Part shown: positions 1 through 64,000 of the stretch, one piece after another
How the letters are laid out: every line of letters starts with the position of its first letter
How positions within the stretch are numbered: position 1 is the first letter of the stretch
Virus record (IMG/VR): IMGVR_UViG_3300032223_001943
Location: 59,202 to 123,201 of that record
Length of the DNA: 64,000 bases
Strand: one strand, 5' to 3'
Origin: a virus
Made by a program: the position numbers and the translations under genes
The notes under the pieces: model-generated
The model's input: the letters and a program-made list of their open reading frames with translations, nothing else
Databases searched by the model: none
Told to the model about the DNA's origin: nothing

Positions 1-153
1 GTTAATCTGGCAATTGATGAAGATAACCACTTAATCATCATTAATAACAAAACTGGTAACTATACCATGTATCAAGATTCTATTGGTAAAACAATATTCA
101 AGTTGTACGCTAAAAATGTGTGGGGTCAAAATTCCACATTAATGGTTAAATAA
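1..153 (+). CDS. C-terminal end of a protein starting upstream
   Basis: Frame 1 is open from the first base to a TAA at 151-153, giving 50 residues ending in NSTLMVK. The segment is rich in Asn, Ile and Thr and could be the last strands of a beta-rich domain, but no family is recognisable. A transglycosylase gene follows after 6 bases on the same strand. Confidence 0.6.
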   Translation, partial: VNLAIDEDNHLIIINNKTGNYTMYQDSIGKTIFKLYAKNVWGQNSTLMVK

Positions 154-159
154 TATATT

Positions 160-708
160 ATGAAGTTACGTGAAATAGTTTTATTGATCCTTATAACATT
201 TTCTTCAATAATTTATATTTCATATGATAATATTGAATCAAAAAAACACTATAATTATATTGATATTGAGTTGGGGGATAAGAAGTTGAATATCCCCCAA
301 CCCATTTCAATGAAGATGTATGATGAAATATTAAGATATTCAAAAAGGTATAAAGTACCGAAACATATTGCGTTTAACATTGCGTATATGGAAACAAAAT
401 ACCGGGGACCATTTCATTTTGATTATGAACATAATTTATCATCTGGGGCTGGTGCTGTAGGTCCAATGCAAATTAAACCTAGTACTGCCAATTATGTTCA
501 TGATAAACAAATATCTTCACACCATTTACGAAATAATGTACGGTTGAATATTCAGACTAGTATGAAGTTATTACGTTTGTTATACGATAGATATCGTGAT
601 TGGAAGGTCGCTTGTGGGTGTTATAATACAGGTAGACCAATGATTAATGGTTACGCGTTATTTTGTGTGAATAATAAGGATTATAGAAGATTTTGGCATA
701 CGGTTTAA
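160..708 (+). CDS. exported lytic transglycosylase (SLT fold)
   Basis: Peptidoglycan-cleaving transglycosylase of 182 aa. Residues 1-22 form a signal peptide or membrane anchor (basic start, then IVLLILITFSSIIYI). The SLT core shows a Glu in YMETKYRG as likely catalytic acid, the substrate-groove motif GAVGPMQIKPSTA, and a late YNTG motif. These are family hallmarks read directly from the translation. With its export signal it probably acts in the periplasm, in lysis or entry. A second SLT gene lies at 1420. The 3' end overlaps the convergent gene at 705. Confidence 0.85.
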   Translation: MKLREIVLLILITFSSIIYISYDNIESKKHYNYIDIELGDKKLNIPQPISMKMYDEILRYSKRYKVPKHIAFNIAYMETKYRGPFHFDYEHNLSSGAGAVGPMQIKPSTANYVHDKQISSHHLRNNVRLNIQTSMKLLRLLYDRYRDWKVACGCYNTGRPMINGYALFCVNNKDYRRFWHTV

Positions 709-953
709 CCTAATTTTAGAGGGTTAGATTTAGTTAATTCTATAAAATTATTATGTGCTCGTTCCAACATTTCCTTATGTTGAGTTGAACTTGGTATATA
801 ATAATCACCAATATTATCTTCATTCATTTCAATTTCAACCCCGTTTTTTCTAAAAACCCATACATTTATTCCAACATCATTAACCCCTTGAGTTATCAAT
901 TCATAACCCAATTCTTTTTGTAAAAGAATGGCTAATAACTCGGATTTATTCAT
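705..953 (-). CDS. small hypothetical protein (82 aa)
   Basis: No recognised family. A basic, Leu-rich first helix (MNKSELLAILLQKELGYELI) is followed by an acidic central part. It overlaps the end of the transglycosylase gene by 4 bases tail to tail and lies just downstream of the HEWVH protein gene, probably on the same transcript. Confidence 0.6.
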   Translation of the reverse strand: MNKSELLAILLQKELGYELITQGVNDVGINVWVFRKNGVEIEMNEDNIGDYYIPSSTQHKEMLERAHNNFIELTKSNPLKLG

Positions 954-961
954 TTGGGGGG

Positions 962-1381
962 TTATATTAATTTTTTCAATAAATTGATGACGATTTGTTC
1001 ATACATCATTTCCTCCATTTCTGGAAAATGTTTTTCAAACTTCTTAATCACTTTACCAGCTTCGGCGTTTGCCTCATCTTCATTTTGTCCACCGATATCT
1101 GGACCATGTTCACGATTAAGAATGGTCATTTGGTATTCATGAACCCATTCATGTGCTAGGGTGCGACAAATATCACGATTCATTCGGTTTTTAGTTAATA
1201 CTTTAATTTCATTGTCATTACGACTACCAGTTGTCATTGAACCAGTACGATCACCCAAAAAACTAACAATAACGTCACCCTTCAATGGGTATTCTTTTTG
1301 TAGGTATTTAACAAATTCATTATAGAAATCATAATGTTTTTTATCAATACCAGAATTTTTATGTTTAACTATTACCTTCAT
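962..1381 (-). CDS. putative zinc metallopeptidase (HEWVH)
   Basis: 139 aa protein with AHEWVHEYQ near residues 76-84, a classic HExxH zinc motif. The downstream NEDEANAEAG offers a third-ligand Glu as in gluzincins. Substrate unknown. Its ATG abuts one arm of a 22 bp AT palindrome that also serves the divergent gene at 1420, so the two are probably co-expressed. It is one of four HExxH proteins in the window. The metallopeptidase reading rests on the motif alone. Confidence 0.6.
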   Translation of the reverse strand: MKVIVKHKNSGIDKKHYDFYNEFVKYLQKEYPLKGDVIVSFLGDRTGSMTTGSRNDNEIKVLTKNRMNRDICRTLAHEWVHEYQMTILNREHGPDIGGQNEDEANAEAGKVIKKFEKHFPEMEEMMYEQIVINLLKKLI

Positions 1382-1384
1382 TTA

Positions 1385-1406
1385 TTATAAATATTAATAT
1401 TTATAA
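1385..1406. promoter_or_regulatory. perfect 22 bp palindrome, likely bidirectional late promoter
   Basis: TTATAAATATT followed by its exact reverse complement, between divergent genes starting at 1381 (-) and 1420 (+). Each arm contains TATTTATA, the motif found before other late-type genes here. Promoter function is inferred from position and recurrence. Confidence 0.6.
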
Positions 1407-1419
1407 AAAAACATTTATC

Positions 1420-2118
1420 ATGACGCGAAGAATTATTATTAGTGAAGATGAAAAACAAACAATTAAGAATTTATACCATATAAATGAACAAGATGATCTT
1501 TATAATACTTTTGTTCAAGGTATTAGTCAAAGTTGGAATGAACTAATGGCGAATAAGGGTAAAGGTATTAATAGTTCATCACCTTCATCAACAAGTAATA
1601 AACCAATATCTGAAAAAGGACAAGAATTGTTGAATAATCCAATATTCAAGGAGAAATTGAAGGAAATTTCACAAGCAATTAATATTGATGAACAATATAT
1701 CATTAAATTGATGAATCATGAATCTGGATTAAACCCAACGATAACAAATTCTATTGGGTGTGTTGGATTAATACAGTTTTGTCCTGACTCCGGAAATTCA
1801 AAAACAATAAATGGTGTTAAATATGATTTGGGTCAACTTAAAAATGATTTAACACTACAGATGGATGCGATTAAAGAATTTTGGTTATCTGGATATAAAA
1901 GTGGTAAAATAAAAACACCTGAAGATTTATATACTTATAACTTGTTTCCAGTGGCTGCCGGTAAACCAGATGATTTTGTATTACAGACAAATAGTACTTC
2001 CGCTCAAACAATTGCTAAAGCAAATCCGATATTCAATAAAAAGTTGGGTAGATCGATTGATACACCATTAACGGTGGGTGATCTTAATAGATATTATAAA
2101 CAAGAAGGAATGGTATAA
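1420..2118 (+). CDS. SLT-type lytic transglycosylase with N-terminal targeting-like segment
   Basis: 232 aa. Residues 1-25 begin MTRRIIISEDEKQTIKNLY and end in NEQ, matching the shared N-terminal class seen at 16379 and 19272. A low-complexity Ser/Gly linker follows, then an SLT-like domain with the Glu in LMNHESGLNP and CVGLIQF as substrate motif. It probably cleaves peptidoglycan. The N-terminal segment suggests packaging in the virion, perhaps for entry. There is no signal peptide, unlike the copy at 160. The next gene overlaps by one base (TAATG). Confidence 0.75.
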   Translation: MTRRIIISEDEKQTIKNLYHINEQDDLYNTFVQGISQSWNELMANKGKGINSSSPSSTSNKPISEKGQELLNNPIFKEKLKEISQAINIDEQYIIKLMNHESGLNPTITNSIGCVGLIQFCPDSGNSKTINGVKYDLGQLKNDLTLQMDAIKEFWLSGYKSGKIKTPEDLYTYNLFPVAAGKPDDFVLQTNSTSAQTIAKANPIFNKKLGRSIDTPLTVGDLNRYYKQEGMV

Positions 2119-3245
2119 TGAAAAAGGAAATTAAAGAAGTTGTAGGGGTACCTGCCGGGATATTAAAAAGTGCTGAAAATTTGTTTGATAACATTGTTAC
2201 CGTATTGGAAGATACTAATGATGAAGATTTTGAATTTAAAGGTACGTTTACGGATAATTTATCATTACCAATAACTGTTATAATTAACGACTTAACTATT
2301 ACATCCGTTAATGTTGCGGTAACATTTAATGTTGGTGACTATTCAAAACTTGAAATCGCTGGCGCGGGTTATTCTTCAGAATTGGGTTTAGATTATAAAA
2401 CACTTAAATTAGTTACGATTTTTGACCCATCTGAAATTGGATTGACAATGAACTTCTTGATTCCAAATACTGGTGAATATATTTTCAATGATATTATTAC
2501 ATATATGTTGAAAAATCGTACATTGATCACATCAACATTAGCACATGAATTAAAACACGCTTACGATAATTATAAACGACCTAATCGTAAAGTTACCGAC
2601 CAGGTGGATTATAATACAAACATTAGCTCCAAGGGTTTAGCTATTCCTGCTTTTAGAAGGTTTAATCGTATGTTATATTTGGCAACATTCATTGAACAAT
2701 TGGTTAAACCGACAGAATTAGCCTCAAGGTTAAAAGCTGAAAATGTTTCACAAAAAGAATTTTTGGAGTTTTTACTAAATGATCGAACATATAAAGAATT
2801 TATTCAATTAAAAAAATATTCAATCAATAGTTTAGTTTCCGAATTAATGGCTCATGAAGATGAATTAAAGTCACTTGACAGATTTAAGGGAAAAGTGACC
2901 GAGGAAATTATCAATGACCTAATAAATTTGGCTTACACCCAATTTACGAATGATAAAATTGAAACTTTAGAAAAATACATTCTTAGGGATAATGATTATT
3001 TATTAAAATCATTGGGTATGACATCCGTTAACATGGATTATTTCCTCAAACAAGTGGATAAATATCAAAAATATTCCAAAAACCCAAAAGATTTCTTTAA
3101 TAATGAAATTAAATTTCTTAATTTTGTGGGGGATAAGATGATAAAGAAGTTGGGAAAACTTTATTCAATTGCCAATGAAGATAAAACACAACAAGCAAAT
3201 ATCATCAAGAAAATTTATAATAAAGTGAACCATGAACAAGGATAA
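2118..3245 (+). CDS. putative zinc peptidase (HELKH), 375 aa
   Basis: STLAHELKHAYDNY near residues 140-153 is an HExxH zinc motif. The rest matches no family I recognise. The first 130 residues look beta-rich and the C-terminal 200 mostly helical. The ATG overlaps the stop of the upstream transglycosylase gene, indicating translational coupling. A structural or cell-envelope role is possible. Confidence 0.55.
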   Translation: MKKEIKEVVGVPAGILKSAENLFDNIVTVLEDTNDEDFEFKGTFTDNLSLPITVIINDLTITSVNVAVTFNVGDYSKLEIAGAGYSSELGLDYKTLKLVTIFDPSEIGLTMNFLIPNTGEYIFNDIITYMLKNRTLITSTLAHELKHAYDNYKRPNRKVTDQVDYNTNISSKGLAIPAFRRFNRMLYLATFIEQLVKPTELASRLKAENVSQKEFLEFLLNDRTYKEFIQLKKYSINSLVSELMAHEDELKSLDRFKGKVTEEIINDLINLAYTQFTNDKIETLEKYILRDNDYLLKSLGMTSVNMDYFLKQVDKYQKYSKNPKDFFNNEIKFLNFVGDKMIKKLGKLYSIANEDKTQQANIIKKIYNKVNHEQG

Positions 3246-3414
3246 TAAAGAATTTTGGATTAGGGATTATTTCGGACCATATCCGATAGATTGGGATTTA
3301 TACGATATCGCAATGGGTCGAAAACCAGGTGAAAAAACAATAGATATCATTAGTTATATGGAATCTGAAGAATATAAAAACTTTTTTAAGGATAAGAAAA
3401 TCCCTAAAAAATAA
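3232..3414 (+). CDS. small acidic/aromatic hypothetical protein (60 aa)
   Basis: No family recognised. Starts inside the last codons of the preceding gene (14-base overlap) and begins MNKDNKEFWIRDYFGPYP. Co-transcribed with the two genes before it. The stop abuts the convergent gene at 3416. Confidence 0.6.
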   Translation: MNKDNKEFWIRDYFGPYPIDWDLYDIAMGRKPGEKTIDIISYMESEEYKNFFKDKKIPKK

Positions 3415-3415
3415 T

Positions 3416-4090
3416 TTAATTTTCCAAGTCGTGGGATATCCCCAAATTTATGGAATGGATTAGTTTAACATTGGAAAAACTATTATAATTAAAAATATCA
3501 ATAATTGAAACCCCAAATCCATTTATCTTATAAGTCAATTTAATAGTACCATATATTAAATAATCTTTATAATTCACAAAATTCGGTTGGTAATAATATT
3601 CAATATTCCAGTTATAATTTATTGTTTTTTTAATGATCTTTATTCTAAAAGAATTCCGCAATCGATTAATATCTTTATTTGTGGTATACTGCCACAATAT
3701 CGCATAAGAATAGTTTATCTTAACATTGGAAATAGAATCCCTTATACCATAACCAAATCCAGTTAAATGATCCAAATTTAGATTTCTGGTTAACGAATAA
3801 TTTGTTTGATAATTCAAAAAACCACTATGTTTATTTTTAGAAATACCAATTGATAGTTTATTGGATACTTCATTTTGAATTATCTTATCCGTAAATGAAA
3901 TATTCTGGTTCAAAATATTATTTACCGAAAACCATTTTTTCTGAAAACTCGTTGAATTGTTTAAGTTACCTGAATAAGTACTTGACTTATTATCATTATA
4001 ATTAAACCCAAGCGAAAAATCATTTTTAAGGTTTTGTGATAATGTTGGTACATTAAAAAATAAAAATAATAGGATCAATATTTTTTTCAT
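3416..4090 (-). CDS. exported beta-barrel outer-membrane protein (DUF481-like)
   Basis: 224 aa. A signal peptide (MKKILILLFLFFNVPTLSQ) is followed by alternating aromatic and polar strands typical of a barrel. The general look is that of DUF481 salt-induced outer-membrane proteins. It is the last of three overlapping exported genes (4-base overlap with the nuclease gene). A phage-encoded outer-membrane protein could mask a receptor or block superinfection, which is inference. The family assignment is from pattern only. Confidence 0.6.
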   Translation of the reverse strand: MKKILILLFLFFNVPTLSQNLKNDFSLGFNYNDNKSSTYSGNLNNSTSFQKKWFSVNNILNQNISFTDKIIQNEVSNKLSIGISKNKHSGFLNYQTNYSLTRNLNLDHLTGFGYGIRDSISNVKINYSYAILWQYTTNKDINRLRNSFRIKIIKKTINYNWNIEYYYQPNFVNYKDYLIYGTIKLTYKINGFGVSIIDIFNYNSFSNVKLIHSINLGISHDLEN

Positions 4091-4743
4091 TTTATTGTGA
4101 TTTTCAACGAATTTTTATTTATCGATATAACCTTGAATAAAGTTACCATATCAATAACTTTAACTTCCCCCGTAACATTATCACCAATCCAACAGATATA
4201 ATCATTTTTACCAAAAACCAATATCTTATAATATAAAATCGGAATTTTAACCCTGGAATTATTAAGATATGTTTTTTTTATATTATCATATATTACACCA
4301 GTAACAACAATTGCGTTCTTATTTCTTTTTTTAATTGAATCTTCCACCGATTTTTCCAATCGCATCCATCCCCCTCGATTAAACTTCCCTAGTTGGGGGG
4401 ATTGATTAAATAAACTAAAAGAATGATAATTTAATGTGTCATCATACGATGTTATATTGGAGGGGGTTAAATGTCCCAAATCATATCCGGTACCTTCATA
4501 ATATTTTAACTTATATGGTCCAGTCGGTTTTTCCTTATGCCACTTATCACTACGAATACCATCCAATTTTTTAATGTTTTTAATCAATACCTTATGTACC
4601 GATACATAACTGTTTGTGTCTTCATCCAAATATAAAGTTATATCACCATGTTTAATGGTGAATTTGGTTGATTCGATTTTAACTTTTTGGGTGAATGAAA
4701 AAAATGTAAATAATATGAAAATGGTAGTTATTAAAGATTTCAT
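4087..4743 (-). CDS. secreted DNA/RNA non-specific endonuclease (NucA/NUC1 family)
   Basis: 218 aa. Residues 1-18 are a signal peptide. The family core is visible: YDLGHLTPS, corresponding to the DRGH active-site His motif with Leu replacing Arg, then NQSPQLGKFNRGGWMRLE carrying the metal-binding Asn and the following Glu. The NAIVVTGVIYD strand follows. These enzymes cut DNA and RNA with a metal ion. With a signal peptide it would act outside the cytoplasm, for example on incoming foreign DNA. It sits between two other exported genes. Confidence 0.8.
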   Translation of the reverse strand: MKSLITTIFILFTFFSFTQKVKIESTKFTIKHGDITLYLDEDTNSYVSVHKVLIKNIKKLDGIRSDKWHKEKPTGPYKLKYYEGTGYDLGHLTPSNITSYDDTLNYHSFSLFNQSPQLGKFNRGGWMRLEKSVEDSIKKRNKNAIVVTGVIYDNIKKTYLNNSRVKIPILYYKILVFGKNDYICWIGDNVTGEVKVIDMVTLFKVISINKNSLKITIK

Positions 4744-5288
4744 TATTTTTCTGAATATAGAATAAATATATAATCAAACCCAAATCTTCGTTTAATGGTA
4801 ATATACATGACCTCCGTGTTTTTAAGGGGGGTTTTTATTTGGTAATAATTTGTATATACTTCAGTAACCCTTGAAGATTGGAATAATTTTAGTAAGTCAT
4901 CATCGTTAATTAAAACATCGATTAATGAATTTTTACATAAACCACAATCACCTCGTACTTTATATAGAACTACATTAATTGAAGACTCTAGGGCTAATTT
5001 AATTGCTAAGTTTTCCGCGTTTTTACTTAACTGGTTTTCATTTACGTATTTTTTGGTACCATATCTTTTTGTTAATGAATCCGATATAACCATGGATAAT
5101 GAATCGTCCGTTGCGACTTCAATATAGGGTGATTCTTCCATTAGATATTGTCCATATTCACTAAAACCGTCATGTTCAATAACATATTTTCGATCGACAT
5201 ATTGATATAGTTTTTGATTAATTAACTTATAATCTTGTGACAACACATTCAATGATATCGTAACAAATAAAATAAATATTTTTTTCAT
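4743..5288 (-). CDS. exported hypothetical protein with CxxC, paralogue of 48818-49147
   Basis: 181 aa. Signal peptide MKKIFILFVTISLNVLSQ. The mature part has VATDDSLSMVISDSLTKRY and SSINVVLYKV, which align with VVTDDSISEHV and NVLLFKI of the exported protein at 48818. The extra tail carries GDCGLCKN, a CxxC pair that could be redox-active or bind metal. First gene of the exported trio, sharing a base with the nuclease gene. Function unknown. Confidence 0.65.
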   Translation of the reverse strand: MKKIFILFVTISLNVLSQDYKLINQKLYQYVDRKYVIEHDGFSEYGQYLMEESPYIEVATDDSLSMVISDSLTKRYGTKKYVNENQLSKNAENLAIKLALESSINVVLYKVRGDCGLCKNSLIDVLINDDDLLKLFQSSRVTEVYTNYYQIKTPLKNTEVMYITIKRRFGFDYIFILYSEK

Positions 5289-5335
5289 AATTCAGTTTTT
5301 TTGAAATGATAACAATAACATTTACCAATAACAAG

Positions 5336-5347
5336 ATATTTATATAT
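5336..5347 (+). promoter_or_regulatory. late-type promoter motif
   Basis: ATATTTATATAT ends 12 bases before the ATG of the LamG-type gene. Its position favours the start at 5360 over an in-frame ATG at 5306, which would place this motif inside the coding region. Confidence 0.45.
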
Positions 5348-5359
5348 AAAAAATATTTT

Positions 5360-6100
5360 ATGACTTATTTTAACAATTTAGGACAAGGAAGAATTGGGTG
5401 GAGATCTCCAAGTGGTGGTGGTAATTCAATTATTACCAACGGACTTATACTTAACCTAGACGCAAGTAATGCGTCATCGTATCCTGGAACGGGTACAATA
5501 TGGACCGATTTATCTGGGAATAATAAAAATGGTACTTTGGTCACAGGAACCGGTAATCCTGGGCCAACATGGTCATCAACAAATGGTGGTATTTTTTCAT
5601 TTGATGGTATAAATGACTATTTACAAGTATATGATGTGATTACAAATGGAGGAGTTAATTTAATATCAGAATACACTATAAATGTATGGTTTAAAGAAAC
5701 TATAACTAGTAGTCGAGGACTTATAGAAACAAATGATCTAAACACCACACGTAATGGAACCCCTAATTTATATGTGGGATTATTTAATGGTAATCTAAAT
5801 ACATACAATATTTCAAATGGATATAGTTCAAATATACCTTATTCTAGGAATGATTGGAATTATTTAACAATAACTAGGAAAACTGGAACAAGCACACCTG
5901 AAAATGTCTATATAAATGGTAGTTTATCCTTAACGCGTAATATAACTACCGCTAATTCAAATCGTTATTTGAATTTCGGAGTTGGATATGCCGGTTTCTT
6001 TAACGGCTACATAGGTTCTATATCCGCGTATAATAAAGCATTGACAGGTTCAGATGCACTTCAAAACTACAACGCAACAAAAACAAGATTCGGTCTATAA
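5360..6100 (+). CDS. LamG/concanavalin-like structural or adhesion protein
   Basis: 246 aa from the chosen start MTYFNNLGQGRIGW. A Gly-rich leader is followed by GLILNLDASNASSYPGTG, WTDLSGNNKNGTL, FSFDGINDYLQV and a late YNGYIGS-type segment with FGVGYAGFFNGYIGSISAYN. These are hallmarks of LamG_3 jelly-roll domains found in phage tail, decoration and fibre proteins. It probably binds carbohydrate on or around the virion. Single gene behind a late-type promoter motif. Confidence 0.75.
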   Translation: MTYFNNLGQGRIGWRSPSGGGNSIITNGLILNLDASNASSYPGTGTIWTDLSGNNKNGTLVTGTGNPGPTWSSTNGGIFSFDGINDYLQVYDVITNGGVNLISEYTINVWFKETITSSRGLIETNDLNTTRNGTPNLYVGLFNGNLNTYNISNGYSSNIPYSRNDWNYLTITRKTGTSTPENVYINGSLSLTRNITTANSNRYLNFGVGYAGFFNGYIGSISAYNKALTGSDALQNYNATKTRFGL

Positions 6101-6120
6101 CCCACTAAACTATACACACT

Positions 6121-6351
6121 ATGGAATATAATACTAATACATACATCACAATAGCACACACAACATGTGAAGCATTGGGTCTTGATGGTAACTACCGCAT
6201 GAATAACGAACAAACAATTTGTATATTGGAGTTTGGTGAAGGTGAAACAATACCACAAGACATACAAGACAACTTAATCGACACTTACACACACCAAGAA
6301 GCGCTTGAATTAGTTGATGGTACAGAGTGGGTTACTGAATTGCCACTATAA
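6121..6351 (+). CDS. small hypothetical protein, possible fibre chaperone or companion (76 aa)
   Basis: Follows the LamG-type gene by 20 bases and precedes a strong terminator, so the two likely form one transcript. Rich in Thr and Glu, ending WVTELPL. No family recognised. The companion role is inferred only from position. Confidence 0.55.
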   Translation: MEYNTNTYITIAHTTCEALGLDGNYRMNNEQTICILEFGEGETIPQDIQDNLIDTYTHQEALELVDGTEWVTELPL

Positions 6352-6370
6352 AAATTAAAAAAAAACAATA

Positions 6371-6404
6371 AAAACCCCATTCTTAATAAGTTTGGGGTTT
6401 TTTC
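6371..6404. terminator. bidirectional intrinsic terminator
   Basis: AAACCCC and GGGGTTT arms around a short loop, with A-run and T-run on either side, between convergent genes ending at 6351 and 6403. Confidence 0.8.
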
Positions 6405-6717
6405 ATATAAAGAATTTAGGATCACGTAGTGGGTGGATATATTTCCCATTCAAGCTATATCTAAAACATAATATATCGGTCATAGCACAACTAATTGTTT
6501 GGAAATGTTCATATAGGTCAAGATAATTAACATCATTCTCGGTTTGGATGTCAATTAAATATTGTGGAATATCCTTACAATCGAATTTTCCCTCGGAATT
6601 AATATTAAAACTCGATAAAAGACCATTAAATTCGATTATAATCCGAACATTATACTGTTGTTCCAGACCCAATTTAATCTTGTTTAAGAATTTATGATAT
6701 GTTTTAACATTATCCAT
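6403..6717 (-). CDS. hypothetical protein (104 aa)
   Basis: No family recognised. Begins MDNVKTYHKFLNKIKLG with a basic helix and has a mixed alpha/beta pattern (VRIIIEFNG, FDCKDIPQYLIDI). Convergent with the LamG unit. Divergent from 6789. Confidence 0.55.
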   Translation of the reverse strand: MDNVKTYHKFLNKIKLGLEQQYNVRIIIEFNGLLSSFNINSEGKFDCKDIPQYLIDIQTENDVNYLDLYEHFQTISCAMTDILCFRYSLNGKYIHPLRDPKFFI

Positions 6718-6788
6718 ACCTTAATATTAAAATATTTTTTATAAAAAACCAAAATTGTTTTTAGATAATTTTTTTTTATATTTAGATC

Positions 6789-7124
6789 ATGAACTTATCC
6801 GAAGAAATATCATTATTATTCAAAATTCTAAATAAGAATTTCTGTTTAACCAAATTTCCGGTTGAAGTTGAGAATATTAGTTTTTTAGTTTGTGATAATA
6901 ATCATTACGATGAATCATCCAATTCAATCACCAGGTTGTTAAGAAATTCTTTACCAAAAAATATTAAACCTAGATTGTTTGTTGAGTTTAAATTAAAAGG
7001 GTCAAACATAATGATTCCTGGTTTTTTAACCCCCCTATTTTACGAAACGTTAATAGAATTGATTAAATGTTTAGGATTTTTTGAACTATTGAAGTCGATT
7101 GATCTTAATATTGAATTAAAATAG
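6789..7124 (+). CDS. hypothetical protein (111 aa)
   Basis: No family recognised. Contains a probable beta core (FPVEVENISFLVCDNNHY) and a hydrophobic C-terminal helix (ETLIELIKCLGFFELL). Preceded by a TATATTTAG sequence six bases before the ATG. Confidence 0.5.
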   Translation: MNLSEEISLLFKILNKNFCLTKFPVEVENISFLVCDNNHYDESSNSITRLLRNSLPKNIKPRLFVEFKLKGSNIMIPGFLTPLFYETLIELIKCLGFFELLKSIDLNIELK

Positions 7125-7132
7125 AATACCAG

Positions 7133-7148
7133 TATATTTATAAATATA
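7133..7148 (+). promoter_or_regulatory. late-type promoter motif
   Basis: TATATTTA directly followed by its reverse complement TAAATATA, 11 bases before the ATG at 7160. Confidence 0.5.
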
Positions 7149-7159
7149 GAAAATTGAAT

Positions 7160-7348
7160 ATGGACAACAACTCAAAGGCTCGCATATATGGTGAGTTATT
7201 AAATGAACACACGCGGATTGGGAATATGATTTCCGAAATCAATGCTCAAGATTTTGAGTTAAACCAAGATCAAAAACAACAGATTAGAATTCTACAAAAT
7301 AGACAAATTGAATTGATGAAGTCAATTAATAAATTATTTAGTATGTAA
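7160..7348 (+). CDS. small coiled-coil-like protein (62 aa)
   Basis: Starts MDNNSKARIYGELLNEH. An in-frame TTG two codons upstream is less likely than this ATG. Almost wholly helical with Gln/Leu repeats (QKQQIRILQNRQIELMKSI), consistent with a small coiled coil. Followed after 4 bases by the next gene. Confidence 0.55.
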   Translation: MDNNSKARIYGELLNEHTRIGNMISEINAQDFELNQDQKQQIRILQNRQIELMKSINKLFSM

Positions 7349-7352
7349 TATA

Positions 7353-7892
7353 ATGAAGGTTGTCATTTTAGAAAATCAAAAAAAAGACGCGATATTTAGA
7401 TATTTCGATATGATTAAGAAGTCTGGTGAATTCCCTACAATTAAACCATTTTTGGATATGTTTGGTGTTAATCGATGGGACTATGATGAATATTTCCAAA
7501 TGATGGTTGATTATCATGGTGGTTTTGAAAATGCGGTTGAATTATCCAAAAAAATTGCGCTGGATCTAAAAGACGTTCCTTTTGAAAGTAGTATTGGTGA
7601 TGGGAATTTATTTTTCACTGTCACTAGAACTAGTTTAGCCCACCGTGAATTGGCAATTGAAGTTGATTGTTATGGTGAGTTATTTAATATGGAAATTTAT
7701 AATGAAGAAGAAGACCAGAATGAAGTCGTTGAACGAATAAGTTTAAGTGATTATTATGATTTATGGTCAGATATTTCCGAGGATCAAGAAGTTCGTGATA
7801 TAATTAGTTCGGACATTACCGATGTTTTAGTTAAAGAAATAACTTATAAAACAGGTGTTGAGTGTTATATTGATTATATCCACTTCACTTAA
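7353..7892 (+). CDS. hypothetical protein (179 aa) with targeting-like start
   Basis: Begins MKVVILENQKKDAIFRYFD, resembling the MKLIITEDQ and MKIIITEQQ N-termini elsewhere in the window, followed by an acidic C-terminal half. No enzyme motif is visible. Second gene of a late-type unit starting at 7160. Its last 4 bases overlap the convergent DHFR gene. Confidence 0.55.
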   Translation: MKVVILENQKKDAIFRYFDMIKKSGEFPTIKPFLDMFGVNRWDYDEYFQMMVDYHGGFENAVELSKKIALDLKDVPFESSIGDGNLFFTVTRTSLAHRELAIEVDCYGELFNMEIYNEEEDQNEVVERISLSDYYDLWSDISEDQEVRDIISSDITDVLVKEITYKTGVECYIDYIHFT

Positions 7893-8254
7893 AAATAATA
7901 ATTGAATATTTCACAATCTTTATTTAATTCATTTAATAAAGGAAAACCAATATCGCCAATGGAATTATCGTTGATATGTGAAATATGTAGTTCAGTGAAT
8001 AATTTACAGTATTTTTCGTAGGTCTTCTTCCCTCCAATGCACCAATTAACATCCAATATAAATTCTTCTCGTTTATCAATAACTAATTTTCGGTTTTTTA
8101 ACACCGGTAAACCTTGAAAGCTGTTGTATCCAACCAATAAAGTTTGATTCAATGTTAGTTCCTTGAAGTGATTTAGATCTTCTTTATTATTCCAGAGTAG
8201 TTTATCACCCAAACCAATGAACCCCAAATTATTTACGGCGATTATTCCACGCAT
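7889..8254 (-). CDS. folA: dihydrofolate reductase, short form
   Basis: Would reduce dihydrofolate to tetrahydrofolate using NADPH, supporting the phage thymidylate synthase at 12881. Family signatures: IIAVNNLGFIGLGDKLLW at the N-terminus, the substrate-side Glu in NKEDLNHF, VGYNSFQGLP (cofactor loop) and WCIGGKKTYE. It is 121 aa against about 160 for typical enzymes. The C-terminal strands are shortened, so activity is likely but not certain. Confidence 0.8.
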   Translation of the reverse strand: MRGIIAVNNLGFIGLGDKLLWNNKEDLNHFKELTLNQTLLVGYNSFQGLPVLKNRKLVIDKREEFILDVNWCIGGKKTYEKYCKLFTELHISHINDNSIGDIGFPLLNELNKDCEIFNYYF

Positions 8255-8305
8255 ATTGATTTTATTAAAAAGATAACCTAAACTATTTATAAATATATAT
8301 CAAAC

Positions 8306-8470
8306 ATGGAAGATAATTCAAAAGAAATCGAGGAAATACAAAACTTATTGAAGTTTTACGAAAAATTGGGTGAGTCCAATAAGTTTATTGTTGCTTATAT
8401 TAATGAACTCAATAAACGACTTGAAATTTTGACTAATCCAGAAGAAAATATCGAAGAAACTAATCAATAA
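8306..8470 (+). CDS. small acidic helical protein (54 aa)
   Basis: ATG at 8306, stop TAA at 8468-8470, translating as MEDNSKEIEEIQNLLKFYEK and onwards. Preceded by TATTTATAAATATAT at 8284-8298, 7 bases before the ATG, a late-type promoter motif. Highly charged, probably helical. No family. Confidence 0.55.
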   Translation: MEDNSKEIEEIQNLLKFYEKLGESNKFIVAYINELNKRLEILTNPEENIEETNQ

Positions 8471-8484
8471 AAAAAGTTTTTTTC

Positions 8485-8492
8485 TATATTTG
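8485..8492 (+). promoter_or_regulatory. Bacteroidota-type promoter, -7 element TATATTTG
   Basis: TATATTTG lies four bases before the ATG at 8497. TAnnTTTG is the established Bacteroidota vegetative -7 element. A T-rich stretch lies upstream where a -33 element would be expected. Confidence 0.55.
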
Positions 8493-8496
8493 TAGA

Positions 8497-8724
8497 ATGA
8501 AAACAAATTATTCTATTATTAAAAACGAAATTAAGGGTCAAAATACGACCTTTTCACGATATTTTATCACCAGGAACTACCGGTTTTTAGGTTTAATAAA
8601 ATTTACCCGATATATAAAAACAACCTACCGAATTGATAATTTTCAGTTCAAGGAATATGTTATGTTCCAATCCAAAGAACAAGCTGAAAAATTTATTCAA
8701 AAAATCAATCAAAATCCAAATTAA
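8497..8724 (+). CDS. small basic hypothetical protein (75 aa)
   Basis: Very basic first half (RYFITRNYRFLGLIKFTRYIK) suggests nucleic-acid or membrane interaction. No family recognised. Own TATATTTG promoter with almost no leader. Confidence 0.5.
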   Translation: MKTNYSIIKNEIKGQNTTFSRYFITRNYRFLGLIKFTRYIKTTYRIDNFQFKEYVMFQSKEQAEKFIQKINQNPN

Positions 8725-8757
8725 TTTAGTTATATTTACCTTATAAAACGATTAGTC

Positions 8758-9054
8758 ATGAACTTCAGAACACACAATGATGAATTCATTAATGTAAGTG
8801 GAACATCATATAAAGGAGAAATAAAAACAACTTATAAGAAGTTGGTTAATGTATTTGGTGAACCTGGTAAAAATAGTGGTGACGGTAAAACAGATGTTAA
8901 CTGGAAGATTGAATTCGATAATGGTGATGTAGCCAATATCTATAACTATAAAAATGGTTTGAAATATGGTAACCCAAATATTGAATCAATAACCGAGTGG
9001 AATATTGGTGGATATAAATCATCCGTTGTTAAATTAATTGAAGAATTGTTATGA
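8758..9054 (+). CDS. hypothetical protein (98 aa)
   Basis: Contains LVNVFGEPGKNSGDGKTDVNWKI followed by DNGDVANIYNYKNG, a pattern I associate with small phage proteins of unknown role. The 3' end overlaps the lipoprotein gene by 4 bases (ATGA). Confidence 0.55.
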   Translation: MNFRTHNDEFINVSGTSYKGEIKTTYKKLVNVFGEPGKNSGDGKTDVNWKIEFDNGDVANIYNYKNGLKYGNPNIESITEWNIGGYKSSVVKLIEELL

Positions 9055-9266
9055 AAAACTTGATTTTGATCTTACTGTTATTTTCATGTACCCCCCACTT
9101 GGCGGATAAAAGAAAATTATGTATCGTTACAGAAGTTACGGAAGTTAACGAACCGACAATAACTGAATTTAATACCAAATATACGGTAACCACGGATTGT
9201 GGCGTTAGAATAACAACCAAAAAAAAATTTAATGTTTGTGATACGTTAATTATGATCACTAGATGA
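9051..9266 (+). CDS. small lipoprotein (71 aa)
   Basis: MKNLILILLLFSC ends in a lipobox-like LLFSC with Cys at position 13, so it should be lipidated and membrane-anchored. The mature part is about 58 residues and beta-rich (TEVTEVNEPTITEF). Translationally coupled to the genes before and after it. Spanin-like or superinfection-exclusion roles are possible but unproven. Confidence 0.6.
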   Translation: MKNLILILLLFSCTPHLADKRKLCIVTEVTEVNEPTITEFNTKYTVTTDCGVRITTKKKFNVCDTLIMITR

Positions 9267-9346
9267 AAAAGTTAATATTAAAAATTGCATTATGGTTATC
9301 ATATAAGTTGTCCAAGAAAAAAAGAAAAAGTATCTGGGAATTATAA
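9263..9346 (+). CDS. 27-residue basic membrane-like peptide
   Basis: ATG at 9263 overlaps the lipoprotein stop (ATGA). Translates as MKKLILKIALWLSYKLSKKK and ends SIWEL. Hydrophobic helix with a Lys-rich tail. A tiny gene supported only by coupling and composition. Confidence 0.4.
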   Translation: MKKLILKIALWLSYKLSKKKRKSIWEL

Positions 9347-9358
9347 TAAATATATATT

Positions 9359-9760
9359 ATGTTAAAAGAAAAGATAAACGCCGATTTTATAACGGCAATG
9401 AAAAACAAGGAACAAGTTAAAAAGAATCTATTATCCGTGATCCGTGGCGAAATTCAGACAATGGAAAAAAATAATGGTATTGATACTCTATCGGATGATG
9501 ATATAACGAACATCTTAAATAAGATTGCCAAATCACTACGTGAATCTATTAAAACTTCCCCAACGGATGAATTAAATGAAGAATTAACAATTGTTGAATC
9601 TTATTTACCGAAACAAATGACTCAAGAAGAAATCACAATTATTGTTAGACAGTTAATTGAAGAAAAAGACTTAAATATCGCCGAAGTTATGCGTCATTTT
9701 GGAAACCTACCGGCGGATCGTAAAGAAGTGTCTTCAATTTATCATTCATTAAAAAAATAA
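9359..9760 (+). CDS. yqeY: GatB/YqeY-domain protein
   Basis: 133 aa, near the roughly 148 aa of YqeY. Characteristic features: MLKEKINADFITAMKNKEQVKK, LLSVIRGEIQ, SLRESIKT, ELTIVESYLPKQMT and VMRHFGNLPADRKEVSSIYH. Related to the tail domain of tRNA-dependent amidotransferase GatB. The free-standing protein is thought to bind tRNA-related partners, with no established reaction. It lies 1 kb before a helicase gene and far from the tRNA locus. Confidence 0.85.
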   Translation: MLKEKINADFITAMKNKEQVKKNLLSVIRGEIQTMEKNNGIDTLSDDDITNILNKIAKSLRESIKTSPTDELNEELTIVESYLPKQMTQEEITIIVRQLIEEKDLNIAEVMRHFGNLPADRKEVSSIYHSLKK

Positions 9761-9764
9761 AACA

Positions 9765-10118
9765 ATGAAAAAAACTAGTGAAGAAATTAAAAAGGAAGAA
9801 TTGGATCGAACAAAAGATTTTACCAAAAGACAAATGAATATATATGTTCGAACCATAAAACTAATTAGATTTTTTTTCTTGGAAAAAGTTTTGTGGTTTA
9901 TTTCAATAATCCCCTTCGTTATCATTCCTTCACTTGCGGTTTATTTTGGTTTTTTTGATTTTGATATTACAACAATTTTAATTATACTAACAACACATTT
10001 ATTATATTGGAAGTTTTACGGTAAAAAAGAAACGGATATATTAATTAATGAAACAACCCCAGAATTGGATCAATTAATCCTAATACTAGAAGAAATTAGA
10101 AATGAACGATTTTACTAA
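9765..10118 (+). CDS. membrane protein with two central helices (117 aa)
   Basis: Charged N-terminal 40 residues, then two hydrophobic segments (VLWFISIIPFVIIPSLAVYF and ITTILIILTTHLLYW), then an acidic tail. Starts 4 bases after the YqeY-like gene and overlaps the next gene by 17 bases. A holin-like role is possible, but nothing specific supports it. Confidence 0.55.
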   Translation: MKKTSEEIKKEELDRTKDFTKRQMNIYVRTIKLIRFFFLEKVLWFISIIPFVIIPSLAVYFGFFDFDITTILIILTTHLLYWKFYGKKETDILINETTPELDQLILILEEIRNERFY

Positions 10119-10527
10119 ATTAAACGAATTGGCCGAAAAATTGAAGGATTTCTATAAAACCCCTGAAGGTGAACTATATATCCTAAAAGTTCGAAAAAAG
10201 TTTGAAATCTACAATGATCGAAAAAAAAGATTATGGGTATATCTAGAATCATTATCCGATGAAACGTTTGAAGAATTAATTCAAAAATTCATAAAATGGG
10301 AAAATGATTTTGAAGAACAAGAAAATGAAAAACATAGGATAAAATCATCCAACTTATTTAATATCATTGTTGATACCATATTCTTATATTCACCCCCATG
10401 TGAAGATGACACCATGTTTTTTGGTGGAGGTTCAACATATAGAGGATATCAATTAAAAGTGTTTGTTGGTCAAGGTTCGTTTTACACCATCGAAAAAAAT
10501 GATGAACGAATATTTGTTTCGACTTAA
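10102..10527 (+). CDS. hypothetical protein (141 aa)
   Basis: Helical, strongly charged N-terminal half (KLNELAEKLKDFYKTPEGEL) and a C-terminal YRGYQLKVFVGQGSFYTIEK. No family recognised. Same-strand operon with the membrane protein before it and the helicase after it. Confidence 0.55.
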   Translation: MNDFTKLNELAEKLKDFYKTPEGELYILKVRKKFEIYNDRKKRLWVYLESLSDETFEELIQKFIKWENDFEEQENEKHRIKSSNLFNIIVDTIFLYSPPCEDDTMFFGGGSTYRGYQLKVFVGQGSFYTIEKNDERIFVST

Positions 10528-10540
10528 AAAAAATATTAAT

Positions 10541-12148
10541 ATGGCAAAACAAGAAGAAAAAACCCAACGATTATTAAAGGAAACATCCGAAATTATTGAT
10601 CCGATCACCCAGGAAATTTATTCCATGTGGTTCAACAATAATTCAACCGAATATATCATAAATGTTGGTCCAACAAATTCGGGAAAAACACATAAGGCGG
10701 TGGATGAATTAATGAAATCTGGGGATGGGGTTTATTTATCCCCATTAAGACTACTTGCGTTTGAAAATTATGAAAAAATAAATGAACTGGGATACCCTTG
10801 TGATCTATTTACGGGGGAAGATAAGGTTATTAATGGTTCATCAATATCTTCCAGAACAACGGAAATGATGGATTATAAGAATGAATATGATGTTGTGATC
10901 CTGGATGAATGTTTTTTAATTGGGGATGTTAATCGTGGGAAGTCCTGGTTAAAAGTTATCCTTGAAGCAAAATGTAAAAAGATGTTTTTAATAACTTCCA
11001 ATGAAGGGTTATATATCTTGGAAGAAATACTAACAAAATTAAATAGAAAATACGCAATCAATCAATTTACAAGATTAACCCCATTAACATTTTCAGATAA
11101 AAAATATAATATAAAGAAGATCAAACCAAAAACTGTCTTTATTACCTTCTCAAGGGTGGAAGTCCTTCTTAAAAAGGCGATGTTGGAAGAAAATGGTCAT
11201 AATGTATCGGTATTATATGGTAACCTACCCCCAGAAGTCAAAAAACAACAAATAAAGAAATTTATAACCGGTGAAACCGATGTTTGCGTATCCACGGATG
11301 TTATTGGAATGGGAGTTAACCTCCCTTGTGATAATGTTTGTTTCTTGACCAATCAAAAGTTTGATGGTGTTGAAGTTCGAGAATTAACACCAACGGAAAT
11401 TAAACAAATTGGTGGTAGGGCCGGAAGATATGGTTTTAGTGAAGAAGGGACAATCCATTGTCATGGGTTTTCAAGTGCCAGTTTCATAAAGAAATTTAAC
11501 GAACCCGCCGAAGATATTAAACGAGCGTACCTTCCAATAAACATCGATATCGTATCAAAACTACCCCAAAAAACATTATATGGGAAATTGTCGTTTTATG
11601 ATAAATTGGATTTAACTCCAGATACCCTTAAACATATCATATCCCCAGAACAAACGGATAATTATCTGGAATTGTTGGGAAAAAATCAAACGTTAGAGAA
11701 ACTGGATATTTATATCGCCTGGAGGTTATTAAATTTACCGGTAACGGAATCAAACCTTCAATATTGGACCGTTATCACCGAACGTGTTTATCATGAACAA
11801 CCGGTAATATATAGAACAAATAAGATAACCAAACCAAAAGATACCTACCAACTAAAATCGGTGGAAGATGAACTTAAACGTGTTGATCTATTTCTTAACT
11901 TCACAAATGTGTTTGATTTCCAAAACCTGGTGAATCAAGATAACATTGAACTGGTTAAAGAATATAAAAACCAATTAATTAACGTAATTACCGACTTTTT
12001 ATTGGATAAAAAATTGTCAAACAAAAAATTATGTGTAACTTGTGGTAAAAATGTTGGTCTATCTTGGGAACATAAGGAATGTAAATCTTGTTTTAAGGGG
12101 GGTAGGTTCAATAATTTTGACTTTAACGATGAAGATTATTATCTTTAA
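10541..12148 (+). CDS. SUV3-like superfamily 2 RNA helicase
   Basis: 535 aa from MAKQEEKTQRL; an in-frame upstream start at 10463 would overlap the previous gene. Motifs in order: GPTNSGKTHKA (Walker A), LSPLRLLAFENY (Ia), TTEMM, VVILDECFLIGD (DEAD-like box), TFSRVEVL and VLYGNLPPEVKKQQ, VSTDVIGMGVNLP (V), QIGGRAGRYG (VI). The C-terminus has a zinc-knuckle-like CVTCGKNVGLSWEHKECKSC. This is the SUPV3L1/Suv3 arrangement known from mitochondria and some bacteria and phages. It probably unwinds RNA during decay. Confidence 0.85.
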   Translation: MAKQEEKTQRLLKETSEIIDPITQEIYSMWFNNNSTEYIINVGPTNSGKTHKAVDELMKSGDGVYLSPLRLLAFENYEKINELGYPCDLFTGEDKVINGSSISSRTTEMMDYKNEYDVVILDECFLIGDVNRGKSWLKVILEAKCKKMFLITSNEGLYILEEILTKLNRKYAINQFTRLTPLTFSDKKYNIKKIKPKTVFITFSRVEVLLKKAMLEENGHNVSVLYGNLPPEVKKQQIKKFITGETDVCVSTDVIGMGVNLPCDNVCFLTNQKFDGVEVRELTPTEIKQIGGRAGRYGFSEEGTIHCHGFSSASFIKKFNEPAEDIKRAYLPINIDIVSKLPQKTLYGKLSFYDKLDLTPDTLKHIISPEQTDNYLELLGKNQTLEKLDIYIAWRLLNLPVTESNLQYWTVITERVYHEQPVIYRTNKITKPKDTYQLKSVEDELKRVDLFLNFTNVFDFQNLVNQDNIELVKEYKNQLINVITDFLLDKKLSNKKLCVTCGKNVGLSWEHKECKSCFKGGRFNNFDFNDEDYYL

Positions 12149-12177
12149 TTAAAAAAACGTTTAGAAATAAATTAACC

Positions 12178-12888
12178 ATGGATAATGATATTATAAAACG
12201 AGCGTTTGAACGTATCGACAAATTAAGAGCGGAAGGTAAACTACCCCAAATTGATCCAAATGATTGGGAAAATGAACCAACTGCTTTAGCCTACACACCA
12301 GATGATAAATTTTATTTTGGTTCTAATATGTACACCGAGGGGGAAGTAGATAATATCGTTTATACTTTAATTGATAAATTCTTAAAATATAACGGTTCAT
12401 ATTCCGATAACGAGGAATTAAAAAAATTATATCAACAAATTAAAAATAAAATGAATATAGCCGAAACGTTTGAAGGTCCCGCACATAATTTGGTTTGGAC
12501 GAATCACTTCAATGAAATTATTGATGATGTTTATAAGAAGTATATCAAGGACTCTGAGGGGTTCTCTACATTAGAACAAGTAGAGTACGGAGAATGTACT
12601 TATAGTGCTTCGGGAATGTCTTTTAGACCATTTTCAATTGAAGGATTCATCATCAAAATCAAAACGGATGATGGGTTTTCTAAGAAGTGGGGGGTTAAAA
12701 TAACTGAACGTGAATTAACATTGGAGGAACGATATAATAAATGGTTCAATAATAACTACGAAACTGGTATGGAACGATATTTTGACCCAAATAATCTACC
12801 AGATTTTGATAATGATTATTATGAACCAACTCCAACTAAAGAAATGACTTTAGAATATAAAGAAGAAATATTTAGTTATTATGAATAA
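12178..12888 (+). CDS. hypothetical acidic protein (236 aa)
   Basis: No family recognised. Acidic throughout, with PQIDPNDWENEPTALAYTPD near the start and a predicted beta stretch GFIIKIKTDDGFSKKWGVK around residues 158-176. The 3' end overlaps thymidylate synthase by 8 bases, so expression is probably coupled. Confidence 0.55.
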   Translation: MDNDIIKRAFERIDKLRAEGKLPQIDPNDWENEPTALAYTPDDKFYFGSNMYTEGEVDNIVYTLIDKFLKYNGSYSDNEELKKLYQQIKNKMNIAETFEGPAHNLVWTNHFNEIIDDVYKKYIKDSEGFSTLEQVEYGECTYSASGMSFRPFSIEGFIIKIKTDDGFSKKWGVKITERELTLEERYNKWFNNNYETGMERYFDPNNLPDFDNDYYEPTPTKEMTLEYKEEIFSYYE

Positions 12889-13711
12889 GGCGGATAAATA
12901 CTACCTGGACAACATAAATAAAATTATGAATGAAGGATCATGGGATGAAAACCCCAGACCAAAATATCATGATGGGACACCCGCTTATTCAAAATTTATT
13001 ACACAAGTATTCGAAGAATATGATATCACAAAAGGAGAATTTCCAATTATTACCTTGAGAAATACCGCAATAAAAACCGGAATTAAGGAAATATTATGGA
13101 TTTATCAAAAACAAACATCTTCACTTAAGGTTGCCCGTGAAATGGGGATTAATTGGTGGGATGATTGGAACATTGGGGATGATACAATAGGTGTTAGGTA
13201 TGGTGAAACAGTTAGGAAGTACGATTTAATGAATAAGTTATTAAATGGTCTTAAAAATGATCCATTCGGTAGAAGACACATCATTAATTTATACCAATAT
13301 TCGGATTTGGAAGAAAGTCAAGGTTTACATCCTTGTGCTTATGAAACATTATGGTCGGTTAGAAAGATAAATGATGAATTATACCTAGATTTAACCCTAA
13401 CGCAAAGATCGTCAGATTATTTAACCGCGAACACGATAAACAAGGGACAATACCTGGCATTACAAATGATGGTCGCTGGTCATTGTGGTTATAAAGTGGG
13501 TAAATTTTGTCATTTGGTTCAAAACATTCATATCTACGACAGACACTTCAACGCGGTTGAAGAAATATTGGAAAAAACACCATTAAATGACAAACCATAT
13601 TTTGAATTAGTTGAAAATAAAGATTTTTATGATTACACTATTGATGACTTCAAGATATATAACATTGAAAATATAAAAAAAATAAATTCAAAATTAGAAT
13701 TGGCGATATGA
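12881..13711 (+). CDS. thyA: thymidylate synthase (ThyA type)
   Basis: Converts dUMP to dTMP with methylene-tetrahydrofolate. 276 aa, normal for the family. Seen: RNTAIKTGIKEILWIY, the catalytic Cys in GLHPCAYETLWSV, QRSSDYLTANTINKGQYLAL and the C-terminal-half LVQNIHIYDRHF. Folate recycling could be served by the DHFR gene at 7889. Overlaps both neighbours by a few bases. Codon use matches its surroundings. Confidence 0.95.
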   Translation: MNKADKYYLDNINKIMNEGSWDENPRPKYHDGTPAYSKFITQVFEEYDITKGEFPIITLRNTAIKTGIKEILWIYQKQTSSLKVAREMGINWWDDWNIGDDTIGVRYGETVRKYDLMNKLLNGLKNDPFGRRHIINLYQYSDLEESQGLHPCAYETLWSVRKINDELYLDLTLTQRSSDYLTANTINKGQYLALQMMVAGHCGYKVGKFCHLVQNIHIYDRHFNAVEEILEKTPLNDKPYFELVENKDFYDYTIDDFKIYNIENIKKINSKLELAI

Positions 13712-14268
13712 AAACGACTCAAGATAAAATTATAACAAAAGAAGAAATTCAAGAAATTGAAAGATTAACTGGGGGGATGATTGGTGTTCACACCTTCGGT
13801 CCGAATAATGAATCTACTTTAACAAATTCATTTTTATCAAAAAAAGGTGATTATGTTGGTGGTATCGATGAAGCAAGATGGTACGTTAAAAACAATTTAA
13901 TGGTTGATGAACAACATCCCCACGGTGTTGCAGCGTTAATCACTGAAGATACTTATGGTACAGATAATCCAATTATAGAAGGAATGTACGGTTACACCCA
14001 CCGTGGTGGTCAATTATTTAAGATTGGTGATCGTTTATTTGATAGGGGTTATAAACCAACAAAAGAAGATTATCCGGAAGATGAATGGAATGAATATCAA
14101 GAAAAATTTAACAATTTATACGAAGAATCTGACGATATAAGTCGAGATTGGATGGATCGCGACGGAATATCTTATGTAATACCTTTTAAGTTGAGGGGAA
14201 AAAAGATTATTGAAAATATGGAAGATGCTTTTGAAGCTGCTAAAAATATATCGAATTATTTATCATGA
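13708..14268 (+). CDS. hypothetical protein (186 aa)
   Basis: No family recognised. Central HPHGVAALITEDTYG and GMYGYTHRGGQLFKIGDRLF give a globular, beta-rich core, with an acidic stretch afterwards. ATGA overlap with thymidylate synthase upstream and with the next gene downstream. Confidence 0.55.
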   Translation: MKTTQDKIITKEEIQEIERLTGGMIGVHTFGPNNESTLTNSFLSKKGDYVGGIDEARWYVKNNLMVDEQHPHGVAALITEDTYGTDNPIIEGMYGYTHRGGQLFKIGDRLFDRGYKPTKEDYPEDEWNEYQEKFNNLYEESDDISRDWMDRDGISYVIPFKLRGKKIIENMEDAFEAAKNISNYLS

Positions 14269-14450
14269 AAAAACTTAACATAAGATTTCCAAATGAATGT
14301 TTTTTCGAAGAAATATCCTTAAATTTGGATGAATTCCAACCAGTAAACGAGTTTGAAGAAGAAGTTTTTGGTTGGTACAATGAAACCTACATATCAATTA
14401 AAAAAGATGACAGTTATAGAACAAATATTAGAGAAATTCAACCAGCATAA
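14265..14450 (+). CDS. small acidic hypothetical protein (61 aa)
   Basis: Begins MKKLNIRFPNECFFEEISL. Overlaps the previous stop by 4 bases. The following gene probably begins inside its last 45 bases in another frame. Confidence 0.5.
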   Translation: MKKLNIRFPNECFFEEISLNLDEFQPVNEFEEEVFGWYNETYISIKKDDSYRTNIREIQPA

Positions 14451-14790
14451 AGGTGAATTTGTTATACTTAATGGAAAACTATTTAGATTAGTTGCAGTAG
14501 GTGACGATAGTGATGATTATTATTGGGTGGTTTACGATGGTAGAAAAGTATTCTGGCATTCTTGTGTCGGATCGTTCGTTGTCTTAAAAAATAAAATTGA
14601 CGACAAGGACTACAATGAATTCATACGACTAGCCAAAATTAATCATTTTGACCAAGAAGATTTTTTAATACCTTCAACGGAAGAAGACAAGGAATATACT
14701 AGAAAACATTCCATTGACCATAAGCAAAAAATGGAAGAAGTTAACGGAAATGATAAGTACTTAACCGATTTTTGTTGGACTATCAACTAA
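14407..14790 (+). CDS. hypothetical protein (127 aa), start uncertain
   Basis: Start chosen at MTVIEQILEKFNQHKGEF because it reads as a natural N-terminus. ATGs at 14353 and 14380 are also in frame. Body: FRLVAVGDDSDDYYWVVYDGRK. No family recognised. The 3' end overlaps the convergent membrane-protein gene by 30 bases. Confidence 0.5.
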   Translation: MTVIEQILEKFNQHKGEFVILNGKLFRLVAVGDDSDDYYWVVYDGRKVFWHSCVGSFVVLKNKIDDKDYNEFIRLAKINHFDQEDFLIPSTEEDKEYTRKHSIDHKQKMEEVNGNDKYLTDFCWTIN

Positions 14791-15168
14791 TAACTTATCA
14801 AAACATAAGGTAAAAGTTAATCCGTATAAAATTCTAGCGATAACAACAAATAATAATACCATCAATGGTTTATGACCAATTGCGATTAGTGGTAAACCAA
14901 TGAACAGTGATGTATTTCTGAAAAACTTAAATAAGTGCCAAGCGTCAGTTGTGAATACAAATAGGGTTGAAGATCCGATAAACTTCTCGGTTTTAAGATC
15001 TTCCTTCCATTTGTTTTTCCATGATTCAATTGGATTCCAAAACAATTGATTATATTTTGGATTCTTAAATATCGATTTGTCATAATGGAATTGAAGTTTA
15101 TCCATAATTGACTCGGATACCGCAGCGAAGGTTATTAATAAAAAACCAAGGATTGTTAATATAATCAT
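14761..15168 (-). CDS. membrane protein with three hydrophobic segments (135 aa)
   Basis: Hydrophobic helices near residues 2-18, 83-97 and 100-118 flank a charged loop (YNQLFWNPIESWKNKWKEDL). No family recognised. Coupled (ATGA) to the membrane protein gene at 15165. Confidence 0.6.
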   Translation of the reverse strand: MIILTILGFLLITFAAVSESIMDKLQFHYDKSIFKNPKYNQLFWNPIESWKNKWKEDLKTEKFIGSSTLFVFTTDAWHLFKFFRNTSLFIGLPLIAIGHKPLMVLLFVVIARILYGLTFTLCFDKLLVDSPTKIG

Positions 15169-15422
15169 CTTCCAAATATTTTTTTAACATTGACAACAAA
15201 AGGCATATCTTCACCCCCATGTTCCAGTTTATACGCTTCATTTTTCTCAATGATGGTATGTACAATATTTCCAATAAACGCACCATTAGCAGCAACACCT
15301 GAACCAATAATCCCATACATTTCAACACCATCATTATACCACCCCCAAACTTGGGTCCAGAATACAATAAAGAAGAATGATGTTATGATCCAATATACCA
15401 GGTTAACCATTTTGTTATTCAT
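15165..15422 (-). CDS. small membrane protein (85 aa), holin-like shape
   Basis: One clear membrane helix (LVYWIITSFFFIVFWTQVWG) and a Gly/Ala-rich second segment (IIGSGVAANGAFIGNIVHTI), then a charged tail. Size and topology resemble small holins, but no sequence signature is present. Pairs with the membrane protein at 14761. Confidence 0.5.
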   Translation of the reverse strand: MNNKMVNLVYWIITSFFFIVFWTQVWGWYNDGVEMYGIIGSGVAANGAFIGNIVHTIIEKNEAYKLEHGGEDMPFVVNVKKIFGR

Positions 15423-15451
15423 AATTTCTTTTATATATAAATATCTGGAAA

Positions 15452-15482
15452 TAAAAAAACCCCACCTTTTGAGTGGAGTTTA
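15452..15482 (-). terminator. intrinsic terminator
   Basis: AACCCCAC and GTGGAGTT arms (one mismatch) followed on the minus strand by seven T, just after the stop of the gene at 15490. Confidence 0.65.
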
Positions 15483-15489
15483 ATATGTT

Positions 15490-15963
15490 TTATTCTTCGT
15501 CCCAAGATTCATCCAACCAGGATAGATCGGCGTCATCCAAATAATCATCAAACATGTTATTGATGTATTTACCAGTGGTGATCGAATCATCACGATCAAC
15601 GGTGTTCATATTTGGTTTAACCCCTTTTGGTATTTTCTTGAATTCTTTTTCTAAGAAGTCTTTATCACCTCTAAAATCCTTCATTTCTGGTGAATCAAAA
15701 CCTTCCTCAACTTCGATTTCGTAAATCACCTCATCCTCTTCTTCAAAACCTTCTTCATTATCTGAAGCTAGAATATCGTCCAATACTTTTTCAAGTTCCT
15801 CATCGTTCATTTTTGAAAAATTCATCTTCCCAAATTTTGGGTGACCATCTTCCATTCCACCAAGTTCGTTAATATCTTGTTGTTCAGATATAACTTTTCC
15901 TGGTTCATATCCAAACATAAAACGCATTCTTTGGATATCTTCCGTAATTAATTTCTTATCCAT
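15490..15963 (-). CDS. acidic protein with targeting-like N-terminus (157 aa)
   Basis: N-terminus MDKKLITEDIQRMRFMFGYE continues to VISEQQ, a variant of the shared segment (ITEDI.RMR.M) also seen as ENIYRIKQMM at 28251. The rest is strongly acidic (LEKVLDDILASDNEEGFEEE) with no fold signature. Own late promoter and terminator. It could be a packaged internal or scaffold-like protein, by inference. Confidence 0.6.
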   Translation of the reverse strand: MDKKLITEDIQRMRFMFGYEPGKVISEQQDINELGGMEDGHPKFGKMNFSKMNDEELEKVLDDILASDNEEGFEEEDEVIYEIEVEEGFDSPEMKDFRGDKDFLEKEFKKIPKGVKPNMNTVDRDDSITTGKYINNMFDDYLDDADLSWLDESWDEE

Positions 15964-15971
15964 ATCAATTT

Positions 15972-15987
15972 TTATTTATAAATATAT
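15972..15987 (-). promoter_or_regulatory. late-type promoter motif
   Basis: On the minus strand, ATATTTATAAATAA ends 8 to 9 bases before the ATG of the gene starting at 15963. Confidence 0.5.
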
Positions 15988-16379
15988 CAAACTTTGGTTA
16001 ATGTTGCTGAATAATCACCGGACATACCCCCAACTTCACCAGTTCCGGCGAAATAAATTGTATTATCATTCTTTTTCGCTGAACTAATAATCTTATTTAT
16101 CTGGTTATTATCCAACTTAAACATCTTTTTTGTGTTATCTATAACCCAAACTTCATTCCCCTTCTTCCAGATATTCTTAACCGCGATCGGCCCGTCATAT
16201 AATGTCAAACCCAACTTTTTAACTTTAACCTTAACCGAATACGTTGTTTTATTTCCGTTGTATTCCAAGGATAATTTACCCCCACTTGTTGGATTTTCGG
16301 GTGAAATCTTAACGTCATTAATAACCAATGATTCATTGAGAAATAATTTATATTGATCCTCAGTTATTATTAACTTCAT
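15987..16379 (-). CDS. hypothetical protein with targeting-like N-terminus (130 aa)
   Basis: Starts MKLIITEDQYKLFLNES, then a compact beta-rich domain (SGGKLSLEYNGNKTTYSVKV) ending with FAGTGEVGGMSGDYSATLTK. No family. The N-terminal segment is the clearest example of the MK.IITE.Q class. The ATG overlaps the stop of the upstream gene at 16376, so both probably use the promoter before 16582. Confidence 0.6.
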   Translation of the reverse strand: MKLIITEDQYKLFLNESLVINDVKISPENPTSGGKLSLEYNGNKTTYSVKVKVKKLGLTLYDGPIAVKNIWKKGNEVWVIDNTKKMFKLDNNQINKIISSAKKNDNTIYFAGTGEVGGMSGDYSATLTKV

Positions 16380-16582
16380 TTCTTTTTATATTTAACCAGG
16401 TTATCTTTATTGGATTTTTTATCGAATTCATCCTTTTCAATGAACTTCCATAACTTATCACCAACTTTTTTCTTATAATAAACATCGGATCCACCAATAT
16501 CCCTAACTTGATATTGATATTTATTGGTTTTCACCTTTTCAACCAAAAACATTAATTGATTTTCGTTTATTATAACCTTCAT
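16376..16582 (-). CDS. small protein with targeting-like N-terminus (68 aa)
   Basis: Starts MKVIINENQLMFLVEKVKTN, then a short basic domain (DVYYKKKVGDKLWKFIEKDE). Preceded at 16583-16597 by a late-type motif (minus strand AATATTTATATATTA touching the ATG). ATGA overlap with the next gene. Confidence 0.6.
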   Translation of the reverse strand: MKVIINENQLMFLVEKVKTNKYQYQVRDIGGSDVYYKKKVGDKLWKFIEKDEFDKKSNKDNLVKYKKK

Positions 16583-16595
16583 TAATATATAAATA

Positions 16596-17387
16596 TTAAA
16601 AATTATAATATTTTGTTAAATCCATTCCATAATTCACGATATTTTGAAACCTTAACTCGGATTCGTTATTATTATGAATTTCGGAATACATTCTTCCCTC
16701 CATACATAAAGGTGGATAAACAACGGATTGTGAAAATAAGGTGGGAAATACGGCATCTGGTGTTAAATAAATGACCTTATTTTGATAATAACCATATTTG
16801 TTATAATATTCATTAGCCGAAGTTAATACATCGTCACCATTATCCTTATATAATGTATCAATGATCATATCACACGTTTTTCTTGGGAAAATCTGACACT
16901 GTGTCCCCCAGATTGTAAAACCACAATTGGCGAAATCATAATATAACCCATTTTCATTCCTAACCAATTGGAATTTTTCATCGTCCAGATAGGGTGTTTT
17001 GAAGGTGTTAGATGTTATCGTTGGAAGATATCCGATGGATAGATAATCAATACCATTCATCTTAACATTTTCATATTGTTTGATATAAAACTCCAGTTTT
17101 TCAACAAAACCTTCTTTTAATAAACAAACATCGTCCTCAATAACACAAACATAATCATGTTTATGATTATCCATAAAGTCTTTTAATACACCGACGTGGG
17201 ATCTAAAACAACATTGAAGTCTATCACTCGCGTATTTTTCGGTTTTTGATAACCAATCTTGTGAATTATCTGGGGTAAAAGCGTCAAAATAGACTATTTC
17301 ATAAGGTATATCCAATGAAGTGAATTGTTCCTTCATAAAGTCTTTTCTAACTTCATTACAACAGATTACGTAAAAAATTATATTCAT
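16596..17387 (-). CDS. glycosyltransferase family 25 (LPS-type)
   Basis: 263 aa from MNIIFYVICCNEVRKDFMKE; an in-frame start 16 codons upstream adds residues outside the family. Seen: a YVICCNEVR opening strand, CCFRSHVGVLKDFMDNHKH, and VCVIEDDVCLL, the acidic metal-binding motif of GT25. These enzymes transfer sugars onto lipooligosaccharide or proteins. In a phage it could alter host surface glycans and block superinfection (inference). A terminator is not evident. Operator-like repeats lie 73 to 120 bases before its start. Confidence 0.75.
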   Translation of the reverse strand: MNIIFYVICCNEVRKDFMKEQFTSLDIPYEIVYFDAFTPDNSQDWLSKTEKYASDRLQCCFRSHVGVLKDFMDNHKHDYVCVIEDDVCLLKEGFVEKLEFYIKQYENVKMNGIDYLSIGYLPTITSNTFKTPYLDDEKFQLVRNENGLYYDFANCGFTIWGTQCQIFPRKTCDMIIDTLYKDNGDDVLTSANEYYNKYGYYQNKVIYLTPDAVFPTLFSQSVVYPPLCMEGRMYSEIHNNNESELRFQNIVNYGMDLTKYYNF

Positions 17388-17460
17388 GATTAAATTATAG
17401 TAATATATATTGATAATTGGAAATTTTACCTTCAACCAAATTTATCATAGTGTCATTTTA

Positions 17461-17508
17461 ATTTCACTTAAGATGAAATAATGTATTTAATTTCACTTAA
17501 AATGAAAT
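17461..17508. repeat. two tandem operator-like inverted repeats
   Basis: ATTTCACTTAAGATGAAAT (17461-17479) and ATTTCACTTAAAATGAAAT (17490-17508), differing at one base and starting 29 bases apart. Each is itself an inverted repeat (TTTCA/TGAAA around 7 bases). The pair fits a dimeric repressor's double operator, located between the glycosyltransferase gene and the gene at 17538. Confidence 0.55.
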
Positions 17509-17537
17509 ATTACCAGATAAATATGAATCGGTTTGAT

Positions 17538-17921
17538 TTAATAATGTTCATAATATCTGAAATAATAATTTACCTTACCCATTGAAACTGTGTCGGCAAC
17601 TTCCGCCAAAATATAAAACCTAATTTTACGAATATCATTCTCAATCATTTCTTTTAGCACCTCACGATATAATTTAATTGACTCAAACGCACCATTAAGA
17701 TACGATTCACCCATTTGTGTTGTTTTTATTTCATGTTGATAAGGTAGTGAATATCTATCTGTCTTAACAATCGCGTGAACACCAATCTTATTGAAAACCT
17801 CAATCATATCCTTTTCAATTTTCTTTTCCAGGTCGATCATGCTTTCAATATATTGTTCTGGTGTTGGTTCGTTTAAGAAGAATAATAATCGATTCTCCAT
17901 TGAAGGTATAATTCTATCCAT
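17538..17921 (-). CDS. hypothetical protein (127 aa)
   Basis: Helical N-terminal part (TPEQYIESMIDLEKKIEKDM) and a C-terminal ILAEVADTVSMGKVNYYFRY. No family recognised. Lies 2 bases downstream of the lipoprotein gene, one transcript. Confidence 0.5.
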   Translation of the reverse strand: MDRIIPSMENRLLFFLNEPTPEQYIESMIDLEKKIEKDMIEVFNKIGVHAIVKTDRYSLPYQHEIKTTQMGESYLNGAFESIKLYREVLKEMIENDIRKIRFYILAEVADTVSMGKVNYYFRYYEHY

Positions 17922-17923
17922 CG

Positions 17924-18160
17924 TTATTGAATGTTTTCTTGATAAGTTGTTTTACCGGATTGTTGGGTGGTTATTGTCTCACCTTTATTTGTGTAATAAT
18001 GGCATCGCCCATTATCATAAAAACGATACATTTTGATTCCATCTTTTTCAAAAAGTAAATCAACTTTTATATCAAGACCTTCCCTTGAAGATGATACCGG
18101 ATCATGTTTACAGCTGGTTATTGTTAACCCCAGGATTAAAATTAATAATAGTTTTTTCAT
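17924..18160 (-). CDS. small lipoprotein (78 aa)
   Basis: MKKLLLILILGLTITSCKHD is a clear type II signal with lipobox ITSC, Cys at position 17. The mature part is about 60 residues (LDIKVDLLFEKDGIKMYRFYD) with no family. Minus-strand TATTTTTG just upstream of the start resembles a Bacteroidota -7 element. Confidence 0.7.
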   Translation of the reverse strand: MKKLLLILILGLTITSCKHDPVSSSREGLDIKVDLLFEKDGIKMYRFYDNGRCHYYTNKGETITTQQSGKTTYQENIQ

Positions 18161-18264
18161 TATTGTTTTATTTCTACAAAAATAATAAACATCTTTAATA
18201 AAAACAACTATTAGATAAAAACCTAATAATTGATTAACTCGACTTTTTTAATTAAACTTATTTT

Positions 18265-18852
18265 ATGGTAAATAATTTTGAACATATTAGATCCTTATTA
18301 GAGTTTGAATCTTCGGATGATTTTTATTTCATTCAGATTATCAAACGAAGAAAAGATAACCCCGGTTTATCTAGGGACATGAAGTTAATTGACAATTATT
18401 TCATTTATTCATTGGAAGAATACGATAAGGTTGAATTAAAAATTGTTGAACAATGTATGTTGAATAACTCAAGGGCTTATATTAGGTTGAATAGACGTAG
18501 TGCCAAGATTTGTTCCGTTCAAACTATTAGAAAAATCACCGAATTAATGTTAAATAACGACCATAAATCGGTAAAAAACGCTTATTTATCCGTTGCTGGT
18601 GAATTCCATAATGAAAAACCAAAAAGGTGGGTTGTTGATATTGATGAAGAAGATTTATTAAATAAGGAAGATATTGAAAAAACAATTGAAGATTTACATA
18701 AAGATAGTCCTGGATATAGTTATATTGCGACAATAAAAACAAAAAATGGTTATCATTTAATTGTGAATCCATTTAATTTAAAAATATTCAAGGGAAAATT
18801 TCCAACAGTTGAAATTAAAAAGGATAATCCGACCTTATTATTTTGTCCGTAA
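18265..18852 (+). CDS. possible AEP primase-like protein (195 aa)
   Basis: Two spaced motifs suggest the archaeo-eukaryotic primase catalytic core: RWVVDIDEED (hydrophobic-D-x-D) around residue 118, and KNGYHLIVNPFN (the s-x-H type motif) near residue 160. The N-terminal half is helical with RAYIRLNRRSAKI. No zinc site or helicase partner is adjacent, so this is a motif-based suggestion. It is the only plus-strand gene between 15 and 28 kb. Confidence 0.4.
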   Translation: MVNNFEHIRSLLEFESSDDFYFIQIIKRRKDNPGLSRDMKLIDNYFIYSLEEYDKVELKIVEQCMLNNSRAYIRLNRRSAKICSVQTIRKITELMLNNDHKSVKNAYLSVAGEFHNEKPKRWVVDIDEEDLLNKEDIEKTIEDLHKDSPGYSYIATIKTKNGYHLIVNPFNLKIFKGKFPTVEIKKDNPTLLFCP

Positions 18853-19272
18853 TCACCACTCCGTCATATCCAGACAAGACACACCTTGACCCGTGTGATT
18901 ATATTCTTTTTCAAGGAAATTTAACAATATTGGATCAATTTCGGGCCAATCAAAATCCATAACTTCAGTGAAAAAATTGAAAATTGTATTACAATCAAAA
19001 AAAACACTACCTACCCCCTTCTTTTTAAAGGTTTTATCGTAATATATTACTTTTTTACCATCTTCATCAATATAATGACAGTCATCACCTTCAACATCTA
19101 ACCTTAAATTTTTAAATGGATTCAAAAACGACTCTGAATTATCAGTATAAGCTTCTTTAATAATATTATCACCAAATATTTCTCTAGATTGAATCAGACC
19201 AAGTTTTTCAACCGCTAATCTAATTTTACGATTCAGTTGTTCGTTTTGTTGTTCCGTTATAATGATTTTCAT
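18853..19272 (-). CDS. paralogue family member with targeting-like N-terminus (139 aa)
   Basis: Begins MKIIITEQQNEQLNRKIR and continues into the family shared with 19301, 25314, 50710 and 51173: AVEKLGLIQSREIFGDNIIKEAY, SFLNPFKNLR, YIDEDGKKVIYYD, IFNFFTEVMDFD. Only this copy carries the MK.IITE.Q start. Late-type motif (minus strand AATATTTATTAAT) abuts the ATG. Function unknown. Confidence 0.65.
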   Translation of the reverse strand: MKIIITEQQNEQLNRKIRLAVEKLGLIQSREIFGDNIIKEAYTDNSESFLNPFKNLRLDVEGDDCHYIDEDGKKVIYYDKTFKKKGVGSVFFDCNTIFNFFTEVMDFDWPEIDPILLNFLEKEYNHTGQGVSCLDMTEW

Positions 19273-19300
19273 ATTAATAAATATTACATTATTTATAATA

Positions 19301-19687
19301 TTAAACCGATATAGGTGTGGGTTCTAATCCGACAATACCATATTCATTTTTCAACCAATCTTTTATAATTTTATCAATCACCACCTTATCAAAATCCATC
19401 ACAAAAGAAAAAAATATCCAAATTTTACTTCCATTAATATAAACATTACCCCTCTTTTCCAATAAATGTTTTGAATAATACATAACTATTGTTTCCCCGT
19501 CTTTATCTTTAAGATGAATATATTGGTCATTATCAATTTTAGTTAATTTATTATATTGTGATAAAAATGACAATGGATTATCATTAAACGATTGGTTTAT
19601 TAAACTATTACCGAATAGATCAATCGACGATTTCAAACCAAGTTTAAAAACTGTCGATTTAATCTTATCCTTTAATTTATCATTCAT
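19301..19687 (-). CDS. paralogue family member (128 aa)
   Basis: Shares KLGLKSSIDLFGNSLINQSF, NPLSFLSQYNKLTKI, GSKIWIFFSFVMDFD and IIKDWLKNEYGIVGL with the copies at 18853, 25314, 50710 and 51173. Adjacent to the 18853 copy, a tandem duplication. Its ATG overlaps the stop of the RmlC-like gene. Confidence 0.65.
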   Translation of the reverse strand: MNDKLKDKIKSTVFKLGLKSSIDLFGNSLINQSFNDNPLSFLSQYNKLTKIDNDQYIHLKDKDGETIVMYYSKHLLEKRGNVYINGSKIWIFFSFVMDFDKVVIDKIIKDWLKNEYGIVGLEPTPISV

Positions 19688-20223
19688 AATACATCGAAAT
19701 TCTTGGTGATATAGTCTTTATCTGAAATGACGATATCTTCATCATCAAAACCAATTAAATCATATAATTTCTTGTCTAATCCGTTTACTTCCTTCCAGTA
19801 AATTGAACCTTCATTTTCCGGTGAATAATCGTTATCGACAAGATATTGAACTACCGTATTAGCGTCGGTTGTGATAAACCCGTGGGCATAACCCCTAGGT
19901 ACCAACAACTCCGAACCTGGACTCATTTCAAATAAGGATAGTTTCAAAAACTCTGGTGAAGTTGGTCTAATATCCAAAACAAAATCAATGATTGACCCTG
20001 AAATAACCTTAACCAGTTTTGCTTGTTCCTTATCGTTAATTTGGAAATGTAAACCTCTCAACGTATATAATAACGGATTTACACTAATATTACTTTGAAT
20101 CCAATTTTTATCTTTTGATCCGACGTTATTTTTTAATGATAACGGGGCAAATGTTCCTCTATGATCCTTAAAGACCGAGTTATAAGTTAAATGTGCGATT
20201 TCCATATGTATTTTTTTTAACAA
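19684..20223 (-). CDS. rfbC: dTDP-4-dehydrorhamnose 3,5-epimerase-like protein
   Basis: 179 aa cupin. Signatures: FKDHRGTFAPLSLKN, TLRGLHFQINDKEQAKLVKV with the active-site His, GSIIDFVLDIRPTSP, and LLVPRGYAHGFITT. Known enzymes make dTDP-L-rhamnose precursors for surface polysaccharide. It could act with the GT25 enzyme to alter host LPS, though a full rhamnose pathway is not present here. MEIAHL at 20205 is an alternative start. TATATTTG lies upstream on the minus strand. Confidence 0.85.
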   Translation of the reverse strand: MLKKIHMEIAHLTYNSVFKDHRGTFAPLSLKNNVGSKDKNWIQSNISVNPLLYTLRGLHFQINDKEQAKLVKVISGSIIDFVLDIRPTSPEFLKLSLFEMSPGSELLVPRGYAHGFITTDANTVVQYLVDNDYSPENEGSIYWKEVNGLDKKLYDLIGFDDEDIVISDKDYITKNFDVL

Positions 20224-20238
20224 ATATAATAAATAATA

Positions 20239-21084
20239 TTAAACCAATTCATTTTTGATTCTGGTTTTTAACATTTCAATACAAGTTGCATTAATATCAA
20301 AAACAATTGATTTTCTTTTTAAGTCTTCACTAGCTATTGCGGTTGTCCCACTACCAGAAAAATAATCAACGACCAGATCACCAACATTGCTGCTGGCAAC
20401 AATACATTTTTTAACCAAATCTTTTGGTTTTTGGGTATTATGTTTGGTCAATACATTATCCGGTGATTTCTTAGTTTTAGCATAACTTCTAACCTCCAAC
20501 ATACTCCAATAAGGGACACAAAATTCATCCCATAAATTCCCAGGATAAGTTAATCTAACCTTCTCCCCTTGTTCATTCACCCACCAATCTTTTGGTGTTC
20601 CATCTTCATTCCTATATGGTGCTATCACCTTCTTCTCAACCATGACTTCATCAATGTTGAATGTATAATTTTTGGAATGTTTGGTGGCAAAGTAGATATC
20701 TTCATGGATTGATTTCCAGTTATTCTTTGCACCACGACCTTTATCCCGTTTCCAGGTGATTCTATTTTGAATATAAAAACCAACTTCTTCCAACACATCT
20801 TGAATAATATTGGAGTTTTGCCAACTAATACAAACATATATTGACCCGGTATCCTTTAATTGTCTATATGATAAACTTAAAACATCCTTAATCCAACTTC
20901 TAAATTCATCTTTTGATGACCATTGTTTGTCCCAATCTTGACGATCACCCTCAATTAGGTCAATATTTTGTTTTTTTCCACCTGAAATGTAATATGGGGG
21001 GTCCAAAAAGAATAAATCAACGGAATTATCTTCAATGTATTTAACCGAATTCTCAAAACTTTCGTTGAAATATCTTATATCCAT
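20239..21084 (-). CDS. site-specific DNA methyltransferase (amino-methyl, beta class)
   Basis: 281 aa. Catalytic motif IV LFFLDPPYYISGG comes before the AdoMet motif VVDYFSGSGTTAIASE at about residue 240, the beta-class order for N4-cytosine or N6-adenine methylases. NTQKPKDLVKKCI precedes motif I as usual. The upstream nuclease gene overlaps it by 10 bases, forming a restriction-modification cassette. Recognition sequence cannot be read. Confidence 0.9.
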   Translation of the reverse strand: MDIRYFNESFENSVKYIEDNSVDLFFLDPPYYISGGKKQNIDLIEGDRQDWDKQWSSKDEFRSWIKDVLSLSYRQLKDTGSIYVCISWQNSNIIQDVLEEVGFYIQNRITWKRDKGRGAKNNWKSIHEDIYFATKHSKNYTFNIDEVMVEKKVIAPYRNEDGTPKDWWVNEQGEKVRLTYPGNLWDEFCVPYWSMLEVRSYAKTKKSPDNVLTKHNTQKPKDLVKKCIVASSNVGDLVVDYFSGSGTTAIASEDLKRKSIVFDINATCIEMLKTRIKNELV

Positions 21085-21662
21085 AACTTTTTTTCTTTTT
21101 CAATCTTCTTTATTCTTGAATCGTGATATAAATTAACCACTTTTTTAAGTTTTTCAAACCAGGTTAACTTGGTATCATCGTTGAAAATTAATTCATTATT
21201 CATATTTTTTATCTGAAGTTGACCTCTACCTAGTGAGCCGATTCTTAATATTGAAAAATCCAAATTCCAGATATATTTAACCTCAATATTGTTAATTATA
21301 ACCAAATTTTCTTGGATTTTGTAGGAAATGAATACATATATTAAACTTTTATTTTCATCCAATAGGATTTCTCGTAGTTTTTCAATGGATGTCAGATTCG
21401 GCATGGAAAAATCCAAATCAAGGTTGTGTGTTTTAATATCCACATAATGATGAACGCCATTTTCAATTAATGATATATCTTCAACGGATTTTTTACTTCT
21501 GGCTTCAACATATTCATTAATTAAATTATCATCCTTTAACGATTTCAATATTTCAATCGCCTTAAATTCCAATAAATCACCAATGGTTCGTTGTCCCGAT
21601 CCATCCTGAATGGTGAAGTCGGTTAACTGTTCTTGAATCTTATTTTTTATGGTTGTTATCAT
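21075..21662 (-). CDS. probable type II restriction endonuclease
   Basis: 195 aa. GDLLEFKAIEIL, then SVEDISLIENGVHHYVDIKTHN, fits a PD-(D/E)xK nuclease, with Glu and Asp upstream of D-I-K in the second strand. Overlaps the methyltransferase start, the usual arrangement of a type II system. Identity as its cognate nuclease is inferred from motif plus context. IS607 element 1 begins 86 bases from its start codon. Confidence 0.65.
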   Translation of the reverse strand: MITTIKNKIQEQLTDFTIQDGSGQRTIGDLLEFKAIEILKSLKDDNLINEYVEARSKKSVEDISLIENGVHHYVDIKTHNLDLDFSMPNLTSIEKLREILLDENKSLIYVFISYKIQENLVIINNIEVKYIWNLDFSILRIGSLGRGQLQIKNMNNELIFNDDTKLTWFEKLKKVVNLYHDSRIKKIEKEKKLWI

Positions 21663-21747
21663 ACATCAATAATAAGAAAAATAAATTAAAAAAGGAAATC
21701 CCCAGTTTGAAAATTAATAGTAATATATGGAAATATTACATTCATTT

Positions 21748-23082
21748 TCATTTATCAAACGTTACTTTGATTGGGCAAACTGGAATACCCTCTATCCCAT
21801 CAACAAATGCATTTGGGACTACTTTTCGTATGATGTTAAACGAACCGTTAACATCGGCGTTAATGGTTGTTTTTTCACCTTTTATTTTATATAAACCTCT
21901 ATGTTGTCTATAACCGGAAAAGTTATAAAGATTTTCATCATTTTCACCACCATATATCGGTATTTCATCCATATTCATGAAGCTAGCTTTACTAGTATAC
22001 GATTCTTCCGTTAAAATAACAATTAATCCATTAAGTTTGGCTTTGTATAATATTTGGTCAATTAATTTTGAAAATGGTATTGATACGAATGATTGATTGT
22101 TCTTTTTACCATTATTAACTCCTTGTTTCCAAAATTTATTTTTACCAACACATATTGTTTTAATTTCATTATTTAAACAAAAATCAATTAAATAATTTGA
22201 TGTTTGATGAAAATATTTCTCTATTTTACCATTGCGTTTATTAGTTAATTGATTAATTTTTTTTGAATGTTTAACTTGTTTTGAACCTTCTTTACCATAG
22301 TTAAGTTTATATTCATCTAATTCTACTTTAGATTTATTTGGCAATTCCGACATTAATTTAGATTTGGTTTTATTATAAAATTGGTTAATTGATTTAATTG
22401 GTCTACCGTTAATAAGTACAGGTCTTACCCCCTTTTTATTTGATGTTATAGTTATTAAATTATTAACACCCAAATCCACACCAACGTATGAATTATCTGG
22501 AAAATCTACTTCATAATTTTCTTGTTTTTCATATACAATTTCTATTTTATATTCGATTTTATTAATCGGAACTATTCGTACCTGATTCAATTTATTTGTA
22601 TTATTTATAAATGGTATTATTAAATTTGTTTTTGACAATTTAACTTGTTTATGCTTTTTAAGATAAGGTTTAGATATTGCACCCAATTCATACTCCAACA
22701 TAACCCTACCATTTAATTTATTTTTATAATTAGGTAAACTAGGTTTACCGGTATATTTGTGAGGATTTTTCTTCCAATCTTTTATTGACTTAAAAAATGA
22801 TTTCCAATTCTTATCTAATTTCATTAAAACTAAACTAGACACTTTAGCTGGTAATGACTTATAATTTTCATCCGACTTTAGAATTTTTTTTAAGTCATAA
22901 TAACCGAAATATATTGCATGGTCACACTTCCCTTCTTCTTTTAATTTAGAAGTCTCAATGAATGTTTGTCTAACAATAAAATTAGCTCTATTATATAAAT
23001 TTTTACCCAAAAAACATAGATTATCTATTTCCTTAAAAAAAGGATTATTATTGTCAATAATATGTTTTTCGATTAAAATCAT
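21748..23082 (-). CDS. tnpB: TnpB, variant with non-canonical RuvC-II and no zinc ribbon
   Basis: 444 aa RNA-guided nuclease family protein. RuvC-I Asp in YVGVDLGVNNLITI and RuvC-III Asp in TTINADVNGSFNII are present. Where canonical TnpB has a Glu (ED motif) this one reads TICVGKNKFWKQG. A Glu pair appears instead in LTEESYTSKASF. The CxxC pairs of the target-nucleic-acid-binding domain are lost. This matches a known TnpB subgroup with relocated RuvC-II Glu, so activity is plausible. The guide RNA would overlap and extend past the 3' end at 21748. Confidence 0.85.
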   Translation of the reverse strand: MILIEKHIIDNNNPFFKEIDNLCFLGKNLYNRANFIVRQTFIETSKLKEEGKCDHAIYFGYYDLKKILKSDENYKSLPAKVSSLVLMKLDKNWKSFFKSIKDWKKNPHKYTGKPSLPNYKNKLNGRVMLEYELGAISKPYLKKHKQVKLSKTNLIIPFINNTNKLNQVRIVPINKIEYKIEIVYEKQENYEVDFPDNSYVGVDLGVNNLITITSNKKGVRPVLINGRPIKSINQFYNKTKSKLMSELPNKSKVELDEYKLNYGKEGSKQVKHSKKINQLTNKRNGKIEKYFHQTSNYLIDFCLNNEIKTICVGKNKFWKQGVNNGKKNNQSFVSIPFSKLIDQILYKAKLNGLIVILTEESYTSKASFMNMDEIPIYGGENDENLYNFSGYRQHRGLYKIKGEKTTINADVNGSFNIIRKVVPNAFVDGIEGIPVCPIKVTFDK

Positions 23083-23089
23083 TATTTTT

Positions 23090-23641
23090 CTAAAAACTCA
23101 ATAATATCTTGTTTGTTTTTCTTAAACCATACATCCTAGCCGAAAATGAATAAATTATAGAAACTAAATCCTGAATTAAATCCGTCTTATCATCATCTGT
23201 TCGATTAACAACTATTATTTCTTTATCGTTATTATTCAATAAAGTTTCAATATAATTAAATCCGAATCTAGTTAAACGATCTTTATTTTCGACCAAAAGA
23301 ATATCATAATTGTTTTGTTTAAGTATTTTGGTTAATTTTTTTCTATTATCATTCAAACCTGAACCAATTTCTTTTATATTATCAATAATTGTATAACCAT
23401 TATTAATCGCGTAATTGGTTAATCTTTCAGATTGTCTTTCTAAATTATCCTTCATAGATGATGTAGAAACTCTAGAATAAATTATTACGTTATTCTTCTT
23501 TTCAAGTTTATTAATTGGTATTAATACATGATTAGTTTCGTCAATGAATGCACCCTTAATCTTACCCTTCTTAAAACGATTCCAAGCGGTTCGATAAGTG
23601 ACGTTAAATTTTTTGGCATAATCCGATAATTTATAATACAT
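23090..23641 (-). CDS. tnpA: IS607 serine recombinase TnpA
   Basis: 183 aa. N-terminal MerR-like helix-turn-helix (YAKKFNVTYRTAWNRFKKGK), then a small serine resolvase domain with nucleophile in IIYSRVSTS and IKEIGSGLNDNR, VENKDRLTRFGF. Catalyses transposition without target duplication. Closest here to the copy at 54173. TATATTTATATG lies 12 bases before its start. Confidence 0.9.
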   Translation of the reverse strand: MYYKLSDYAKKFNVTYRTAWNRFKKGKIKGAFIDETNHVLIPINKLEKKNNVIIYSRVSTSSMKDNLERQSERLTNYAINNGYTIIDNIKEIGSGLNDNRKKLTKILKQNNYDILLVENKDRLTRFGFNYIETLLNNNDKEIIVVNRTDDDKTDLIQDLVSIIYSFSARMYGLRKTNKILLSF

Positions 23642-23652
23642 AAACTTGTTTT

Positions 23653-23664
23653 CATATAAATATA
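23653..23664 (-). promoter_or_regulatory. late-type motif before tnpA of element 1
   Basis: Minus strand TATATTTATATG, the same motif that precedes phage late-type genes and the other three tnpA genes. Confidence 0.4.
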
Positions 23665-23771
23665 CTGTAAGTGTATAAAAAGTATAGAAAATATAAAATA
23701 TTTTTACAATATTTTTCTATTATTTATTAACACTAGTTATACCACCCTTAATAAAAAAAGTGGGGATCGGA

Positions 23772-23790
23772 CCAATAATACTATTATTGG
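23772..23790. repeat. perfect 19-base palindrome
   Basis: CCAATAATA, a central C, then TATTATTGG, between IS607 element 1 and the gene at 23796. The surrounding 23665-23795 holds no gene. It could be an operator or the stem of a weak terminator (no clear T-run). Confidence 0.4.
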
Positions 23791-23795
23791 TGGGG

Positions 23796-24029
23796 TTAAA
23801 TGTATTTTCGAATTAACTTAAAGATTTCATTAATATCACTAAATTCTATTTCACCATCTGGACGTACCGGAATAAACGCCAATGTAAATCCGTGATTTCC
23901 GGAGAAGGTTTCAACAACTCGTTTGTTATTGATATAATCAATATAAATCCAGGGGTAGTTTGATGATAAAACAACATCAATACCAACCTTTTTCATCCGT
24001 TCAATAAATATTGTTATTTTATTTTCCAT
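23796..24029 (-). CDS. small hypothetical protein (77 aa)
   Basis: Starts MENKITIFIERMKKVGIDVV, with SNYPWIYIDYINNKRVVETF and GHTL-like GNHGFTLAFIPV. The pattern resembles small phage proteins of unknown function that end in an FKLIRKYI helix. Overlaps the gene at 24014 by 16 bases. Confidence 0.6.
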   Translation of the reverse strand: MENKITIFIERMKKVGIDVVLSSNYPWIYIDYINNKRVVETFSGNHGFTLAFIPVRPDGEIEFSDINEIFKLIRKYI

Positions 24030-24184
24030 TTTTCAAATCTTCGTTTAATTATTTCTTCTAACTTATCGGTGATTTCTTTTTCTGTCTCGTCATCGAGGTT
24101 AAACCACCAATCATCGAATCCACCTCTATCACATAATGTATCAATGATTTCACCAACACATTTTTTAATCTCACTTTTATTCAT
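24014..24184 (-). CDS. small acidic protein (56 aa)
   Basis: ATG at 24184-24182, stop at 24016-24014. Begins MNKSEIKKCVGEIIDTLCDR and contains FDDWWFNLDDETEKEI. The start overlaps the stop of the gene at 24184 in ATGA fashion, which supports it as real. Confidence 0.6.
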   Translation of the reverse strand: MNKSEIKKCVGEIIDTLCDRGGFDDWWFNLDDETEKEITDKLEEIIKRRFEKWKIK

Positions 24185-24429
24185 CATTCCACCATTTTGA
24201 ATGTTGTTGATTTAACACTATTTTTATATTTTTGAGATTCTAAATCTTTATCTATCTCAATTGCTGACAATGCACCTTCTTCAGTTAGATATAAAATATT
24301 ATTAATGTTTTCCCAAACAATTCTTGGTCTTTTAATCCAGCCACCATTAATTTCCATTTTCATAACTTGAGCAACATATCGTTTCTCACCGTTATTTAAT
24401 TCATCAATTCTAATTCTATATCTACTCAT
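24184..24429 (-). CDS. small hypothetical protein (81 aa)
   Basis: Start taken at MSRYRIRIDELNNGEKRYVA; an upstream in-frame ATG at 24447 is possible. Contains YLTEEGALSAIEIDKD. Part of a minus-strand chain of coupled small genes. No family. Confidence 0.55.
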   Translation of the reverse strand: MSRYRIRIDELNNGEKRYVAQVMKMEINGGWIKRPRIVWENINNILYLTEEGALSAIEIDKDLESQKYKNSVKSTTFKMVE

Positions 24430-24796
24430 CATTAAAATGTTTCTCAAAATAAAATATAACTTTATTTTCTGTTACATTCAATAGACCATAATCTTTTGCT
24501 AATCTAAAGTTAGGTGTGTCACGTTCCAATCTGTTTATGGAATTTTGAACCACTTCTCTAAACATTTCTAAAGAAAAGGTTGATTTCCATTTATTACATC
24601 TAACACAAGATGGATTTAAATTATCCATATCGTCAGTTCCTCGTTCAACACCCCAAACAACAAGTGTTTCATCTTTATCATTACGATATAATGGTTTTAC
24701 GTGGTCCACTTGCATTTCCTTTATGGTAATATTTTTACCACAATAAGCACAGTGTCCCGAACATTTATTGTAAACATCAACCCGATTAATTTTCAT
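24422..24796 (-). CDS. HNH endonuclease (124 aa)
   Basis: HNH fold with CSGHCAYCGKNI and SCVRCNKWK zinc pairs around MQVDHVKPLYRN (the DH motif) and DNLNPSC. Free-standing phage HNH nucleases cut DNA, either in homing or in packaging. No specific target is suggested by the neighbours, which are small hypothetical genes. Overlaps the next gene by 8 bases. Confidence 0.85.
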   Translation of the reverse strand: MKINRVDVYNKCSGHCAYCGKNITIKEMQVDHVKPLYRNDKDETLVVWGVERGTDDMDNLNPSCVRCNKWKSTFSLEMFREVVQNSINRLERDTPNFRLAKDYGLLNVTENKVIFYFEKHFNDE

Positions 24797-24815
24797 TTTA
24801 TATAAGTTTCATCTT

Positions 24816-24902
24816 TTAATGTACATAAATTACCACCTGTTCTTGGTAGTTCGGTTCTACTCCACCAAAATATTTTTTATATAAGTCCTTAAATAGATTC
24901 AT
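24816..24902 (-). CDS. 28-residue peptide
   Basis: MNLFKDLYKKYFGGVEPNYQ and onward to IYVH. Its start overlaps the end of the gene at 24889 by 14 bases. The character is protein-like and the coupling regular, but evidence is limited to that. Confidence 0.35.
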   Translation of the reverse strand: MNLFKDLYKKYFGGVEPNYQEQVVIYVH

Positions 24903-25197
24903 GTTGTGATATATTTTTATTAGTTAATTCTTCCAGGTGGGGTTGGTTTTCCAATTTTTCTATTACGATGTTAATTGCGTCATGATGTTTTATCTCGTTT
25001 GAAAATTCAATACCGACAAGACCTATTACTTCATTATTAATGTAATGTCTGAATTTACCTTGTTGTTTATTCACTTCCCAGTCCATCGATACATCATTCG
25101 CGTGATCTAATACCGCTTTATACCCTCCATCATTTTCATACCACAAACGAATGATATTATTATGACTAAATTGTTTAATAAATTCCCCTAATTTCAT
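24889..25197 (-). CDS. conserved-looking phage hypothetical protein (102 aa)
   Basis: Start at MKLGEFIKQFSHNNIIRLWY rather than six codons earlier. The body (VSMDWEVNKQQGKFRHYINNEVIGLVGI, then AINIVIEKL) matches a pattern I recall from many phage proteins with a DWE and AINIVI signature. Role unknown. Confidence 0.6.
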   Translation of the reverse strand: MKLGEFIKQFSHNNIIRLWYENDGGYKAVLDHANDVSMDWEVNKQQGKFRHYINNEVIGLVGIEFSNEIKHHDAINIVIEKLENQPHLEELTNKNISQHESI

Positions 25198-25313
25198 AAA
25201 ATTTCTTTTCTTCAAACATAAACAAAAAATTTTATAAAAAAAAACGATACAAAAAAGATATTAAAAATATTCATTTATATAGAAAAACTGTGATTTGGAA
25301 TAATATCGGATAA

Positions 25314-25724
25314 TTAAACGAAATCATAATGAAAATCCTGAAGATCATGACGGAAATCAATATCCCAATAAGTGTTGGGGGGTAACTTATAAAATTCGAC
25401 AAACCAATTCTTTAATATCTGAACAGTAGAAAAGAAATCAAGTTCCTTTATGTAAGAAAAATACGTCCAGATTTCTTGATAGTTAAACATAACCGAACAA
25501 ACCTCTGGACGATATCTAAACATGATTTCATTATTTTCACTAACCCAAATAATTACGGAATCATCTGAATTGGTTAATTTCCTTAAATCCTTGAAGTTAT
25601 TCATAAATTCAAAATGATTGTTATAGACTTCATTAATGATATCTTTACCGAATAAATCAATTGAAGAATTTAATCCAATTTTTTTAATCGACAATTTTAT
25701 CCTAGTTTTTAGATTATCATCCAT
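25314..25724 (-). CDS. paralogue family member (136 aa)
   Basis: Shares IKKIGLNSSIDLFGKDIINEVY, FMNNFKDLRKL, YQEIWTYFSYIKELDF and ILKNWFVEFYKL with the copies at 18853, 19301, 50710 and 51173. The most divergent C-terminus of the five. No catalytic motif. Solitary transcription unit. About 100 bases of AT-rich, gene-free DNA follow on each side. Confidence 0.6.
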   Translation of the reverse strand: MDDNLKTRIKLSIKKIGLNSSIDLFGKDIINEVYNNHFEFMNNFKDLRKLTNSDDSVIIWVSENNEIMFRYRPEVCSVMFNYQEIWTYFSYIKELDFFSTVQILKNWFVEFYKLPPNTYWDIDFRHDLQDFHYDFV

Positions 25725-25835
25725 TGAGTTATCTTAATCTTTTGAAATGTTTATAAACCAAACTACCACAAACAATAGGGGGTATTAGTGGGGACGTAAC
25801 GAGTCTATAAAAACAGTTTCTATATCTAGTTCTTT

Positions 25836-26120
25836 TTAATAATCTTTATGATCACCCCAGAACCAATGGTATGTAATACAATCACGAGGGACTTCAATTT
25901 CCTCAGATTCATCACATACTTCTGTTTTAATAGTATTCCATCTTTTACCATAATATCGTTCACTAGTTTCTATATGTGATTTTACACAAACATGGTCAAT
26001 ATATGAACAACCTTCAGTTCTTGTGGCATGTTCATGTACATAAAGAATATACATTACACATATAAGTATCATTAGTAAAAAACCACCAAACCAATGTTCA
26101 TCAATAAATTTTTTCATCAT
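25836..26120 (-). CDS. single-pass membrane protein with Cys-rich exterior (94 aa)
   Basis: Membrane helix at about residues 12-30 (FGGFLLMILICVMYILYV-like), then a domain with four Cys (EGCSYIDHVC, EVCDESEE, RDCITYHWFWG). The Cys pairs may form disulfides if the domain is periplasmic. Followed after one base by another membrane protein gene. Confidence 0.55.
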   Translation of the reverse strand: MMKKFIDEHWFGGFLLMILICVMYILYVHEHATRTEGCSYIDHVCVKSHIETSERYYGKRWNTIKTEVCDESEEIEVPRDCITYHWFWGDHKDY

Positions 26121-26121
26121 C

Positions 26122-26313
26122 TTATATTAATTTATCTACGATTCTACTTCCGACAGCATAGATAAATATTAATCCGAATATGATTGCCACTAATAATATC
26201 ACCGCAATACATCCTCTTAAAAAAACCTCGACAGTATCAACATATAGTTCACCTTTAGTTTGCCACTTACCTAATCCGTATATTATTGCGAGAGGTATTG
26301 CTACGGCTAACAA
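26122..26313 (-). CDS. two-helix membrane protein (63 aa)
   Basis: Two hydrophobic stretches (MLAVAIPLAIIYGLG and GCIAVILLVAIIFGLIFIYA) separated by a charged loop. Shape is holin-like but could be any small membrane protein. Confidence 0.5.
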   Translation of the reverse strand: MLAVAIPLAIIYGLGKWQTKGELYVDTVEVFLRGCIAVILLVAIIFGLIFIYAVGSRIVDKLI

Positions 26314-26351
26314 TCATTTGTAGTTTCTACTTTAATTCTATATTTCATATA

Positions 26352-26672
26352 TTAATCTTTATAATTCGAACCAAATGTTGGTTTAAAAGTAAAATTAACC
26401 CAAATTTTACAAACAATCAAGTTGAGACCAACGTAGTAATCATTAACCATATTATCCACGTTGAAGGTATTCTTTACAGTTTCACTGTTGTCCGATCCTT
26501 TTTTAACGACACCAACAACTTTATCTTTCTTAAACCAGATACCCAACGATAATTCTTTTCTTAACTTGTTCGCGTCGTAATTATCTAAAATAGATTTACT
26601 ACCTTTTTCCCAGCGATGTCTTAACACAAATGTGAATTGAGACCCACCGATTTTTATTTTTTTTGAACTCAT
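26352..26672 (-). CDS. hypothetical protein (106 aa)
   Basis: Basic start MSSKKIKIGGSQFTFVLRHR, then LRKELSLGIWFKKDKVVG and VGLNLIVCKIWVNFTF, reminiscent of beta-rich structure. No family. ATGA overlap with 26669. Confidence 0.55.
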   Translation of the reverse strand: MSSKKIKIGGSQFTFVLRHRWEKGSKSILDNYDANKLRKELSLGIWFKKDKVVGVVKKGSDNSETVKNTFNVDNMVNDYYVGLNLIVCKIWVNFTFKPTFGSNYKD

Positions 26673-27088
26673 AACATTCCCTTCTCAAATTTAACAAATT
26701 GTATTAATGAATCAATTAATTCTGACTCCGCTTGTTCATATGTTCTATATAAAACAGAATATAATCCACCCCTCCATTCCCACTCTTTTTCAGTTAAATC
26801 ATTTGGATTACCTATAAATTGGGGATAACTGTAAACAAATTTTGGTTCGGTGGTTTGGTCAGTTAAAACTTCACCATATACTTGAAATTCGTCTCTAAAC
26901 CATTTTAACACCTGACTTTTCAATGGTGCGGATATATAAGTTCCATCACCAATTCCATTCGCATAGAATGTATGTTTACCGTCCGTTTTATATAATGAAC
27001 ATTCCATACCAAACCAGGAATATTCATCATATCCAATTTCTTTTAATTCTTTCGCTTGGTTATAACTCACAAAAAAATCTTTCATCAT
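26669..27088 (-). CDS. phage hypothetical protein, paralogue of 41664-42038
   Basis: 139 aa. DFFVSYNQAKELKEIGYDE at the start and APLKSQVLKWFRDEFQVYGEV in the middle match YNQALALKELGFDEPCFG and APLKQQVFKWFRDKHQLDGW of the protein at 41664. The C-terminal YEQAESELIDSLIQFVK matches NEEAESACIDKLIEIVK. I recognise this pattern from Bacteroidota phages, but no function is known to me. Confidence 0.7.
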   Translation of the reverse strand: MMKDFFVSYNQAKELKEIGYDEYSWFGMECSLYKTDGKHTFYANGIGDGTYISAPLKSQVLKWFRDEFQVYGEVLTDQTTEPKFVYSYPQFIGNPNDLTEKEWEWRGGLYSVLYRTYEQAESELIDSLIQFVKFEKGML

Positions 27089-27168
27089 TTAATTAATAAA
27101 TTTAATAATAGTTGGGCTATAGTGAAACCAAGTACAAACATCAACAAACCAAACAATAACTTATTCAT
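27085..27168 (-). CDS. 27-residue membrane peptide
   Basis: MNKLLFGLLMFVLGFTIAQL, then LLNLLIK. One hydrophobic helix. Its stop overlaps the start of 26669 and its start overlaps the stop of 27165, a regular coupling chain that argues for translation. Confidence 0.45.
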   Translation of the reverse strand: MNKLLFGLLMFVLGFTIAQLLLNLLIK

Positions 27169-27389
27169 GATTTATCCAATATCTTAATTAATTTCTTTAA
27201 TGCTTTTAACTCACCATGGGTCAATGAAAATTGTTTTTCACTAATGGTTATATCATACCCATCCAAATTCACCCATTCGGTTATTTCAATAAAATCACCA
27301 GGTTTTGATAAATAACAAAAATCCATCAAATCACAATTTATGGATCTTCGTTCTTTTATTTCGCAGTTAATACCCTTTTTCATAATCAT
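27165..27389 (-). CDS. small hypothetical protein (74 aa)
   Basis: MKKGINCEIKERRSINCDLM (second Met preferred), then DFIEITEWVNLDGYDITISEKQ and a Lys-rich last helix. TATATTTG on the minus strand upstream of the start fits a Bacteroidota promoter. Confidence 0.6.
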   Translation of the reverse strand: MIMKKGINCEIKERRSINCDLMDFCYLSKPGDFIEITEWVNLDGYDITISEKQFSLTHGELKALKKLIKILDKS

Positions 27390-27416
27390 AAATCTTTAAT
27401 TAATAACAAATATAAT

Positions 27417-27445
27417 AAAAAACCCCCAAACAAAAAAGAATGGGG
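27417..27445 (-). terminator. intrinsic terminator
   Basis: GCCCCATTC and GGGGG arms followed on the minus strand by TTTTTTAT, after the stop of the FMN reductase-like gene at 27478. Confidence 0.65.
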
Positions 27446-27477
27446 CTGAAAAAATATATTTATTTATAATAATTGAT

Positions 27478-28251
27478 TCATATATCTTTTGGTAACTTGG
27501 TATCTTTAATAAATTTATCGTGGGACTTTTTATAGGATGATAGTTTTTCATCATTAACGTCCTTGGTGAATTGCCAGTTCCAATAAAAATCATCATTTGG
27601 TTTAAAACCATAAAATTCATGAACCTTCTTTTGAACCTCGGTTACATTTTCACCATTCCAGTTTTGTCCGACACATATAAAACCGGATTCAATATCTTTA
27701 ACAAGATTGGATTCACCCAATGTTGAATGACGATTCTCAATCCAAGTTAATCGTTCAATTAAATTTTGGTAATACATATTTGTTTGTCCCCATCTTACGG
27801 AACTAAAGAATATAACGGCATCAGATTCGAATAGTTCTTTAGAGATTTTCCATAACTCATCTGACTTATTGTTAAGACTTGCCCAACATCTATGATTACC
27901 TGATGGGTTCTTATCTTTATCTTTAAGCATCGCTTTCATTAGCCCACAAGAATTCCCATCTTTTCTTGATACATTTCCTTCACAAGGGAATATTTTAAGT
28001 TCGGGAACATCAATTAATACCGACTTATCCCCCAATTGATCATGAAGATACATGGCCAACATTGTTGATTTTGGAATATCGATATCTTTATCATCCCAAT
28101 TGAATCTATTGGAACAACTCAATAATAAAACCTTTTTCTTATCCTTAAGACCATCCAAGGTTTTCTTTAATGTTTTCCAAGCATCCGATTGGACCATTTC
28201 CTCGGAGATCATCATTTGTTTTATTCTATATATGTTTTCTTGTAGGTTCAT
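27478..28251 (-). CDS. NADPH-dependent FMN reductase/flavodoxin-like protein with targeting-like N-terminus
   Basis: 257 aa from MNLQENIYRIKQMMISEE. The ATG abuts a late motif at 28252-28262 and upstream codons read through that motif. After the 25-residue segment, VLLLSCSNRFNWDD is the first strand and phosphate-binding region of a flavodoxin-like fold. CEGNVSRKDGNSCGLMKAML and AVIFFSSVRWGQTNMYYQNLIERLTW follow, typical of iron-sulfur flavoprotein or NAD(P)H:FMN reductase relatives. A late, possibly packaged flavoprotein is unusual. Confidence 0.65.
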   Translation of the reverse strand: MNLQENIYRIKQMMISEEMVQSDAWKTLKKTLDGLKDKKKVLLLSCSNRFNWDDKDIDIPKSTMLAMYLHDQLGDKSVLIDVPELKIFPCEGNVSRKDGNSCGLMKAMLKDKDKNPSGNHRCWASLNNKSDELWKISKELFESDAVIFFSSVRWGQTNMYYQNLIERLTWIENRHSTLGESNLVKDIESGFICVGQNWNGENVTEVQKKVHEFYGFKPNDDFYWNWQFTKDVNDEKLSSYKKSHDKFIKDTKLPKDI

Positions 28252-28275
28252 ATTAATAAATATCTTAAAATAAAA

Positions 28276-28301
28276 ATCCCCCCAATAAAAACCGGGGGGA
28301 T
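28276..28301 (-). terminator. intrinsic terminator
   Basis: CCCCCC and GGGGGG arms with ATTTTTATTTT after them on the minus strand, just past the stop at 28310. Confidence 0.7.
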
Positions 28302-28309
28302 AAATAATC

Positions 28310-28651
28310 TTACCACTTGCGTTTATCAATTAAATGACCGGTGTCATCCCATTGTTTTCCTTTTCGTTTTTCACCATGGATATATAACACCTCGAAGATT
28401 TTTCTTCCGGAATCATTATAACAATACCAATAACCATCCTTAATACCGTGGGAATATGATCCAATACCAATAACCACCCCCAATGCATTATATTGGGTCC
28501 ATATGGAATCCTTTTTACCATCCTGGTCCAAATAACCAATTTGTTCAATGATATTATTACTATCCTTCATAATAACCATTGTTACTTCTTCTTGTGATAA
28601 TGAAATATAACCAAGAAGAATAAACACCAAACACATAATATATCTTTTCAT
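28310..28651 (-). CDS. exported MORN/YwqK-like repeat protein (113 aa)
   Basis: Signal peptide MKRYIMCLVFILLGYISLSQ. The mature part has MORN-like repeats: GYLDQDGKKDSIWTQYNALG, GSYSHGIKDGYWYCYNDSG, YIHGEKRKGKQWDDTGHL. These resemble exported YwqK-type proteins common in Bacteroidota, probably beta-hairpin surface repeats of unknown role. Confidence 0.65.
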   Translation of the reverse strand: MKRYIMCLVFILLGYISLSQEEVTMVIMKDSNNIIEQIGYLDQDGKKDSIWTQYNALGVVIGIGSYSHGIKDGYWYCYNDSGRKIFEVLYIHGEKRKGKQWDDTGHLIDKRKW

Positions 28652-28738
28652 AACATTACTTTATTATTAAATATATTAATAAAACGTTAATAAATCAAAT
28701 TTCACCCCATTTACCGAAAATTTAATATACGTATTGGT

Positions 28739-28969
28739 ATGAAAACATTAGTATTAGCATTGATGATCAAGATCTGGTTTTTGGATATACAAACCAATGA
28801 TACATTACCAGCAGTTAAAGTAACAACAGATAAAAATACTTATTACGCAAATTTGGATGGATACGTCAACATACCAAAAGATGAAAAAATTATAAAGATA
28901 TCCCACAACGCATATAAAACCATGGATGATATCAAAATAGAAAATGATACAACGATATTATTAAAATAA
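28739..28969 (+). CDS. small exported carboxypeptidase-regulatory-like domain (76 aa)
   Basis: Hydrophobic start (MKTLVLALMIKIWFLDIQ), then DTLPAVKVTTDKNTYYANLDGYVNIPKDEKIIKISHNAYK, the pattern of an Ig-like CarboxypepD_reg domain used by Bacteroidota surface proteins. Isolated plus-strand gene. Possibly host-derived. Confidence 0.55.
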   Translation: MKTLVLALMIKIWFLDIQTNDTLPAVKVTTDKNTYYANLDGYVNIPKDEKIIKISHNAYKTMDDIKIENDTTILLK

Positions 28970-29016
28970 TACCGAACAAAAAGAAGAATTGAAAAAATAT
29001 CTTTTTTTATATCCCA

Positions 29017-29805
29017 TTAATACATTTTTCCACCCAATAATCCTTCCCGATACATTCGGGTTTTAATTGCCCGAACCCATTTTCTTAAATGACCATAATC
29101 GGAGGATCTTAAATTGTTATATATATTATTAAGGGTGGGGGATAGTTTCAACAGATCGTTAAATGATAATATATCCCATTCATCCTTATGTTTATTATAT
29201 AGTTGTTTTATATTATGGATTTGTCCTTGAATTTCCATCTTGGACATATCAACGGGAATTCCCCCAAGATTTCTGTTATTTAATTTGGTTTGTTTGTCAA
29301 TTCTTTTTTTGATATGTTTGTTATGCAATGTATCATCAATCCAATGGGCCAATTCATGATGAATGGAACCCTTAATCTTTGTTTCCCCAAATTCTTTTGG
29401 GAACATTTCCCTTTGTCCGGGATTGTCCAATGAAATGGTGGCAAGTTCAAAATCACCATCATGTTGATTAAGCCATTTTAATGCATATGTATTAATTCCA
29501 AAACCAATCTTATTATCGTTTGGTGAATAATAATTCCCACCAAGGTTTCTATTGTTTATAATAATTTCACATGGGTTTAGTTTATGGACCTCCCTTGCCT
29601 GATCCCCAACCAAATCCGCGGTGGTCATCATCCCAATCTTGGTGTCAAACATATCACCGGAAACCATATTTGTTTTATGTAACTTTTCAATATCATCCCT
29701 AAAGAATTTATCATATATCATATTAACATCCAAATCAACGTCGGTTAATCGTTCATTTAATAATTCTTCCCTTAATATTCTTCGTATATTTTCTTGTAAA
29801 CCCAT
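29017..29805 (-). CDS. HExxH protein with targeting-like N-terminus (262 aa)
   Basis: MGLQENIRRILREELLNE is one of the clearest shared N-terminal segments. HHELAHWIDDTLHNKH around residue 145 gives a zinc HExxH motif. GGNYYSPNDNKIGFGINTYAL precedes it, as in metallopeptidase-like toxins. Late motif at 29806-29819 touches the ATG. Inference: a virion-packaged metalloprotease delivered to the host. Confidence 0.65.
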   Translation of the reverse strand: MGLQENIRRILREELLNERLTDVDLDVNMIYDKFFRDDIEKLHKTNMVSGDMFDTKIGMMTTADLVGDQAREVHKLNPCEIIINNRNLGGNYYSPNDNKIGFGINTYALKWLNQHDGDFELATISLDNPGQREMFPKEFGETKIKGSIHHELAHWIDDTLHNKHIKKRIDKQTKLNNRNLGGIPVDMSKMEIQGQIHNIKQLYNKHKDEWDILSFNDLLKLSPTLNNIYNNLRSSDYGHLRKWVRAIKTRMYREGLLGGKMY

Positions 29806-29819
29806 ATTAATAAATATAT
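29806..29819 (-). promoter_or_regulatory. late-type promoter motif touching the start codon
   Basis: Minus strand ATATATTTATTAAT then ATG. If this acts as a -10 element, transcription would begin at or inside the start codon, giving a leaderless mRNA. Confidence 0.5.
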
Positions 29820-29841
29820 CAAAATAAAAATCCGGGGGAAA

Positions 29842-30162
29842 CTAAACATGAATGAACACAACGCCACAATCATTACCCAACAATGAATATAACATATTCT
29901 CATGTTCCCGATTAAACCACTTTAATAATAGTTCCTTATACTCATCACCAAATACATACCTCAACGAACGATACTTATTAATAAAATTAATGGATGATAC
30001 ATCACCCCCATGAATGATAACCGATCCAATATAACAGTTTTCATAACTCATTGCATATACCCTGGACACACCACCAGTATCGAAATATAATTTCCCATCC
30101 AATAACTCAGGATAATTGTATTGAATATATCTACCCAATATATTAATTAATTTATCTTCCAT
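29842..30162 (-). CDS. hypothetical protein (106 aa)
   Basis: MEDKLINILGRYIQYNYPEL, then a beta segment LYFDTGGVSRVYAMSYENCY and YKELLLKWFNREHENML. No family recognised. Follows the 30164 gene by one base on the same transcript. Confidence 0.55.
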   Translation of the reverse strand: MEDKLINILGRYIQYNYPELLDGKLYFDTGGVSRVYAMSYENCYIGSVIIHGGDVSSINFINKYRSLRYVFGDEYKELLLKWFNREHENMLYSLLGNDCGVVFIHV

Positions 30163-30163
30163 A

Positions 30164-30391
30164 TTACCACAACATCATATCTTCATACATAACCTCCAAT
30201 TCGGGGGTGGGATATTCATCATCAAAACAATCACCATACATCCAACCACTATCATCACGATAATATTCAACCAACTCACCATTGATCCTCCATTGAATAC
30301 TTATAACACCAGCATCATGTTTTTCATATCTTGTATAAACAACCCCACGATGTTCAATAACCTCTTCAATAACTTTAGTAATCGTTTTCAT
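30164..30391 (-). CDS. small hypothetical protein (75 aa)
   Basis: Start at MKTITKVIEEVIEHRGVVYT, with an AT-rich leader and TATATTTG upstream; an earlier in-frame ATG at 30448 would swallow that promoter. Ends in an acidic PTPELEVMYEDMMLW. Confidence 0.6.
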   Translation of the reverse strand: MKTITKVIEEVIEHRGVVYTRYEKHDAGVISIQWRINGELVEYYRDDSGWMYGDCFDDEYPTPELEVMYEDMMLW

Positions 30392-30448
30392 AATATAATT
30401 CTTAATAAACACAAATATATATAATATCCTTGAATATACCAAAAACAA

Positions 30449-30480
30449 AAAACCCCATCACTAATAAAAGAATGGGGTTT
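30449..30480 (-). terminator. intrinsic terminator
   Basis: AACCCCATTC and GATGGGGTT arms with a T-run after them on the minus strand, downstream of the gene at 30486. Confidence 0.7.
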
Positions 30481-30485
30481 AAATA

Positions 30486-30935
30486 TTATTCCGGGTTATA
30501 TCCCCATTCATGAATGCTATTCCCGTCGTTATATAATTCTTTGGCTCTAACAATCATTGAAATAACATCATATCCATCCAAATAAGCTGAACCATGTTCT
30601 TTGGCGTACCTCGGACTAATGGTTACCCAATCACCAGGATTAATCACATCAACCCCCCTTGGAACCGCACGATATATTTTAATTTTCCTATCCGGTTTAC
30701 CCTTGGCCATTCCAATAACCGTACATGAATATACATCATCCGCACCACCACCATGTCCGAAATATCTAACACAATTTCGTCCATATACATCATCACCAAA
30801 TGTATTCTCCAAATCATGCATTGGATCACCATCCTTATTGGGGGAAGTATGTGAACCTCGATAATCTTCCCTTATGACTTTCTTAACTATTCTAACCAAA
30901 TCATTCTCGGTTAATCTTATCACTTTTTTCATCAT
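30486..30935 (-). CDS. putative ADP-ribosyltransferase with targeting-like N-terminus
   Basis: 149 aa. MKKVIRLTENDLVRIVKKV, then IRED, is a packaged-protein-like start. The body has an ART-like order: IKIYRAVPRGVD (R of the H/R-S-E class), GDWVTISPRYAKEHG (STS-like strand) and VRAKELY then IHEWGYNP with a candidate catalytic Glu. Such enzymes transfer ADP-ribose from NAD to proteins. T4 Alt is the classic head-packaged example. The catalytic assignment is by pattern only. Confidence 0.55.
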   Translation of the reverse strand: MMKKVIRLTENDLVRIVKKVIREDYRGSHTSPNKDGDPMHDLENTFGDDVYGRNCVRYFGHGGGADDVYSCTVIGMAKGKPDRKIKIYRAVPRGVDVINPGDWVTISPRYAKEHGSAYLDGYDVISMIVRAKELYNDGNSIHEWGYNPE

Positions 30936-31344
30936 ACATAAATACCTTAAAATACAAAAACCCTATCCCAAAATATAATACAACATAAGTTTATACAACC
31001 CCTCCATTTTTCAAAATTTTTTACCAGAAATTTTTTTTTTGATTTTCACTTATTTTTAGAATGAAAAGTTTTTAACCAACATTATAAAACCCCCTTATAG
31101 TATGGGGGGGAATAAAAACCCAATTTTCAGAAAAAAAATAGTAGAAAATTTTTTTAAACAATGTACGAATTAATTCGGCTATCATGGCCCTATATAACAC
31201 TTCTGAAGCGGGGCGGAGTAAGGAAGGACCCCTAGCTTTAAGGTAGCCCGGGGGTCTATAACCCACTATCCCCACCCCACCTAATAAAAAAGATCTAGAA
31301 TAAGATAAGTCCCCCCTGGTAGAATAAACGACAATGTCAAGGGA

Positions 31345-31426
31345 TGTTGATAACTTTAATGTGAGTTAGGTTATGAACACGACAGTGTTGATAACTTTAA
31401 TGTGGGGGAAAGTTATTAACATGACA
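31345..31426. repeat. iteron-like AGTTATCAACA repeats (left flank)
   Basis: TGTTGATAACTTTAATGTG occurs at 31345-31363 and again at 31386-31404, 41 bases apart, followed by the related AGTTATTAACATG from 31411. The core TTATCAACA differs at one position from the DnaA box TTATCCACA. A 37-base version starting at 31345 recurs at 35464 with four changes. Confidence 0.6.
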
Positions 31427-31458
31427 GTGTGACATTGTTGTGGATCCGGTGGGGGATT

Positions 31459-31586
31459 TTACATCCCCACGAGTTGGGGGGGAATGAAATGACCTTATGA
31501 TCCCCCATTCAACGATAAAGGATTAGAAGTTAATCCCCCATTCAATTAATAACATTCCTGGGGGATATAGAATCCCCACGAGTTGG
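31459..31586 (+). repeat. hairpin followed by ACGAGTTGG, copies 1 and 2
   Basis: A GGGGAT/ATCCCC hairpin immediately followed by ACGAGTTGG occurs twice, the CCACGAGTTGG cores lying at 31467-31477 and 31576-31586. Two more cores are at 36148 and 36169 on the far side of the RNA locus, again each after a short hairpin. Function unknown. Confidence 0.55.
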
Positions 31587-32119
31587 TGATCATCGATCCA
31601 TTCCAGATGTTGGGGGGGATATAAAATATATCTTCAATGAAATAACCATTGACAGTTATGGATGGAATATATATGATTGTTTTATTATGGGAATTATTAT
31701 ATTACTATTGGTTATTTTATTTGTTATGTTGATCTCTTGGTTTATGGAGGGATATTATGTTAATCGATATAACAATATGATCACCAGGTTCTGGAGGGAC
31801 CACGTTATCGGTGAGGATATTTGATAGGTTTCGTTTGATTTAAGATCATTTTATATGTTGGGTGGTATGTTTATATCATTTAATAATTTAACATACCTTA
31901 GAATTAATTAAAATAAATTTATAATATTATTTGTTTTATTGGAAAAGATGTTATATATTTGTTGAAGAAATAAGTTCATTGACATATTGGTTTGAGAATA
32001 AGATTAACCCCCTCGTTATTAATTAAGTTGGGGAATTTATATATACCGAACCTTAGGTTATCAATACGGGTTAGTACCTGTGGAGATAAGGGTGGACGAT
32101 CAGGAAAGACTGATAATTC

Positions 32120-32202
32120 TGAAGGGTGGTCGAGTGGTTAAAGGCGTTTGACTGTAAATCAAATCTCGTAAGAGTACGGGGGTCCAAATCCCTCCCCTTC
32201 AA
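32120..32202 (+). tRNA. trnY: tRNA-Tyr (anticodon GTA)
   Basis: Class II tRNA of 83 bases. Acceptor TGAAGGG pairs fully with CCCTTCA, the anticodon loop is CTGTAAA between TTTGA and TCAAA, there is a long variable arm, and the T-arm is GGGGG/CCCTC around TCCAAAT. CCA is not encoded. The only fully regular tRNA I find here. Confidence 0.9.
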
Positions 32203-32218
32203 CTGAATAATTATATAT

Positions 32219-32337
32219 GACCAGGTGGTGGAATGGATTGGGGAAACTCGGTCGTTGATAAACACACATATCCATACAGGGATGACGCGGCACTGTATTA
32301 CCGGGTCTTGCAAGTTTGAATCTTGCCCTGGTCACCA
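32219..32337 (+). tRNA. tRNA-like gene with enlarged central region (Leu-like ends)
   Basis: Acceptor GACCAGG pairs perfectly with CCTGGTC, T-arm GCAAG/CTTGC holds TTTGAAT, discriminator A, and CCA is encoded at 32335-32337. The start TGGTGGAATGG resembles tRNA-Leu D-arms. At 119 bases it is about 30 longer than a class II tRNA and no ordinary anticodon arm can be assigned. It shares GGAAAC and TAAAC elements with the gene at 33518. Confidence 0.6.
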
Positions 32338-32413
32338 ATAACCCCACCGATTTATATAATGGGGGTTTTATATAAAAGAAATGGATGACCATGAAACGTA
32401 ACTAAATAAACTA

Positions 32414-32448
32414 AAAGTTCCCACGGTAGTACATGGATCAGGAACTTT
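32414..32448 (+). ncRNA. 8 bp hairpin in the RNA locus
   Basis: AAAGTTCC and GGAACTTT enclose a 19-base loop, followed by TTATC. Could end the upstream tRNA transcript or be part of a small RNA. Confidence 0.35.
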
Positions 32449-32515
32449 ATCTATTTCATTAATTAAACCCCCTCGTTATTATGAATGGGGGGAATTACAA
32501 CCACCAATTAAAATG

Positions 32516-32617
32516 GACAACAAACTCTTCACCGAGGAAAACCTTTAAACCAGATTCACAACTGTAAAGGTCGTTGAGTTGGGTAATATTAAATGTGAGT
32601 ATTACCTGTTGTCTTTT
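32516..32617 (+). ncRNA. cloverleaf-like structured RNA with terminator-like tail
   Basis: GACAACA (32516-32522) pairs exactly with TGTTGTC (32607-32613). Inside are ACCTTTA/TAAAGGT (32541-32547 with 32565-32571) and GGTAATA/TATTACC (32582-32588 with 32600-32606), each 7 bp, plus a possible short CTC/GAG arm. TTTTTAT follows. The layout mimics a tRNA, but the T-arm-position loop lacks TTCRA and no anticodon loop of 7 is present. Structure read by eye. Confidence 0.5.
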
Positions 32618-32630
32618 TATAATGGGGATA

Positions 32631-32655
32631 AACAGATTGACCCAAAGGCATGGGT
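32631..32655 (+). repeat. 24-25 base RNA-locus repeat, copy 1
   Basis: Reads AACAGATTGACCC, then AAAGGCAT, then GGGT. The first 24 bases are identical at 33431 and 33739. It can form a hairpin with arms ACCC/GGGT and an invariant AAAGGCAT loop. Here it follows the cloverleaf-like RNA and precedes a T-loop-like GGTTCGAATCC. Confidence 0.7.
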
Positions 32656-32920
32656 GTGAATATAGTATAAGGAACGTAATGGTTCGAATCCTGTCCTGAA
32701 CCACTGGGAGGGTTTATAGTATTCTTGTTAATTGATCGAGGTGTTTTCCCTTTATAATGAAACCCAAATGAATTAACCCCGTTTTTGGTTGAGTGGTTAT
32801 GGAACCAAGGACTTTATATTGGAAAATGGTTTGTCCTAACAAAATCTATTTCTATGGTATAAGTGGGTTTGATCACCCCATCCATTAATTTGATTGATCA
32901 TCCCAAAGATCAATCCGGAA

Positions 32921-33006
32921 TATTGGGTAATGCGTAATGTGGAAATGGTTATCACATCCAACTAAAAAGGGTTGCATTGTTGGTGGTTCGAATCCACCCC
33001 CAATAT
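32921..33006 (+). tRNA. tRNA-like gene with regular acceptor and T-arm only
   Basis: Acceptor TATTGGG pairs fully with CCCAATA and T-arm GGTGG/CCACC holds TTCGAAT. The middle 54 bases do not give normal D and anticodon arms; an extra AATGC/GCATT stem encloses GTAA/TTAT and CAAC/GTTG hairpins. Isotype cannot be assigned. Confidence 0.5.
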
Positions 33007-33100
33007 CAAGCGGTTGTTTGAACTTGGAACTAGGACAACAACAATCATCGGATGAATCCAAGCGTCGTGGATGGTGGTGAAAGGAAGGTCAACTTTCAAG

Positions 33101-33131
33101 GTGGGGGTACCAAATGGATCAAATCCCCCAC
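33101..33131 (+). ncRNA. T-arm-like hairpin with expanded loop
   Basis: GTGGGGG and CCCCCAC pair over 7 bp around TACCAAATGGATCAAAT. Removing the CCA-AA-TGG mini-hairpin leaves a T-loop-like sequence. A tRNA body is not evident around it. Confidence 0.35.
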
Positions 33132-33233
33132 ATTTTTATTCGGTATGGGTGTTAGAAATTAGATTCCCATGTGGTCCATCGTATATTCGTTATACAACGG
33201 ACGACTGACCTTAAAGAAGGCGACCGATTATAT

Positions 33234-33427
33234 GTGTTGTTCCCTTGAGATAGGAAAAAGATAGTACTTATAGACTCGTATAAGCAACACAGAGGCTCTT
33301 AACCTCAAAAATATCAGTATCAAGAGGCAACATTAGGGGTGTCTGTATCTATTGTGCTGATGAAAAGTAGAGAGAACCGTTTATTTGCGGGTAACCATAA
33401 AATAGGCAAACGTCATACTCTACTTTT
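33234..33427 (+). ncRNA. structured RNA region
   Basis: GTGTTG (33234-33239) pairs with CAACAC (33285-33290), enclosing TTCC/GGAA and CTTATA/TATAAG hairpins. A GAGG/CCTC stem with 7-base loop CTCTTAA follows. Then AAAAGTAGAG (33363-33372) pairs with CTCTACTTTT (33418-33427) over 10 bp, three bases before repeat copy 2. No known RNA family is recognised. Confidence 0.45.
33368..33387 (+). repeat. 20-base repeat, copy A
   Basis: TAGAGAGAACCGTT followed by TATTTG; recurs at 33640-33659 as TAGAGAGAACCGTT then AGTTTG. Both copies lie 44 to 80 bases before a copy of the AACAGATTG repeat, so the two motifs form one repeated module. Confidence 0.6.
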
Positions 33428-33430
33428 AAA

Positions 33431-33454
33431 AACAGATTGACCCAAAGGCATGGG
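33431..33454 (+). repeat. 24-base RNA-locus repeat, copy 2
   Basis: Same 24 bases as copy 1. Followed by a TGTAAC/GTTACA hairpin and an ACAGG-TTGCTTC-CTGTT T-arm-like hairpin immediately before the tRNA-like gene at 33518. Confidence 0.7.
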
Positions 33455-33517
33455 GTATAAAAAACTGTAACCATTTGTATGTTACACAATCTGAACAGGT
33501 TGCTTCCTGTTATTTAT

Positions 33518-33638
33518 GGTGAGATGGTGGAATTGGTAGACACTACAACGTGCGATGGCAGGTGGAAACCCTTGAGGTAAACCCATAGGAGAAGAGACAC
33601 ACATACTCTTCATGCAGGTTCAAATCCTGCTCTCACCA
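33518..33638 (+). tRNA. tRNA-Leu-like gene with enlarged central region
   Basis: Acceptor GGTGAGA/TCTCACC, D-arm GTG-GAATTGGTAGA-CAC typical of tRNA-Leu, and T-arm GCAGG-TTCAAAT-CCTGC are all regular. The 70 bases between D-arm and T-arm are about twice the normal amount. They contain CTTGAGG, as around a GAG anticodon, and a GAAGAG/CTCTTC stem that could be the variable arm. An unspliced insert or an altered RNA are both possible. Confidence 0.65.
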
Positions 33639-33639
33639 C

Positions 33640-33659
33640 TAGAGAGAACCGTTAGTTTG
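33640..33659 (+). repeat. 20-base repeat, copy B
   Basis: Begins directly after the discriminator region of the tRNA-Leu-like gene. Differs from copy A at two positions. Confidence 0.55.
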
Positions 33660-33738
33660 AGGTTGTTTACAGCTGTATAAAAGGAAGCGGTAGCTTAAAG
33701 TTGAAGTTGACTGGGACATAGCGTTGTCTAAAACTTAA

Positions 33739-33763
33739 AACAGATTGACCCAAAGGCATGGGT
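33739..33763 (+). repeat. 24-25 base RNA-locus repeat, copy 3
   Basis: Same as copy 1 including the 25th base, giving a 5 bp GACCC/GGGTC stem. It ends two bases before the tRNA-Arg-like gene. Confidence 0.7.
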
Positions 33764-33764
33764 C

Positions 33765-33837
33765 TACCTAGAAATGTAATTGGAAAGCATATTTCTTTTC
33801 TAAAGAAATCGTTTAGGTTCGAACCCTAATAAGGATA
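33765..33837 (+). tRNA. probable tRNA-Arg (anticodon TCT)
   Basis: 73 bases. Anticodon arm TTTCT-TTTCTAA-AGAAA gives anticodon TCT. D-arm ATGT-AATTGGAAA-GCAT and T-arm TTAGG-TTCGAAC-CCTAA are good. The acceptor (TACCTAG with TAAGGAT) pairs poorly, only three or four of seven, so the gene may need editing, be decaying, or have a different 5' end. Confidence 0.55.
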
Positions 33838-33900
33838 TATTTTTTTTATAGTTTTTGGTTCGATTAGTTAATTTCATAATATTTATTATAAAAAAATATT

Positions 33901-34503
33901 ATGAAATTTAGTGAAAAGTACAAAAAAGAAGAACTAGAAAATTTAATTATTAATCAAAAATTGTCTTACCGTGAAATTGGTAGGATATATGGTGTGAGTG
34001 ATACTTACATTAAAAAAGTGGCTAATAAATTAGGTATTATTTTAGATAAAAGAAAAATATTTAAAAATGTGGTTGTACCACATAATAAAGGTAATGGTAA
34101 AAAAATTAATTGTAAAAATTGTGGTGTTGAAATTTATCGACCTTGGGACAATCAAAAATATTGTTCAAACGAATGTCATAATGAACTAAAAGTAAGGGAA
34201 AAATACATTAATTATTTAAATTCACAAGAAGAATATAGTAATCTAAATACTGATATGCATTGGGTTAAAAAACATATATTAAATGAACAAGAAAACTCAT
34301 GTGAAATATGTGGTATAAAAAATGAGTGGAATGGTAAACCTTTAGTGTTTGTTTTAGACCATATAAGTGGTAAAGCACATGATAACACTAGAAATAATTT
34401 AAGATTAATTTGTCACAATTGTGATTCACAATTAGATACGTATAAATCTAAAAATAAAAATTCAGATAGAAAAGATAGATATTTAAAAAACTATAAAAAT
34501 TAA
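33901..34503 (+). CDS. HNH homing-type endonuclease (200 aa)
   Basis: N-terminal helix-turn-helix (LSYREIGRIYGVSDTYIKKV), a zinc pair CKNCGVEIYRPWDNQKYCSN, then an HNH domain: CEICGIKNEWNG, VFVLDHISGKAHDNTRNNLRL, CHNCDSQLDTYKSK. It lies inside the tRNA locus with AT-rich flanks, as free-standing homing nucleases do. A group I intron core was not recognised. Probably a selfish element targeting this locus. Confidence 0.8.
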   Translation: MKFSEKYKKEELENLIINQKLSYREIGRIYGVSDTYIKKVANKLGIILDKRKIFKNVVVPHNKGNGKKINCKNCGVEIYRPWDNQKYCSNECHNELKVREKYINYLNSQEEYSNLNTDMHWVKKHILNEQENSCEICGIKNEWNGKPLVFVLDHISGKAHDNTRNNLRLICHNCDSQLDTYKSKNKNSDRKDRYLKNYKN

Positions 34504-34780
34504 AATATACCATCCCTGGGTTTGAATCCATCTGGAATCACAAAAGTATTTACAATTTTTATTGTGATCCGCTTAACCTCTCCCATGAATAATGGTGACG
34601 GAGCGGTTCTCCCCCATAATGAATTCCAAACTGGGGATGTTGATAAACCTAATAAGATATCAACTTTTTTATAACAAATTATTATTCCCCTCGATTCCTG
34701 GTGGGGGATTTATCCCGACTTTAATATAAAACAAAAATGGGGGATTTATTCCCCCATTCCTATTATCTTTTATAAATAAT
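34504..34780. other. gene-free spacer in the RNA locus
   Basis: Contains a T-loop-like GGGTTTGAATCC near 34519, GTTGATAAAC similar to the iterons near 34640, and CCCC/GGGG hairpins near 34685-34760. No full tRNA or gene found. Confidence 0.4.
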
Positions 34781-35179
34781 TTATTTCATATAAAAAGAAG
34801 AAACCTGGAGTCCCCTTCTACTAACATATTCCTTCTCACCCCAATTATACACAACAGAATAAAAATCCACAAGTTCTTCCGGAAGTTCCTTATATAATCT
34901 TGTCACCATTTCACGAATAGTGTCAACGTCCTCAGCACTAACTGACTTAAAATACATATGTAGATTATAGAAATCCTTAATAGATGGATATCGTTTCCCC
35001 AATATATTTCCATCAACCTCCAGATCAATAAAGATCACCGTGTCAATCTTCACAACACGATAACCAATAATATACGGATAACGCCTACGCAATGATCGAA
35101 CAATCAAACCAATACCAACAGTATTGATATCATCGTCATATCTATACACATCACCATCCACTTCTTTAACAACTTCCAT
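34781..35179 (-). CDS. hypothetical protein with overlapping late motif (132 aa)
   Basis: Start at MEVVKEVDGDVYRYDDDINT. The minus strand reads AATATTTATGG, so the ATG is part of the TATTTAT motif itself. The body has IGLIVRSLRRRYPYIIGYRV and MYFKSVSAEDVDTIREMVTR. No family recognised. Codon use resembles its neighbours. It is the only other gene inside the RNA locus. Confidence 0.6.
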   Translation of the reverse strand: MEVVKEVDGDVYRYDDDINTVGIGLIVRSLRRRYPYIIGYRVVKIDTVIFIDLEVDGNILGKRYPSIKDFYNLHMYFKSVSAEDVDTIREMVTRLYKELPEELVDFYSVVYNWGEKEYVSRRGLQVSSFYMK

Positions 35180-35382
35180 AAATATTAAAACATAAAATAC
35201 CAGGAGGGAAATTATCCCCCGATTAGAAAATACATTGGGGGATATCCCCAACCAAGATCATAATAAAAAATCAATCCCCCAAAATCAATCCGAACCCCCT
35301 ACGGCCGTTAAGTGTCTCAAACAACAAACAATCAATTCCAGGATCTCCATCCCTTATTAATAAATATAACCATATTCAAAAA

Positions 35383-35525
35383 AGTTATCAACAATTAATG
35401 TGTTTATAATAAAGTTATTAACAATTGGTGTGTTTAATATATATGGGGTTTGTCATTATGTCATGTTGATAACTTTAATGTCAATTAGGTTATGAATATG
35501 AAATGTTCATAACTTTTACCCATTT
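35383..35525. repeat. iteron-like repeats (right flank)
   Basis: AGTTATCAACAATTAATGTG at 35383, AGTTATTAACAATTGGTGTG at 35412, the inverted TGTTGATAACTTTAATGTC at 35464, and TGTTCATAACTTTTA near 35503. The copy at 35464-35500 matches 31345-31381 over 37 bases with four changes. Confidence 0.6.
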
Positions 35526-36147
35526 TTCTTGATTTTGTCAAAATGTCATGTTCACGTTAAGATGGGGATAATCCCCCAGGTGTAATAACTGGTGTAATAA
35601 CAGTTATGATTCCCCCACCATAAATCATATATAATTCTCCATCTATATATTAAATCTTCTATATGTTTGTTATAGATTATTCTCCTACTTCCATATAAAT
35701 TATTTTAAGGTATGATGATTAACAATTTTACTATCGTTGAAGATTATTATATTCCCACATATTACCACCTCATGTGATTAACATCACCACAATGGGGTTT
35801 TTCATATTATTAATAGATTAATTTATATATATGATTTACCTTTTTTTTACCTTGAAGATATATATTAATAAAGGTGTCTTATGGTTGTATGTACTACACT
35901 AGGGATGATTTTTTTCTTATACAGAATATTCTTATAACCATATCTTGATTCTTTATAGTGATATGGGTAAAATCCTTGTTTTTGATATCAATAGAGGGGT
36001 TTATTTTACTATATACTATTCCCAGCAAATATTTATACCCACCCTTATTGAGGCCGTGGGAGTCCTTTAGGACGTTTTAATTGGATATAAAAATGTATTC
36101 CTTCAACGAATTCCTTATATGATTGTGGTAAATTGTGGGAGTTTACT

Positions 36148-36180
36148 CCACGAGTTGGGAATGAAATTCCACGAGTTGGG
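36148..36180 (+). repeat. CCACGAGTTGGG, copies 3 and 4
   Basis: CCACGAGTTGGGA at 36148-36160 and CCACGAGTTGGGA from 36169. Each is preceded by a hairpin (GGGAG-TTTA-CTCC, then GGGAAT-GA-AATTCC), the same arrangement as at 31467 and 31576. Confidence 0.55.
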
Positions 36181-36572
36181 AATAAAAACAAATCACCTTA
36201 TATCATATATAATATTGATTATCCCCCCAAATTATTAGATCACCCCATTTATATTTGGAGTTTACTCCCCCTTATATATTGGGGTCACCATAAATAATTT
36301 ACCTTTATGATCTGTATTGAAAATGTTTGATTTAAGGGGGTTTCATATATCTGGATATATATTGTGTTCACCCACCACAAAAACATTCCTTAAATGATAT
36401 GAAAACGATTTATATGACAAATGGGGGGAAGACCATTAATGAACGAACGAACCCCCGCGATTTATCGCCAGTGAAGGGTGTCAACCCGAACGTATAAGGG
36501 GGGGTTTGAGTGAATGAAGGGGATTGCCATCATATGATAAATGGATAATTTTTGGTGGATCGTGTGGTTGAA

Positions 36573-36610
36573 ATAAAAAACCCCCAGGATTTATTCGGTG
36601 GGGGATTAAT
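36573..36610 (-). terminator. intrinsic terminator
   Basis: ATCCCCCACCG and GGGGG arms followed by TTTTTTAT on the minus strand after the gene at 36611. Confidence 0.65.
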
Positions 36611-37153
36611 TTATGATAAAGGGGTGATCGATAGTATCTTTATTTTGGAATCGTCGATGATCACAATTTCGTTTTCCCACCATTGTGTGCTACGTTCCCA
36701 TAATGTTCTTTTCATATCTATATTATTTATTAATGTTTGTCCTTTTATTAAATAAACAATACCATCTTCATTTTTGAATGGTCTTAAATAATCTAACATA
36801 TCAAAAAATTCTGGGATTTCAATCTGGTTTGGGTTTGAGAACCAACTATGTCCCAAATTGTCTTTTCTTAAATCATTAATATTTTTTAATCTAACCAAAC
36901 GATATATTACCGGTTTGGAAGGTATATCACCCAACTCAATTGGATATGGTTTTGATAAAAAATATTTGAAATCTTCTATAGCACATTCAATAGCTTCCTC
37001 AATATTATCCGTATCGTCCCAACATCCACTTGAGTAATATTCATTTTCTAACCCCCATTTCGCGATAGCATATAAATCATTATCACTAAATGATGTTGTT
37101 GTATTGTTTAGTTCTTCCCTTAATATTCTTCTTATGGATTCTTGTAGGTTCAT
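36611..37153 (-). CDS. putative ADP-ribosyltransferase with targeting-like N-terminus
   Basis: 180 aa. MNLQESIRRILREELNN is a strong member of the shared N-terminal class. Later KPVIYRLVRLKN (candidate Arg), GHSWFSNPNQI (candidate Ser strand) and QWWENEIVIID (candidate E-x-E) follow the order of R-S-E ADP-ribosyltransferases. Late motif ATATTTATAATAT touches the ATG and a terminator follows, so it is a single-gene late unit like 30486. Catalytic reading is inference. Confidence 0.5.
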   Translation of the reverse strand: MNLQESIRRILREELNNTTTSFSDNDLYAIAKWGLENEYYSSGCWDDTDNIEEAIECAIEDFKYFLSKPYPIELGDIPSKPVIYRLVRLKNINDLRKDNLGHSWFSNPNQIEIPEFFDMLDYLRPFKNEDGIVYLIKGQTLINNIDMKRTLWERSTQWWENEIVIIDDSKIKILSITPLS

Positions 37154-37193
37154 ATATTATAAATATAACATTAAATAAAAATCCCCCAAATTA

Positions 37194-37505
37194 TCATTGG
37201 GGTTGAATAATATTTTTGGTTAAGATTAAACAATCATCTTCATCAAGTTTTGGTCTAACACCACCTGTAGGATAGACTGTTTCTAATGACTTAGAAACAT
37301 ATTTTACATAGTTTTCCATCTCAATCTCAACATCCCACCCATCCAAATCATTTTTAGGAACATCACGTTCAATCTCTTCGCAGTTATGTAGTGATAGTTT
37401 ATATTTAACTAAATCAAAATTTAATAACGGTCTTGTTGTCCCTAATATAACGGTGTTTAGAAATACGTAATAACCTTCTTCTTCTTTATATAAAATCCCA
37501 ATCAT
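37194..37505 (-). CDS. hypothetical protein (103 aa)
   Basis: MIGILYKEEEGYYVFLNTVI, then LHNCEEIERDVPKNDLDGWDVEIEM and a C-terminal LDEDDCLILTKNIIQPQ. No family. The stop of the next gene meets its start. A CCCC/GGGG terminator overlaps its end (37177-37203). Confidence 0.55.
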   Translation of the reverse strand: MIGILYKEEEGYYVFLNTVILGTTRPLLNFDLVKYKLSLHNCEEIERDVPKNDLDGWDVEIEMENYVKYVSKSLETVYPTGGVRPKLDEDDCLILTKNIIQPQ

Positions 37506-37996
37506 TATTTCTTTTTATTTTCTTCAAACCAAACATTGAAGTTTGCCGTTCTTATTTCTTTTTGAACTGTAACCAATGACCCACAAAGTTTATCATCATT
37601 ATGTGTTAAACCTTTAATAAGTAATTCTCTAACCTCATCTTCAGTATAACTTATTTTATTAGGTCTTTCAACAATAATAGTCATATCCGCATTATCCGCA
37701 AACCACTTCCCTGTTTTATCCTGTTCAATCTCAGTATCAATCAGATAATCCCAATTATCATTAACCAATTGTTTTAATTCAGGTGATAATTCCGTTGAAG
37801 ATATATTCCCCAAATTTTCTAAATTAGGTTCTTCCATAGTTTCTAAATAATCTTTAACCACCCTTTCAACAGTTGGATCATATTCATCCCCATCATCACA
37901 AATTTGTATGTTACCATATTCGTCTATATGAACCTCCTTAATATATTTTAGGAAATCAATTAATTGTCGTTCAAAATCTTTCATAATGTTCATCAT
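37505..37996 (-). CDS. acidic hypothetical protein (163 aa)
   Basis: Acidic, mostly helical: MKDFERQLIDFLKYIKEVHI, TMEEPNLENLGNISSTELSP, DEVRELLIKGLTHNDD. TATATTTG at 38002-38009 on the minus strand marks a Bacteroidota-type promoter. No family recognised. Confidence 0.6.
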   Translation of the reverse strand: MMNIMKDFERQLIDFLKYIKEVHIDEYGNIQICDDGDEYDPTVERVVKDYLETMEEPNLENLGNISSTELSPELKQLVNDNWDYLIDTEIEQDKTGKWFADNADMTIIVERPNKISYTEDEVRELLIKGLTHNDDKLCGSLVTVQKEIRTANFNVWFEENKKK

Positions 37997-38001
37997 TTCT
38001 A

Positions 38002-38009
38002 CAAATATA
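38002..38009 (-). promoter_or_regulatory. Bacteroidota-type promoter element TATATTTG
   Basis: Minus strand TTATATTTG, 5 bases before the gene starting at 37996. Confidence 0.5.
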
Positions 38010-38016
38010 ATAAAAA

Positions 38017-38232
38017 TTATTTATCAAGATATTTCCAATGAGTCGGATTAGGATATTTTGACATACCTTCTTTCCATTTCACACTCCAAGTTCCTGAATC
38101 AAGAATCCACCCTTCACTAACCCAATCATCACATACCGGACCTCTAATACCGACAAGACCATAAGATAATTTAACCTTAACTTTTGGTGGTGGTAATTCT
38201 TTAGATATATCAATCCAACCTATACTTTCCAT
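38017..38232 (-). CDS. DUF551-like small protein (71 aa)
   Basis: Start at MESIGWIDISKELPPPKVKV. The GWIDISKELPP opening, the middle VSEGWILDSGTW and the end NPTHWKYLDK follow the DUF551 pattern found in many phage genomes. Function unknown. Confidence 0.65.
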   Translation of the reverse strand: MESIGWIDISKELPPPKVKVKLSYGLVGIRGPVCDDWVSEGWILDSGTWSVKWKEGMSKYPNPTHWKYLDK

Positions 38233-38317
38233 ATTCTTTAATATTTTTTGATTTATCACTATGAAATTCTCTAATTATATTATAAATCTCATCATCTTTT
38301 GATACTAATGTTCTCAT
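38210..38317 (-). CDS. 35-residue peptide
   Basis: MRTLVSKDDEIYNIIREFHS and onward to GKYRLD. Overlaps the DUF551-like start by 23 bases. Polar, helical, weakly supported. Confidence 0.35.
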   Translation of the reverse strand: MRTLVSKDDEIYNIIREFHSDKSKNIKEYGKYRLD

Positions 38318-38330
38318 TGGATTCTCACTA

Positions 38331-38513
38331 CTATATATTAACCTCAACTTCATCTTGATATTTAGGTATATTAAAGAAATCATAAGTTTCTTCTTTGTGT
38401 GTCATTTGAATCAATAACCCCCATCCTTGAAGTTTCCCATTTTTACGTTTTTTTGAGGGTATTGTTTTTCTCGCAATGTCTCGTCTTTCTAATAGAGTTA
38501 ATTCTGTTCTCAT
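38331..38513 (-). CDS. small basic protein (60 aa)
   Basis: MRTELTLLERRDIARKTIPS, then KKRKNGKLQGWGLLIQMTHK. Basic centre suggests nucleic-acid contact. No family. Confidence 0.5.
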   Translation of the reverse strand: MRTELTLLERRDIARKTIPSKKRKNGKLQGWGLLIQMTHKEETYDFFNIPKYQDEVEVNI

Positions 38514-38515
38514 AT

Positions 38516-38695
38516 TTAATTCTTTAAATCATCAATAATCTCACGAAACTTAATCATATAATCATAGTTCTCGTTTTCGTTATGAACATTCTTCATTCTA
38601 TCGTATATCCATTCTAAATGGGTAATATTCTCCTGGTTCTTTTTTAGTCTTTCGGCAAGTTCATTGAGAAGTTGTATTTGGTATTGGATTGTCAT
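38516..38695 (-). CDS. small helical protein (59 aa)
   Basis: Start at MTIQYQIQLLNELAERLKKN, a regular coiled-coil-like helix, then a second helix MIKFREIIDDLKN. The start lies just past the membrane protein at 38701. Confidence 0.5.
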   Translation of the reverse strand: MTIQYQIQLLNELAERLKKNQENITHLEWIYDRMKNVHNENENYDYMIKFREIIDDLKN

Positions 38696-38700
38696 AATGG

Positions 38701-38883
38701 TTAAGGTAAGTATTTTACTATTAATGTGATTCCCAATGCACCTGAATATACAATTGACATTGCTAATAGTAAGGTCCACGCTTTCATATCTTCATCAAAT
38801 ATGGTATAATGTCCATATAATTTTTTAAACCTCATCAATCCGAAGATTGAATATAATATTGAAATTATTGTTAGTGTTATCAT
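38701..38883 (-). CDS. two-helix membrane protein (60 aa)
   Basis: MITLTIISILYSIFGLMRFK and LLLAMSIVYSGALGITLIVK flank a polar loop. No family recognised. Confidence 0.5.
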   Translation of the reverse strand: MITLTIISILYSIFGLMRFKKLYGHYTIFDEDMKAWTLLLAMSIVYSGALGITLIVKYLP

Positions 38884-38943
38884 TTTTTTGAATTTTTAGT
38901 TAATTGTTCTTCTTTTATATCATATAAAAACGTTATGATTATT

Positions 38944-39177
38944 TTACGGATTATTCCCTTTTTCAGTACTAATCCAATAAGCATAAGGCGGTGTTAATGC
39001 GTCACTGGTTTTAATTGAAAATTTCCAGGGGATATCATCATTTCCATTACAATCTAATGTTGCTATGGATCCTTCTAATTCCACAATTTTTGCTGGTAGT
39101 GGTTCTGAATATACACTTTTTATATAGACTGTACTACCCACTACCACCTTTTTTAATTTATCTAAATAATTTTCCAT
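38944..39177 (-). CDS. small SH3-like hypothetical protein (77 aa)
   Basis: VGSTVYIKSVYSEPLPAKIVELEGSIATLDC suggests a small beta barrel; tail PPYAYWISTEKGNNP. No family assignment. Confidence 0.5.
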   Translation of the reverse strand: MENYLDKLKKVVVGSTVYIKSVYSEPLPAKIVELEGSIATLDCNGNDDIPWKFSIKTSDALTPPYAYWISTEKGNNP

Positions 39178-39228
39178 TGTTTTTTTTCTATAAAGTTATA
39201 ACTAATTTCCAGATATGACAAATAATAT

Positions 39229-39492
39229 TCACTTAAAAAATGTTTTAATCTGGTTCGTTCTATTTTCAATTAATTCATTGATTGTTGGAAGTAGTGGGTG
39301 ATTGGACTCATCAACCCATATCGTTTTGGATTCACCATCTTTAGTTAACACGGTTGTGGACATTATCATTGAATATATTTCCACCCTTTTTGCGTAGAGT
39401 TGGTTTAATTGTTTATCATTTAAGATTGTTTCCAGGATTAAATGATCATTTACATTGGGTTTGTTTATGTTTGACTTTTCGTTATTATCCAT
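39229..39492 (-). CDS. hypothetical protein (87 aa)
   Basis: MDNNEKSNINKPNVNDHLIL, then LYAKRVEIYSMIMSTTVLTK and a final ENRTNQIKTFFK helix. No family. Confidence 0.5.
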   Translation of the reverse strand: MDNNEKSNINKPNVNDHLILETILNDKQLNQLYAKRVEIYSMIMSTTVLTKDGESKTIWVDESNHPLLPTINELIENRTNQIKTFFK

Positions 39493-39534
39493 TTCCCCCG
39501 ATTTTTTTAATTTAACAACAATTTAATAATTTTA

Positions 39535-39735
39535 TTATAAACTACCTCCCCACACAAATTTTATATCATCAATATTGTAGGTAATATTATAACCACGTTT
39601 AAGTATTTCAACCGCATCTAGTTTTGCGTCATTTTCGTTTGATACTACATCACCTAATATAATTTCCTTCCCATTTATAAACATACTGTGATTAGTTCCA
39701 AGAAAACTTCCGTTCCAATAAAATTTAATTTCCAT
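39535..39735 (-). CDS. hypothetical protein (66 aa)
   Basis: MEIKFYWNGSFLGTNHSMFI, then GKEIILGDVVSNENDAKLDA. Beta-rich start and helical middle. First downstream of the 39742 gene by 6 bases. Confidence 0.5.
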   Translation of the reverse strand: MEIKFYWNGSFLGTNHSMFINGKEIILGDVVSNENDAKLDAVEILKRGYNITYNIDDIKFVWGGSL

Positions 39736-39741
39736 GATTAT

Positions 39742-39906
39742 TTAATCTTCAAAAGGATGATCACCATCCATCGTTATTTTAACCGTTGAACCTTCACTAT
39801 AAACTTTACCAATGTTATCCCACCCAATTCCGTCTGGTTCGGTTAATACAACAATCTTATCTTTTGGATATGTTTCTAATTTTCTAATTAATTCTTCTAC
39901 TGTCAT
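39742..39906 (-). CDS. small regulator-like protein (54 aa)
   Basis: MTVEELIRKLETYPKDKIVV, then LTEPDGIGWDNIGKVYSEGS. The opening resembles small phage and mobile-element proteins starting with T.EELI..L...P.D..V, also seen at 41243. Function unknown. Confidence 0.6.
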   Translation of the reverse strand: MTVEELIRKLETYPKDKIVVLTEPDGIGWDNIGKVYSEGSTVKITMDGDHPFED

Positions 39907-39916
39907 CTATTTCTTT

Positions 39917-40090
39917 TTAAAAATTATACTTATCTGACCTACTCTTTAAAAACTTTGTGATTTTCCTTGAACAGAATAATCGTTCAAACCAATTAAGGTC
40001 CATAATAAACTTTTCAGCATCAATATATCTTTCCGTCAGTTGTTCCATTTTTTCTAATGAGAATTCAGCAATATTCTTAGTCTTATCCAT
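39917..40090 (-). CDS. small charged protein (57 aa)
   Basis: Start at MDKTKNIAEFSLEKMEQLTE; TATATTTG lies upstream on the minus strand. Helical with LNWFERLFCSRKITKFLKSR. Confidence 0.5.
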   Translation of the reverse strand: MDKTKNIAEFSLEKMEQLTERYIDAEKFIMDLNWFERLFCSRKITKFLKSRSDKYNF

Positions 40091-40191
40091 ATCTCTTATT
40101 GTTTCAACAAATATAATAAAAAAAGGGATAACTTTCATTATTCCCCAATATTAAATTTTCTTTCCGAAATCATTCCGAAATCATTCCAATA

Positions 40192-40407
40192 TTAAATTTC
40201 TTCATCATAATTAAATGTTGTCCAATTATTAACATATTTTTCTTTATCCCACCCTTTTAGGTTCATAAAGATTGGTTCACCTTCATCAGTTCTAATAACA
40301 ATCCAATCGTGACCTTCGGCTTCAATAATACTACCTGTTAAGTCATATCTTCTACCTGCGAAACCATTACAGAAGAAGTCCTTAATTTCTTTTCCGATAT
40401 TATTCAT
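40192..40407 (-). CDS. small hypothetical protein (71 aa)
   Basis: MNNIGKEIKDFFCNGFAGRR, then YDLTGSIIEAEGHDWIVIRT and DEGEPIFMNLKGWDKEKYVN. Beta-rich. No family. Confidence 0.55.
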   Translation of the reverse strand: MNNIGKEIKDFFCNGFAGRRYDLTGSIIEAEGHDWIVIRTDEGEPIFMNLKGWDKEKYVNNWTTFNYDEEI

Positions 40408-40450
40408 AATTCTCGTTATAATATTTCTTCCACCATTGTTTTATTTAAGA

Positions 40451-40687
40451 TCAAACATCCCTAGTTAATCGTTCGTTCATTATTTTTGTATAACAATCTA
40501 AAAAACCGGATTGATAGTCAACTTCTTTTTGTTGTTTTTCCATTTCTTTTGCTTGTTGAACTATTTCATCAAATCTTACTTTAGCTAATGTATTTTTACC
40601 AATTGATAGAATTTTATTATTGATCCAATTTTTTCGTTCCACTTCTGTTAGTTGTTCCACCAACCATTCTACTGTTGTCTGTTTCAT
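40451..40687 (-). CDS. small helical protein (78 aa)
   Basis: MKQTTVEWLVEQLTEVERKN, then IVQQAKEMEKQQKEVDYQSG and FLDCYTKIMNERL. I recall the TTVEWLVEQL...QQAKEMEKQQ pattern from Bacteroidota phage proteins, and the IS4-like naming there is not informative. Confidence 0.6.
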   Translation of the reverse strand: MKQTTVEWLVEQLTEVERKNWINNKILSIGKNTLAKVRFDEIVQQAKEMEKQQKEVDYQSGFLDCYTKIMNERLTRDV

Positions 40688-40688
40688 T

Positions 40689-40895
40689 TTATTCGTATAA
40701 TTTTAGTTCAACAATAACTAATTTCAATTCATCCATATTATGAAAACGATGAATGTTTGGAATTTTATCAATCGTAATATCTTCATTGAAGAGGTTTATT
40801 GGTTTTTGACTTGTGCACCAACCGATGTTATCATCCCACCCCACGAATTCCTGGTAGTCGGTATTAAACTTATATACTAATGTTTTATATTTCAT
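40689..40895 (-). CDS. hypothetical protein (68 aa)
   Basis: Start at MKYKTLVYKFNTDYQEFVGW. Overlaps the exported protein gene at 40885 by 11 bases. No family. Confidence 0.5.
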   Translation of the reverse strand: MKYKTLVYKFNTDYQEFVGWDDNIGWCTSQKPINLFNEDITIDKIPNIHRFHNMDELKLVIVELKLYE

Positions 40896-41082
40896 AATTT
40901 CCCTTATAAACTTTATATTCACCCAGTATTACATCCCAAATAATATAATCTGGGTGACCAACGCTTGCTCCAATCACCCGATCATAATCATCATAGTATG
41001 GCCGGAATGTTCGGTTGTTCCATTGGGGGAATAATATGGTTGTGATTAATAAAAAGTTATATATTAATATTAATTTTTTCAT
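40885..41082 (-). CDS. small exported protein (65 aa)
   Basis: Signal peptide MKKLILIYNFLLITTILFPQ, then a 45-residue aromatic-rich mature part (NRTFRPYYDDYDRVIGASVG). No family. Confidence 0.55.
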   Translation of the reverse strand: MKKLILIYNFLLITTILFPQWNNRTFRPYYDDYDRVIGASVGHPDYIIWDVILGEYKVYKGNYEI

Positions 41083-41234
41083 TCTTCCTTTTTTGTAAAT
41101 GGATTGTTAACAACCCCCGATATAACACCAACAAAATATCCGAATAATATCGATAAACTTCCGAACTTTTCATGGGTTATGAAAATGATAAATAATATTA
41201 ACATTAATAACAAGTGAACTTTAATATTCTTCAT
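41079..41234 (-). CDS. membrane peptide (51 aa)
   Basis: MKNIKVHLLLMLILFIIFIT, then a second apolar segment LSILFGYFVGVISGVV and tail NPFTKKEE. ATGA overlap with the 40885 start. Two possible membrane helices. Confidence 0.5.
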   Translation of the reverse strand: MKNIKVHLLLMLILFIIFITHEKFGSLSILFGYFVGVISGVVNNPFTKKEE

Positions 41235-41242
41235 GATTTGGT

Positions 41243-41491
41243 TTAATTATGTGGTGATAAAACTAATGTTTTTGGTCGTTGAATAAATTCATCCCATTCT
41301 TCTTTTTCCATCATCGCTGCGTTATGATCCCATAACGTTGAGTATACTTCGTTTGAACGTTGAAGATATATACAATGTGGGTCCGCATCATCTAGTGGTG
41401 AATATGAATTTCCCTCCGGATCTCGCTGGATTATGACTTCCATATCGTCTGGAAGATTCTGGATTAATTCTTTTAGTTGTTTGACGTTCAT
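41243..41491 (-). CDS. phage hypothetical protein (82 aa)
   Basis: MNVKQLKELIQNLPDDMEVI, then IQRDPEGNSYSPLDDADPHC. The opening matches a widespread small phage family (L...I..LPDD..V). The same style appears at 39742. Confidence 0.6.
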   Translation of the reverse strand: MNVKQLKELIQNLPDDMEVIIQRDPEGNSYSPLDDADPHCIYLQRSNEVYSTLWDHNAAMMEKEEWDEFIQRPKTLVLSPHN

Positions 41492-41505
41492 GGTTATTCC
41501 CTCGT

Positions 41506-41661
41506 TTAATTATATTTCTCAATAATTTCAATGGCTTTTTTAAGTCCTTCAATTTCACCGTCATTGTATGTTTTGATAAAAACATTATTATTATTGAAAT
41601 CACCTTTTAAGTATGAAATTCGTTCCTGAATTTCAATTATTATTTCGGATTGGTTATTCAT
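41506..41661 (-). CDS. small protein (51 aa)
   Basis: MNNQSEIIIEIQERISYLKG, then YNDGEIEGLKKAIEIIEKYN. Helical; the end resembles short phage ORFs with E..GLK.AI.II. Confidence 0.5.
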   Translation of the reverse strand: MNNQSEIIIEIQERISYLKGDFNNNNVFIKTYNDGEIEGLKKAIEIIEKYN

Positions 41662-41663
41662 GA

Positions 41664-42038
41664 CTATTTGTTTTTAACGATTTCAATAAGTTTATCAATA
41701 CAAGCTGATTCAGCTTCTTCATTGGTTTTATAATCTTCATCACTATCTTTTAGATTTTCTTCAATACCATTTTCAATTAAAAAAGAATAAAGTTTTTCAT
41801 TAGATGAATAATATGGTACTGCCCAACCATCAAGCTGATGTTTATCTCTAAACCACTTGAAAACTTGCTGTTTCAATGGTGCTTTAGTAATATTTTTTAC
41901 ATCATTACTACTAGATGCTTGTGAATGTATTTGATAAAATTGTTTGTCTATATCATCATAGAATCCAAAACAAGGTTCATCAAATCCTAATTCCTTTAAA
42001 GCTAATGCTTGATTATAACCTACAAAATACTTTTCCAT
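41664..42038 (-). CDS. phage hypothetical protein, paralogue of 26669-27088
   Basis: 124 aa. MEKYFVGYNQALALKELGFD, then EPCFGFYDD and APLKQQVFKWFRDKHQLDGW. This is the more typical of the two paralogues and keeps the DEPCFG motif. Function unknown. Confidence 0.7.
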   Translation of the reverse strand: MEKYFVGYNQALALKELGFDEPCFGFYDDIDKQFYQIHSQASSSNDVKNITKAPLKQQVFKWFRDKHQLDGWAVPYYSSNEKLYSFLIENGIEENLKDSDEDYKTNEEAESACIDKLIEIVKNK

Positions 42039-42089
42039 GACTATTTGTTTTTTTCTTTAAATATAAGAAATTATTTTTGATATCATAAC

Positions 42090-42182
42090 TTATTTAATTA
42101 TTTCTTTTATCACCCAAATTAAACCACAACCGGTGATTGTTGATAACACTATATTTATCGTGATTATTAATAGTTGTCGCAT
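42090..42182 (-). CDS. 30-residue membrane peptide
   Basis: MRQLLIITINIVLSTITGCG, then LIWVIKEIIK. One membrane helix. Weak evidence. Confidence 0.35.
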   Translation of the reverse strand: MRQLLIITINIVLSTITGCGLIWVIKEIIK

Positions 42183-42203
42183 GATTTATTTTTTACCACC
42201 CAT

Positions 42204-42539
42204 TTAATTTATTAATACTTGATCCAGGAAATATCGGATTGTCTTGACCACCTTCTGTCTATCTTTATCCAATACATTTGGATTATATTCATTCAAGGCG
42301 ATAACATCATTTTCATTTAACATATTGAGAATCTTATGAACCATATCTTTTTTATTCATAAATGAATTAACGGTATACCATTCATCGTTAATACGAAATG
42401 ATATTGTTTGGGTTTTATGATTATCAAAAAAATTTTTAACCTCCGATTGATATCTTCTTTTAAGGAATGACAATATTCGTTGATCATATTGTTCAACTTC
42501 TTCTTTTAAGATTTTTCTTATCGATTCCTTTAGGTCCAT
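42204..42539 (-). CDS. small protein with targeting-like N-terminus (111 aa)
   Basis: Start at MDLKESIRKILKEEVEQYDQ, after which a helical domain (FLKRRYQSEVKNFFDNHKT) and TISFRINDEWYTVNSF follow. Paired with 42544: both begin with the same segment, probably from duplication of the leader. No own promoter motif; 4 bases follow the previous stop. Confidence 0.6.
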   Translation of the reverse strand: MDLKESIRKILKEEVEQYDQRILSFLKRRYQSEVKNFFDNHKTQTISFRINDEWYTVNSFMNKKDMVHKILNMLNENDVIALNEYNPNVLDKDRQKVVKTIRYFLDQVLIN

Positions 42540-42543
42540 ATTA

Positions 42544-43017
42544 TTAATTATTTGGGTTACAAGGTTCAAGTTGATTACTCGATTCAATTAATTCATCGAT
42601 TGAAAATCCATCCATACCCATTATCTTTTGGATTTCACCCATATAATTATCTTCAAACCATTCTTCGATATAATTCCTTAAGTAATTCCTTCTAACCGGT
42701 ATAAAACTTAAGATATGATTAATTAAGGATTTTGGAACCATAAGTATACCAGTAGTAAAACTTCGTTCATTTGTTGGTCTAACATCATCCCATACATCCT
42801 CATCAACATCAAAATATAACACAATATACACAATTTCTTCACCATCCTTACAAAATGTAAACTTATGTGTTGATTCGGAAATTTTCTTGTGGTACATTTC
42901 AATCCCCGAAAAAACAGTTTTAACCATTTTAAGGAGTGTTTGATTAACTTTTTCGTCGGGCTTAATATATTTAACTTCTTCCCTCAATATTTTTCTTATT
43001 GATTCTTTTAGATTCAT
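42544..43017 (-). CDS. protein with targeting-like N-terminus (157 aa)
   Basis: MNLKESIRKILREEVKYIKP, then KMVKTVFSGIEMYHKKISES and IVYIVLYFDVDEDVWDDV. The rest shows no family, with a helical C-terminus. Late motif at 43018-43030 (minus strand AATATTTATTAAT) touches the ATG. Confidence 0.6.
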   Translation of the reverse strand: MNLKESIRKILREEVKYIKPDEKVNQTLLKMVKTVFSGIEMYHKKISESTHKFTFCKDGEEIVYIVLYFDVDEDVWDDVRPTNERSFTTGILMVPKSLINHILSFIPVRRNYLRNYIEEWFEDNYMGEIQKIMGMDGFSIDELIESSNQLEPCNPNN

Positions 43018-43030
43018 ATTAATAAATATT
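43018..43030 (-). promoter_or_regulatory. late-type promoter motif touching the start codon
   Basis: AATATTTATTAATATG on the minus strand, the consensus form of the motif. Confidence 0.5.
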
Positions 43031-43062
43031 ATATTGTTGGAGTTTATTTCTTAAATATAATA

Positions 43063-43100
43063 AAAATCCCCCAGGATTTTATTCGTGAGGGGTTATTTTT
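43063..43100 (-). terminator. intrinsic terminator
   Basis: AACCCCTC and GGGGGATT arms with a T-rich 3' side on the minus strand, just after the gene at 43103. Confidence 0.6.
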
Positions 43101-43102
43101 CC

Positions 43103-43366
43103 TTATACAAGCTCGTTGATGAATAATACCAACTTCATTGTTTTTGGTCTAGCTTCGTGGTGTTCACGTTGGTAGTTCCAGGATTTACCAGCGGAATCCG
43201 TTAACTCCATTTTACCGTCTAGGAAATCACAAAATTGATTTAAGTTCCAGGTGGCAAGTTTAACTCCGTATTGATCCGTGATGATATATTCATCCATTGA
43301 TTTTTTCTTCGCTTTTAGACAATCACCCTCGTAGTTGATTAATCCTAATTCATTTCTTTTGTTCAT
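43103..43366 (-). CDS. hypothetical protein (87 aa)
   Basis: MNKRNELGLINYEGDCLKAK, ITDQYGVKLATWNLNQFCDF. Beta-rich core resembling a small phage protein of unknown role. Two bases after the previous stop. Confidence 0.55.
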   Translation of the reverse strand: MNKRNELGLINYEGDCLKAKKKSMDEYIITDQYGVKLATWNLNQFCDFLDGKMELTDSAGKSWNYQREHHEARPKTMKLVLFINELV

Positions 43367-43368
43367 GA

Positions 43369-43758
43369 TTATAATAAATTTAATTTAACCGCGTCTTTTA
43401 ATAAATTGATGATGATGTTTAATAATTCATCCGTGATTTCAATTCCACCACCACGTTCCAATGCCGATTCAATGGATGTTTCATTCAATTTTGATAAATT
43501 TAATAAAAAATCTTCATTATCCCAATATTCGGTTTGTTCGGTTAGTTTATCCTGGATTTCAATGGATGCCATTGTGTATGTTCCAGTATTTCTTATTACT
43601 GAATATTCCAATAAATAACGATCATCTTCATATATTAAATCTTCGGTGTGTGTCGGATCTAAATCCATTTCAATAAATGTAAACCCATTTTGTTTGTTCA
43701 CTTGTACATCTTCCTTAACGTACCATACCCCGTTTATTTCTACTCTGTCCATTGCCAT
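43369..43758 (-). CDS. hypothetical protein (129 aa)
   Basis: MAMDRVEINGVWYVKEDVQV, then FIEMDLDPTHTEDLIYEDDR and a helical C-terminal ITDELLNIIINLLKDAVKL. TATATTTG upstream on the minus strand. No family. Confidence 0.55.
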   Translation of the reverse strand: MAMDRVEINGVWYVKEDVQVNKQNGFTFIEMDLDPTHTEDLIYEDDRYLLEYSVIRNTGTYTMASIEIQDKLTEQTEYWDNEDFLLNLSKLNETSIESALERGGGIEITDELLNIIINLLKDAVKLNLL

Positions 43759-43786
43759 AATATTTATTTTTTACCAAATATACTAA

Positions 43787-44170
43787 TTAATATTCATCTT
43801 CATCCAAAAATTCATCAAAATTTTCTTTTGATAATTCTTCATCCAGGTTTTTCATTTCATTCGTTAGTCGTTGAATGAATGTTTCATCACCATCATCACC
43901 GGATAACAAATAATCAATTCGTTTTGCGTATATCGCAGCTTTTCTCAATATTTCATAACCCTTCTTAAATTCATTGATGACTTCATCTGGGTATTGATAA
44001 TGATTAAGTTCTTCCGGATATTTTTCATAATGATCGTCATCCAACCAACGTTTCGATTCTTTTATTTCTCGTTCGGATTTTGGTTGACCACTTTTTGAAA
44101 TTTCATGTTTAACATATCCCGCGATATCGTTGATAACATATTCTCTATATTCAAATCTTCCTCCGCTCAT
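43787..44170 (-). CDS. hypothetical protein (127 aa)
   Basis: MSGGRFEYREYVINDIAGYV, then KGYEILRKAAIYAKRIDYLL and GDDGDETFIQRL. I recognise MSGGRF...Y...I...LLSGDDGEE.F..RL from many phage and plasmid proteins. Function unknown. TATATTTG at 44194-44201. Confidence 0.7.
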   Translation of the reverse strand: MSGGRFEYREYVINDIAGYVKHEISKSGQPKSEREIKESKRWLDDDHYEKYPEELNHYQYPDEVINEFKKGYEILRKAAIYAKRIDYLLSGDDGDETFIQRLTNEMKNLDEELSKENFDEFLDEDEY

Positions 44171-44193
44171 GACTATTATGTTTTTTGTATACC

Positions 44194-44201
44194 CAAATAT
44201 A
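44194..44201 (-). promoter_or_regulatory. Bacteroidota-type promoter element TATATTTG
   Basis: Minus strand TTATATTTGGG, 23 bases before the gene starting at 44170. Confidence 0.45.
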
Positions 44202-44227
44202 AGAATAAAAATTGATTGAATGATAAT

Positions 44228-44935
44228 TTATTTTGATATTTTTTCAATAAATTCTTTAACCCCTTCTGTCGCAGGTTTTTCAATATAAGTAATATTATAT
44301 TTGGATAATGTTTTGACTGGGTTTGGATCAATATAAAAAACTTCGCACCCTTCTTTTACATTGGATAATAATGTTAATGTATATGATATGGATAAACTTG
44401 TTCCAATGATTAATAAGATATCCGCCGTTGATATTTCCGTATATGCTTCATCAACTTGAAATGGGTATTCTTCAAACCACACAATATGTGGTCTTAACTG
44501 TGAATTTGTTTTTTCGCACTTATCACCAACTTTAATTTCATTATAACCAATATCATAAACTGTATCATAATTTGTTGTTGACCCATTGAAGAATGTTCCC
44601 CTCACTTTTGTTAATTCGCCATGAAGATGTATCACATTTGTGGCACCCGCACGTTCCAACAAATCACTAACATTTTGGGTAATATGGATAACATTAAAGT
44701 TTTCTTCCAATTGGACCAGTTGTTTGTGTGCGTCGTTTGGTTCAACATCTTTAAGTTGTGATCTTCGTTCATTATAAAAATCCAACACTTTTTCACGATT
44801 CTTCTTCCAACCGGTTGGTGTGCAGACTTCCTCAATGTTATAGTTATTCCAGGTTCCGTTATTTGTGTCCCTGAACGTCGTTATCCCCGATTCTTTATCT
44901 AAACCAGCCCCACTAAATATTGTGATCTTTTTCAT
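44228..44935 (-). CDS. sirtuin-like NAD-dependent deacylase
   Basis: 235 aa. FSGAGLDKESGITTFRD (NAD-binding GAG), HITQNVSDLLERAG, VIHLHGEL with catalytic His, RPHIVWFEEYPF, DILLIIGTSLSISY. Departures: the canonical TQN-x-D reads TQNVS, and the zinc-binding Cys pairs are absent (only one Cys follows the His). It removes acyl groups from Lys using NAD. It could change host or phage protein acylation, or NAD level. Confidence 0.85.
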   Translation of the reverse strand: MKKITIFSGAGLDKESGITTFRDTNNGTWNNYNIEEVCTPTGWKKNREKVLDFYNERRSQLKDVEPNDAHKQLVQLEENFNVIHITQNVSDLLERAGATNVIHLHGELTKVRGTFFNGSTTNYDTVYDIGYNEIKVGDKCEKTNSQLRPHIVWFEEYPFQVDEAYTEISTADILLIIGTSLSISYTLTLLSNVKEGCEVFYIDPNPVKTLSKYNITYIEKPATEGVKEFIEKISK

Positions 44936-45160
44936 TTACTTAAAAAATAGTTTGTTTATCCAGATCCCGAGCATCACAATACTGGTTAGGATTAAAGTTA
45001 AAAACGTCATAAATAAAACATAGACAGCACCGATTAATGTTAACTCCTTAAACCCCATATCCGTTTTATCCTCAATGATAATTCTACCAATAAGGTAACA
45101 AAATAAAGTTAAACAAACAAGTACAACAATACCAGTTAAAAATCCACTTAATATTTCCAT
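44936..45160 (-). CDS. two-helix membrane protein (74 aa)
   Basis: Start at MEILSGFLTGIVVLVCLTLF. A second helix LIGAVYVLFMTFLTLILTSI follows. The start of the sirtuin gene follows its stop by one base. No family. Confidence 0.55.
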   Translation of the reverse strand: MEILSGFLTGIVVLVCLTLFCYLIGRIIIEDKTDMGFKELTLIGAVYVLFMTFLTLILTSIVMLGIWINKLFFK

Positions 45161-45164
45161 AATT

Positions 45165-46049
45165 TTAATCTTCCGAACATAATTTATTACCGTTAAGGTC
45201 ACAATACACAATATTTGGTTCAGGTAATAAAATACCACCTTTAACGTTGGTTTGACATTCTTTTAATTCAAGATAATCGATATTAATAATTTGTGTATCT
45301 TCCAATAATACAAACCCATACAATTCCTTAACTGGTATATTATTCACCATTTGGTTAGTGAATACACGCAAAACTCCCGCCGACTTGTTTAAGAAATAAT
45401 CGGCCAATTTTTCACCAAATAATGTATTGTGTTGTTCATTTAACCCAAAAAAATATTCCCCATCAACCTTTTTCACATCCCAAACAATATCTTCATATTT
45501 TGTTGATACAGTTAAGATTCCTCCGGTTGCCTTTTCGGTGAAACATAAGTCCAAAAATTTGGTGAACTTTTGGATATAATCTGAAGAAATTGTGGATTTT
45601 GGTCCAGAAATCACACTACTTTTACTTATTGAATTATCCATAACCTGGTCAAAACATTTCATTACCGCAGATCCCGGAATGAACTTAAATAATTTCATCG
45701 ATGGATCATATCTGAATACCATTAATTCATCCAATAAAAAATTGAGTCGATCATCCACTTCACCCATGAATTCATCTACCATTTCTTCTATTTCTTCCGG
45801 ATCAATATCAACATCAAAAATGAAATCATCAATCAATTCGGACAACTTATTGTTTTTATAAACATCCGAATCTTTTCTGGAATCCGAATAACTATAAACC
45901 TCACCCTGCGAAGCGTCAATTAAAAACTTAACATCACGATTAAGTAAATCTTCTTCCGTGAATTCTTCTTCTAATTCCAATTCATCTTCGATTGGTGATA
46001 CTGAATCTTCTTGGTAACATATATAATATGTATATTTTTTCTTCTTCAT
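45165..46049 (-). CDS. large acidic hypothetical protein (294 aa)
   Basis: Very acidic first 100 residues (IEDELELEEEFTEEDLLNRD, DIDPEEIEEMVDEFMG), then a globular part with VISGPKSTISSDYIQKFTKF and VRNIPVKELYGF-like NIPVKELYGFVLL. No family. Abuts the gene at 46051. Confidence 0.55.
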   Translation of the reverse strand: MKKKKYTYYICYQEDSVSPIEDELELEEEFTEEDLLNRDVKFLIDASQGEVYSYSDSRKDSDVYKNNKLSELIDDFIFDVDIDPEEIEEMVDEFMGEVDDRLNFLLDELMVFRYDPSMKLFKFIPGSAVMKCFDQVMDNSISKSSVISGPKSTISSDYIQKFTKFLDLCFTEKATGGILTVSTKYEDIVWDVKKVDGEYFFGLNEQHNTLFGEKLADYFLNKSAGVLRVFTNQMVNNIPVKELYGFVLLEDTQIINIDYLELKECQTNVKGGILLPEPNIVYCDLNGNKLCSED

Positions 46050-46050
46050 C

Positions 46051-46284
46051 TTATTTTTTATTTAATTCGATTAATAATAAATCAACCCCCTTAAGTGCTC
46101 GACCCAACGCTTCTTCGGGCGAACAGTGACCAGCCATTGCTGCCGCCATAAGTTGTGTTGCAATATACTCACGTTTAGTAAGTCCATTATGATATGGAAT
46201 CAAGGAATCTATAGGAAACGCTAATTTATTTCCATTTTCTAATGCCCGTTCTTCATTCATTTCGTTTGCCTTTTCTGGTGTCAT
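46051..46284 (-). CDS. small phage protein with GLTKREY motif (77 aa)
   Basis: MTPEKANEMNEERALENGNK, then PIDSLIPYHNGLTKREYIATQ. The GLTKREYxA..M motif is typical of small proteins in Bacteroidota phages. Function unknown. Confidence 0.65.
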   Translation of the reverse strand: MTPEKANEMNEERALENGNKLAFPIDSLIPYHNGLTKREYIATQLMAAAMAGHCSPEEALGRALKGVDLLLIELNKK

Positions 46285-46457
46285 CTTTTTTCGTTTAAAA
46301 GTTCATTAAATTTACCAATCAAAACCCTTCTCGTTGTTCGATATTGATTTAACCCAAAAATACTATTTTCTTCATCATTATCCAAATATTTTTCAATGAA
46401 ATAATTAAAAAATTTAATATCATCCAAAATATCCAATAATTCAATTTCATTATTCAT
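46281..46457 (-). CDS. small acidic protein (58 aa)
   Basis: MNNEIELLDILDDIKFFNYF, then IEKYLDNDEENSIFGLNQYR. ATGA overlap with the start of 46051 supports it. Confidence 0.55.
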   Translation of the reverse strand: MNNEIELLDILDDIKFFNYFIEKYLDNDEENSIFGLNQYRTTRRVLIGKFNELLNEKR

Positions 46458-46508
46458 CTTCTTCTCGTTTATTATATAAGATAATAAAAATATAGAATAA
46501 TATCAACT

Positions 46509-48131
46509 CTATGCTGATATTCGCACACATTTTGACTTGTGTGATTCTAAATTTTTACCTAAAGACCCGATAGGGTTCCTCCATCTCAATGAGGAGATAA
46601 TAGAATATAACTCACGCCAATTTGTCCATTTCTTATCAATATTCTCTCCAAGTAGATAGTTCAACTTCTCTTGATTTATTAACGATAATGATGGATATAT
46701 GCTATTACCTTTTATATATTTTATAATTCCACGTCTACCAATTTCCATTGCCGCGGCAACTGGATCCGGATAATCGTAGATTAAATTTCCAATAAAACTA
46801 GAATAACAAGGATTAACCATTATTAGATTTAATCCAATATTTTGACAATATTTTAAGATTAATTTTGATGTTAATTCTCTATGCCAAATGTTTTTTGTTA
46901 TTCTATTCGCATCTTTTGATTTGTCTTTATGGTCTGGTTTGAAATCCAGATCTTCCATAACAAAATTATAAACACGATAATGTTTAACCAAATTAAAAAT
47001 ATATTTCCACACATTCGTTATTTCGGTTTTTCGTTTATTATTTTGTTTAATTTGTTTTTTATCCGATGACGATAACTTTAATTTTGTTCCTAATCTTGAT
47101 AAATCAATAACTTCTTTATAAATTATTTTTCCAACTTGATTCTTTTTTGTTTTATCAAAAATAACAAAACCAATATATTTTGGATTTAAGTCAACTGAAA
47201 TGTAACGACCTTCAACCTTATTAAGTTTTTTTCTATTTTCAAGTTCGGTTATAAATTCTTTATATATTTCTTTTTTTTCTTCTGGAGTATCAACAAGTTT
47301 TTGTTGTTTTTTACATTCGATATTATTAAATGAAAATCCATTTAATAATTCATTATCATATCCAAATATGATATCATTATTAATAACTCTAACAGTTAAT
47401 GGTATTAACTTATCATCCGTTAATAACTGAAGTTGATTGAATAATTTTCTTTTATTTTTTGGAATGTTAACTTCAATTTCAATGGAAGTATTTCTGTTTG
47501 GTTTGAATATTACTTTATTGTTGTTAAAATCAAAAAAGAATTTTCTATTACCTTTTTCACATGCACTTCCAATAAAGTAAAACCCAATAACTCTGTTATT
47601 TTTGAATTCGGTCTTATATTTTAATAATAGTTCTTGTTTTCCCTGAATTGTTTTTTTGATAATATCAATTTCTTTTTTATCCATTATTTTTGATAATGTG
47701 ATATTTAAGGAGTTAATTTTAACATTTAATTTTGTTATTTTCCGTTGTAAAGATTTTCCTCCAAAAGTTATATTTTTTCCAATATTTCTTTTATATCTAT
47801 TGACTTTATTGATTAAATGAAATTTTCTTCGTTTTTCTTTTTTCGTTAAGAATTCTTCATTCTCTAAAATCTTCTCAATTTTTTTAATTTCATTTAACTT
47901 CTTTTCTTCACTGGTTTGATATTGATTATATTTTGTTTTAACATCTTGTTTACATATTTCATATATTGATTGATCTATATATTGATTCAATTGTTGTTCG
48001 TTAAATGAATTATCTGACAATAATTCTAGATTATTATATAATTTATAAAACAATCCGGTATAAGTGGATTGATATTTCATTAACAATTCATAATCCGAAC
48101 AATTGGTTATATGTAGTTTTTCACTTAACAT
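46509..48131 (-). CDS. tnpB: long TnpB without zinc ribbon
   Basis: 540 aa, longer than the usual 350 to 450. RuvC-I Asp in RYISVDLNPKYIGFVIF, RuvC-II Glu in NFVMEDLDFKPDH, RuvC-III with NPCYSSFIGNLIYDYPDPVAAAMEIGRRG, whose Asp completes the triad. No CxxC pairs. The same architecture is seen in the copy at 62447. The N-terminal 200 residues are Lys-rich and coiled-coil-like. Probably an RNA-guided nuclease of the TnpB-related YTS/YSS-IG clade. Starts inside the recombinase gene (11-base overlap). Confidence 0.85.
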   Translation of the reverse strand: MLSEKLHITNCSDYELLMKYQSTYTGLFYKLYNNLELLSDNSFNEQQLNQYIDQSIYEICKQDVKTKYNQYQTSEEKKLNEIKKIEKILENEEFLTKKEKRRKFHLINKVNRYKRNIGKNITFGGKSLQRKITKLNVKINSLNITLSKIMDKKEIDIIKKTIQGKQELLLKYKTEFKNNRVIGFYFIGSACEKGNRKFFFDFNNNKVIFKPNRNTSIEIEVNIPKNKRKLFNQLQLLTDDKLIPLTVRVINNDIIFGYDNELLNGFSFNNIECKKQQKLVDTPEEKKEIYKEFITELENRKKLNKVEGRYISVDLNPKYIGFVIFDKTKKNQVGKIIYKEVIDLSRLGTKLKLSSSDKKQIKQNNKRKTEITNVWKYIFNLVKHYRVYNFVMEDLDFKPDHKDKSKDANRITKNIWHRELTSKLILKYCQNIGLNLIMVNPCYSSFIGNLIYDYPDPVAAAMEIGRRGIIKYIKGNSIYPSLSLINQEKLNYLLGENIDKKWTNWRELYSIISSLRWRNPIGSLGKNLESHKSKCVRISA

Positions 48132-48720
48132 CCGATAGGTTAATTTCTTCTGAAGTTAATGACTCAATTATTTTTTTTCTTTTTCTACTTGAATATATTT
48201 TAGATGAAAAATGATGGATTATCGCTATCATGTCATCAATAATTTCTTGATTTTTGGTTTTGTCAATTGTGTTGTCCAAGACGATTAAATTAACATTAAA
48301 TAATTTACATAAGTGTTCAAAATCGTCAAAACCAATTCTTAATAACCTGTCCTTATATTCAATTATTATTGTATCGATATTTTTTGATATTATTTCTTTA
48401 TATAAACGTCTATATTCTTTTCTATTATAGTTTAAAGCAGAACCAATTTCAGAATATATTTCATCAACGATCAAACCTTTAGCTGAAGCAAAAGATTTTA
48501 ATCGTTCAACTTGTCTTGTTAAATTTTCTTTTTGATTTGTTGTTGAACATCTTGCGTATAATACTGTTTTACGGTTAACCATTTCCAATGGATCAACTTT
48601 ATCAATATAATCATAACGACCGGTTGGTGTTATGGTATAACTAATTTTTCCTTGTTTAACCCATCGACATAAAGTTTCTCGACAAATGTTATATTTTAAC
48701 ATGACTTCTTTCGCTTTCAT
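48121..48720 (-). CDS. tnpA: IS607 serine recombinase TnpA
   Basis: 199 aa. HTH KYNICRETLCRWVKQGKI, serine nucleophile in VLYARCSTTNQ, YSEIGSALNYNRKEY, IEYKDRLLRIGFDD. Closest here to 61858 at the N-terminus (MKAKEV). TATATTTATTAGT ends directly at its ATG. Confidence 0.9.
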   Translation of the reverse strand: MKAKEVMLKYNICRETLCRWVKQGKISYTITPTGRYDYIDKVDPLEMVNRKTVLYARCSTTNQKENLTRQVERLKSFASAKGLIVDEIYSEIGSALNYNRKEYRRLYKEIISKNIDTIIIEYKDRLLRIGFDDFEHLCKLFNVNLIVLDNTIDKTKNQEIIDDMIAIIHHFSSKIYSSRKRKKIIESLTSEEINLSDVK

Positions 48721-48733
48721 ACTAATAAATATA
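48721..48733 (-). promoter_or_regulatory. late-type motif before tnpA of element 2
   Basis: Minus strand TATATTTATTAGT, then ATG: close to the phage late consensus and in the same position. Confidence 0.45.
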
Positions 48734-48817
48734 CACCATGAATGGAAAAGTTAAAGATTAAAACAAAAAAATATTGACTTTTTTATAAATAAATGTTAAT
48801 TTAATACTATTAAAATG

Positions 48818-49147
48818 TTAATAAACTAATATAACATGATAATCGTATGTCCCACTATTAATTTTGAATAATAAAACATTAAGATTAGAATCTTTAATAA
48901 TTTCCCTACAAAATAGTTCCACCCCACCTTTACCAGGTTCAATATTAAATTTACTTGATAAAACTTCGGTTACATGTTCCGAAATAGAATCATCGGTAAC
49001 TACCCTCAAGGTCTTATTACTATCACAACCAACATATTTTTTGAAGATCAATTCTTCCTTATCCATATATCGTTTGTCAATCACCCTTAATTGACTCAAA
49101 CCAGTTAATGATATCAATAAAAAAACCAATAAAATCTTAAAATTCAT
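48818..49147 (-). CDS. exported protein, paralogue of 4743-5288
   Basis: 109 aa. Signal peptide MNFKILLVFLLISLTGLSQ. VVTDDSISEHVTEVLSSKFN and NVLLFKINSG align with the exported protein at 4743. It lacks that protein's CxxC tail. Overlaps the 49137 gene by 11 bases. Confidence 0.6.
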   Translation of the reverse strand: MNFKILLVFLLISLTGLSQLRVIDKRYMDKEELIFKKYVGCDSNKTLRVVTDDSISEHVTEVLSSKFNIEPGKGGVELFCREIIKDSNLNVLLFKINSGTYDYHVILVY

Positions 49148-49343
49148 CGTAATCTGTTAATGTTAATTTAGTACCGTCCACACATCTAACTTCCACAATA
49201 TCCCCCAGTAAAGTTGGGGTAAAACATACGGTATATTGACCACCGATAGATACCGCTTTTAAGTCTTTTTCTTCCTTCCATTTCACAAACTTTTCCATTT
49301 GTTTTTTGGTTAATTGGAAGGTTATTAAATCTTTATTTTCCAT
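49137..49343 (-). CDS. small hypothetical protein (68 aa)
   Basis: MENKDLITFQLTKKQMEKFV, VSIGGQYTVCFTPTLLGDIV. The pattern (FT.T.LG..V.V) fits a small beta-rich phage protein. TAAATTTG upstream. Confidence 0.55.
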   Translation of the reverse strand: MENKDLITFQLTKKQMEKFVKWKEEKDLKAVSIGGQYTVCFTPTLLGDIVEVRCVDGTKLTLTDYDEF

Positions 49344-49374
49344 AACACAAATTTAGTTATTTTCCCTTGAATAT

Positions 49375-49719
49375 TCAATATTTAACAACATGAACAATTA
49401 ATCCTAAATTGGTGGCGTTTTCAATCATATTACGAGTACCCGAACTTTTTTCATCCCAGAACGCGATCAACATATCCCCATATTCAGCCATTTGTTTATT
49501 TCTCAATGGTCCAGCCTTCCTACCAAACTTCTTCCAATCGGGGGGAAATAATTTAACATCATAGCCATTCTCCTTAGCATATCGTTCGCCTAATGAATCC
49601 GCACCCTTAGCAGTACCACTAACAATTTCCACATCAACGAAATCAATAATTTCATCACATTTTTCTTTTAATAGGGAATAATTATTAAAATCCCTTCCCC
49701 CAGCAATAACAATCTTCAT
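49375..49719 (-). CDS. YspA/DUF2493 SLOG-domain protein
   Basis: 114 aa Rossmann-like domain. MKIVIAGGRDFNNYSLL, EIVSGTAKGADSLGERYA, FPPDWKKFGRKAGPLRNKQM, LIAFWDEKSSGTRNMIE are hallmark motifs. SLOG domains bind nucleotides or ADP-ribose-related ligands and are common in phages. The exact role is unknown. With ADP-ribosyltransferase-like and sirtuin genes present, a link to NAD metabolites is conceivable. Confidence 0.85.
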   Translation of the reverse strand: MKIVIAGGRDFNNYSLLKEKCDEIIDFVDVEIVSGTAKGADSLGERYAKENGYDVKLFPPDWKKFGRKAGPLRNKQMAEYGDMLIAFWDEKSSGTRNMIENATNLGLIVHVVKY

Positions 49720-50252
49720 AATTCTTTATCTATAACTTTATCATAAAAAAATTCGGACACATTATCAACCCCACCCATTTCAGATCTAAACCCCTCAATG
49801 GTGTTTCTTAAATGATCAATACCAATATTCTGGTAAATCCTGGGTGGAACAAACCTAACATCAATATAACCCATCTTCTGTAGTTCCCTTATCTTCCTAT
49901 GTGAAAATTCATCCGCAACAATTTCAATCTTATGTATGACACCCACAACTTCTTCAATCGATAAATTATAATCATACGCATCATACATCTTCTTAACACC
50001 ATACTTCTTATATTGATACTGGTGAGCCAATTCGTGAAACACAATAAACAACAACATATCCATACCAAACTGTATAGCTCGTTCATTGATATAAACACCA
50101 TCATGTAACGATAAACCCATCGCGTTATTCTTGAACCTTGAAAAACATATCTTCTGACAACCAGAATCAATAATTGTTTTTCTTATATGATCGGAGAATA
50201 GTTGCGTGGGGGGAAATGTTTTCTCAATTGTGTTTATAAACTTATCATTCAT
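49716..50252 (-). CDS. putative zinc metallopeptidase (HELAH)
   Basis: 178 aa. FIVFHELAHQYQYKKYG gives HExxH, and VHKIEIVADEFSHRK supplies Glu and Asp for a third ligand. The N-terminal half (FSRFKNNAMGLSLHDGVYIN) precedes it as in SprT- or anti-restriction-like proteases. No targeting-like N-terminus. Overlaps SLOG gene start and 50249 by 4 bases. Confidence 0.6.
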   Translation of the reverse strand: MNDKFINTIEKTFPPTQLFSDHIRKTIIDSGCQKICFSRFKNNAMGLSLHDGVYINERAIQFGMDMLLFIVFHELAHQYQYKKYGVKKMYDAYDYNLSIEEVVGVIHKIEIVADEFSHRKIRELQKMGYIDVRFVPPRIYQNIGIDHLRNTIEGFRSEMGGVDNVSEFFYDKVIDKEL

Positions 50253-50470
50253 TTCATATACTTTAGTGATAATTTAATTCGGATTTTATTAACTTCATTT
50301 TGAACCTCAAGTAAACGTTTTTCCTTTTCTTCTTCATCAATTCCGCCACCGTAAACTATATCAATATCGTTGTAATAGTTGAACATTTTAAGAAAATATT
50401 TCATTTCAGATAATTTCTTTTTTAATTTGCGACGTTCAATTCCGTGGATTAAAAATTCTGGATCATTCAT
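50249..50470 (-). CDS. small helical protein (73 aa)
   Basis: MNDPEFLIHGIERRKLKKKL, then EEEKEKRLLEVQNEVNKIRI. Coiled-coil-like. No family. Confidence 0.5.
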   Translation of the reverse strand: MNDPEFLIHGIERRKLKKKLSEMKYFLKMFNYYNDIDIVYGGGIDEEEKEKRLLEVQNEVNKIRIKLSLKYMK

Positions 50471-50473
50471 TTC

Positions 50474-50692
50474 TTATAATTTATAAGTTATATATTCTTC
50501 CATCAATCTTTTATTGATATATTCATTTATCATTTTTGGATTTGGTTTTATTGTTAGTTCAGCATTATCCAATATTTTTCCATCCTCAATGATATCTGTT
50601 TGTTCTTCTATCCAATCCATTGTCCCTTGAATTGTTTGGATGATCGAGCTTCGCAATATCACCTCAACTTCTTTTCTTGTATATTTTTCCAT
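50474..50692 (-). CDS. small hypothetical protein (72 aa)
   Basis: MEKYTRKEVEVILRSSIIQT, then IEEQTDIIEDGKILDNAELT. Helical start then beta. No family. Confidence 0.5.
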   Translation of the reverse strand: MEKYTRKEVEVILRSSIIQTIQGTMDWIEEQTDIIEDGKILDNAELTIKPNPKMINEYINKRLMEEYITYKL

Positions 50693-50709
50693 TTTTTATT
50701 TATATTAAA

Positions 50710-51126
50710 TTATAGGTTGTTTCCAACGAAATTGGAATAAATTACTAAATACTCCAGAGCTGTAAGTCCCCTCAAATTATAGGTCGTTCCCAACCACTCC
50801 TCTATAATTTCTTGAATTTCAGTACGACTATAATCCATAATATCTTCAAAAAACGACCAAATTCTGTAATAATTAATGCAGTAATTACCATTTTTTGATT
50901 CCTGGTCTTCTATATAATAAAAAAATAAAGGAAGGTTATCATTATCAACGTAATAGATTTTATCATTATTTTCAATAGGTTTTAAGTTGTTAAATTGATC
51001 CAAAAATGATAATGGGTTATCAATAAACGTTTGTTTTAGAATATCTTTACCAAACATTTCAAATGATTGTACCAAACCCAGTTTTTCAACCGCATTTATA
51101 ATCTTATATTTCAATTTTTCATTCAT
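50710..51126 (-). CDS. paralogue family member (138 aa)
   Basis: AVEKLGLVQSFEMFGKDILKQ, NPLSFLDQFNNLKPIENNDK, YRIWSFFEDIMDYSRTEIQE, EWLGTTYNLRGLT. Nearest relative is the adjacent 51173 gene, a recent tandem duplication. Confidence 0.65.
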   Translation of the reverse strand: MNEKLKYKIINAVEKLGLVQSFEMFGKDILKQTFIDNPLSFLDQFNNLKPIENNDKIYYVDNDNLPLFFYYIEDQESKNGNYCINYYRIWSFFEDIMDYSRTEIQEIIEEWLGTTYNLRGLTALEYLVIYSNFVGNNL

Positions 51127-51172
51127 TTTTTATTTATATTAAATTATAGGTAGTTCCCAACTTTTTACGATT

Positions 51173-51547
51173 TCACATTAGACCACATTTTGGTGTAAAT
51201 CCCCTCAAATTATAGGTCGTTCCTAACCACTCCTTCATAATTTCTTTAATTTCAGTATAGCTATAACCCATAACCCCCGAAAAAAATGACCAAATCCTGT
51301 AATGATTTATCCAGTATATTTCCTGTTCTTCTTTATAATAATAAAATAAAGGAAGGTTATCATTATCTGCGTAGTAAATTTTATCATCCAATTCAACTGG
51401 TTTTAAGTTGTTAAATTGATCTAAAAATGATAATGGGTTATTAATATAAACTTGTTTTAGGATATCTTTACCGAATATTTCTAAAGATTGTGTTAATCCC
51501 AATTTTTCAACCGCCGACCTAATCTTATATATCCACTTTTCTTCCAT
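51173..51547 (-). CDS. paralogue family member (124 aa)
   Basis: Start at MEEKWIYKIRSAVEKLGLTQ; TATATTTG precedes it on the minus strand. Near-identical in stretches to 50710 (IFGKDILKQ, NPLSFLDQFNNLKPV, LGTTYNLRGFT). Lacks any enzyme motif. Confidence 0.65.
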   Translation of the reverse strand: MEEKWIYKIRSAVEKLGLTQSLEIFGKDILKQVYINNPLSFLDQFNNLKPVELDDKIYYADNDNLPLFYYYKEEQEIYWINHYRIWSFFSGVMGYSYTEIKEIMKEWLGTTYNLRGFTPKCGLM

Positions 51548-51562
51548 AACACAAATATAATA

Positions 51563-51598
51563 AAAAAACCCCAAACTTATAAGAATGGGGTTTTTTTT
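51563..51598 (-). terminator. intrinsic terminator
   Basis: AACCCCATTC and GGGGTT arms, T-run on the minus strand, after the gene at 51611. The same C/G-stem design occurs at 6371 and 30449. Confidence 0.7.
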
Positions 51599-51610
51599 AA
51601 TTAGAAATTT

Positions 51611-51850
51611 TTAATCTTGGTCACCTTCAATATATTTCTTAACTTCATGTGCGGCATTAAGAATATTACTTAATAAACCATTTCGATTTTTCTTTTCAAG
51701 GTATTTTTCCAGGTGAGCATGCGCAATCATTAAATGATCCAATGTTGCGTGGATATGATTATCATACATAATTTCCATATCCCTATTTAATCTGTAGTTT
51801 TTTGAACCTTTTGGGTTATTCATTAACTTATTCAATCTAGCTTTATTCAT
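51611..51850 (-). CDS. small helical protein (79 aa)
   Basis: MNKARLNKLMNNPKGSKNYR, then HIHATLDHLMIAHAHLEKYL. His-rich helix could bind metal. No family. Confidence 0.5.
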   Translation of the reverse strand: MNKARLNKLMNNPKGSKNYRLNRDMEIMYDNHIHATLDHLMIAHAHLEKYLEKKNRNGLLSNILNAAHEVKKYIEGDQD

Positions 51851-51891
51851 GATTATAAATATTATAAATAATTATATTGGTTAAATTTCAA

Positions 51892-52215
51892 TTATTCAAT
51901 CTTTTTTTCAACATATATACAAGATTCTCCACCATTAAATCCTTTTTCAATTAATAAAGGTAAACTGGATTCCTTACACCAAGCATAAACAAGATATCCT
52001 TTATAATGTTCGTTAACGTATTCCCACCTTTTGTCCCATAACTGTCTGAAGATCCCTTTACGTCTATGATTTTCATCCACCCACGCATCCAGGAATTTAA
52101 TTCTATTATCATTTTCAATTTTCATGAAGATGTGACCAACAACGTCATTATCATTTGTCGCAATCCAGGATTCAATATCTTGTGAATTTGTTTTAAGATG
52201 AAATATTTTAATCAT
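51892..52215 (-). CDS. GNAT-family acetyltransferase
   Basis: 107 aa, short. IATNDNDVVGHIFMKIENDN, WVDENHRRKGIFRQLWDKRW matches motif A (R/Q-x-x-G-x-G/A loop here as RRKGIF), and LPLLIEKGFNGGESC motif B. Transfers acetyl from acetyl-CoA to an unknown acceptor. Nothing nearby points to the acceptor. Confidence 0.75.
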   Translation of the reverse strand: MIKIFHLKTNSQDIESWIATNDNDVVGHIFMKIENDNRIKFLDAWVDENHRRKGIFRQLWDKRWEYVNEHYKGYLVYAWCKESSLPLLIEKGFNGGESCIYVEKKIE

Positions 52216-52249
52216 TTATTTTTAACCTTTACAAAAGTAAATAGTTATC

Positions 52250-52429
52250 TTAATTAAAATAATCCTTATCAATATTATAAATTTCACATAATTCTTCGGT
52301 GGTTAGTTCATTGAACTGTTCCGAGGTTAACTGGTGATGGAAATAATTATCAATAAACCAAAAACATCTTCTTCTGGCGTGATTAATCGCCTTATCAAGA
52401 TTGAAGTTGGATATTACCTGGATTTTCAT
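52250..52429 (-). CDS. small hypothetical protein (59 aa)
   Basis: MKIQVISNFNLDKAINHARR, then FIDNYFHHQLTSEQFNELTT. TATATTTG lies upstream. Helical. No family. Confidence 0.55.
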   Translation of the reverse strand: MKIQVISNFNLDKAINHARRRCFWFIDNYFHHQLTSEQFNELTTEELCEIYNIDKDYFN

Positions 52430-52483
52430 TTTGATTATAATTATATATCCAAATATAATAAAATAAATTGAATTAAAAAATAA

Positions 52484-52516
52484 AAAACCCCCTGGATATA
52501 AAAAGTGGGGTTAATT
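52484..52516 (-). terminator. intrinsic terminator
   Basis: AACCCCAC and GGGGGTT-type arms, T-run on the minus strand. It would stop minus transcripts leaving IS607 element 3 before 52429. Confidence 0.55.
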
Positions 52517-52623
52517 AACCTTATTTCTTTTTTATGATAACGTCAAGTTTAACTCCTATGAATATAGATGATACCTAACTTAAATTTTTATATAAATGGG
52601 ACTATTTATATAAAAAGAAGATT

Positions 52624-52770
52624 ATGAATAAAACAACAATTTATGGATTATATTCAACTAGGGATAATACAATCCGCTATATCGGTAAAGCTAATGACCC
52701 TAAAAATAGATTAAGATCGCACGTATGGTCAAGTCAAGCTAGAGTAGATGATAGTTATTCAAAATCTTAA
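52624..52770 (+). pseudogene. GIY-YIG endonuclease, 5' fragment, interrupted by IS607 element 3
   Basis: MNKTTIYGLYSTRDNTIRYI, then GKANDPKNRLRSHVW is the GIY-YIG catalytic start (GLY and YIG pair, then the Arg of LRSH). After RVDDSY the frame enters IS DNA and stops at 52768. The rest of the protein resumes in the same class at 54841. See the 3' fragment. Confidence 0.8.
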
Positions 52771-52826
52771 CAAATGTTAAAATTCCGAATTTGGACTTTT
52801 TCAAACCTTAATAGGTTTGAAGTCCT
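52757..52826 (-). ncRNA. probable omega-RNA 3' part for TnpB of element 3
   Basis: TTCAAACC/GGTTTGAA plus GGAC/GTCC form a bulged hairpin at 52793-52825 overlapping the tnpB 3' end. In TnpB systems the guide RNA covers the 3' end of tnpB and runs into the flank. Here the guide would come from the GIY-YIG gene below 52757. Confidence 0.4.
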
Positions 52827-54180
52827 TAGCGGAACTATGGCCGCGTTGATCTCTCCAAACATTATTCAATTCAGTTAATGATTGGAGGATTTCACTTTTT
52901 GATTTATTATTATACCCAGAACTTCTAGATATATGATTTCTTGACGCATTAACATCGGCATTTATTTTTAAACCACAACATTTACACACAAATTCAGATT
53001 GAGTTTTACGATTTTTCTTATCCGTATAATGACAATTTGAACATTCTTGTGACGTATACGCTGGGTTTTTTTCTTTTGTTATAATTAATTTACATTCACT
53101 TAAACTAGATAACTTATTACGTATCACATTTTTCCCAAAATTATTTAATAAACGATTGTTTACTTTACCGATATTTTGACCTCTAAAATCCAATTTTTCA
53201 ACATGGATTTCACTTGGTTTATATCGTTTAACCAATTTATTTAATACTCGGTTAATTTCATTTTTAATAAAACTTTTTAATTTTTTATTTAATTTAACGT
53301 ATCGTTTTGAATTACTTGGTTTAATATTTTGTTTTTGTAGATTAACCATTAATTTGGTTATAATCTTATCCATATTTTTAATATAATTCATCGCTTTTTT
53401 ACCCAACAAATCACCATGATTTGTTGCGAATAAATTAACCAAACCAACATCCAAACCTAAAATTGATAATTTGTTAGCAACATAACTTTTATCAACATCA
53501 ATTGATTTTATTAATGAAAATGTTAATGTATTATTTTTTTTATTAATCTGGATTGAATTTTTAATTATACCTTCTTGAGAATTAAAGAAATCATTAGTTG
53601 TCAACGGAATCATTACCGGTTTACCTTTAACCAATGTTGAAATTTTTAACCAATAATTAAAAGTAGTCGTCCCATCACTAGGGATAATCTGAACAACTTT
53701 ACCGTCTAACGATAAATTAATTGACTTATATTTTGGTTTGTTTTTTGTTAATTTTTTGAATATGTGTCTAGCTAAACGTAATATTTCCGGTTCGATTGGA
53801 TTTTTCTTCATGATAACCTCCTTATCAAACCATTTTTTGTATTTATTTATATATAATAATTTTAGTCTAACATCTTCTTCAATTGATGAATTTATTACTT
53901 TATCAACAAATCTTAATTTTACATTGGAAATATATGAATCTAACATCCCAACAACTTGATATTGACAAGTTTGTTTATAACGTTCAGATAAATTTATTGG
54001 TAAATCTGTTATTTTTAAGTTTTTATTAAATTTCGTTCCATTTTTATAAAACAATTCCCATTGTTTATTGGAAATTTGTTTTGCTGAAATTCTATACATA
54101 TCAACAACGTCCATTAACAAATCAAGTTTATTTTGATTTGAATGGTTTTTTAATTGATATGATCTAAATATTTCAGTCAT
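52801..54180 (-). CDS. tnpB: TnpB, canonical RNA-guided nuclease with zinc ribbon
   Basis: 459 aa. RuvC-I Asp in ILGLDVGLVNLFATN, RuvC-II Glu in EIHVEKLDFRGQ, zinc ribbon CSNCHYTDKKNR and CKCCG, RuvC-III Asp in KINADVNASRNH. The full D-E-D set and CxxC pairs make it the most canonical of the four. Overlaps tnpA by 8 bases. Confidence 0.95.
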   Translation of the reverse strand: MTEIFRSYQLKNHSNQNKLDLLMDVVDMYRISAKQISNKQWELFYKNGTKFNKNLKITDLPINLSERYKQTCQYQVVGMLDSYISNVKLRFVDKVINSSIEEDVRLKLLYINKYKKWFDKEVIMKKNPIEPEILRLARHIFKKLTKNKPKYKSINLSLDGKVVQIIPSDGTTTFNYWLKISTLVKGKPVMIPLTTNDFFNSQEGIIKNSIQINKKNNTLTFSLIKSIDVDKSYVANKLSILGLDVGLVNLFATNHGDLLGKKAMNYIKNMDKIITKLMVNLQKQNIKPSNSKRYVKLNKKLKSFIKNEINRVLNKLVKRYKPSEIHVEKLDFRGQNIGKVNNRLLNNFGKNVIRNKLSSLSECKLIITKEKNPAYTSQECSNCHYTDKKNRKTQSEFVCKCCGLKINADVNASRNHISRSSGYNNKSKSEILQSLTELNNVWRDQRGHSSAKDFKPIKV

Positions 54181-54760
54181 TGGTTGTTAATTCTTTAATA
54201 ATTTGTTCAGTTCTTCTTTTATTTCTTCTTAACCCATACAATCTTGAACAAAACGAAGTTATTATTGATACGAAATCTGTCATTAAATCCTCTTTTTCAT
54301 TCAAACATTCATTAATAACTTCAATCTTCTTATTTTGTTTGTTCAATAATAATTCAAGATAATTTAATCCGAATCTAGCAAGACGATCTTTATGTTCAAC
54401 AATAATGACGTCCCAATTATCATCTTTTAATATTTCCGCTAATTTTGGTCTTTTATCGTTTAACCCTGAACCGATTTCCTTTATTTCTTTTGTTATTGTA
54501 TAACCTTTAGCAACAGCAAAACTACGTAAACGATCCAACTGTGTGTCCAGATTAGTTTTATTTTCAGAAGAAGATACTCTAGTATATAAAACAACTCTAG
54601 TATTTTTTGTTATATTTTCATTCCCTTCTTCCTCAATATCAATTAATATTGTACCAGTCTTAAGTTTAATACCTTTAATTAAACCATTATTGAAATACCT
54701 ATATGCACTCATATAGGATATTCCATTCATTTTTGCGTATTTGGATAATTTAACTCTCAT
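54173..54760 (-). CDS. tnpA: IS607 serine recombinase TnpA
   Basis: 195 aa. HTH YAKMNGISYMSAYRYFNNGL, serine in VVLYTRVSSSENK, IKEIGSGLNDKRP, VEHKDRLARFGLNY. Most like the copy at 23090. TATATTTATTATTAG precedes the ATG. Confidence 0.9.
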   Translation of the reverse strand: MRVKLSKYAKMNGISYMSAYRYFNNGLIKGIKLKTGTILIDIEEEGNENITKNTRVVLYTRVSSSENKTNLDTQLDRLRSFAVAKGYTITKEIKEIGSGLNDKRPKLAEILKDDNWDVIIVEHKDRLARFGLNYLELLLNKQNKKIEVINECLNEKEDLMTDFVSIITSFCSRLYGLRRNKRRTEQIIKELTTND

Positions 54761-54777
54761 CTAATAATAAATATAAC
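54761..54777 (-). promoter_or_regulatory. late-type motif before tnpA of element 3
   Basis: Minus strand TTATATTTATTATTAG directly before the ATG. Confidence 0.45.
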
Positions 54778-54837
54778 AAAACATTAAAAAAGTTGTAGTA
54801 TTTGAAAAAAAAATAATATATTTGTTAATAAATTATA

Positions 54838-55761
54838 TTGTTAGATATAGATACCTACAAATCATGTTGGATTAGAAAAGAATTAAATGATGGATTCAAA
54901 ATAGAATACCAAATATTAGAAGTGTGTGATATCAATGAATGGCCAATTAAAGAACAAGAACATATTAAGAAATTTGAAAACTTAACAAACCATCATAAGG
55001 GGGGATTAGGTGGTTCACCTTTGAAGTATAATAAATCATATCCCGAATTAAAAGAATGGGTTAACAATAACCTACCTAAAGAAATAACATCACATAAAAA
55101 ATGGAGGGAATATATAAAATCAAATCATTATGGGGTAATACCAGTAAATCCCAATAAAGTTTATAAAAATGATGGATGGACTTGTTGGGCGGATTTTCTA
55201 AATACCACTTTTCATCGGGATATTGATTATGTTAGCTATGACGAATTTAGGGAGTGGGTTATTAATAATGTAAAAAACCATAAAGAGTTTATGACAATAA
55301 AAAAACCATATGGTATAACCACACGTCCTGAAAAAATATACAATGACGTTTGGATAGGTTGGATTGGTATATTTAAGAACGCTTTTTTACATAATAAAGA
55401 TTTATATTGGGATTATAATACCTGTAAAAAATACTTAAACGACAATTATGGTGATATGACGTTGGAACGTTTCAAAAAATTATGTAAAAATAACGAATTA
55501 CCTTATCATATCCCTAAAAAACCTGAAAGAGTATACCCAAATTTTAACTATAAAGAATTCTTAAATTTGAATTATATACCATATTTGGACTATGAAAAAG
55601 CCAAAGAAATTGTCCATACTTTTAATATCAAAACAAATAAAGATTGGAGAATCTTCCTTAAAGAAGATAAATTACCTCCAAATATACCTAAATCCCCAGA
55701 ATCAGTATATAAAAATGAATGGGTGAGTTGGTATGAATGGTTGGGAAATAAAATAAGGTAG
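54838..55761 (+). pseudogene. GIY-YIG endonuclease, 3' fragment with INT-type repeats
   Basis: Coding similarity begins about TYKSCWIRKELNDGFKIEYQ, the usual second part of GIY-YIG nucleases, followed by EQEHIKKFENLTNHHKGGLG with the metal-binding Glu. Then four degenerate repeats ending in PE.VYK..W..W..FL (around residues 110, 165, 225 and 285), like phage-integrase repeat units that bind DNA. Without the 5' part it lacks the GIY-YIG Tyr pair. The first codons here (TTG, LLDID) are probably IS DNA. Confidence 0.75.
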
Positions 55762-55782
55762 TTTTCACTACCTTATTATACT

Positions 55783-56445
55783 TTATTTCTTTGATGTTAT
55801 AATTTCATCAATCACACCATAAGCTAAGGCTTCTTCACTATTTAACCAGAAATCCCTATTAGCATCAATTAATATTTGTTCTTTTGTTTTACCAGTATTT
55901 TCCGATAGTATTTCAAACAATCTATTATTATATTTTTCTGACTCCTTAAAAGATATTTCTAGGTCCGCGAGCACGCCATGAAAGCCGCTCGAGACCTGGT
56001 GAATCATAACCCTACTGTGCTTCAAACTACTTCTTTTTCCTTTAGTTCCAGAAGATAATAATATACTTCCCATTGAAGCAGCAAGACCCATATTAACGGT
56101 AACAACATCTGAAGATATATAATTCATAACATCCACAATTCCCAATCCACTCAATACACTACCCCCAGGACTTGAAATATGTAGTCTAATATCACCGTTT
56201 CCAATGTTATCCAAATACATTAATTGTGCTTGTGTAACCGACATCATTTTGTCGTCAACTCCACCATATAAGTGAATAATACGATCAACCATCATCCTTG
56301 AGAATATATCAAGTTGTGTTGCTCTAAGTTCACGTTCCTCCAAAATATATGGCGTTAAACTGTTTTTCTCCCAATTATGAAGATCCAATCCAGATATTCC
56401 CATATGTTTGGTCGCATAACTCTTAAAATCTTTACCGTAGTCCAT
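55783..56445 (-). CDS. clpP: ClpP-type serine protease
   Basis: 220 aa, normal ClpP length. Catalytic Ser in GLAASMGSILLSSG, His in SRVMIHQVSSG, Asp in DANRDFWLNSEEA. HISSPGGSVLSGL and VTQAQLMYLDNIG are ClpP hallmarks, closer to host ClpP than to prohead ClpP-like proteases. It could pair with host ClpX, or process virion proteins. Bases 55961-56000 are 65 percent G+C (26 of 40), unlike the rest of the gene. Confidence 0.9.
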   Translation of the reverse strand: MDYGKDFKSYATKHMGISGLDLHNWEKNSLTPYILEERELRATQLDIFSRMMVDRIIHLYGGVDDKMMSVTQAQLMYLDNIGNGDIRLHISSPGGSVLSGLGIVDVMNYISSDVVTVNMGLAASMGSILLSSGTKGKRSSLKHSRVMIHQVSSGFHGVLADLEISFKESEKYNNRLFEILSENTGKTKEQILIDANRDFWLNSEEALAYGVIDEIITSKK

Positions 56446-56471
56446 TTTTAATCTTTAATAATATATATCGT

Positions 56472-56816
56472 TTATTTGGTTTTGTAACAATCTTTTTCGG
56501 TTAAGTAACATTCTTTATCATCTATTGTGATAAGATATCTTAAATCGTTTGAAATGTTGATTATTTTGGTGAATATTTCTTCTTTATTACCTTCATTATC
56601 GACCGAGAATAATGTTATTTGTTTTTTGGTTGATAGATCGATTCCATGTTGAATTCCCGCCATTATTGATTGATAACAATATCCTGGTTCATTATTAACA
56701 TATCGACCCAAAATATAACCAACTTCATTGGATATATCCGACAAATCACCAGTTTTATATTCCAACGAATTTAAGTGGTTTATGATATCGTTTATCACTT
56801 TATTAAAATCTTCCAT
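56472..56816 (-). CDS. hypothetical protein (114 aa)
   Basis: MEDFNKVINDIINHLNSLEY, ISNEVGYILGRYVNNEPGYC, then ISNDLRYLITIDDKECYLTE. No family. Behind ClpP's operon strand, separate unit. Confidence 0.55.
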   Translation of the reverse strand: MEDFNKVINDIINHLNSLEYKTGDLSDISNEVGYILGRYVNNEPGYCYQSIMAGIQHGIDLSTKKQITLFSVDNEGNKEEIFTKIINISNDLRYLITIDDKECYLTEKDCYKTK

Positions 56817-56862
56817 TTTTTCTTTTAATGATATATCTTTTAATTGGATTAATCAATGATAA

Positions 56863-56906
56863 TAAAAACCCCCAGAATATTAAAACCGGGGGATTTATTT
56901 TTTTCA
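56863..56906. terminator. intrinsic terminator
   Basis: AACCCCC and GGGGGAT arms with A-run and T-run on both sides, after 56917 on the minus strand. Confidence 0.65.
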
Positions 56907-56916
56907 ACTCCTTTTT

Positions 56917-57009
56917 TTAGAATTTACCGAAGAATGAATATTCCCTACATTTCCGAACTTCTTCTTCAATGAACCTTAAATAATCATATATTTCCTTAAA
57001 AATTCCCAT
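56917..57009 (-). CDS. 30-residue peptide
   Basis: MGIFKEIYDYLRFIEEEVRK, then CREYSFFGKF. Start overlaps the 3' end of the PseT-like gene by 14 bases. Helical. Confidence 0.4.
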   Translation of the reverse strand: MGIFKEIYDYLRFIEEEVRKCREYSFFGKF

Positions 57010-57895
57010 CTTCCACCTGGAATACTTTTAGTTTATTTTTTCTCCATTGTGTAATAACCTGGTTACGATCATCATACACAAATAAAACATTATAGTTTTC
57101 TTTAATATAATTATCGTAGATTTCTTGTTTTATAATCGAATCTTTACGATTATCATTATGTTTACGCATATATATCCCATCAAAAGGAATGTTATGTTTT
57201 TCCAACCATTGAACCGTTAAATCTTGACAAACTTCATCACGACCAGAAACAATAAACACCTTTTCATTTAATAGTTTATGTTTTCTTAATCTGTCCGCAA
57301 CAACTTCATCAACATCGTCCAAATCAACTTTATTCCATTCAAAAGGACCACGTTTTCCATTCATATGGGCCAATGTTCCATCAACATCACATAAAATGAC
57401 ATCTTCTTTTGATGGATCTTTAATTGGATTCTCGTAGATATAGTTTTGTTTTTTTCTGGGTGAGAAATCAAACGTTTTAATTAAATTTTGATAATTCTCA
57501 AACATCTTTTCAATAACTTCTTTTCCCACCGATCGTTCTCGTTTTGAATCACGTTCAATGGCATCATCAATTGTTATATCCATAACTTGAAATTCAACAT
57601 TTGCCCTGGTGATAACCAAATCAATGAATTGATTAATATATTTTTCACGAACATTGGTATTATCAATAATAACATTCAAACCCTTATTTAACGCGGAAAT
57701 AACCGATGAATTGATAATATCGGTGATTAATTCTTCCGTTTTATTATCACAGAAGGGAATATTCTTAAACATAAACCTAAAATCATCACGATTCATTCTA
57801 ATCCAATTTGGATTTTCCTTAATAAAGTTCAAGGAATATGTTGATTTTCCACTACCAGGAATTCCAATCATTATTTTAACTGTAGGCGTTTTCAT
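56996..57895 (-). CDS. pseT: polynucleotide 5'-kinase/3'-phosphatase (T4 PseT-like)
   Basis: 299 aa from MKTPTVKIMIGIPGSGKSTY, matching T4 Pnk length (301). Kinase half: P-loop GIPGSGKS, then INRDDFR-type MNRDDFRFM, and DNTNVREKYI. Phosphatase half: VILCDVDGTLAHMNGKRGPF (HAD DxDGT), IVSGRDEVCQDLTVQWLEKH, FVYDDRNQVITQWR. Repairs RNA or DNA ends. In T4 it counters host tRNA cleavage with an RNA ligase, not found here. Useful beside the odd tRNA genes. TATATTTG precedes it. Confidence 0.95.
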   Translation of the reverse strand: MKTPTVKIMIGIPGSGKSTYSLNFIKENPNWIRMNRDDFRFMFKNIPFCDNKTEELITDIINSSVISALNKGLNVIIDNTNVREKYINQFIDLVITRANVEFQVMDITIDDAIERDSKRERSVGKEVIEKMFENYQNLIKTFDFSPRKKQNYIYENPIKDPSKEDVILCDVDGTLAHMNGKRGPFEWNKVDLDDVDEVVADRLRKHKLLNEKVFIVSGRDEVCQDLTVQWLEKHNIPFDGIYMRKHNDNRKDSIIKQEIYDNYIKENYNVLFVYDDRNQVITQWRKNKLKVFQVEDGNF

Positions 57896-57899
57896 ATGA

Positions 57900-57907
57900 C
57901 AAATATA
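57900..57907 (-). promoter_or_regulatory. Bacteroidota-type promoter element TATATTTG
   Basis: Minus strand TTTATATTTGTC, 4 bases before the PseT-like start. Confidence 0.5.
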
Positions 57908-57995
57908 AAGAAAAAAAATATTAACGACAATCACCCAACATAGGATTTATTTATTAACTTCACCAAAAAGTTATTAACATTAAAAACTAAAAGTC

Positions 57996-58493
57996 ATGGA
58001 AAAGTTAATGGAATTCTTCAAAACATTATTCATCCTAGTTATCGGAATGTTGTATTATAAATTTTCATCTTCAATGTTTGATCTTGCTCGAGAAAAATCA
58101 AAAATTAAAATGAAACCTATTGTCGTTGAAGATGTCACCTTAAAACATATTAAAAACCCAAAATTTGTTTTGAAACATATTGTTGCAACAATGTATAACG
58201 CCGTTGAAGGACAATGTGATAAAGATCCGTTAACTACCGCCGGATTATATAAAATCAACCCAAAAAAAGCGAGTCAACATAAGTGGATTGCTTTATCCAG
58301 GAATTTATTAAAAAGATGGAAGGGTCCATTTAATTATGGCGATTTGGTACTAATAACCAACGCTGGTAAAAAAACTGGTATATATAAAGTTGTTGACACA
58401 ATGAATAAAAAATACCGAAATAGAATTGATATCCTGGAAACTGTTGGAACTCCCCTATATAAATATAAAAATATAACTATCGCAAAACTGTAA
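57996..58493 (+). CDS. 3D/double-psi barrel cell-wall hydrolase with membrane anchor
   Basis: 165 aa. MEKLMEFFKTLFILVIGMLY is an N-ter membrane helix. Then HIVATMYNAVEGQCDKDPLT, KASQHKWIALSRNLLKRWKG, GDLVLITNAGKKTGIYKVVD and MNKKYRNRIDIL follow the 3D domain order with its conserved Asp residues. Likely cuts peptidoglycan in lysis. Followed by a strong terminator shared with the convergent gene. Confidence 0.75.
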   Translation: MEKLMEFFKTLFILVIGMLYYKFSSSMFDLAREKSKIKMKPIVVEDVTLKHIKNPKFVLKHIVATMYNAVEGQCDKDPLTTAGLYKINPKKASQHKWIALSRNLLKRWKGPFNYGDLVLITNAGKKTGIYKVVDTMNKKYRNRIDILETVGTPLYKYKNITIAKL

Positions 58494-58530
58494 TAAAAAA
58501 CCCCACCGGTTAAGGATGGGGTTATTTTTT
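58494..58530. terminator. bidirectional intrinsic terminator
   Basis: AACCCCACC and GGATGGGGTT arms between convergent genes, with A and T runs outside. Confidence 0.75.
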
Positions 58531-59921
58531 TAATCAATTCGCATGACAATATAATAGTCATGACCTATTTTATATTCGTCATATCGACCATCGTAACCAT
58601 TTAAATCACCATAATCACCATTATTAGCCGCGTCCCTAGCAATTTCATCCAAATCAACATAACCACTAATGACTTTTGAATCGTAACCCATATCTTTTAA
58701 GAATTCATAAGGATCACGTCTAATATCTTCAAGTCGTGATTCAACTTCACCATCAATCATTTCGTCACTAACTTCTGGTGTCATTTCATCAATTTCTTCT
58801 TGAGCTCGTTCCTTATTAGATTCAGCTTCGTCAATCCATTCCTGAATTTCTTCATTTTCTTCATCACCCATTTGGTCTTGAAGTTCACTTATCTTATCGT
58901 CCAATTCGTTGATATAATCTTCAAGTTCCTGAATTCGTTCCTGTTGTTCCTCCGAATAACCAACGTTATCAAAATAAGATTCCAAATTTTCACGAATATC
59001 TTCATCATAATAATCCCTGAAATCTTCAGCAACCCTATCACCATCAAGATTACCTTCAATATAGTCAGAAAATGAATCAAGACCAACATCATCAATTAAA
59101 TTGCGATAATAATCAACCAATGATTCGTGAGCGTCATCGGATCGTTTAGTAGCATATTGTTTTGGATTACGTAAATCACCCATACCTTTAACACGATAAA
59201 CATTAAAATCGTAATGCGAACTATATGTTGGTAATACATCATAAACATCAATGTACGATTTCAGTTCTTCAAGACGACCCTCAATTTCATCATATTCTTC
59301 TTGTTGTTCATCGGTCATTTCAGTAAGACTATCCAACTCCTCAAGACGATTCTCAAAACGAATTTTTTCTTCACGTTCATCTGGTTCTAATTCATAAACA
59401 TCACCTTGATCCACAACATATTTCAATACCGACCAAGCCTCAGACGCTTCTTCACTACTATCTGGATCGTCCCAAGTACCTTCTTGTCTACGTTCATTAG
59501 CTTCATCCAATTCTTTTTGATACTCAGCTTGTAACTGTTTGGTTTCATATTTAGATCCCCATACTTTAACACTACCATATTCAACCCGGTCAATAGATTC
59601 AACGTTAGTATTAGATATATCTAATTGACCCTGAACATATTTAAGGTTACCTAAATCGTTTAAGTTTTCACAACCAGATAAATTTAAACCACCATCAACA
59701 CCAGTAATATTCCCTAAACTTATTAAATTTTTATTTTTAATTGTTAGGTCACCATCAACCCAAATCGGTCTATTTTGCAATAAACGATTAAACACTTGCG
59801 TACCATGAACTTGGTCAATAATATAATTTAATTTCCCTGGTTCAATATGAATATATTCATCATCTTGTTCATTCAAAACACGATAAATAAAATTTTTTAA
59901 TTGTTGTTCAGTTAGTTCCAT
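58530..59921 (-). CDS. large acidic coiled-coil protein with targeting-like N-terminus
   Basis: 463 aa. MELTEQQLKNFIYRVLNEQD is a variant of the shared N-terminal class. Residues 45-120 have LRR-like steps (NLISLGNITGVDGGLNLSGC, LGNLKYVQGQLDISN). From residue 150 a long acidic coiled coil (RIQELEDYINELDDKISELQ, NEEIQEWIDEAESNKERAQE). The tail DEIARDAANNGDYGDLNGYD is also acidic. Late motif at 59922-59935. Possibly an abundant head-interior protein. Confidence 0.6.
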   Translation of the reverse strand: MELTEQQLKNFIYRVLNEQDDEYIHIEPGKLNYIIDQVHGTQVFNRLLQNRPIWVDGDLTIKNKNLISLGNITGVDGGLNLSGCENLNDLGNLKYVQGQLDISNTNVESIDRVEYGSVKVWGSKYETKQLQAEYQKELDEANERRQEGTWDDPDSSEEASEAWSVLKYVVDQGDVYELEPDEREEKIRFENRLEELDSLTEMTDEQQEEYDEIEGRLEELKSYIDVYDVLPTYSSHYDFNVYRVKGMGDLRNPKQYATKRSDDAHESLVDYYRNLIDDVGLDSFSDYIEGNLDGDRVAEDFRDYYDEDIRENLESYFDNVGYSEEQQERIQELEDYINELDDKISELQDQMGDEENEEIQEWIDEAESNKERAQEEIDEMTPEVSDEMIDGEVESRLEDIRRDPYEFLKDMGYDSKVISGYVDLDEIARDAANNGDYGDLNGYDGRYDEYKIGHDYYIVMRID

Positions 59922-59941
59922 AACAATAAATATATCGAATT

Positions 59942-61582
59942 TTAATTATCTGAATTAACCAAAACAGTTTTATCGATATTTTTATATTCATTGAAGAATT
60001 CATTATATATCGCTTCCATCACTGGTATACATATTGAATTCCCCGCCAACGCCACATGTGCTCGGTGCGATAAATTTGTATTTGATAAAATCGTATCAAT
60101 ATCTTCATCCTTAACCCCCATGAATCTATAACCCTCCCTTGCGGTAATGGTCCTGAATTTTCCGTTGTCCAACATAATTTGCGGTGAACCAGATGTTGTT
60201 AAACATGGTGATGCCCCATCCAATGAATATATCCTTCTGGTTTGATCATATGAAATATCATCCCTTCTGGCAATTAGGTTACATACACTACGTTTTTCCT
60301 TCTTCTCGTTTAATGTGTAGGGTGCGTTAACAAATAATTCATCTTCAACATTATCCTCAATATATGGACGCATTGGATTGGTATGACCGTTAACTCTAGG
60401 TATAAATTGAATACTATCCAACTTTTGTTTAACATGTTCCGAAGTTTCACCCAATACCGATAACATAAATACTCGTTCCCTATTTTGGGGACAACCGAAA
60501 TCAACCCCATTGAAAACCCTCCAAGCATTCCCATATCCAAAACCTTCCAATGTTTCCATATATGTTTTGAAGGCATCCATATGATTTTTGGAAATTAAAT
60601 TTTTAACATTCTCCATCATTAAAAATTTGGGTCTATTGTGTTTTAATATACGTTCAACCTCAAACAATAATCCGGATCTTGTCCCTTTTTTAATACCCTT
60701 CTGAACCCCAGAAATTGAAATATCTTGACAGTTATGGACAATACAACCATTCGCAGTAAATGAATGATCAACATCCACTTCAATATCAAAAACCTCTTCA
60801 ATTTCTTCCGTCTGTTCAATCCTGGTTAAAGGAGTCCAGATGTAGTTGTCAATGATTGTTAACGTCTTTTTCTTATTGATAATTAAATGATATTCACCTT
60901 TACGTTTATAGATTGAAAAACCATACTTAAACGTTCCCATAATTAATTGTGCGACGGAATAAATGAAATCTTTATCGGAAGACTTAAAATAAATCTTATT
61001 TTCACGAACAACATCCGCAACATCTATTGTGTATTTATATAATTCAAGTTTTTGTTCATCACTTAAAACATTATCCGTTACCATTCCAATATAATCGGTT
61101 TCAATAATGTCTTTACATTCCTTCCAATGAATAACCCCAAATTTATTTCTAACATAAAACTTATGATTCTCCGTTGTCCTAATTTCATCAACAGTTGGAG
61201 TAATAACCCTCCAGATATTCTTTTTTCCTTGATTAAAGGTCTTATTTACCTTTTTGTAGGTGTTGGTATGTGTCAATACCATATCATCAACTTCAACCTT
61301 GTCAATGGTCTTAAAACCATCCCTCGTTAATACCAATGTGTCTTTTGTAAAACAAGGAAATGAATATGTTAATAAATCACAAGATGGAAATGTTTTTTCA
61401 TCAATTTTTGTGATATCCCCCAAATTTCCAACCTGGGTTGTATGTAAAGCATCATATACCTTATTGGCGGATGATAATATATCACAATTGGCAACATTTT
61501 CATAATTGATATCCGCATACTTCAATGCCAACTCCTGGGTTCCATAACCAGAAAATAGTGTTATAACTCGCAAATTCTTCAT
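59942..61582 (-). CDS. C5-cytosine DNA methyltransferase interrupted by an intein
   Basis: 546 aa precursor. Extein motifs: VITLFSGYGTQELAL (I), YSFP then, after the intein, CQDISISG (catalytic PCQ motif IV), MMENVKNLI (VI), QTRRIYSLDGASPCLTTSG (VIII), REGYRFMGV and RAHVALAGNSI (X). Removal of residues 77-284 gives a 338 aa enzyme of normal size. It methylates DNA cytosine, perhaps protecting phage DNA. TATATTTG at 61587-61594 marks a host-type promoter. Confidence 0.95.
   Translation of the reverse strand: MKNLRVITLFSGYGTQELALKYADINYENVANCDILSSANKVYDALHTTQVGNLGDITKIDEKTFPSCDLLTYSFPCFTKDTLVLTRDGFKTIDKVEVDDMVLTHTNTYKKVNKTFNQGKKNIWRVITPTVDEIRTTENHKFYVRNKFGVIHWKECKDIIETDYIGMVTDNVLSDEQKLELYKYTIDVADVVRENKIYFKSSDKDFIYSVAQLIMGTFKYGFSIYKRKGEYHLIINKKKTLTIIDNYIWTPLTRIEQTEEIEEVFDIEVDVDHSFTANGCIVHNCQDISISGVQKGIKKGTRSGLLFEVERILKHNRPKFLMMENVKNLISKNHMDAFKTYMETLEGFGYGNAWRVFNGVDFGCPQNRERVFMLSVLGETSEHVKQKLDSIQFIPRVNGHTNPMRPYIEDNVEDELFVNAPYTLNEKKEKRSVCNLIARRDDISYDQTRRIYSLDGASPCLTTSGSPQIMLDNGKFRTITAREGYRFMGVKDEDIDTILSNTNLSHRAHVALAGNSICIPVMEAIYNEFFNEYKNIDKTVLVNSDN
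60731..61354 (-). other. intein in the cytosine methyltransferase (208 aa)
   Basis: Begins CFTKDTLVLTRDGFKTIDKV (block A with nucleophile Cys). TTENHKFYVR is block B with its TxxH. It ends EEVFDIEVDVDHSFTANGCI, then VHN, with the next extein residue Cys, as splicing requires. The +1 Cys is the methylase's own catalytic Cys. About 90 residues in the middle may be a shrunken LAGLIDADG nuclease (FIYSVAQLIMGTFKYGFSIY). Confidence 0.92.
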
Positions 61583-61586
61583 ATAG

Positions 61587-61594
61587 CAAATATA
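61587..61594 (-). promoter_or_regulatory. Bacteroidota-type promoter element TATATTTG
   Basis: Minus strand TTATTATATTTGC, 4 bases before the methyltransferase ATG. Confidence 0.5.
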
Positions 61595-61608
61595 ATAAAT
61601 TAATTGTA

Positions 61609-61773
61609 TTAGTCCATTGTTAAAACCAATTCTTCTTCAAACCAATAAGGAATATCACGATTTTTCCATTCCGCAATATGATTTTTTTCGTTGATATAAT
61701 AATTTCGATATGATTCAACCGGACAAGATGTTTTATATTGATCCGGCATCGCTAATGCTGGAGTTGTAATCAT
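61609..61773 (-). CDS. small aromatic-rich protein (54 aa)
   Basis: MITTPALAMPDQYKTSCPVE, then SYRNYYINEKNHIAEWKNRD and IPYWFEEELVLTMD. The pattern (YY...K..IA.WK.R..P.WF) resembles small phage proteins. No function. Confidence 0.55.
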   Translation of the reverse strand: MITTPALAMPDQYKTSCPVESYRNYYINEKNHIAEWKNRDIPYWFEEELVLTMD

Positions 61774-61841
61774 TATTTTTAATTAAAGATATAAATTTTT
61801 TATAAAAAAAACAACTAATTTGATAACTTTTTAGTTTTTCG

Positions 61842-61857
61842 TTATATTTATATATAG
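61842..61857 (+). promoter_or_regulatory. late-type motif before tnpA of element 4
   Basis: TTATATTTATATATAG ends directly at the ATG at 61858. Confidence 0.45.
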
Positions 61858-62460
61858 ATGAAAGCGAAAGAAGTTAGAAAATTATTAGGTATAACATACG
61901 TCACACTAAATACCTATATAAAACAAGGTAAGATAAGATATACCAAAATAAACAATAATCATTATATATACAATGATGAAGATGTTTATAAATTAATAGG
62001 TGTTAAAAAAGAAAAACATAATAGGATTAATATCACTTATTCTAGAGTATCGAATAGACCTAGAAATAATGATCTAAAGGAACAATCTAATAGATTATAT
62101 AACTTCGCAATTTCAAAAGGTATTACAATTGAAAAACAATACGAGGATATAAAATCTGGAATGTCTTTTGACAGAAAAGATTTTAATGAAATGTTGAATT
62201 CGATTATTAAAGGTAAAGTTGAATGTGTCATTATAGAAAATAAAGATCGATTAGCAAGATTTGGTTTTGATTTATTAGAACAATTATTTAAGTTATATGG
62301 TACTAAAATCATAATTGCAAATGATGAAATATCTAATAAGACTTATGAACAAGAATTAACGGATGATTTAATTTCAATTATCCATTATTTCTCGATGAAA
62401 TCATATTCAAATAGAAGAAAATTAAACAAGTTTAAAAAAGAATTAATTGATAACGATTAA
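61858..62460 (+). CDS. tnpA: IS607 serine recombinase TnpA
   Basis: 200 aa. HTH KLLGITYVTLNTYIKQGKIR, serine in INITYSRVSNRPR, YEDIKSGMSFDRKDF, IENKDRLARFGFDL. MKAKEV start shared with 48121. The tnpB reading frame begins inside its last codons. Confidence 0.9.
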   Translation: MKAKEVRKLLGITYVTLNTYIKQGKIRYTKINNNHYIYNDEDVYKLIGVKKEKHNRINITYSRVSNRPRNNDLKEQSNRLYNFAISKGITIEKQYEDIKSGMSFDRKDFNEMLNSIIKGKVECVIIENKDRLARFGFDLLEQLFKLYGTKIIIANDEISNKTYEQELTDDLISIIHYFSMKSYSNRRKLNKFKKELIDND

Positions 62461-64000
62461 ATTAGATATAACCAGTATTGATGACGTTGATTTTGTTTAT
62501 GAAAAACAAAAACAATATTCATATGCATTTAGAAAATTATATAAACATATTAATTTAATCAATGATAAATCATTTATTGATAAATTAAAACTTAATTATA
62601 ATTTATCATCATATGAATTGAATTGTCTGAAGATAGATGTTAAAACTAAATTTGAACAAATAAAAACTAATAAAGAAAATCTTGAGGTCGATATCGTATC
62701 GATACGAAAAGAAATTGAATCGTTAAGTCAAAAAGAAAATAAAAGTAAAAAGGAAATTAGAACTTTATTTAAGTTAGATAACAAACTACAATACAAAAAT
62801 AAAACTTTACCAAAAGATATAACATTTGGTGGTGTTGATCTATTAAAAGAAATATCTTATCTATCCAACGATAAAGAAAATAATGAAGAAAAAATAACTG
62901 AAAAACTTAAACTATATAAAGAAAAAAGGGTTTTACCAATAAATTATGTAGGTAGTTTAAATGATAAAAACAGTAATCGTTATTTCATATTCGATTTCAC
63001 TAATTCTAATATAATATATAAACCTAATTCAGGTAAAAAAATTAATATAAGTTATAAAACTACAAGTAATTATAGAAAAATTCTAGCTGAACTAGAATTA
63101 ATAAAAGATTCTAAATTGTTACCAATTAGTGTTAGATTAGCATCTAATTATATTTGTATTACATTTGAAAATGAATTATTAACTAATTATAATTTTAATA
63201 AAAAGGAATTTTATGAAGAATTAAACACTATTCCAAAAGACGATAAAACATTAAGAACTGAAATTGCTAAAAAATATTTGAAGGATCAAGAAGAACGGAT
63301 GTTTGAAGGTAAAAATAAAGATAGGTATTGTGCTATTGATTTAAATCCTGAATATATTGGTTTATCGGTAATAGATAAAAACAACTTTAATATCATACAT
63401 AAACAAACATTTGATTTAAGTCAATTAATGAAGAAATCAAATGAATCTAGTGATCATGAAAAATCCATTTATTTAACGAATAAAAGAAAATTTGAAATTA
63501 GTGAAGTTTATAAAAGTATTTTTAATTTAGTAAAACATTATAAAGTTTCACATTTTGTGATTGAAGATTTGAACTTTAAAGACAAAAATATTAATGATAA
63601 TTTTAATGAATTTAATCGTAAAGTTAAGAATGTATGGAATCTTAATTTACAATTGAATATAATCAAAAAACATTGTACAAATTATGGTGTCAAACTTATT
63701 GAAGTAAATCCAGTATATTCTAGTTTTATTGGAAATATTTTATATGATGATTTTGACGCAGTTAACGCGTCTATTGAAATATGTAGACGAGGAATGGTAA
63801 AATATGAAAAAAATAATAGTTTATTCCCTGAAATAACAGATACAATTATTGACACTGTGGTTGAAAGATTTAAGTCATCTTTCCCAGATGTTCAACTGGT
63901 TAAAGACTGTAAGTCATGGAAAGAATTATATAAACTATTAAATAATACGGGATGTAAATACCGTAGGCAATTAGATGATAAGTTTAATTGTTTTAGCCAT
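62447..64000 (+). CDS. tnpB: long TnpB without zinc ribbon (3' end missing)
   Basis: Open from a TTG at 62447 (14-base overlap with tnpA, like element 2) to the window end, 518 codons. RuvC-I RYCAIDLNPEYIGLSVID, RuvC-II HFVIEDLNFKD, RuvC-III NPVYSSFIGNILYDDFDAVN and ICRRGM. Same clade as the 46509 protein, sharing the TFGG and NP.YSSFIGN signatures. No CxxC. The TTG start is inferred from position. Confidence 0.85.
   Translation, partial: MITIKLDITSIDDVDFVYEKQKQYSYAFRKLYKHINLINDKSFIDKLKLNYNLSSYELNCLKIDVKTKFEQIKTNKENLEVDIVSIRKEIESLSQKENKSKKEIRTLFKLDNKLQYKNKTLPKDITFGGVDLLKEISYLSNDKENNEEKITEKLKLYKEKRVLPINYVGSLNDKNSNRYFIFDFTNSNIIYKPNSGKKINISYKTTSNYRKILAELELIKDSKLLPISVRLASNYICITFENELLTNYNFNKKEFYEELNTIPKDDKTLRTEIAKKYLKDQEERMFEGKNKDRYCAIDLNPEYIGLSVIDKNNFNIIHKQTFDLSQLMKKSNESSDHEKSIYLTNKRKFEISEVYKSIFNLVKHYKVSHFVIEDLNFKDKNINDNFNEFNRKVKNVWNLNLQLNIIKKHCTNYGVKLIEVNPVYSSFIGNILYDDFDAVNASIEICRRGMVKYEKNNSLFPEITDTIIDTVVERFKSSFPDVQLVKDCKSWKELYKLLNNTGCKYRRQLDDKFNCFSH

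Follow-up and report, generated by a model that had tools for sequence, protein, structure and literature searches.

A partly decayed phage array of tRNA-like RNAs and RNA modules with exchangeable inserts

Genes, repeats and RNA elements at the locus

Within the window, the 64,000-nucleotide stretch of viral DNA analysed here, a 5.7 kb interval (30936-36610) had been singled out from the letters alone as a coding-poor RNA locus. The scarcity of genes was confirmed for the interval in whole, where only two genes are likely, an HNH endonuclease gene and a 132-aa ORF for which no Pfam family was found. The RNA core proved real but narrower than proposed, with RNA elements demonstrated solely within ~32,060-33,840 on the + strand (Table 1); what remains of the interval consists of non-coding DNA and has iteron-like repeats of its own. 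The HNH gene product is probably a free-standing homing endonuclease, and a DNA relative of its gene lies between tRNA-Leu and tRNA-Arg in the crAss-like phage cr116_1. The pattern of the candidate promoter upstream of the array has ten + strand matches in the 64 kb and is therefore a weak indicator alone; its position is the same as in the related arrays L101, L138 and L049, and a Bacteroidota promoter consensus precedes several arrays.

The matching repeats described on both flanks are real: one pair (39 nt at 90%) and three exact copies of GTTGATAACTTTAATGT, for which shuffles of the window gave a mean of 1.03 matches with up to three mismatches allowed. Sites of this DnaA box-like type (TTATYAACA) cluster, with 7 of 19 inside the 5.7 kb, and GC skew had no clear turning point that would mark a replication origin at the flanks. 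These flank repeats are a feature separate from the RNAs. The other two repeat families, listed beside the RNAs in the sequence-only reading, are parts of RNA elements. The three copies of the 24-base repeat (at 32630, 33430 and 33738) do match exactly, for 25 bases or more, and the repeat is the 5' part, one strand, of a scaffold that we call module A; only the second copy belongs to a complete module, the others being 5' fragments fused to tRNA remnants. The 20-base repeat does occur twice (33368 and 33640), but the copies are only 87% alike, over 23 nt, and it lies within a hairpin element, element K (predicted fold -16 kcal/mol).

Table 1. Features of the locus in 5' to 3' order, with matches in other contigs (L numbers) or other support.
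Feature	Position	Strand	Support or remark
Flank repeat, left copy, TTATCAACA-type	31344-31382	+	outside RNA system
Candidate Bacteroidota-type promoter, TTG-N20-TATATTTG	31931-31961	+	upstream of array
Element J, hairpin RNA preceding tRNA	32064-32119	+	recurs in L236, L069, L018, L252
tRNA-Tyr (GUA), ordinary	32120-32203	+	ARAGORN; Rfam RF00005, 54.3 bits
tRNA-like RNA 1, acceptor GACCAGG/CCTGGTC	32219-32336	+	fold -39 kcal/mol
Hairpin element	32384-32460	+	L147 and L077, 84% over 73 nt
Chimera: module A 5' part (repeat copy 1 and payload) fused to tRNA 3' half	32630-32706	+	
G-type tRNA-like RNA	32921-33006	+	alignment A1, 10 members
Element F, conserved RNA segment preceding module B	33161-33233	+	L013, 96% over 51 nt
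Module B	33234-33308	+	family 20-mer core, one mismatch in window copy
Element E	33313-33361	+	L142, 100% over 48 nt; L016, 96% over 54 nt
Element K, long hairpin with 20-base repeat copy 1	33364-33428	+	L110, 78% over 69 nt
Module A, complete	33430-33511	+	L005, 96.5% over 86 nt; predicted fold
tRNA-like RNA 2, Leu-type D arm, acceptor GGTGAGA/TCTCACC	33518-33639	+	Rfam tRNA, 37.9 bits
Element K 5' fragment (20-base repeat copy 2)	33640-33664	+	
Element C	33665-33741	+	L010 and L013, 97% over 78-99 nt
Module A 5' strand and hairpin (repeat copy 3), incomplete	33738-33763	+	
tRNA-Arg(UCU)-like gene, degenerate	33765-33837	+	Rfam tRNA, 33.8 bits; broken acceptor pairs
HNH endonuclease gene	33901-34503	+	PHROG HNH families, E 5e-21
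Small gene, 132 aa	34781-35179	-	ORF list
Flank repeat, right copy, 90% identical to left	35463-35501	+	outside RNA system

ARAGORN calls one tRNA, Tyr(GUA), agreeing with the single normal tRNA first noticed, and Rfam adds two tRNA matches above threshold, at 33518-33638 and 33765-33837, as well as a weak tRNA-Sec match at 32920-33006. In the Rfam search that had been proposed as a check, no family but tRNA matched in the window (Rfam 15); at gathering threshold, across the window and 21 array loci, the families beyond tRNA yielded nothing except one tmRNA, and a weak-threshold scan of the window gave no ROOL or GOLLD match.

Nearly all segments of 32.06-33.84 kb recur in other IMG/VR phage contigs, in other orders and neighbourhoods, and element F is found additionally in L005, L012, L122, L141 and L143. 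The stems, whose conservation had been put at issue, are kept in related phages with compensatory changes, including A-T to G-C in element J of L236 and AAGTTCC/GGAACTT to AAGCGCC/GGCGCTT in the L147 counterpart of the hairpin element at 32384-32460. The array does not keep its position: no clear element was seen at 39 loci that contain the neighbouring gene, and we rejected syntenic conservation since relatives sharing this gene lack the array. A 21-base match in Pseudoalteromonas phage HM1, without partner strand or array, was attributed to chance.

Judged by sequence, two window elements (32630-32706 and 33738-33837) are clear broken chimeras. The first is 98% identical to L016 over 54 nt, has its payload in common with that contig, and then continues into T-arm/acceptor-like sequence. 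Because the tRNA-Arg and two of the module A copies are broken, part of the window array is decaying. Arrays of this kind are present in well over 100 uncultured phage contigs, and the locus represents them in a small and partly decayed form.

Clamp modules and tRNA-like frames

Modules A and B follow one plan, in which an outer stem is combined with a pair of hairpins and an arm that varies. In module B these are the outer stem GUGUUG/CAACAC, a hairpin with loop UUGAGA, a payload arm and a hairpin GAGG-loop-CCUC. At least 120 contigs contain an exact copy of the family 20-mer core, and a scan for the architecture returned 321 instances versus 38 in shuffled DNA. Stems of the family have compensatory changes, and the two hairpin loops vary together as partners in a kissing contact, with compensation seen in relatives; the kissing-loop prediction was borne out in one new virus, and likewise in one already examined. 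A loop variant in L258 was rejected as a module B, being apparently within a gene. Module A consists of the outer stem CAGAUUG/CAAUCUG, a hairpin CCC-loop-GGG, a payload and a hairpin AACAGG-UUGCUU-CCUGUU. Its 22-mer core is exact in 14 other IMG/VR contigs, far above chance, and a kissing contact between AGGCA and UGCUU is possible.

The tRNA-like RNAs have fixed acceptor, D and T arms, and a foreign insert, the payload, stands where a tRNA has its anticodon arm. In tRNA-like RNA 1 the payload replaces both anticodon and variable arms, and in tRNA-like RNA 2 a payload of ~70 nt replaces the anticodon arm, leaving a 61-nt middle outside the Rfam tRNA model. ARAGORN overlooked most of these RNAs, and Rfam models their tRNA frame alone. 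We scored a normal anticodon arm as 5 bp, a 7-nt loop, U33 and a purine at 37, and found it in 2 of 274 distinct AGTCAGG-type copies (1%) versus 353 of 502 other tRNA genes at the same loci (70%). The acceptor, D and T arms expected of a functional tRNA are present in the tRNA-like RNAs, the anticodon arm is missing by this measure from 272 of the 274 AGTCAGG-type copies, and that of the window tRNA-Tyr is normal. The shortest AGTCAGG-type copies, at 54-59 nt, are too short for any anticodon arm. The tRNA-like RNAs cannot decode codons.

A G-type subtype combines the acceptor and T arm with an extra AUGC/GCAU stem around a D-like hairpin and the payload site. It covaries strongly, with 13 pairs changed on both sides in alignment A1 (10 members); none of 500 shuffles reached this value, and slid controls gave at most 2. 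In the cultured Tenacibaculum phage pT24 (LC168164), two non-decoding tRNA-like genes lie within an array of the same sort, at 191,520-192,478.

Exchange and folding of payloads

The payload of tRNA-like RNA 2 recurs in L243 without a difference over 69 nt; there it sits on an AGTCAGG scaffold with another acceptor stem, and that of tRNA-like RNA 1 recurs in L122 (84% over 111 nt) on an AGTCAGG acceptor stem. One payload was found in three tRNA-like frames (L058, L110 and L111). Between scaffolds, one payload pair was counted for A-B1 and six for B1-B2; the reversed-sequence control gave one match overall. By comparing sequences in this way, we could show that unrelated RNA inserts are mounted at the scaffold site and exchanged between phages.

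Payload folding was barely steadier than that of shuffles, with a mean z of -0.64 where random stretches of DNA at the same loci gave -0.38, and comparison with shuffles found no strongly stable payload folds. Closing helices with a score of 5 or more were found for 33.5% of payloads versus 20.5% with mismatched partners. Given this small margin in z and the closing-helix frequencies, many payload structures are no more than candidates.

Proposed explanation, alternatives and significance

These results support the earlier claim of an undescribed structured-RNA system beyond a plain tRNA cluster. In the open-access literature we found no paper with these sequences or with a natural tRNA-scaffold system; large structured-RNA surveys of phages could list some of the motifs. 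Our leading explanation, which we hold at somewhat under even confidence as a whole, is that non-decoding RNAs on tRNA scaffolds are encoded as a polycistronic array, are freed by tRNA processing and plausibly serve as protein-binding decoys where defence centres on tRNA. The scaffold-plus-payload anatomy is very likely correct: the scaffolds are tRNA-like folds together with non-tRNA clamps, of which there are at least two (modules A and B), and every scaffold has a payload site. The array and the genuine tRNAs would be transcribed together as one precursor, which host RNase P and RNase Z would separate into single RNAs. Since both enzymes recognise acceptor and T-arm folds, and these substrate features are present at the sequence level, the tRNA frame would release and protect its payload, and we consider this manner of release fairly probable. 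Published work shows that phage tRNAs counter tRNA-cleaving defences and that amplification of such a locus is brought about by the homing endonuclease SegB (PMC10264068, PMC11555353, PMC13096335). The likeliest use of the RNAs would be as protein-binding decoys or competitors, foremost for those enzymes of the host that bind tRNA or attack it in antiphage defence, with payload exchange creating new decoy specificities; this step is the weakest, and we regard it as doubtful. Recombination at shared scaffold sequence, probably aided by neighbouring HNH homing endonucleases, would yield both new combinations and broken chimeras.

The same chimeras, the adjoining HNH gene and the weak payload folding could also be read as recombination debris, left by homing endonucleases and illegitimate recombination and without present function. 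Decay would be expected to strike all parts, however, whereas the acceptor, D and T arms are near perfect and the anticodon arm alone is lost; payloads are, moreover, 80-100% identical across contigs on differing scaffolds, and stems show compensatory changes. We consider debris unlikely. Somewhat less likely still, the modules could belong to bigger ornate RNAs, or to assemblies made of RNA alone, joined by kissing loops, like ROOL and GOLLD, which are phage RNAs near tRNA islands (PMC12286853), and module B does have a kissing-loop pair. Yet the ROOL and GOLLD Rfam families are unmatched, and the modules are short (~75-150 nt), stand singly or in orders that change, and differ in copy number. 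We give a similarly low probability to scaffolded antisense RNAs that regulate transcripts of host or phage by pairing with them. Payloads are diverse, and antisense RNAs can gain stability from a tRNA or hairpin frame, but a blast of all payloads against 2.4 Mb of array-bearing phage contigs gave strong matches in RNA-array contexts and no evident complementary gene targets, and the guide or antisense reading was rejected on this ground. That the inserts are introns, with pre-tRNAs spliced into ordinary tRNAs, is very improbable: they do lie at the anticodon region, the site of tRNA introns, and group I introns occur in tRNA genes, but Rfam group I and II models were absent from 21 array loci at gathering threshold, a conserved anticodon stem was not found around the insert, and the 54-59 nt copies leave no room for one.

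The proposed scaffold array resembles several known systems in part. Like the tRNA arrays of T5 and T6, it has clustered tRNA genes, adjoining homing endonucleases and ready recombination; unlike them, its AGTCAGG-type members are non-decoding, with foreign RNA for the anticodon arm, and non-tRNA modules lie between. ROOL and GOLLD share structure, proximity to tRNA islands and loop-loop contacts, but each is one RNA of 500-800 nt, whereas here short modules of variable order hold an exchangeable insert and have no Rfam match. With tmRNA the array shares a tRNA-like acceptor and T arm and a non-tRNA domain for the anticodon arm, but its inserts are highly diverse, and neither ARAGORN nor Rfam matched a tmRNA in the window. 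A genuine tmRNA is present separately in the related contig L045. Engineered tRNA-scaffold expression likewise places foreign RNA on a tRNA frame for processing and protection (PMC3753655), but is a laboratory construct, while the array would be natural, multi-copy and recombining.

Work on phage tRNA arrays has hitherto dealt chiefly with their part in codon use and in defence. Should the AGTCAGG-type members truly be non-decoding scaffolds with exchangeable cargo, gene finders have missed a large class of phage RNA, one that would be a natural counterpart to the laboratory tRNA-scaffold method and would amount to RNA domain shuffling, resembling the domain shuffling of proteins. We tentatively suggest, as a possibility short of probable, a combinatorial RNA system in which fixed scaffolds, both non-decoding tRNAs and two or more clamp folds, present hundreds of swappable payloads, are joined into arrays by recombination and act as an evolving arsenal of RNA effectors against host proteins, in phages probably of Bacteroidota. 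The role of the additional RNAs in phage tRNA islands thereby becomes open to experiment.

Extent and composition of the array

The RNA locus had been described, in a sequence-only reading, as 5.7 kb long (30936-36610). All of the features listed there are present and the structured RNAs are real, but the RNA part proved narrower, at about 32,060-33,840. It lies on the + strand, with genes on both sides running opposite, and almost every segment of the array was matched elsewhere, in a differing neighbourhood.

Two non-tRNA scaffolds, modules A and B, each combine an outer stem, two hairpins and a variable arm. The 24-base repeat noticed earlier is the 5' part of module A; its 22-base core is exact in 14 other IMG/VR contigs, from which the module was read as ACAGATTGACCCAAAGGCATGGG and CAATCTGAACAGG(T)TGCTTCCTGTT with a variable stretch between them. 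Module B adjoins module A and follows the same plan (GTGTTGTTCCCTTGAGAAAGGA, variable stretch, CAACACAGAGG-loop-CCTC). Its 20-base core occurs without mismatch in at least 120 stretches of virus contigs and, across 84,980 species genomes of bacteria and archaea, in 2 contigs; among 50,697 phage records it has no convincing location. B2, a large module B variant with several variable arms, is found near array starts (L045:1893-2658, L101, L124, L138), and in L101 and L138 it stands behind a Bacteroidota-type promoter. Directly 5' of module B in L103 and L111 is a recurrent structured-looking segment, GATAGTGGTTTTCCCCAC...GATGGGTACTCC...CACTATC, which is absent from Rfam.

Related contigs also hold tRNA-like genes of 54-191 nt with a shared frame, AGTCAGG - TGGCGGAAUUGGUAGACGC - insert - CAGG UUCGAAU CCUG - CCTGACT, whose T-arm/acceptor 24-mer core was found in at least 120 contig stretches. 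In a mechanical test on loci selected by motifs without the anticodon, a normal anticodon arm was found in 2 of 274 distinct copies of this AGTCAGG type vs 353 of 502 other tRNA genes located there; with the middles shuffled, the counts were 0 and 1, respectively. Of the 200 longer copies, 193 have A as the discriminator base.

Coordinates of features in the window and in phage pT24 (L259)
Feature	Position	Remark
tRNA-like RNAs with other acceptor stems	32219-32336, 33518-33639	two RNAs
tRNA-like RNA, extra-stem subtype (G-type)	32921-33006	
HNH gene	33901-34503	directly after array
Sir2-family NAD-dependent deacylase gene	44228-44935	
Two more transposase-like genes (phrog_506, phrog_12300)	21748-23082, 52801-54180	one phage
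Polynucleotide kinase	56996-57934	
CUA-anticodon tRNA (amber suppressor or Pyl-like)	L259:5286-5360	pT24; adjoins non-decoding tRNA-like genes

Pairing and payload exchange

Covariation with related phages, which the earlier reading had named as a check, was borne out by compensatory stem changes in G-type RNAs, in module B and in two window hairpins. Among ten G-type RNAs, 98.7% of cells pair and both sides changed in 13 of 23 pairs, a result reached by 0 of 500 shuffles, with slid controls giving at most 2 such pairs; the added stem AUGC/GCAU becomes AUAC/GUAU and ACGC/GCGU. The window hairpins are J, which precedes tRNA-Tyr (compared with L236), and 32384-32460 (compared with L147). One payload family of module B has double-sided changes at three pairs, including one that joins the two loops. 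The plan of stem, hairpin, insert, stem and hairpin with complementary loops was also scanned for blindly. This returned 321 matches vs 38 in shuffled DNA, and roughly half of the 321 are module B, counted in several registers. One match, L153, has CTTGATAAA for CTTGAGAAA in loop I and TTATC replacing TTCTC in loop III, and when further variants of loop I were sought at this site, one additional virus, L257, turned up with the same compensating change. These few cases support a putative kissing-loop pair between loops I and III.

The inserts, or payloads, fold only slightly better than shuffles as a class (z -0.64 vs -0.38), and terminal closing helices are enriched yet in a minority (33.5% vs 20.5%). 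The payload of 33518-33639 is identical to that of L243 over 69 nt, with differing acceptor and T stems that keep their pairing; 32219-32336 and L122 likewise have a common payload and differing acceptor stems, and CACCACGGTCCATAA...GAGAAGT was found in three differing tRNA-like frames (L058, L110, L111). Between modules, payload pairs with E below 1e-4 numbered one for A-B1 and six for B1-B2, against one match in all with reversed sequences. At 39 loci (0.53 Mb) located via a neighbouring gene, neither a tRNA-like gene nor the module B 5' core was found, just four isolated degenerate motif matches. At the level of sequence, the arrays are shown to encode modular RNAs with conserved scaffolds, a lost decoding arm and exchanged payloads.

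Module A copy 1 (32630) passes through an arm shared with L016 into a tRNA 3' half, and copy 3 (33738) is joined to a tRNA-Arg(UCU)-like gene whose acceptor stem is broken, so the window array is partly decayed. An origin as debris is possible for individual elements.

Phage, host and flanking genes

The record (123,201 bases) encodes a thymidylate synthase, baseplate-type protein, head maturation protease, polynucleotide kinase, Sir2 and several transposases, a protein set that identifies the source virus as a tailed phage. At 46509-48720, a serine-recombinase-type transposase gene (phrog_6620) adjoins a 540-aa gene that matched no PHROG or Pfam family; the two look like an IS607-like pair, in which the 540-aa product may represent a diverged TnpB-like nuclease. 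Outside the window, the same phage carries a single tRNA-Ser(UGA) (L302:18335-18422, G000).

The HNH gene is similar to HNH genes of crAss-like phages, and in one such phage, cr116_1, its relative sits between tRNA-Leu and tRNA-Arg; candidate HNH-like ORFs were read by eye in the arrays of L061 and L103. Seven DnaA-box-like TTATYAACA sites and GTTGATAACTTTAATGT repeats flank the array on both sides (31345-31421, 34638, 35385-35472), clustered above chance, possibly as an origin or regulatory region.

Tenacibaculum phage pT24, which is cultured, has four annotated tRNAs (PMC5502841). Two are labelled 'tRNA-Undet' and are tRNA-Ile-like, with a hairpin replacing the anticodon loop; in L228, a related contig, this loop is that of a normal tRNA-Ile. 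Further foldable sequences lie between the two genes. The pT24 array is akin to modules A and B in kind, but not in sequence. Contigs with related sequence include one binned to Sphingobacteriales and another to Mollicutes, and TAnnTTTG-type promoters are located upstream of related arrays. From these promoters, the Sphingobacteriales relative, the crAss-like HNH resemblance and the Tenacibaculum host of pT24, we infer a Bacteroidota host.

Novelty and possible role

The locus had been proposed as a candidate undescribed system, and Rfam 15 matched tRNA alone, plus one tmRNA in the related contig L045. ROOL and GOLLD have habitat and mystery in common with the array RNAs, but differ in sequence and size. 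We found no description of these RNAs in the open-access literature. Single traits have precedents in phage tRNA arrays, tRNA-like folds with inserts and structured RNAs near tRNA islands; what would be new is the combination of interchangeable payloads with several scaffold types.

The array RNAs would be co-transcribed and probably released by RNase P and RNase Z, since acceptor plus T-arm folds are the minimal substrates of both. The polynucleotide kinase belongs to a family that serves T4 in tRNA repair; no RNA ligase was found in the phage record, in searches of which the first lacked a positive control. Defence against phages commonly works by cleaving tRNAs, which phage tRNAs evade, and against Septu, tRNA-Tyr is amplified by the homing endonuclease SegB (PMC10264068, PMC11555353, PMC12851939, PMC13096335). 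The sole intact tRNA in the window is likewise tRNA-Tyr. Because tRNA-cleaving defences, their evasion and the SegB case provide a favourable context, the array RNAs may, with some uncertainty, act as decoys or bind proteins.

Follow-up and report, generated by a model that had tools for sequence, protein, structure and literature searches.

What is a short repeat doing three times over among the tRNA-type genes of a phage? In the window, by which we mean the whole 64,000-nt stretch analyzed (positions 59,202 to 123,201 of IMG/VR record IMGVR_UViG_3300032223_001943), copies lie at 32630-32655, 33430-33455, and 33738-33763, agree at 25 of 26 nt (the final base being T, G, and T, respectively), and all fall within one array. 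With up to three mismatches allowed, a search returned exactly these three matches, all on the + strand, and none in shuffled sequence; the full 123,201-bp virus record likewise holds the same three copies only, on one strand. The identical copies reported by the first-pass annotation are thus real, while its description of the region as otherwise without repeats was mistaken, since other repeats exist, such as TAGAGAGAACCGTT at 33368 and 33640. It had also proposed a search of the complete genome and of other phages, with absence from all relatives pointing to duplication by chance. An exact search of viral contigs found the 24-base repeat in 14 others, which rules out chance duplication, and a search with the 3′ part of the surrounding element added nine contigs bearing it whole or in part, bringing the total to 23 other contigs.

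When these contigs were aligned by reading, constant 5′ and 3′ blocks recurred across them, and the inserts between the blocks were mostly unrelated. The 24-base repeat is the constant 5′ block of a predicted RNA domain of about 77-140 nt, here called module A, with the order AAACAGATTG-ACCC-AAAGGCAT-GGGT, a hypervariable insert of ~27-81 nt, and (A)CAATCTGAACAGGU(N)GCUUCCUGUU. Helix P1 (CAGATTG/CAATCTG) encloses a hairpin just inside it, P2 (ACCC-AAAGGCAT-GGGT), together with a hypervariable arm whose final helix is P4; another hairpin, P3 (AACAGG-UNGCUU-CCUGUU), lies 3′ of P1, and the loops L2 (AGGCA) and L3 (UGCUU) are complementary. Given this layout in the side-by-side contigs, the 24-mer corresponds to the P1 5′ strand plus P2. 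The CCC/GGG hairpin with loop AAAGGCAT noted earlier is present, as folding of copy 2 shows, but as part of a larger RNA domain and not as a standalone unit. At the window locus, we recognized the following features.

32219..32333, + strand: further expanded tRNA-like RNA without recognizable anticodon arm
32630..32655, + strand: repeat copy 1, the 5′ constant block of a truncated module A (36.1 bits)
32656..32680, + strand: partial module A arm, nearly identical to the L013 arm up to the break
32681..32703, + strand: tRNA remnant (T-loop and 3′ acceptor) to which copy 1 is fused, GGTTCGAATCCTGTCCTGAACCA, read from the sequence
33232..33310, + strand: module B, a sister domain with P1 (TGTGTTG/CAACACA), P2, arm, P3, and loop-loop complementarity
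33312..33360, + strand: hairpin of module E, with 45 nt shared exactly with L013
33363..33429, + strand: module G stem-loop, AAAAGTAGAG...CTCTACTTTT
33430..33455, + strand: repeat copy 2, comprising the P1 5′ strand (33433-33439) and the P2 hairpin
33430..33517, + strand: complete module A (copy 2; 93.1 bits, E 2.9e-16, from a model that includes this copy), with P1 33433-33439/33487-33493, P2 33440-33455, P4 33466-33471/33481-33486, P3 33494-33499/33506-33511, and spacer ATTTAT 33512-33517
33518..33638, + strand: expanded tRNA-like RNA of about 120 nt, 6 nt past P3
33673..33742, + strand: module D, shared with L007, L010, and L026 and contiguous with copy 3
33738..33763, + strand: repeat copy 3, a truncated module A (33.4 bits)
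33765..33837, + strand: tRNA-Arg(UCU)-like sequence fused to copy 3, with a poorly pairing acceptor stem (33.8 bits; arms read from sequence)

The three copies had been treated as alike, but only copy 2 carries the complete module, at 93.1 bits versus 36.1 and 33.4 for copies 1 and 3; the covariance model was built from 11 sequences including copy 2, and it is the contrast between copies that matters, not the copy 2 score. The copy 2 module has the same sequence as that of L014, and downstream of the repeat comes the rest of the module and then the 120-nt tRNA-like gene. Copy 1 tracks the L013 module as far as AACGTAATGGT and then passes into a tRNA T-loop and acceptor end, and no P1/P3 fold was found for it; copy 3 breaks off directly after P2 and continues as the tRNA-Arg(UCU)-like sequence. 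The association with tRNA-type genes noticed at first pass is borne out by this T-arm and this tRNA-Arg-like sequence. Judged by their junctions, copies 1 and 3 look like recombination products, with assembly error as a possible alternative. Past the tRNA-Arg-like sequence comes an HNH endonuclease gene (window 33901-34541), followed by the 3′ remnant of a tRNA (GGTTTGAATCC..GGAATCACA).

Module B, which lies upstream of copy 2, has the layout of A in a different sequence, TGTGTTG-TTCC-CTTGAGAAA-GGAA ... CAACACA-GAGG-TTCTCAA-CCTC, and its loops are complementary as well (UUGAGAA/UUCUCAA). It is far more widespread than A, with at least 120 loci carrying the B 5′ block and more than 90 variants, although many A and B contigs are related and such counts do not represent independent events. 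Our searches of isolated phage records found neither A nor subtype B1. Subtype B2 occurs in the cultured Cellulophaga phage phi14:2 (KC821624, about 3130-3356), in an intergenic position adjoining a tmRNA-like gene; this region is annotated as small ORFs, not as RNA, and module A was not seen there. In L130, too, a B2 RNA has a tmRNA gene nearby; the tmRNA of phi14:2 is our reading from the sequence, and that of L130 is an ARAGORN call. B2 RNAs (L182:2446-2672; L170:1840-2050; L130; L105) consist of module B plus further domains, AAGTAGTTA..TAACTAC and GACCCTACTCTTAT..AAGAAAGAGGGTGCTA, and are often preceded by GTTAAACATTGAATACCTTTGTA, which resembles a Bacteroidota-type promoter. In Cellulophaga phage phi4:1, their terminal domain occupies the space between two genes by itself, and phi17:2 has a match to it as well. 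A different structured module, ACTTCGGTACCC..GGGCTAAGTAAGATACAATTCC..GGGAGTAGAA, recurs upstream of tRNA-like genes in L031, L040, L047, L048, and L054.

Efforts to extend module A itself returned nothing further: a search for more divergent forms with P1 and P3 freed gave only matches without the module, and a covariance-model search of 92 sources gave no new A, with two weak matches at E 0.57 (L060 and L151), the first of which reads as coding. In bacterial genomes, two matches to A had coding-like surroundings without the module and were set aside as chance, and no B was found.

Several lines of evidence argue that these elements fold as RNA. The minimum-energy fold of copy 2 is P1/P2/P4/P3 (z -2.2), and in the fold of the 461-nt stretch 33180-33640 discrete domains follow one another, the last being the tRNA-like RNA (z -3.2, with none of 100 shuffles as stable). 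P4 abuts the 3′ strand of P1 (P1′), usually with a gap of 0-1 nt, and its stem sequences differ among copies; it averages 5.85 bp in A inserts versus 4.54 ± 0.24 bp after shuffling (n = 20) and 5.01 versus 4.14 ± 0.12 bp in B inserts (n = 94), in a test that is fair in taking the best stem from real and shuffled inserts alike and in which related inserts are not independent. The constant regions of B contain 14 compensatory double changes versus 4.9 after shuffling (0 of 500 shuffles as high; n = 66 distinct sequences; the shuffle ignores relatedness). Compensatory changes support the pairing of B and of P4. The constant stems of A are nearly invariant and lie beyond covariation testing because they hardly vary; L2-L3 pairing is likewise invariant in A, and in B it is compatible, with almost no compensatory change. 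A descriptor combining P1, P2, P3, and L2-L3 complementarity gave 102 matches, mostly A or B, versus 15 and 26 in shuffled sequence. Taken from sequence and folding, the predicted structure of the A and B domains is well supported.

The position of the domains is also constrained. After A, the spacer from P3 to the gene is 5-7 nt, mostly ATTTAT, for 10 of 10 detected tRNA-type genes, all of them on the same strand and all expanded tRNA-like RNAs of 97-159 nt; under a stricter tRNA definition, six distinct cases remain and the spacing is unchanged. B1 lies 2-4 nt before tRNA-type genes, canonical or expanded and on the same strand, in 27 of 29 cases. With so constant a distance to the start of the tRNA-like RNA, the repeat may act as the processing signal suggested at first pass. 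In several contigs, an ORF starts 18-59 nt past A and no tRNA-like gene is present there; because A precedes ORFs in these contigs, its role is not tRNA specific.

We consider it about an even call that A serves as a 5′ leader that folds on its own, one domain among several in tRNA-like phage transcripts. This reading draws on the constant ends, predicted to close as a clasp, on an arm at liberty to vary, on the uniform distance to the next RNA, and on the unchanging strand. Within such transcripts, A and B would be beads fixed 2-7 nt upstream of tRNAs or tRNA-like RNAs, each probably closed into a compact clasp by kissing of L2 with L3. The leader domain would keep each tRNA-like unit apart from the RNA before it and expose the 5′ end of the unit to a cleaving enzyme such as host RNase P. 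It would also guard the leader against misfolding with the tRNA-like unit and against degradation, while the arm would be free to diversify.

The same geometry could belong to a self-cleaving ribozyme. On that account, A and B would free the downstream RNA 5′ end as a 5′ counterpart of theta ribozymes, which provide a phage precedent for ribozyme-tRNA pairing (PMC10879173), and the invariant core, variable peripheral arm, probable pseudoknot, and fixed distance to the tRNA-like 5′ end would all be explained. However, the helices of A are themselves invariant, unlike those of most small ribozymes, there was no match to an Rfam ribozyme family, and a known cleavage motif was not seen; we regard self-cleavage as decidedly unlikely. 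A could alternatively belong to the RNA upstream, as a terminal hairpin acting as an intrinsic terminator or 3′-end stabilizer, given that in most arrays no other bead separates it from the tRNA-like gene or ORF, that P3 with its T-rich tail (33494-33511 plus tail) is weakly terminator-like, and that the tail of some copies is rich in T (TATTTTTTT in L007). We find this quite unlikely: the tail before tRNA-like genes is merely ATTTAT, a terminator needs neither conserved P1, P2, and P4 nor loop complementarity, and B has the same layout without a T tract.

The tRNA-type genes downstream are themselves unusual. The collected loci contain 380 distinct tRNA-type sequences, 105 of which are at least 93 nt long; these long forms keep the acceptor (often AGTCAGG/CCTGACT), D arm, and T arm around a hypervariable middle. 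A canonical anticodon arm was found at the expected place in 1 of 105 long versus 146 of 203 short tRNA-type sequences, by a crude in-house test that misses 57 short tRNAs, so the contrast outweighs the absolute numbers. There are ~100 distinct long tRNA-like RNAs, examples being those of L044, L038, L026, L036, and L042 and window 32219-32333 and 33518-33638. At the place of the anticodon arm, GGAGTCATGACCTGARGGTATC is common to several tRNA-like RNAs (L004:1531-1578, L005:5300-5347, L014:3877-3939, L026, and L035). One sequence (L034, - strand, 578-686) is readable as a tRNA-Phe(GAA) interrupted between positions 37 and 38 by an insert of 35 nt; general tRNA splicing was dropped as an explanation, since insert removal in other long tRNA-like RNAs, tried by eye, gave no standard anticodon loop.

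The arms of A and B vary as well. Among 114 distinct inserts, only 24 pairs are related; four pairs link B1 and B2, and one arm appears in two scaffolds, the A insert of L009 matching the B1 insert of L173 at 83% over 77 nt. Such diversity on constant supports might mean that the RNAs serve as anti-defense decoys, with constant scaffolds (the A/B clasp and the tRNA elbow) displaying arms that evolve fast and either bind host factors or divert them, and the module stabilizing the display. The exchange of an arm between scaffolds, the ~100 tRNA-like RNAs in which acceptor, D, and T arms are constant and the part between them varies, and the spread among unrelated phages described below would all be in keeping with decoys; the variability of the arms may also be drift without constraint, and complementarity of arms to their own locus measured 9.6 nt versus 9.4 nt in a mismatched-locus control, no within-locus signal above control, which led us to reject antisense arms. 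We consider a decoy function rather unlikely. A related proposal, which we view as unlikely, is that unrelated phages share a modular RNA toolkit in which clasp scaffolds (A, B, and others) and ~100 tRNA-like RNAs lacking anticodon arms would carry exchangeable, rapidly evolving arms as an RNA-based repertoire against host factors.

The carriers are diverse. The large terminase of the window phage is T4-like and 66% identical to that of the L024 contig; other A-bearing contigs (~107-122 kb, with one 49-kb fragment) have a distantly crAss-like terminase. Since its carriers have terminases of these two kinds, A is common to unrelated phages, and both A and B occur in T4-like and in distantly crAss-like phages. 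We infer that the host of the window phage belongs to the Bacteroidota. Neither RNA ligase 1, Ro60/TROVE, nor RtcB is shared among the carrier phages as a common partner, and no match to T4-type RNA ligase 1 (PF09511) was found in the record of the window phage. The window does encode a polynucleotide kinase-phosphatase (56996-57934; phrog_505), as in RNA repair. It also holds three TnpB-like plus serine recombinase pairs, IS607-like by appearance, and one lone recombinase (21748-23641, 46509-48720, 52801-54760, and 61858-62460). A DNA methyltransferase and a portal-like ORF, apparently intein bearing, lie at window 59942-61582 and L063:11940-16337.

Spread across unrelated phages and arm exchange fit the earlier suggestion that the repeat is a mobile unit; constant orientation and conserved pairing favor an RNA function instead. 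In its strongest form, that suggestion would make the elements DNA-level mobile cassettes; P1/P1′ would then serve as short inverted repeats or as recombination sites in folded form, and the RNA fold would be of secondary importance. Modules, arms, and tRNA pieces are indeed shuffled among unrelated phages, and copies 1 and 3 are recombinant-like. Yet in the cases read the modules always have one orientation relative to the gene that follows, P4 pairing persists despite sequence turnover, and a dedicated recombinase was not identified, making mobile cassettes very improbable.

Phage tRNA arrays are commonly viewed as translation helpers. Our results indicate that they also house many structured RNAs overlooked by standard annotation, among them clasp domains whose arms are hypervariable, and tRNA-like RNAs probably unable to decode. 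A leader or processing role for A and B would represent a new arrangement of tRNA leaders if maturation is their sole role; if the arms act on host factors, they would constitute a new RNA-based layer of phage-host conflict. The presence of a B-type domain in cultured phi14:2, a phage of Cellulophaga baltica, makes expression, processing, and need directly testable.

Module A is absent from the public RNA-family library: Rfam 15, at gathering and permissive thresholds, gave no match to A or B in the window and in loci with A and B, the only above-threshold matches in these scans being to tRNA models. We found no description of an A or B RNA in the openly accessible part of the literature, which is weak evidence. 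A and B resemble tRNA (RF00005) in having a 7-bp P1, hairpins P2 and P3 with complementary loops, and a third arm; they differ in placing P3 outside P1 and in having no anticodon arm, and A has no tRNA-model match. The long downstream tRNA-like RNAs can match RF00005, but in 104 of 105 the crude test above found no canonical anticodon arm where one is expected. Theta ribozymes, which are HDV-like RNAs at the 3′ end of phage tRNAs (PMC10879173), are similarly small structured RNAs with a fixed place beside phage tRNAs. Their cleavage site, however, lies at or within 5 nt of the tRNA 3′ end, whereas A stands 5-7 nt upstream of the 5′ end, and the A layout, P1-P2-P4-P1′-P3, is not the nested double pseudoknot of HDV. 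GOLLD and ROOL are large RNAs of phages and prophages, found near tRNA islands, with kissing loops and a variable linker (PMC12286853). A and B share with them the tRNA-island neighborhood, kissing loops (putative in A and B), and the combination of constant parts with a variable segment; they differ in being domains of about 80-140 nt arranged in modular strings, without a match to the covariance models of these families. A homo-oligomeric RNA cage is among the features that define GOLLD and ROOL. Although A and B depart from both in the defining features tested here, GOLLD/ROOL RNAs and theta ribozymes are the nearest known kinds.
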